The position numbers were made by a program, and so were the translations under genes. The notes below the pieces were generated by a model, which saw only the letters and a list, made by a program, of their open reading frames with translations, was not told the origin of the DNA and ran no database searches. Shown here piece after piece: positions 1 to 13,343 of a stretch of 13,343 nucleotides of DNA. How positions within the stretch are numbered: position 1 is the stretch's first letter; each line of letters begins with the position of its first letter. This stretch comes from Hydrogenophaga sp. (GTDB lineage: Bacteria > Pseudomonadota > Gammaproteobacteria > Burkholderiales > Burkholderiaceae_C), in NCBI GenBank assembly GCA_030684755.1, contig JAUXXN010000569.1, positions 1 through 13,343 of the forward strand, given 5' to 3'.

Positions 1-1391
1 GCGTGCTGGCCGAAGTGGCCTCGGGCAGCGCGGCGGACGTACACGCGGCGGTGCAGGCTGCCAAAGACGCGTTCCCGGCCTGGGCCGGTCTGCCCGCCAC
101 CGAGCGCGCCAAAAAAATCCGGGCGCTGGGCGATTTGATCGCCAAGCACGTGCCGGAGATTGCCAAGACCGAGACCAACGACACCGGCCAGACCATTGCG
201 CAAACCGGCAAGCAACTGGTGCCGCGTGCGGCGGACAACTTCACCTATTTCGCCGAAATGTGTACCCGCGTGGACGGCCACACCTACCCCACGCCCACGC
301 ACCTGAACTACACGCTGTTCCACCCGGTGGGCGTGTGTGCGCTCATCAGCCCGTGGAATGTGCCGTTCATGACGGCGACCTGGAAAGTGGCGCCCGCGCT
401 GGCGTTTGGTAACACGGCGGTGTTGAAGATGAGCGAACTCAGCCCCCTGACCGCTGCTCGTCTGGGCGAGCTGGCGCTGGAGGCGGGCATTCCGGCGGGC
501 GTGCTGAACGTGGTGCACGGTTTTGGGCAGGACGTGGGCGAGCCGCTGTGCGCGCACCCGGACGTGCGCGCCATTTCCTTCACCGGTTCCACCGCCACCG
601 GCAACCGCATCGTGAAGGCCGCAGGGCTGAAGAAGTTCAGCATGGAGCTGGGCGGTAAGAGCCCGTTTGTGGTGTTTGCCGACGCCGACCTGGACCGTGC
701 GCTGGACGCGGCGCTGTTCATGATCTTCAGCAACAACGGCGAGCGCTGCACGGCGGGTAGCCGCATTTTGGTGCAGCAAAGCATTTACGCCGACTTCGCC
801 GCCCAATTCGCCGAGCGGGCGAAGCGCATCACCGTGGGCGACCCGCAAGATGAAAACACCACCATTGGGCCGATGATTTCCAAGGCGCACTTGGCCAAGG
901 TGCGCAGCTACATTGAACTTGGGCCGAAAGAGGGCGCGACGCTGTTGTGTGGCGGGCTGGACCGGCCTTCGTACGCCGCCGAATTGCCCGCCCATGTGCA
1001 GGCGGGCAACTATGTCTGGCCCACCGTGTTTGCGGATGTGGACAACCGCATGAAGATTGCGCAGGACGAGATTTTTGGCCCGGTGGCGTGTTTGATTCCG
1101 TTCAAAGACGAGGCGCACGCGATTGCGTTGGCGAACGACATTGCCTATGGGTTGTCCAGTTATGTGTGGACCGAGAACATTGGCAAAGCGCACCGCGTGG
1201 CCGCAGCGGTGGAGGCGGGCATGTGTTTTGTGAATTCGCAAAACGTGCGCGATTTGCGCCAGCCGTTCGGCGGCACCAAGGCCAGCGGCACCGGGCGCGA
1301 GGGCGGCACCTGGAGTTACGAGGTGTTTTTAGAGCCCAAGAACGTGGCGGTGTCGCTTGGGTCGCACCACATTCCGCATTGGGGGGTGTGA
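1..1391 (+). CDS. hpaE: 5-carboxymethyl-2-hydroxymuconate semialdehyde dehydrogenase, 5' partial
   Basis: NAD-dependent aldehyde dehydrogenase that oxidises the ring-cleavage semialdehyde made by HpaD to 5-carboxymethyl-2-hydroxymuconate in the cytoplasm. Counting from the GTG at position 3, 462 residues are visible. The family catalytic set is present: Asn119 in SPWNVPF, Glu215 in MELGGKSP and nucleophile Cys249 in NNGERCTAGSR. The C-terminus ends HIPHWGV, as in E. coli HpaE (IPKWGV). The segment VLAEVASG aligns with an internal stretch of E. coli HpaE about 28 residues from its start, so the GTG is not the true start and the gene begins upstream of the window. The order hpaE-hpaD-hpaF-hpaH supports HpaE over a generic aldehyde dehydrogenase. 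It is separated from hpaD by a repeat-filled gap, so the two may not share one simple transcript. Confidence 0.93.
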   Translation, partial: VLAEVASGSAADVHAAVQAAKDAFPAWAGLPATERAKKIRALGDLIAKHVPEIAKTETNDTGQTIAQTGKQLVPRAADNFTYFAEMCTRVDGHTYPTPTHLNYTLFHPVGVCALISPWNVPFMTATWKVAPALAFGNTAVLKMSELSPLTAARLGELALEAGIPAGVLNVVHGFGQDVGEPLCAHPDVRAISFTGSTATGNRIVKAAGLKKFSMELGGKSPFVVFADADLDRALDAALFMIFSNNGERCTAGSRILVQQSIYADFAAQFAERAKRITVGDPQDENTTIGPMISKAHLAKVRSYIELGPKEGATLLCGGLDRPSYAAELPAHVQAGNYVWPTVFADVDNRMKIAQDEIFGPVACLIPFKDEAHAIALANDIAYGLSSYVWTENIGKAHRVAAAVEAGMCFVNSQNVRDLRQPFGGTKASGTGREGGTWSYEVFLEPKNVAVSLGSHHIPHWGV

Positions 1392-1428
1392 GGTGTTGTG
1401 CGGGTGTGTTGCGCTACCGTTTGCGCGG

Positions 1429-1532
1429 GATCGGGCGGGCGGTGTGCCCGGCTCCGCGAATGTCCCCCGGAACGGGCTGCGCCCGTCCCTCCTCCTTTAC
1501 TTCGCTGCGCCGGACACACCGCCCGCCCGATC
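1429..1532 (-). ncRNA. Structured repeat element, copy A (covarying stem-loop)
   Basis: Read on the minus strand, this is a long imperfect hairpin. An outer stem pairs 1509-1532 with 1429-1452 (24 pairs, one U-G wobble). Inside are a GCA/GGA internal loop, a stem GCGAAGU / ACAUUCGC with one bulged A, an AAAGGAGG segment, and an apical stem ACGGGC-GCA-GCCCGT (1472-1486). The 57-base core (1453-1509) matches copy B at 1751-1807 in opposite orientation. The outer 23 and 18 core bases are identical, and only the apical stem and the next pair differ, with pairing kept. It starts 38 bases after the hpaE stop. A structured RNA, or a hairpin mobile element of REP or IS200/IS605 type, would both fit. 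I do not recognise the family. Confidence 0.6.
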
Positions 1533-1725
1533 TGCCAGCCGTGTTGGTGCGCCACGCATTCGATGCATTTTTGCTGTGTTCGTTACGCCAGGCATACCGC
1601 CAACCCGATCTTCAAACCCAGTGGGCGCACAACGCCTTCCATGCCTCTCAGCAAGCACACAGCCCGCCCAATCTGCCAGCTTGGTGGGCATACAACGCAT
1701 CCAACACCTCCCAGCGCAGGTGCAG
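1518..1725. repeat. Three diverged copies of a 60-80 base repeat
   Basis: Three related stretches begin near 1518, 1596 and 1659 with ACCGCCCGCCCGATCTGCCA, ACCGCCAACCCGATCTTCAA and ACAGCCCGCCCAATCTGCCA. Each is followed by a GTGGGCGCACAACGCnTTCC-like segment. In one plus frame the units read PPDLPAVLVRHAFDAF, QPDLQTQWAHNAFHAS and PPNLPAWWAYNASNTS, so several open frames cross the region. They look like translated repeat rather than protein. The first unit overlaps the outer arm of copy A, which suggests the structured elements and this repeat spread or decay together. Confidence 0.55.
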
Positions 1726-1833
1726 TGGGTTGGTCACGCCGGGTGCCCACCGCAGCGAAGTAAAGGAGGAGGGTTTTGCGCAGCAAAACCCGGGGGACAT
1801 TCGCGGAGGTGGGCGCCCGGCGTGATCAACCCA
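1726..1833 (+). ncRNA. Structured repeat element, copy B (covarying stem-loop)
   Basis: Plus-strand counterpart of copy A. The outer stem pairs 1726-1751 with 1808-1833 (26 pairs, two G-U wobbles) and is unrelated in sequence to the outer stem of copy A. Inside, GCGAAGT (1755-1761) pairs with ACATTCGC (1797-1804, A1799 bulged), AAAGGAGG lies at 1762-1769, and GGG (1771-1773) pairs with CCC (1789-1791). The apical hairpin is TTTTGC-GCA-GCAAAA (1774-1788). All four apical base-pair changes relative to copy A are compensated on the other arm. The element ends 86 bases before the hpaD start, so it would be in the 5' leader if hpaD is transcribed through it. Confidence 0.6.
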
Positions 1834-1919
1834 CGGGGCCAAAGACCACCCAGCCGCGCAACCTAAACAGCCCAAAAAGCCAAAAAAACAACCACCACCC
1901 AAAGACAGGAGACAAACCC
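1834..1919 (+). promoter_or_regulatory. CA-rich leader and ribosome binding site of hpaD
   Basis: The stretch upstream of hpaD is very poor in T and G and rich in A and C, including an A-run around 1874-1888, so it should be unstructured, in contrast to the hairpin just before it. AGGAGA at 1907-1912 lies 7 bases before the ATG at 1920 and fixes that start. No convincing sigma-70 promoter hexamers are visible in it. Confidence 0.6.
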
Positions 1920-2846
1920 ATGGGCACCGTAGCACTGGTCGGAAAAATCACCCACGTCCCCTCCATGTACCTCAGCGAGCTCGACGGCCCGCGCCAAGGC
2001 ACACGGCAAGACGCCATCGACGGCCACACAGAAATTGCCCGCCGCTGCAAAGCCCTCGGTGTTGACACCATCGTCGTCTTCGACACCCACTGGCTCGTCA
2101 ACGCCAGCTACCACATCAACTGCGCGCCCCACTTTGCAGGCACCTACACCAGCAACGAACTGCCCCACTTCATCAGCAACCTGCCTTTCTCCATCCCCGG
2201 CAACCCCGCGTTGGGCCAGTTGCTGGCCAAGGTGTGCAACGAACACGGCGTTGAAACCCTCGCCCACCACGCCACCACCCTCGGCCCCGAATACGGCACC
2301 CTCGTGCCCATGCGCTACATGAACGCCGACCAGCACTTCAAAGCCGTCTCCGTCTCGGCCCTGTGCACCGTGCACTACCTCAACGACAGCGCCCGCCTGG
2401 GCTGGGCCATGCGCCGTGCGGTGGAAGACCACTACGACGGCACCGTGGCTTTTCTGGCCAGCGGCAGCCTGAGCCACCGCTTCGCCCAAAACGGCCTCGC
2501 GCCCGAATTCGCCTTCAAAGTCTGGAGCCCGTTCCTAGAAACGCTGGACCGCCGCGTGGTGCAGATGTGGGAAAACGGCGAGTGGGCCGACTTCTGCGGC
2601 ATGCTGCCCGAATACGCCGCCAAGGGCCATGGCGAAGGCTTCATGCACGACACCGCCATGATGTTGGGCGTCTTGGGCTGGAGCGAATACGCGGGCAAAG
2701 CCGAGGTCATCACGCCGTACTTCGGCGCCAGCGGCACCGGGCAAATCAACGCCGTGTTCCCCGTCACCCCCGTCACCGGCCAAGCCATTCCCAAAGCGCA
2801 GGCATCCACCGCAGACGGCTTCAGCCTGGTCAGCAACAGGCTTTGA
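1920..2846 (+). CDS. hpaD: 3,4-dihydroxyphenylacetate (homoprotocatechuate) 2,3-dioxygenase
   Basis: Class III (LigB-type) extradiol dioxygenase of 308 residues that opens the homoprotocatechuate ring to 5-carboxymethyl-2-hydroxymuconate semialdehyde using non-haem Fe(II). The N-terminus KITHVPSMYLSEL, the segment VVFDTHWLVN, and ASGSLSHRF and LPEYA further on match E. coli HpaD from memory. His12 and His57 are the expected metal ligands, and an acidic ligand is expected near GHGEGFMHD. The ATG at 1920 is preceded by AGGAGA and gives the family N-terminus. An in-frame TTG at 1776 would add 48 residues encoded by the repeat element and is rejected as the main start. hpaF follows after 14 bases, consistent with one transcript. 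Confidence 0.93.
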   Translation: MGTVALVGKITHVPSMYLSELDGPRQGTRQDAIDGHTEIARRCKALGVDTIVVFDTHWLVNASYHINCAPHFAGTYTSNELPHFISNLPFSIPGNPALGQLLAKVCNEHGVETLAHHATTLGPEYGTLVPMRYMNADQHFKAVSVSALCTVHYLNDSARLGWAMRRAVEDHYDGTVAFLASGSLSHRFAQNGLAPEFAFKVWSPFLETLDRRVVQMWENGEWADFCGMLPEYAAKGHGEGFMHDTAMMLGVLGWSEYAGKAEVITPYFGASGTGQINAVFPVTPVTGQAIPKAQASTADGFSLVSNRL

Positions 2847-2860
2847 ACCGGACCACCACC

Positions 2861-3304
2861 ATGCCCCACCTCGTCATCCTCAACACCCCCAACCTCGACC
2901 AACCCGCCCCCGAAGGCGTGGACATGGCCAGCCTGTGCCGCGCCCTGGCCGACACCATGCTCGCCGTGCGCGACGAGCATGGCAAACAGGTCTTCCCCAC
3001 CGGTGGCACCCGCGTGTTGGCCTACCCGGCGGCGCACTGCGCGGTGTCTGATGGCGGGGCTGCAGGCTCAGCGGCTGGTTTGGGCGGCGACTACGCGTTT
3101 GTCTACATGAACCTGCGCATGGCCCAAGGCCGCAGCGCCCTGGTGCACCAGCGCGTGGGCGAGGCGCTCAACGCCTGCGTGAAAGAACGCTTCGCCGCCC
3201 AACTCGCGCAGCGCCCCATCGGCATCACCGTGCAGGTGGACGAAGGCCATGAGGTGTTTGATGCCAAGAACAGCTCTTTACACCCACTCTTTCCCAAGCC
3301 ATAA
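2861..3304 (+). CDS. hpaF: 5-carboxymethyl-2-hydroxymuconate delta-isomerase
   Basis: Small cytoplasmic isomerase (147 residues) of the CHMI branch of the tautomerase superfamily. It converts the HpaE product into the oxo-triacid substrate of the HpaG decarboxylase. It starts MPHLVI, so removal of Met would expose the N-terminal proline that acts as catalytic base in this superfamily. DYAFVYMNLRMAQGRS and the end SLHPLFPKP resemble E. coli HpaF (DYAFVHMTLKIGAGRS, VHALFK). It is about 20 residues longer than the E. coli enzyme, partly through extra sequence after the first strand (TPNLDQPAPEG). Only 4 bases separate its stop from the hpaH start, so translation is probably coupled. Confidence 0.88.
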   Translation: MPHLVILNTPNLDQPAPEGVDMASLCRALADTMLAVRDEHGKQVFPTGGTRVLAYPAAHCAVSDGGAAGSAAGLGGDYAFVYMNLRMAQGRSALVHQRVGEALNACVKERFAAQLAQRPIGITVQVDEGHEVFDAKNSSLHPLFPKP

Positions 3305-3308
3305 AACC

Positions 3309-4136
3309 ATGTTTGACGACACCCTCATCCAGCAACTCGCAGCCGAATTGCAACAGGCGCAAAAGACGCGCACGCCGGTTGAACACTTCTCCAAACGCCA
3401 CCCCGGCATGACCATCGAAGACGGCTACCGCATTGGCCGCGCCTGGGTCGAGCAGCAAAAGGCCGAAGGCAGAAAAGTCATCGGCCACAAAATCGGCCTG
3501 ACCAGCCGCGCCATGCAAATCAGCAGCCAGATCGACGAGCCCGACTACGGCACGCTGCTCGACAGCATGCTCTTCACCGCCCCAGCGGGCGAGGTGCTGG
3601 AGATTCCGACCCAGCACTTCATCGCGCCGCGTGTGGAGGTGGAACTGGCCTTTGTGCTCAAAGCGCCACTGGCCGGGCCGAACGTGACGGTGCAAGACGT
3701 GCTCAACGCCACCGCCTACATCACCCCTGCCATTGAAATCATCGACGCCCGCATCGAGCAGTTCGACCGCCACACCCGCGCCATGCGCAAGGTGTACGAC
3801 ACCATCAGCGACAACGCGGCCAACGCGGGCATCGTCATCGGCAGCGGCGAGCCGGCCTTCCGTGCCGACCCGCACACCACGAACCGCCCCTGGTGCGGCG
3901 CCATCTTGCGGCAAAACGGCGCGGTGGAAGAAACCGGCCTGGCCGCTGGCGTGCAGGGCGACCCGGCCATTGGCATCGCCTGGCTGGCCAACAAACTGGC
4001 ACCTTGGGGTGAGCGGTTGGAAGCGGGCGAAATCGTCTTGGCCGGCAGCTTCACCCGGCCCGTGGCCGCTCAAGTGGGCGACTTGTTCGAAGCCGATTAC
4101 GGGCCGCTGGGTTGCCTGCGCTTTCGCTTCGTCTAA
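3309..4136 (+). CDS. hpaH: 2-oxo-hept-4-ene-1,7-dioate hydratase
   Basis: Metal-dependent hydratase of the MhpD/HpcG family, 275 residues, adding water to 2-oxo-hept-4-ene-1,7-dioate to give the HpaI substrate. GHKIGLTSRAMQ places the conserved lysine at 61. RVEVELAFVL gives metal ligands Glu110 and Glu112, and AIEIIDARIE gives the third near Glu143, matching the spacing recalled for E. coli HpcG. NRPWCGAIL and the GLAAGVQGDPAIGIAWLANK region are also typical. The ATG at 3309 lies 4 bases after hpaF with no clear Shine-Dalgarno, suggesting translational coupling. Related decarboxylases share the fold, but neighbour order favours the hydratase. Confidence 0.88.
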   Translation: MFDDTLIQQLAAELQQAQKTRTPVEHFSKRHPGMTIEDGYRIGRAWVEQQKAEGRKVIGHKIGLTSRAMQISSQIDEPDYGTLLDSMLFTAPAGEVLEIPTQHFIAPRVEVELAFVLKAPLAGPNVTVQDVLNATAYITPAIEIIDARIEQFDRHTRAMRKVYDTISDNAANAGIVIGSGEPAFRADPHTTNRPWCGAILRQNGAVEETGLAAGVQGDPAIGIAWLANKLAPWGERLEAGEIVLAGSFTRPVAAQVGDLFEADYGPLGCLRFRFV

Positions 4137-4152
4137 AAAACCGAGGAAACAC

Positions 4153-4914
4153 ATGACCACCGCCTTTCTGCGCCCCAGCCGTTTCAGCGAAGCCGAATGG
4201 GCCGCCCGCGTGCAGCTGGCCGCCTGCTACCGCATCTTTGCCCACCTGGGCTGGTCCGAGCTGATCTACAACCACATCTCTTTAAGGGTGCCTGGGCCCG
4301 ACGCGCATTTCCTCATCAACCCATTCGGCCTGCACTACACCGAAGTTACCGCCTCCAACCTCGTCAAGGTGGACATCGACGGCCACACCGTGGGCCACAG
4401 CGACTGGCCCATCAACCCCGCAGGCTTCACCTTCCACGGCGCCATCCACGCCACGCTGCCCGACGCCCACTGCGTCATGCACGTGCACACCACGCCCACC
4501 ATGGCGGTGTGTTGCCTCAAAGACGGCCTGTCGTTCACCAACTTTTACGCCGCGCAACTCTACGGCCAAGTGGCCTACCACGACTTTGAGGGCATCACCG
4601 TGCACCGCGAAGAGGGCGCCCGTATCTTGGCCAGCGCCCAAGGGCGGCGCGTGCTGCTGCTGCGCAACCACGGCCCGGTCGTCATCGGCAACTCGCTGGC
4701 GCAGGGCTTCAACCTCATGTGGCTGGTGCAGCGTGCCTGCGAAATCCAAGTGGCCTCGCAGCCGCTGGGCGATTTGCAACCCATCACCGAAGCCGCCCTG
4801 CAAGCCTGCGTGCGCGACTCGCTCAACTTCAACCCCAAGTTCGGCGCCGGTGAAGATTCCTTCGCTGCCATGCAGCGCCTCATTGACCGCATCGACCCGG
4901 GCTACCGCGCATGA
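4153..4914 (+). CDS. Class II aldolase/adducin-family protein
   Basis: A 253-residue class II aldolase/adducin domain protein. The metal-binding histidines of the fold are visible: His110 and His112 in CVMHVHTTPT and His173 in LLLRNHGPVV. Where FucA-type aldolases have a catalytic glutamate just before an FH pair, this protein reads INPAGFTFHGAIH, so the glutamate is absent, as in many adducin-like family members. Its reaction therefore cannot be stated; lyase, decarboxylase or epimerase-like chemistry are possible. GAGGAA at 4143-4148 precedes the ATG, and the gene overlaps the next by four bases (ATGA). Its place between hpaH and hpaI suggests it joins the pathway or uses a related side-chain acid. 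Confidence 0.85.
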   Translation: MTTAFLRPSRFSEAEWAARVQLAACYRIFAHLGWSELIYNHISLRVPGPDAHFLINPFGLHYTEVTASNLVKVDIDGHTVGHSDWPINPAGFTFHGAIHATLPDAHCVMHVHTTPTMAVCCLKDGLSFTNFYAAQLYGQVAYHDFEGITVHREEGARILASAQGRRVLLLRNHGPVVIGNSLAQGFNLMWLVQRACEIQVASQPLGDLQPITEAALQACVRDSLNFNPKFGAGEDSFAAMQRLIDRIDPGYRA

Positions 4915-5924
4915 ATACCCCAGTTTCCCTTCAAAAAGTGGCCATCGTTGGCGTCGGCGCCATCGGTGGCTTGTTCGCCGCTTGGCTCGGCTCGCGCTTG
5001 CCGGTCGGGCAAATCCAACTCTCCGCCGTGGCACGCGGCGACACGCTGCGCACCCTGCGCGAAAGCGGCCTGACCTGGGTGGACGCCGACGGAACCGAAC
5101 ACCGCGTGCCCATCCACGCCAGCGACGACCCGGCCAGCCTGGGCGTGCAAGACCTGGTGATCGTCTCGGTCAAAGGCCCGGCCATGCCGCAGGTGGCACC
5201 CGCCGTGCGCACCCTCATGGGGCCGCACACGCTGGTGCTGGTGGCCATGAACGGTGTGCCGTGGTGGTTTTTTGACGGCCTGCCCGGCGTTGCCGCCGGG
5301 CTGCGCCTGCACGCGGTAGACCCCGGTGGCGTGACCGCCGAACACATTCCCACCGCCCAAGTCATCGGCTGCGTAGTGCACGCCAGCGCGGCAGCGCCCA
5401 CGCCCGGGCGCATTGAGCGCATCAAAAACAACCAACTCATCATCGGCGAGTCGGTGGGCGGCGTGTCGCCCCGGGTGCAGGCGCTGGCCGATCTGTTGAG
5501 CGGCGCGGGCTTTGCCGTGGCGGTATCTGAGCGCATCCAGCGTGACATCTGGTTCAAGCTCTGGGGCAACATGACCATCAACCCCATCTCAGCCATCACC
5601 GGTGCGCCAAGCGACCGCATCTTCGACGACCCGCTGGTGCGCGGTTATGTCAGCGCCATCATGCTGGAAGCCAAGGCCATCGGCGCACGCATCGGCATCC
5701 CCATCGACCAGAGCCCCGAAGACCGCCACGCCGTTACCCGCAAACTCGGCTCGTTCAAAACCTCCATGTTGCAAGATGTGGAAGCCGGACGCCCCATCGA
5801 ACTCGACGCCCTCGTCGGCGCGGTGCGCGAAATCGGCCAACACCTGGGCCTGGCCACACCCAACATGGACGCACTCATGGGCCTGACGCGCCTCATGGGC
5901 CAGATGCGCGGCTTGTATCCATAA
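4911..5924 (+). CDS. Ketopantoate reductase (PanE/ApbA)-family oxidoreductase
   Basis: NAD(P)H-dependent 2-oxoacid reductase of the ketopantoate reductase family, 337 residues. An N-terminal Rossmann motif VGVGAIGG (13-20) binds the cofactor. In the C-terminal helical domain [11 protein letters not shown] gives Lys216, Asn220 and Asn224, and [17 protein letters not shown] gives Ser285 and Glu297, the same pattern as the catalytic and substrate residues of E. coli PanE. Despite this, its location inside an aromatic-degradation operon, overlapping the aldolase-like gene by four bases, argues for a 2-oxoacid of that pathway rather than pantothenate synthesis. It is somewhat longer than PanE (about 300 residues), with extra sequence around [10 protein letters not shown]. 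Housekeeping panE cannot be excluded. Confidence 0.85.
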
Positions 5925-5925
5925 C

Positions 5926-5960
5926 CCCCCTGCGCCGCTGCGCGGCTTCCCCCCAGGGGG
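5926..5960. repeat. GC-rich double-stem hairpin repeat
   Basis: CCCCCTG (5926-5932) pairs with CAGGGGG (5954-5960), and inside it GCCGC-TGC-GCGGC (5934-5946) forms a tight hairpin. From general familiarity this C-tract/GC-hairpin pattern is a common intergenic repeat type in Comamonadaceae. It begins right after the stop of the reductase gene. It shares the GCTGCGC apical core with copy A upstream of hpaD, with different stem pairs. Confidence 0.55.
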
Positions 5961-5962
5961 AC

Positions 5963-5999
5963 AGCACTGGCCGTCTGGCAAAGCCAGCCCGGCGGTGCT
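5963..5999. repeat. Second hairpin before hpaI
   Basis: AGCAC (5963-5967) pairs with GTGCT (5995-5999), GCC (5970-5972) with GGC (5991-5993), and CTGGC-AAA-GCCAG (5975-5987) forms the apex. It lies directly after the C-tract hairpin, so the two probably belong to one compound repeat. Its end is 46 bases before the chosen hpaI start, so it could affect transcription or translation of hpaI, but nothing shows that it does. Confidence 0.45.
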
Positions 6000-6045
6000 T
6001 CTGGACGAAGGCATGGCCACATCAACACTTTTCAGCACCTCGATC

Positions 6046-6855
6046 ATGAAGATCCCCCCAAACACCTTCCGCAACGCCCTGCAAGCTGGGCGGCCCCAGA
6101 TCGGCTGCTGGGTCGGTTTTGCCGACGCCAACGTGGCCGAAGCCCTGGCCGGCTGCGGTTTTGACTGGCTGCTGCTCGACGGCGAACACGCCCCGAACGA
6201 CCCGCGCACCGTGCTCGACCAGCTGCGCGCCATCGCGCCCTACAGCGCCACACACCCGGTGGTGCGCGCGGTGCAGGCCGACGTGGCGCTGGTCAAGCAA
6301 TACCTCGACGTGGGCGCTCAAACCCTGTTGATTCCCATGGTGGACACGCCCGAACAGGCCGCGCTGATGGTGCAAGCCATGCGCTACCCGCCCGAGGGCA
6401 TTCGCGGCATGGGCGCCGCGCTGGCCCGCGCCTCGCGCTGGAACCAGGTGGACGACTACCTGAACCAAGCCAACGGCCAGATGTGCCTGCTGGTGCAAGC
6501 CGAAACCGTGACGGCGGTGAACAACCTCCAGGCCATTGCCGAAACCGACGGCGTGGACGGCGTCTTCTTCGGCCCCGCCGATTTGTCCGCCAGCATGGGC
6601 TACCGAGGCCAGCCCGGCCACCCCGAGGTGCAAAAAGTCATCTTGGATGGCATTGCCACCGTGCGCGCCGCAGGCAAAGCTGCCGGTATCTTGGCGGTGG
6701 ACCCGGCGCTGGCGCAGCAATACCTGGACGCGGGCGCGCTGTTCGTGGCTGTGGGGGTGGATACGACGCTGCTGGTGAAGGCGGCGACGGGGTTGGTGCA
6801 GCGGTTTGGTGCGGGCGCATCAAAAGCGCCGACTGCGCCGTCGGGTGGGTATTGA
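6046..6855 (+). CDS. hpaI: 4-hydroxy-2-oxo-heptane-1,7-dioate aldolase
   Basis: Class II (divalent-metal) pyruvate aldolase of the HpcH/HpaI family, 269 residues. It cleaves 4-hydroxy-2-oxoheptanedioate into pyruvate and succinic semialdehyde, the last step of the pathway. [11 protein letters not shown] carries His48 (E. coli His45), VVRAVQ carries Arg74 (Arg70), and QAETVTAV and [11 protein letters not shown] carry metal ligands Glu153 and Asp179. [16 protein letters not shown] is near-identical to the E. coli sequence as I recall it. The ATG at 6046 gives the family N-terminus ([14 protein letters not shown]), although no Shine-Dalgarno precedes it. ATG 6013 in frame has GAAGG one base away, too close to serve it. 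The gene lies 121 bases after the reductase gene across a hairpin repeat. Confidence 0.92.
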
Positions 6856-7159
6856 GAAGCCCGGTTTTATCTGGCTGAACAGGCAGGAAATTCTTGACCG
6901 AGTGCGCCGATTCATTCGGGCGCGACCAAGGACTGCTGAAGGCTGAACTGAGTCACTCAGGGACGTTAGACCGCACTTTAGCGAGGATAGCGAGCAGTCA
7001 ATCAGTGAGCGACTACGGATGCAACCGCTTCACTGCCAAGATCGGGTACTCGCAGATGTTCGCGCGGTGTCAGGTCCAGCCACTGCAGAAGTGGCGATCG
7101 CTGCGACCAGCTCAAGTCATAGGAACGGCTGCCTCCACCGCACAAAAACTGGTGAATGC
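6856..7159. other. Gene-poor gap of 304 bases
   Basis: Between hpaI and the convergent AraC-family gene there is no recognisable gene. A plus-strand frame from a TTG at 6894 (111 codons) has no ribosome binding site, resembles no family I know and runs into the AraC gene. A 13-base palindrome CTGAGTCACTCAG lies at 6948-6960. Base composition is less GC-rich than in the hpa genes. No intrinsic terminator with a T-run is visible after either gene. Confidence 0.5.
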
Positions 7160-7990
7160 TCAAATCTTGGGTAACACCCTCTCGCGAGCTTGTCCAAGCG
7201 CCCGAGAAAGGGCGGAAACATCCCGGTAGCCAGATTGACGGGCTGCTTCTTTCAGGCCCCTGCCCGACAGCACAGCCCGTTGTGCAACAAGCAAGCGAAA
7301 GCGAGACAGGTACTTGCCAGGCGGCGTGCCCATGACATTCTTAAACTGAGTGGCAAACAAGGTCCTAGACATACCTGCATACCCAGACAGAGATTCCAGA
7401 CTCCAGCTTGCCTGCGGGTTCGTGTGAATGGCCACCAGCGCCTTGGCAATGCGTGGGTCGTTCAACCCACTGAACAAACCGAACTCGGTGTTCGGATGGG
7501 CTACAAGATGGCGAAGCAAGCCGATAAACAGCATGTTGCCTGCATGGGTCAGCATCGCCGGCTGCCCGCACCGGGGTGCCACCATTTCTGTCCAAAGAGT
7601 CTGCACGGCCAGTTGCAGCGCCACGTCGGCATCCGCCAAGGGTAGACGCAAGGGTTGCGCAAATTCGCACATGAGCATCGGGGCAGCGGGCCCCTCCAGG
7701 TGAACCCAAAGGGCGACATCGCCTTCAGCAATGCATGAGCTTGGCGCGATGACCACACCGTGTGGCGGCGAACCTGTGAAGGCAAGCAGGTTGATCCAGA
7801 GAGTATGTTCGCCCGTACCTGGACCTGAGTTGGTTGAGATGCGGGGCGCCAGGGCTGACAGCAGCGCTGAGAGTCGGTCGAGGCGAGGTAGGTTTGAATC
7901 GATCAAAGCGGTTAATCTGAACGAATGGCAAATTAAATTGAACTTTTCATTGCGAAATGTACAACACAATGCAGACTCATAAATAACCAA
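7160..7990 (-). CDS. AraC-family transcriptional regulator
   Basis: Up to 276 residues. The N-terminal half looks like a diverged cupin-type effector domain (segments around GDVALWVHLEG and MLMCEFAQPL), and the C-terminal 110 residues are an AraC-type DNA-binding domain: NDPRIAKALVAIHTNP, then WSLESLSGYAGMSRTLFATQFK, MGTPPGKYLSRFRL and LKEAARQSGYRDVSALSRAL. The usual FGxxPxxW ending after the second helix-turn-helix is missing; the protein stops at GQARERVLPKI, so it is slightly short. The start is unsure. ATG 7990 would leave only 8 bases to the divergent gene, while relatives usually begin near DRLSALLSALAPR, making TTG 7906 a possible start. The divergent peroxiredoxin-like gene is the likely target. 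Confidence 0.82.
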   Translation of the reverse strand: MVIYESALCCTFRNEKFNLICHSFRLTALIDSNLPRLDRLSALLSALAPRISTNSGPGTGEHTLWINLLAFTGSPPHGVVIAPSSCIAEGDVALWVHLEGPAAPMLMCEFAQPLRLPLADADVALQLAVQTLWTEMVAPRCGQPAMLTHAGNMLFIGLLRHLVAHPNTEFGLFSGLNDPRIAKALVAIHTNPQASWSLESLSGYAGMSRTLFATQFKNVMGTPPGKYLSRFRLLVAQRAVLSGRGLKEAARQSGYRDVSALSRALGQARERVLPKI

Positions 7991-7993
7991 AGG
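7938..7993 (+). promoter_or_regulatory. Candidate promoter and RBS for the peroxiredoxin-like gene
   Basis: This AT-rich patch stands out from its GC-rich surroundings. TTGAAC (7938-7943), a 16-base spacer and TACAAC (7960-7965) form a plausible sigma-70 promoter. AAAGG (7989-7993) lies 5 bases before the ATG at 7999. It overlaps the possible N-terminal coding part of the divergent AraC gene, which argues for a later AraC start. Confidence 0.4.
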
Positions 7994-7998
7994 CCTAC

Positions 7999-8547
7999 AT
8001 GCGCAGCCAATCTTTGATTCCCCACTTCCCCGTACCCGCCCTCAACGTGCTTTTGACCCAAGGGGGCCGGTTTGTGCTGGGGGCTGAGCCCGGCAGCACG
8101 TTTGACCTGCTGGTTTTTTACCGGGGCTTGCATTGCCCCATCTGTGCCAAGTACCTGTTGGAGCTGGAGCGCCTGGCCCCAGAATTCGCCAGTCGCGGCG
8201 TGCAGGTGGTGGCTATCAGCAGCGACGACGCCGACCGCGCTCAGCAAATGGCTACCAAGGTGAAGGCCAGCGCCGTGAAGTTTGGCTACGGCTTGAGCCT
8301 CAAGTCCGCCCGCGAGTGGGGCTTGTACATCAGCACGACGCGCGGCCAATCTTCCATCGGCATTGAAGAGCCCGCGCTGTTTTCCGAGCCCGGAGTGTTC
8401 ATCGTCCGCCCCGATGGCACGCTCTACTACGGTGCGGTGCAAACCATGCCGTTTGCCCGCCCGCAGTTTCATGACTTGCTGGGTGCGATTGATTTCGCCA
8501 TCGCCAAGGACTACCCCGCTCGCGGGGAATACACCGGTGCGGTGTGA
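7999..8547 (+). CDS. Peroxiredoxin-like (AhpC/TSA, thioredoxin-fold) protein
   Basis: A 182-residue cytosolic thioredoxin-fold protein with no signal peptide. LLVFYRGLHCPICAKYLLELERL contains Cys46 and Cys49 in a CPIC motif at the start of the first helix, followed by VQVVAISSDDADRAQQMATK and FIVRPDGTLYYGAVQTMPFARP, typical of AhpC/TSA-like peroxiredoxin-like proteins. The CxxC arrangement suggests thiol redox or peroxide-reducing activity, but the substrate cannot be read from sequence. The start at 7999 has AAAGG at 5 bases. It is divergent from the AraC-family gene, and its stop is 17 bases from the converging LysR gene with no terminator between. Confidence 0.85.
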   Translation: MRSQSLIPHFPVPALNVLLTQGGRFVLGAEPGSTFDLLVFYRGLHCPICAKYLLELERLAPEFASRGVQVVAISSDDADRAQQMATKVKASAVKFGYGLSLKSAREWGLYISTTRGQSSIGIEEPALFSEPGVFIVRPDGTLYYGAVQTMPFARPQFHDLLGAIDFAIAKDYPARGEYTGAV

Positions 8548-8564
8548 TGAATGGGCTGAACGGA

Positions 8565-9461
8565 TCAGGAAGCCAATGACTTGAGCGCTTGTGCCAGATA
8601 GTCCATCACCAGGCGCAGGCGCGGTTGCGTTTTCAGTTCTCGGTGTGTGACCAGCCAGACGGGGAACTTGGGCAGCGTAGCCTCTTGCAATACAGGAACG
8701 ATCTGGCTGTCTCGCTCGGCCAGAATGGATAGGCCACTGCCAATGCCGATTCCGGCGCGCAGCATGTGCCACGAATTGGCGTGGTCGGTGGTGGTGCACA
8801 CGATGCGTTCGGCCAGCTGGGCGAAGCCCGCCTTGGCAAACCCTTCGCGCAGGCTGAGTTGCGGCGCGACATCAATGAAGTCGTGCTGCATCAAGTTGTC
8901 ATGCTCCATTTTCGGCATGCCACGCCGGGATATGTAACGCTGACTCGCAAACAGGCCGATGGAGAGGTAACCCACGCGTTTGGCAATCAGGTCTTGCTGT
9001 TTGGGCGGCAGCAGCCGGATGGCAATGTCCGCCTCGCGCTGCGACAGATTGCTGACCGAGTCAGTTGCCGTGATTTCAAAGTGAATGCCGCTGTGCTGGC
9101 TGCGGAACACGTCCAGCAACTCGGGCAGCACGAAATGCGCCAGGCTCACGCTCACACTGATGCGCACCAGGCCTTGAACCTGTTCGTCTTTGGCTGCAGC
9201 CCCCAAACTCAGTTGATGCATGGCCGCGTGCATGGCCCGCGCGGGTTCCAGGAACTGCATAGCAGGCAAGGTGGGCTGCATGCCTTGGCGACTGCGCACA
9301 AACAGCTCCACCCCCAGCGACTGTTCCAGTGATGCAATCTGGCGGCTCACCGTTGCAGGGTTGGTTTGCAAGTGCTGCGCAGCGGCGAGTACAGAGCCGT
9401 GTTGGGCAACGGCCACAAAACTTTTAATCCAGTCCCATGAAGTGGTGTGCAAGGGATGCAT
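8565..9461 (-). CDS. LysR-family transcriptional regulator
   Basis: A 298-residue LysR-type regulator. The N-terminal winged helix-turn-helix is WIKSFVAVAQHGSVLAAAQH followed by LQTNPATVSRQIASLEQSLG and VELFVRSRQGMQPT. The remainder is a periplasmic-binding-like effector domain (VRISVSVSLAHFVLPELLDV, READIAIRL, HMLRAGIGIGSGLSILAE). The ATG at 9461 gives the standard LysR N-terminus; an upstream open frame of 135 more codons overlaps the membrane protein gene and is not needed. It sits 17 bases downstream of that gene on the same strand, so it is probably its operon partner. A plausible target is the divergent promoter region near 10336-10369. Confidence 0.9.
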   Translation of the reverse strand: MHPLHTTSWDWIKSFVAVAQHGSVLAAAQHLQTNPATVSRQIASLEQSLGVELFVRSRQGMQPTLPAMQFLEPARAMHAAMHQLSLGAAAKDEQVQGLVRISVSVSLAHFVLPELLDVFRSQHSGIHFEITATDSVSNLSQREADIAIRLLPPKQQDLIAKRVGYLSIGLFASQRYISRRGMPKMEHDNLMQHDFIDVAPQLSLREGFAKAGFAQLAERIVCTTTDHANSWHMLRAGIGIGSGLSILAERDSQIVPVLQEATLPKFPVWLVTHRELKTQPRLRLVMDYLAQALKSLAS

Positions 9462-9478
9462 GGCTGTTACGTTTGTGG

Positions 9479-10312
9479 TTACAAAATGCCCGTATTGTTC
9501 AGCGCAAGCTGCATCAACCAGACAGTGACACTGATCCAAACCGTTGCTGTACACACAATGGCTGCATGCCGCACGTGTCGCGGGTGCCTGGTCAGCAACC
9601 ATGCCACAAGGGGCAGGGCTTGCATGGCGTGGTTGCCCATGAAGTGCGATATGCGCAAATCGCCCACATCCAGGCGCCACAGTGTCAGGGGTACGGTGAT
9701 GCCACTCAACGGTACCACCTGCACAAAGGGCCCACGGTGCTGGCCCAGTGCAGACCCTGTCCAGCCTGCCAACAAAAACATCAACACAAAGCCCAGGGCG
9801 ATCGCCAGCAGCATGGGGTCTCGCTGAGACGGTCTTTGTTGCAGCCAGCGCCAACCCGCTACACACCCGATCCAGGCGCTGGTGCCCACCAGTACGTAGG
9901 CACCAGCGGCCATCAAGCTTGAGGCAAGGCTCTCCAAATCACTCGTCTGGTTGAAATGTGAAGGCATGCCACGTGCACCCTGCAAGGTGATGTAGCTGGT
10001 TTCGAATATGACGGTGACAACCAGGGCACCCACCAACTGCGTTTGCCCGCTCATTGGCGCGCCTTGCCGATTCAGGTGTTGCAGCGCCCACCAGACCGTC
10101 AGCAGTTGCACAGCCATGGACAACTGAAACTTCAAGGGTTTTGCCCAGACATTGGCCTGAACGATCTGTTGACTGACCAGCCGATCGTCCAGCAGGGTAC
10201 CTAAGAATGTGAGGAGAGCCATGCCCAGCAAGAGGGCAGCCAACTTGAGCAACAGATCGCTGGAACGTGTTTCGGTGATGTGCATGTTGGTGGCGTTTGG
10301 TATTACAGGCAT
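9479..10312 (-). CDS. Conserved polytopic membrane protein, function unknown
   Basis: A 277-residue inner-membrane protein with about seven hydrophobic segments. It carries motifs I associate with an uncharacterised bacterial family: WAKPLKFQLS (56-65) after the first helix, QGARGMPSHFNQTS (111-124), and LRISHFMGNHAMQALPLVAW (219-238) with paired histidines His223 and His228. No enzymatic or transport role is known to me. ATG 10312 is chosen because longer readings run into the divergent promoter region; ATG 10285 is an alternative, and neither has a clear Shine-Dalgarno. It lies upstream of the LysR gene on the same strand and is divergent from the membrane protein/epimerase pair. Confidence 0.75.
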   Translation of the reverse strand: MPVIPNATNMHITETRSSDLLLKLAALLLGMALLTFLGTLLDDRLVSQQIVQANVWAKPLKFQLSMAVQLLTVWWALQHLNRQGAPMSGQTQLVGALVVTVIFETSYITLQGARGMPSHFNQTSDLESLASSLMAAGAYVLVGTSAWIGCVAGWRWLQQRPSQRDPMLLAIALGFVLMFLLAGWTGSALGQHRGPFVQVVPLSGITVPLTLWRLDVGDLRISHFMGNHAMQALPLVAWLLTRHPRHVRHAAIVCTATVWISVTVWLMQLALNNTGIL

Positions 10313-10335
10313 TTTGGAGGTCCAGGATGTTAGAG

Positions 10336-10369
10336 CGCATAAATGCGTTTTTAACGCTGCATAAATGCA
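10336..10369. promoter_or_regulatory. Twin palindromic operator candidate in divergent promoter region
   Basis: Two copies of GCATAAATGC lie at 10337-10346 and 10359-10368, 22 bases apart, about two helical turns. Extended by one base each side they read CGCATAAATGCG and TGCATAAATGCA, so the outermost pair differs but stays complementary in both. They sit in the 94-base AT-rich gap between two divergent operons, a typical place for a dimer or tetramer regulator. The nearby LysR-family protein is the first candidate. Confidence 0.5.
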
Positions 10370-10406
10370 ATGGTAATTTGCGAATAGTAAGTAACTATAT
10401 GAGGTA

Positions 10407-11186
10407 GTGGAATTGCAGAATTTGTCCATCTTTCAACCAATCACCTGGAGCCTGACCTTGCAGCCGTCCACCCACTATCGAAGCGCTGGCTTCCTCGCCA
10501 TCTTTCATGCGCTCCTGTTTTTTGTCCCTTTGGGCGTGTTGGGTGCGGCCATTGGTTGGCCCGCCAACCTGGACTTGCCCGCTGCCCACAACCTGCCCTT
10601 GGTGCTCAGCCAGTCTGGCCCAGTGAAGCTGGGGTATAGCGTGTACTTGCTGTACTCCCTGTTGTTCTTCCCGGTGGTACTGCTGATCAGTTGGGCCTTG
10701 TCAGGAAAAGGCGAACTTCCCTTGCTGTTGAAGCTGGCAGTGGGTTTCGCCCTGCTCTCAACCCTCGCGCGTTGCCTGGGTATCGTGCGCTGGCTCACGG
10801 TCATGCCCGTGTTGGCCACGCAATACCAGTCGGCTGACGCGGCAGGGCAAGCCGTGATTGCCACGGTGTACACAGCATTCAATGCCTACGCAGGCGGTGT
10901 GGGAGAAATTCTGGGTGTGTTTTTGTTGTCGGCCACCAGCATTGCGCTGCTGGCAGCGGCCATGTGGTCAACAGCCGGAGTGCCCCGTTGGCTCGCCTGG
11001 ATGGCGTGGGCAACATCAGCAGGGTTGTTGTTTCTTTCACTTGAACTGTTTGGTTTGAACCTGTCAGCCTTCATCGCCCCGTTCAGCATTCTCTACATGG
11101 TGTGGATGGTCGCGCTGGGTGTGCACCTCATTCGCCGTGCCCGCAACGCTCGAGTACTTGACACCAACCCAGAGACATCGTCATGA
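10407..11186 (+). CDS. DUF4386-like membrane protein
   Basis: Up to 259 residues with six hydrophobic segments, near residues 28-50, 75-98, 106-130, 158-186, 194-216 and 222-243, so an inner-membrane protein. The pattern of SAGFLAIFHALLFFVPLGVL, then VYTAFNAYAGGVGEILGVFL and FSILYMVWMVALGVHLIRR, resembles DUF4386-type proteins, which have no established biochemical role. The start is uncertain: GTG 10407 lies 2 bases from GAGG (10401-10404), while TTG 10413 has that same site at a better distance of 8 bases. The stop overlaps the epimerase start (ATGA at 11183), so the two are translationally coupled. Confidence 0.75.
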   Translation: MELQNLSIFQPITWSLTLQPSTHYRSAGFLAIFHALLFFVPLGVLGAAIGWPANLDLPAAHNLPLVLSQSGPVKLGYSVYLLYSLLFFPVVLLISWALSGKGELPLLLKLAVGFALLSTLARCLGIVRWLTVMPVLATQYQSADAAGQAVIATVYTAFNAYAGGVGEILGVFLLSATSIALLAAAMWSTAGVPRWLAWMAWATSAGLLFLSLELFGLNLSAFIAPFSILYMVWMVALGVHLIRRARNARVLDTNPETSS

Positions 11187-12193
11187 CCACATCATCTTCA
11201 ACCGGGTTCCATCTGATTTTCGGCACAGGGCCGGTCGGCTGCTGGACGGCACACCACTTGCGCGCCAACGGAGTTGCCGTCAAGGCGGTCAACCGAAGCG
11301 GACAGCGCCCGGCACTGATGCCTGCCGATGTCGCCATCATCCAGGCAGACCTGGCAGACGCACAGCAGGCCATTCAGGTTGCACACGGTGCCCGTGTGGT
11401 GTACCAAGCCTTGGGACCAGCGTATACCCACTGGGCCGAGCTGTTCCCCCGCTTGCAGGCCAACACCCTGGAGGCTGCGGCGCGGGCCAGTGCACGGTAT
11501 GTGGCCCTTGAAAACCTGTACATGCTGGACCCCAGCCAACCCATGACCGAGCACAGCGAAGAAGCACCGCGTTCGGTCAAGGGCCGTGTTCGCCAGCAGA
11601 TGCACCACGACCTGATGGCGTGCCACCAACAGGGTGATGTGCCGGTCAGCGTGCTGCGTTCCAGCGACTTTTACGGACCTGGCGTGAAAGTGTCGGCCAT
11701 GGGTGAGCGGGTGTTTGACAACCTGTTGAAAGGCAAGTCAGCGGAGGTGATGGTGCGTGCTGATTGCCTGCACAGCTTTGCATACATCGGCGATGTGGGT
11801 AAAGCAATGGCCACCTTGGGACTGGCCGATGACGGGCTGTCAACCTGGGGCAAAGTGTGGCTGGCCCCGCATGCGGCCCCACTGACTCAGCAGGCGTTCG
11901 TGGCCCAGGCTTGTGCGCTGCTGGGCATACAGCTCAAGCTGTCATTGGTCAAGCCTTGGTTGCTTCAGCTGGTGGGCTTGTTCAATGCCGACGCCAAGGC
12001 CATTGTCGAAATGCTGTACCAATTTGAACAACCGTTTGTGGTCGATTCAAGTGTCAGCGATCGGGCGCTCGGCTTGCACCCCACAGATACTGCGCATGGG
12101 CTGAAAGCGACATTGGACTGGTACCGGCAACCTCTCGACTGTTTGCACCCGCAGACACCCGCCATGTTGTCAGACCCCTTACTCAAGATCTGA
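11183..12193 (+). CDS. NAD-dependent epimerase/dehydratase-family protein (atypical SDR)
   Basis: A 336-residue extended short-chain dehydrogenase/reductase-like protein. HLIFGTGPVGCWTAHHL (10-26) is the Rossmann GxGxxG motif, followed by VKAVNRSGQRP, which suits NADP or NAD recognition. YVALENLYMLDP, KGRVRQQMHH, VLRSSDFYGPGVKVSAMGER and LYQFEQPFVVD are shared with a subgroup annotated as NAD-dependent epimerase. The classical YxxxK catalytic pair is absent where expected (PRSVKGRVR), so it may bind nucleotide without standard SDR chemistry. Coupling to a membrane protein suggests a membrane-associated task, but the substrate is unknown. The stop is followed by about 1.1 kb without an intact gene. 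Confidence 0.85.
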   Translation: MTTSSSTGFHLIFGTGPVGCWTAHHLRANGVAVKAVNRSGQRPALMPADVAIIQADLADAQQAIQVAHGARVVYQALGPAYTHWAELFPRLQANTLEAAARASARYVALENLYMLDPSQPMTEHSEEAPRSVKGRVRQQMHHDLMACHQQGDVPVSVLRSSDFYGPGVKVSAMGERVFDNLLKGKSAEVMVRADCLHSFAYIGDVGKAMATLGLADDGLSTWGKVWLAPHAAPLTQQAFVAQACALLGIQLKLSLVKPWLLQLVGLFNADAKAIVEMLYQFEQPFVVDSSVSDRALGLHPTDTAHGLKATLDWYRQPLDCLHPQTPAMLSDPLLKI

Positions 12194-12240
12194 ACCCTGG
12201 AACTTGTTTGTTCATTGGTCATTTAGGCATCGGTGTGGTC

Positions 12241-12267
12241 ACTGCTGGCACTGCTGGCACTGCTGGC
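12241..12267. repeat. Three perfect copies of a 9-base tandem repeat
   Basis: ACTGCTGGC occurs three times head to tail with two further matching bases after the third copy. It lies outside any gene, 48 bases after the epimerase stop, and could be a slippage tract. No function is suggested by position. Confidence 0.8.
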
Positions 12268-12760
12268 ACCCGGTCCTAAGTGCACTGCGAACACAAATGG
12301 TGTCACGCCTGTGAAGTCAGCGGTGGTGTGAGTTCAGCCCTTCGAGCAGCTGACACGCGAATACGGGTTGGTGGGCCACCGGTAGCTCGCCTCACTGAAC
12401 GACTGCAGCCCCTCGAAGCCGGTCACCGATGCTGTAATACTGCCGGGTATACCGATGACAGCTTCGTGCCATGCACCGTGAACTGAACTGCCGACCTCGA
12501 ACGGCGGCACCCGCTGCAAAGCCGAAGTTGAAAACTTGAAGGTCGCCTCAAGGCTGGGAGCGGTCGTTCACGTGTGAGGCTCGCCGGACTCCTGAGCGCG
12601 GAAAGCAGCAACTCGCAGTCAAGAGTTGACCCAAAGATGTCGTTCAGAACCCATGGATGCATCGCTATGCGTCGCATGCACACCGGCAACTGCCGACTGA
12701 ACTTTGCTAGTGGCAGCGCCTTTTTTCGGAAAGCTCGGCAGAAACGTAGAAGGTGTTTTC

Positions 12761-12850
12761 ATGTCAGTGGTTTTCGACTTTGGCCGTGTAATGCTTCTGG
12801 CCCAAGCCTTCGCAGCCCGCATGAATCCAAGAGGTCATTGTTCCGACTTC
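12761..12850 (+). pseudogene. Possible N-terminal scrap of a HAD-like hydrolase gene
   Basis: The ATG at 12761 has AGAAGG seven bases upstream and begins MSVVFDFGRVM, close to the MxVVFDFGGVLF start of HAD-superfamily hydrolases with the DxxxV motif. The following residues (LLAQAFAARMNPRGHC) no longer resemble the family in this or the other two plus frames. If real, the gene is broken after about 12 codons. The 3' boundary given is nominal. The match is short and could be chance. Confidence 0.22.
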
Positions 12851-12993
12851 AATTGTCAAGAACAGGCGGCGAACGCAGCCCTGGCGACTACAACCACAGC
12901 CAACTCTGGTGGTATCGGTGTGTGGCTGGTTTGTCCGTGCACCCTTCGGACTCGCTCGTGCACTATCCCCGGTCCATCGCCAGATTTGCCATC

Positions 12994-13278
12994 TCAACGA
13001 ACGCGTCGAATGGTGATGCGCGCCCCCGGATTGCGCCAGTCGCGGTTCGAAGGTTTGAAGTCACCGATGCCGTGCATGCCAGCGCTGATGTGGACAAAGC
13101 CTTCGCCACCCGATGGGGCGGCACCGCCGCCGCTGCCGTTGCATTCGGCAAAGAAGGGACCGGGTATCGAGGCGTACAGCTCGTCGTTGATTTCAGTACC
13201 TGAGTCGTAGGCTGGCACGGTGAAGGCCAGAGTTTCGTCCGGCCTAGGAGTCTGCGCGGCAGAAGCGCAATGAAGCCT
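12994..13278 (-). pseudogene. C-terminal remnant of a spondin-domain secreted protein
   Basis: On the minus strand the frame reads PRPDETLAFTVPAYDSGTEI, then NDELYASIPGPFFAECNG, GGEGFVHISAGMHGIGDF and DWRNPGARITIRRVR before a stop at 12994-12996. This is the C-terminal half of bacterial spondin-domain proteins, which are normally secreted proteins of 200-250 residues. In-frame reading upstream ends at a TAG (13279-13281), and no signal peptide or N-terminal half is visible in the remaining 62 bases in any frame. The gene is therefore truncated or frameshifted. An intact upstream part beyond the window joined by a frameshift cannot be excluded. Confidence 0.6.
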
Positions 13279-13343
13279 CTAAGGCTTGGTAAATTGTGGG
13301 CATGGCCGCAAGTTAACTCCCCTACGAACCCCAGCAGCAGCGA

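Follow-up and report, generated by a model that had tools for sequence, protein, structure and literature searches.

An apparently undescribed, widespread family of divergent twin-hairpin repeats in the Burkholderiaceae

The window, which is the whole 13,343-nucleotide stretch of DNA analyzed here, carries two hairpin-forming arms that occupy the intergenic region separating hpaE from hpaD in a homoprotocatechuate operon. The arms lie on opposite strands and were scored with R1, a covariance model built from 21 arms found by sequence. The features of the locus are as follows.

3..1391, plus strand: hpaE, 5-carboxymethyl-2-hydroxymuconate semialdehyde dehydrogenase (TIGR02299 above cut-off), upstream of the arms and in the same direction as the operon
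1429..1532, minus strand: arm A, R1 match of 94.9 bits at 1427-1534
1456..1505, minus strand: conserved core of arm A (GCGAAGTAAAGGAGGAGG ... GGGGGACATTCGC)
1533..1725, no strand: spacer between A and B, about 190 bp as against 41-44 bp in most pairs
1726..1833, plus strand: arm B, R1 match of 100.1 bits
1755..1804, plus strand: conserved core of arm B
1920..2846, plus strand: hpaD/hpcB, 3,4-dihydroxyphenylacetate 2,3-dioxygenase (TIGR02298 above cut-off), the downstream neighbor

The anatomy of arm A begins with a 24-pair outer stem, followed by a 3-nt internal loop (GCA/GGA) and a 5-pair inner helix. Further in lie a purine-rich internal loop (GTAAAGGAGGA / GGGGGACA), an apical stem, and a GCA triloop. 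Arm B is built in the same way, with an outer stem of 26-27 pairs and the apical hairpin TTTTGC-GCA-GCAAAA. An earlier note on this DNA had described A and B as inverted copies of one structured element, and a repeat search of the window recovers them as an inverted pair in which each arm is also a self-complementary stem. Its account of fully paired outer stems and of an apical hairpin in which the GCA loop is constant and four stem changes between A and B are all compensated is accurate, as is the first identical core flank of 23 nt; the second flank is indeed shared but runs to 19 nt rather than 18. The outer stems had been called unrelated, which they are not: 12 of 24 pairs are identical between A and B, 9 are changed on both sides, and 3 on one side. 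Folded as RNA, arms A and B have z scores of -9.7 and -12.2, with none of 200 shuffles as good for either arm. The long spacer in the window seems to have been enlarged by partial tandem copies of the arm A foot and linker. Diverged 45-nt copies at 1515-1559, 1593-1637, and 1656-1700 (71% and 76% identity) are listed by the general repeat search of the window and not by the tandem repeat search.

The arrangement A-spacer-B is one composite repeat made of two outward-pointing hairpins of ~100 nt, usually about 240 bp in all. Most exact-core matches are surrounded by this layout, that is, a minus-strand hairpin, a short linker, and a plus-strand hairpin, and the arms share a fixed unpaired purine core, RTAAAGGRGGA / GGRGGACA. 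Among 101 parsed clusters (identical cores counted once, related copies kept in), 70 are divergent ('-+'), none is convergent ('+-'), one is '++', and 30 are single, a class that may hide pairs whose second arm escaped the strict pattern. The span of the divergent pairs peaks at 241-247 bp. Linkers between the arms often have a central dyad of their own when inspected by eye, for example GTTGATCAAC. Two loci, L035 (758-1598) and L053 (617-1605), have outward arms about 650-780 bp apart, and the 173-aa open frame between those of L035 could be a captured gene, or the locus could consist of two single arms. Variovorax-type copies may carry a 15-base tandem tail. At L064 (genome G412), the outer end of arm B shows by eye about six 15-base tandem units (CGCCCTGAACAGCAG), and this tail decays outwards and varies between copies, as slippage or the trace of a copying mechanism might leave it.

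The repeat is common within the family and scarce outside it. A search with the covariance model R1 gives matches at E <= 0.001 in 179 of 399 family genomes and 81 of 141 genera. A sequence-only core pattern, AAGGRGGAG-N4..30-CGGRGGACA with both purines left free, finds 1,511 arms (743 forward, 768 reverse) in 171 of the 399 genomes and 77 of the 141 genera, while its reversed control gives 1 match; the richest genome holds 91 arms. An exact form of the core has 7 carriers among 299 family genomes, one of which (G285) alone has 30 matches. The window's own genome has eight sense arms, with a second pair on contig 590. In a class-wide sample, 3 of 274 genomes match. Two of them are the window's own genome and another from its genus; the third, G450, is the one carrier outside the family, and its copies have the core and form divergent pairs. 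Three large Variovorax plasmid records also carry the repeat, and viral contigs gave no match to one exact 22-base version of the core.

The conservation of the fold is well supported across these copies. In the 21 arms found by sequence, a set that contains related copies, 95.9% of cells pair and 27 of 38 pairs show double-sided changes. The covariation score is 0.579 against 0.175 in shuffles (none of 500 reaches it) and at most 0.13 in slid alignments. The proposal of a conserved fold, in which the unpaired segments are fixed and the stems are free to change, stands, and homologues that keep the sequence without covarying, which would have spoken against it, are not what the 21 arms show. 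The same picture emerges from 76 arms with distinct stems, out of 128 unique among 150 aligned, where covariation is found at nearly every outer-stem pair and even the outermost pairs vary freely. The outer-stem cells of these arms comprise 1,597 Watson-Crick pairs, 173 G·U, 7 A·C, 44 other combinations, and 3 gaps.

The mismatches also reveal which strand folds. A G·U pair corresponds to A·C on the complementary strand, so the ratio of 173:7 identifies the strand bearing the core as the folding strand, and a model artefact does not account for the bias because it stands at 52:0 in the 21 arms found by sequence. A role as an mRNA leader, a terminator, or a determinant of mRNA stability should leave the sense arm the more constrained of the two. 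In operon contexts, G·U:A·C is 55:5 in 25 sense arms and 57:4 in 26 antisense arms, as assigned by a crude codon-composition gene caller that left 28 of 101 clusters unscorable for arm sense and flank orientation. A role in host mRNA fails to explain a bias that is equal in sense and antisense arms, and a consensus scan of 1380-1930 returned no promoter-like or terminator-like site. A host mRNA leader or terminator is accordingly not supported as the source of the fold constraint. Folding of each arm on its own strand, with the strand specificity that this entails, is very likely real.

The unpaired core shows a constraint of its own. In a structure-blind mutual-information scan, helix pairs take the first 14 ranks. 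The top non-helix column pairs are the neighbors 119-120 and column 34 with 119 and 120, then 51-52, and then 41-112. The signal at columns 34, 119, and 120 follows two forms of the inner helix, which in the 76 arms reads GCGAA/TTCGC in 27 and GCGAA/TGAGC, with tandem G·A, in 20, is absent in 8, and takes other forms in the rest. Column pair 41-112 links the R of the 5' GGRGGA with the R of the 3' GGRGGACA. By eye, the 150 sequence-only matches listed have AG in 130, GA in 15, AA in 4, and GG in 1 at this pair, a coupling with a Fisher p of about 4e-16 when relatedness is ignored. The 128 unique arms have AG in 113, GA in 10, CG in 2, AA in 2, and a gap in 1; distinct arms are non-independent events, and pair counts such as these, like the loop counts below, carry shared ancestry. 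As a rule, exactly one A is found at this R pair.

Whether the folded molecule is DNA or RNA is a separate matter, and single-stranded DNA is at least as likely as RNA, on balance slightly the more probable. In DNA, C(GNA)G caps d(GCGNAGC), a mini-hairpin of extraordinary stability. An apical hairpin could be parsed in 127 of 128 unique arms, giving 75 distinct ones, of which 46 have GNA triloops, 45 of them closed by C-G, as against two GNRA tetraloops and no UNCG. DNA mini-hairpins with GNA or GNNA loops are described as extraordinarily stable (PMC4686876). The prevalence of this DNA-type cap is what tips the balance, slightly, toward single-stranded DNA. Fold energies fail to separate the two, since the sense strand folds better than its complement under DNA and RNA parameters alike, and this result lowers the odds for DNA a little. 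For the two window arms, sense and complement give -47.7 vs -43.2 and -46.9 vs -40.5 kcal/mol with DNA parameters, and -82.1 vs -72.8 and -83.7 vs -69.7 with RNA parameters (arm B with a few more bases). The tolerance of G·U and the tandem G·A pairs are compatible with RNA as much as with DNA. The earlier note had inferred a conserved RNA fold; the conserved fold holds, but the equal bias in sense and antisense arms and the DNA-type triloops do not bear out the RNA.

A structured RNA nevertheless deserves consideration, although we regard it as unlikely. Each arm would be transcribed from its own strand and act as a small RNA or a 3'-UTR element, and the purine core would, on the same doubtful footing, serve as a binding site for a ribosome or for a protein that binds RNA. 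The inner helix exchanges tandem G·A, which is a typical RNA trait, as are covariation and the tolerance of G·U; several GGA motifs are unpaired, and the core AAAGGAGG resembles a strong Shine-Dalgarno sequence. Among the 73 clusters that could be scored, the flanking genes are co-directional in 53, convergent in 17, and divergent in 3, so that 70 have the copy downstream of one gene or more. The sense strand is also the better RNA folder, and the fold is kept at hpaE-hpaD. Against this, the G·U bias does not depend on whether an arm is operon-sense or operon-antisense, the loops are mostly C(GNA)G and hardly GNRA or UNCG, and promoter-like and terminator-like sites are absent between 1380 and 1930. 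A match in Rfam is lacking as well. Rfam 15 gave none at gathering score for the window and 16 further loci, and none up to E = 5 in 1400-1900, in line with the earlier statement that the element fits no known RNA family.

The distribution of copies suggests that the repeat was likely dispersed by past mobility and was at least formerly mobile. Near-identical composites occupy many sites in Variovorax-like genomes. For example, in the 31 genomes of the genus of G285, composites of about 264 bp occur at several sites each in many genomes, among the matches listed. One operon gap, for which 21 of 30 fetched loci were examined and 15 were measurable on both flanks, is filled in 5 (317-396 bp), empty or nearly so in 8 (9-47 bp), and occupied by 129-151 bp of other sequence in the remaining 2. 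By eye, this position lies within an operon, immediately ahead of the ribosome-binding site of the gene that follows. A second site is occupied by the composite in one relative, and the two genes there are 5 bp apart in an annotated Variovorax record. The gaps are too diverged for any target-site duplication to be read at their junctions. Filled and empty sites, the unity of the composite, and copy numbers of up to 91 arms per genome thus place the hairpin-ended mobile element, formerly the alternative, ahead of a host RNA element. Two Variovorax plasmid records considered as a recent insertion polymorphism were set aside, as both hold a copy, one with a ~174-bp central deletion. The comparison of L175 with L166 shows such a loss in a Variovorax record, of about 174 bp from one arm into the other, as palindromes undergo.

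Dispersal is not the whole story at the window's own site. The 184 fetched stretches with a core, many of them overlapping or from one genus, include the arrangement hpaE-pair-hpaD in four genera (the window, L009, L093, and L094). An HpaE neighbor is also found in L021 and L182, from one further genus, and a different gene follows in L021. Over 48 stem letters, the A arms of the four genera share 32-41 and the B arms 29-37, whereas A and B share 20-28; the copies look orthologous because sharing between the same arms exceeds that between A and B. Twelve comparisons, which share sequences and are non-independent, contain 101 changed pair cells, of which 66 are double and compensated, 26 are single and still paired, and 9 are broken. 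The eight arms have 15 G·U and no A·C. Apparently, a single insertion has been kept across four genera with compensatory changes on both strands. The fold thus seems to have been maintained in place in both arms, which is more than a signal for mobility alone would need. Such retention would call for some function of the resident copy, perhaps in cis and at the level of DNA, or for repair that continues or recurs. By eye, the copies in L026, L107, and L108 lie just downstream of a gene ending ...GNIPL (carboxyltransferase-like), a site in three genomes that is perhaps recurrent or retained, like hpaE.

One form of repair could in principle keep stems complementary with no selection on the fold. 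Long near-perfect palindromes undergo template-switch correction, and switching between hairpin arms (quasi-palindrome correction) would fit the finding that apical stems differ with compensation even among close copies. It makes no prediction about the constant unpaired core or the non-complementary A/G swap, and it leaves the strand-specific G·U unexplained unless the sense strand alone ever folds. We judge it improbable as the source of the complementarity.

It is similarly hard to credit a classical terminal-inverted-repeat MITE of a DDE transposase, in which the folds would be incidental. Variovorax-type composites do end in TGTTCAGGGC...GCCCTGAACA, but by eye these ends are not evident in most of the other genera listed, and recognition of double-stranded DNA leaves the strand-specific fold unexplained. 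A search for a mobilizing enzyme in the vicinity found no recurrent transposase recognizable among clustered open frames (>=80 residues) around 47 loci. The clusters are one large group read as frames through the element itself, paralogues of ABC proteins and aldehyde dehydrogenases, and small ones.

Inverted pairs, intergenic position (with genes placed by a crude caller), many copies, and a constrained fold also recall the REP/BIME systems, in which case a RAYT (Y1) transposase would move the arms as oversized REPs. As portrayed in PMC2817692, REP/BIME are short intergenic palindromes with many copies, inverted pairs, and a fold constraint. The arms described here differ from that portrayal in being ~100 nt rather than 20-40 nt, in having a fixed purine internal loop and stems free to vary, and in lacking both the conserved GT(A/G)G head and a flanked transposase gene (PMC2817692). 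By eye, the flanks listed have no common head. Y1_Tnp genes are present in 25 of 28 genomes tested, mostly one per genome, but of the genomes chosen, 14 of the 16 with arms and 11 of the 12 without arms have them, and the arm-bearing G301 and G074 are without one. In the arm-free genome G015, the Y1 transposase matches number 20, an expansion of the IS200-like type. None of 27 Y1_Tnp loci (of 30 fetched, three of G015 left out) has an arm within about 1.5 kb to either side. The earlier note had held that a known IS or REP end with its transposase would count against its reading; such a partner is absent from the frame clusters at the 47 loci and from the 27 Y1 loci. All told, mobilization by a RAYT is very improbable.

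Several other known elements resemble the repeat in part. The attC sites of integrons are recognized as folded single strands and have a variable stem and apical part with conserved unpaired landmarks. The arms share the variable stem and apical part and the conserved unpaired landmarks, and they differ in forming opposed pairs and in a stem foot without conserved letters, its pairs varying freely. IS200/IS605 elements have subterminal hairpins that act in single-stranded DNA at the element ends, whereas the two hairpins under constraint in this repeat are on opposing strands, with no Y1 gene attached. The bcr-type, ERIC, and NEMIS repeats are mobile or once mobile, intergenic, and foldable, and in these respects they are like the arms; we know of no strand-specific covariation with a coupled purine contact in them. 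All three are named in PMC3110155.

The closest repeat in the literature is BRE (Hot et al. 2011), an intergenic element of ~90 bp in Burkholderiales including Comamonadaceae, which is described as abundant in Bordetella and often in tandem arrays (PMC3110155). BRE and the arms are thus of like size and occur partly in the same families, but tandem arrays contrast with the divergent pairs found here, where 1 cluster of 101 is '++' (PMC3110155). No core match was obtained in 9 genomes from the genus that contains Bordetella genomosp. 2, a set that may not include B. pertussis or B. bronchiseptica. R1 has two weak matches in these genomes (E 0.002 and 0.098), both to hairpins without the core. 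One is an 87-nt near-perfect hairpin at L061 1501-1587 (GGTGTCTGGC...GCCAGACACC), possibly the published BRE, and the other, at L062, is terminator-like. The missing core in these nine genomes and the pairs in place of arrays do not support identity with BRE, and the repeat is likely distinct from BRE as published. A search of open-licence literature found no description of it. Taken together, the composites apparently form a widespread family of divergent twin-hairpin repeats that has so far gone undescribed.

The reading we prefer, with confidence a little short of even, is that of a non-autonomous composite dispersed in the Burkholderiaceae, folded as single-stranded DNA, and moved by a protein acting in trans. 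Each arm folds on the strand that bears its core, the one with its 3' end pointing outwards, and would do so as single-stranded DNA exposed during replication, where DNA is broken, or in an intermediate of transfer. The hyperstable C(GNA)G mini-hairpin would cap the folded arm, and the protein, recognizing the purine core in its folded state at either end, would move or copy the composite. Copies would be tolerated in short gaps downstream of genes, much like REP/BIME, and some would be kept for a long time. More speculatively, and with the doubt that this deserves, the ends may be a natural structured single-stranded DNA with a purine-only tertiary core, perhaps G-quadruplex-like with GGRGGA facing GGRGGA, that is read by a new hairpin-directed, DNA-moving enzyme encoded elsewhere in the genome.

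Of the genomes sampled from this large bacterial family, about four in ten carry these repeats, and the repeat family could give a name to many unannotated intergenic hairpins of these bacteria. The evidence for the fold is unusually strong for a DNA repeat, being strand-specific, independent of the direction in which the host operon is transcribed, and extended by a coupling outside Watson-Crick pairing. Should DNA be what folds, the family would be a clear natural case of evolution acting on single-stranded DNA structure, and a specific binding protein is predicted.
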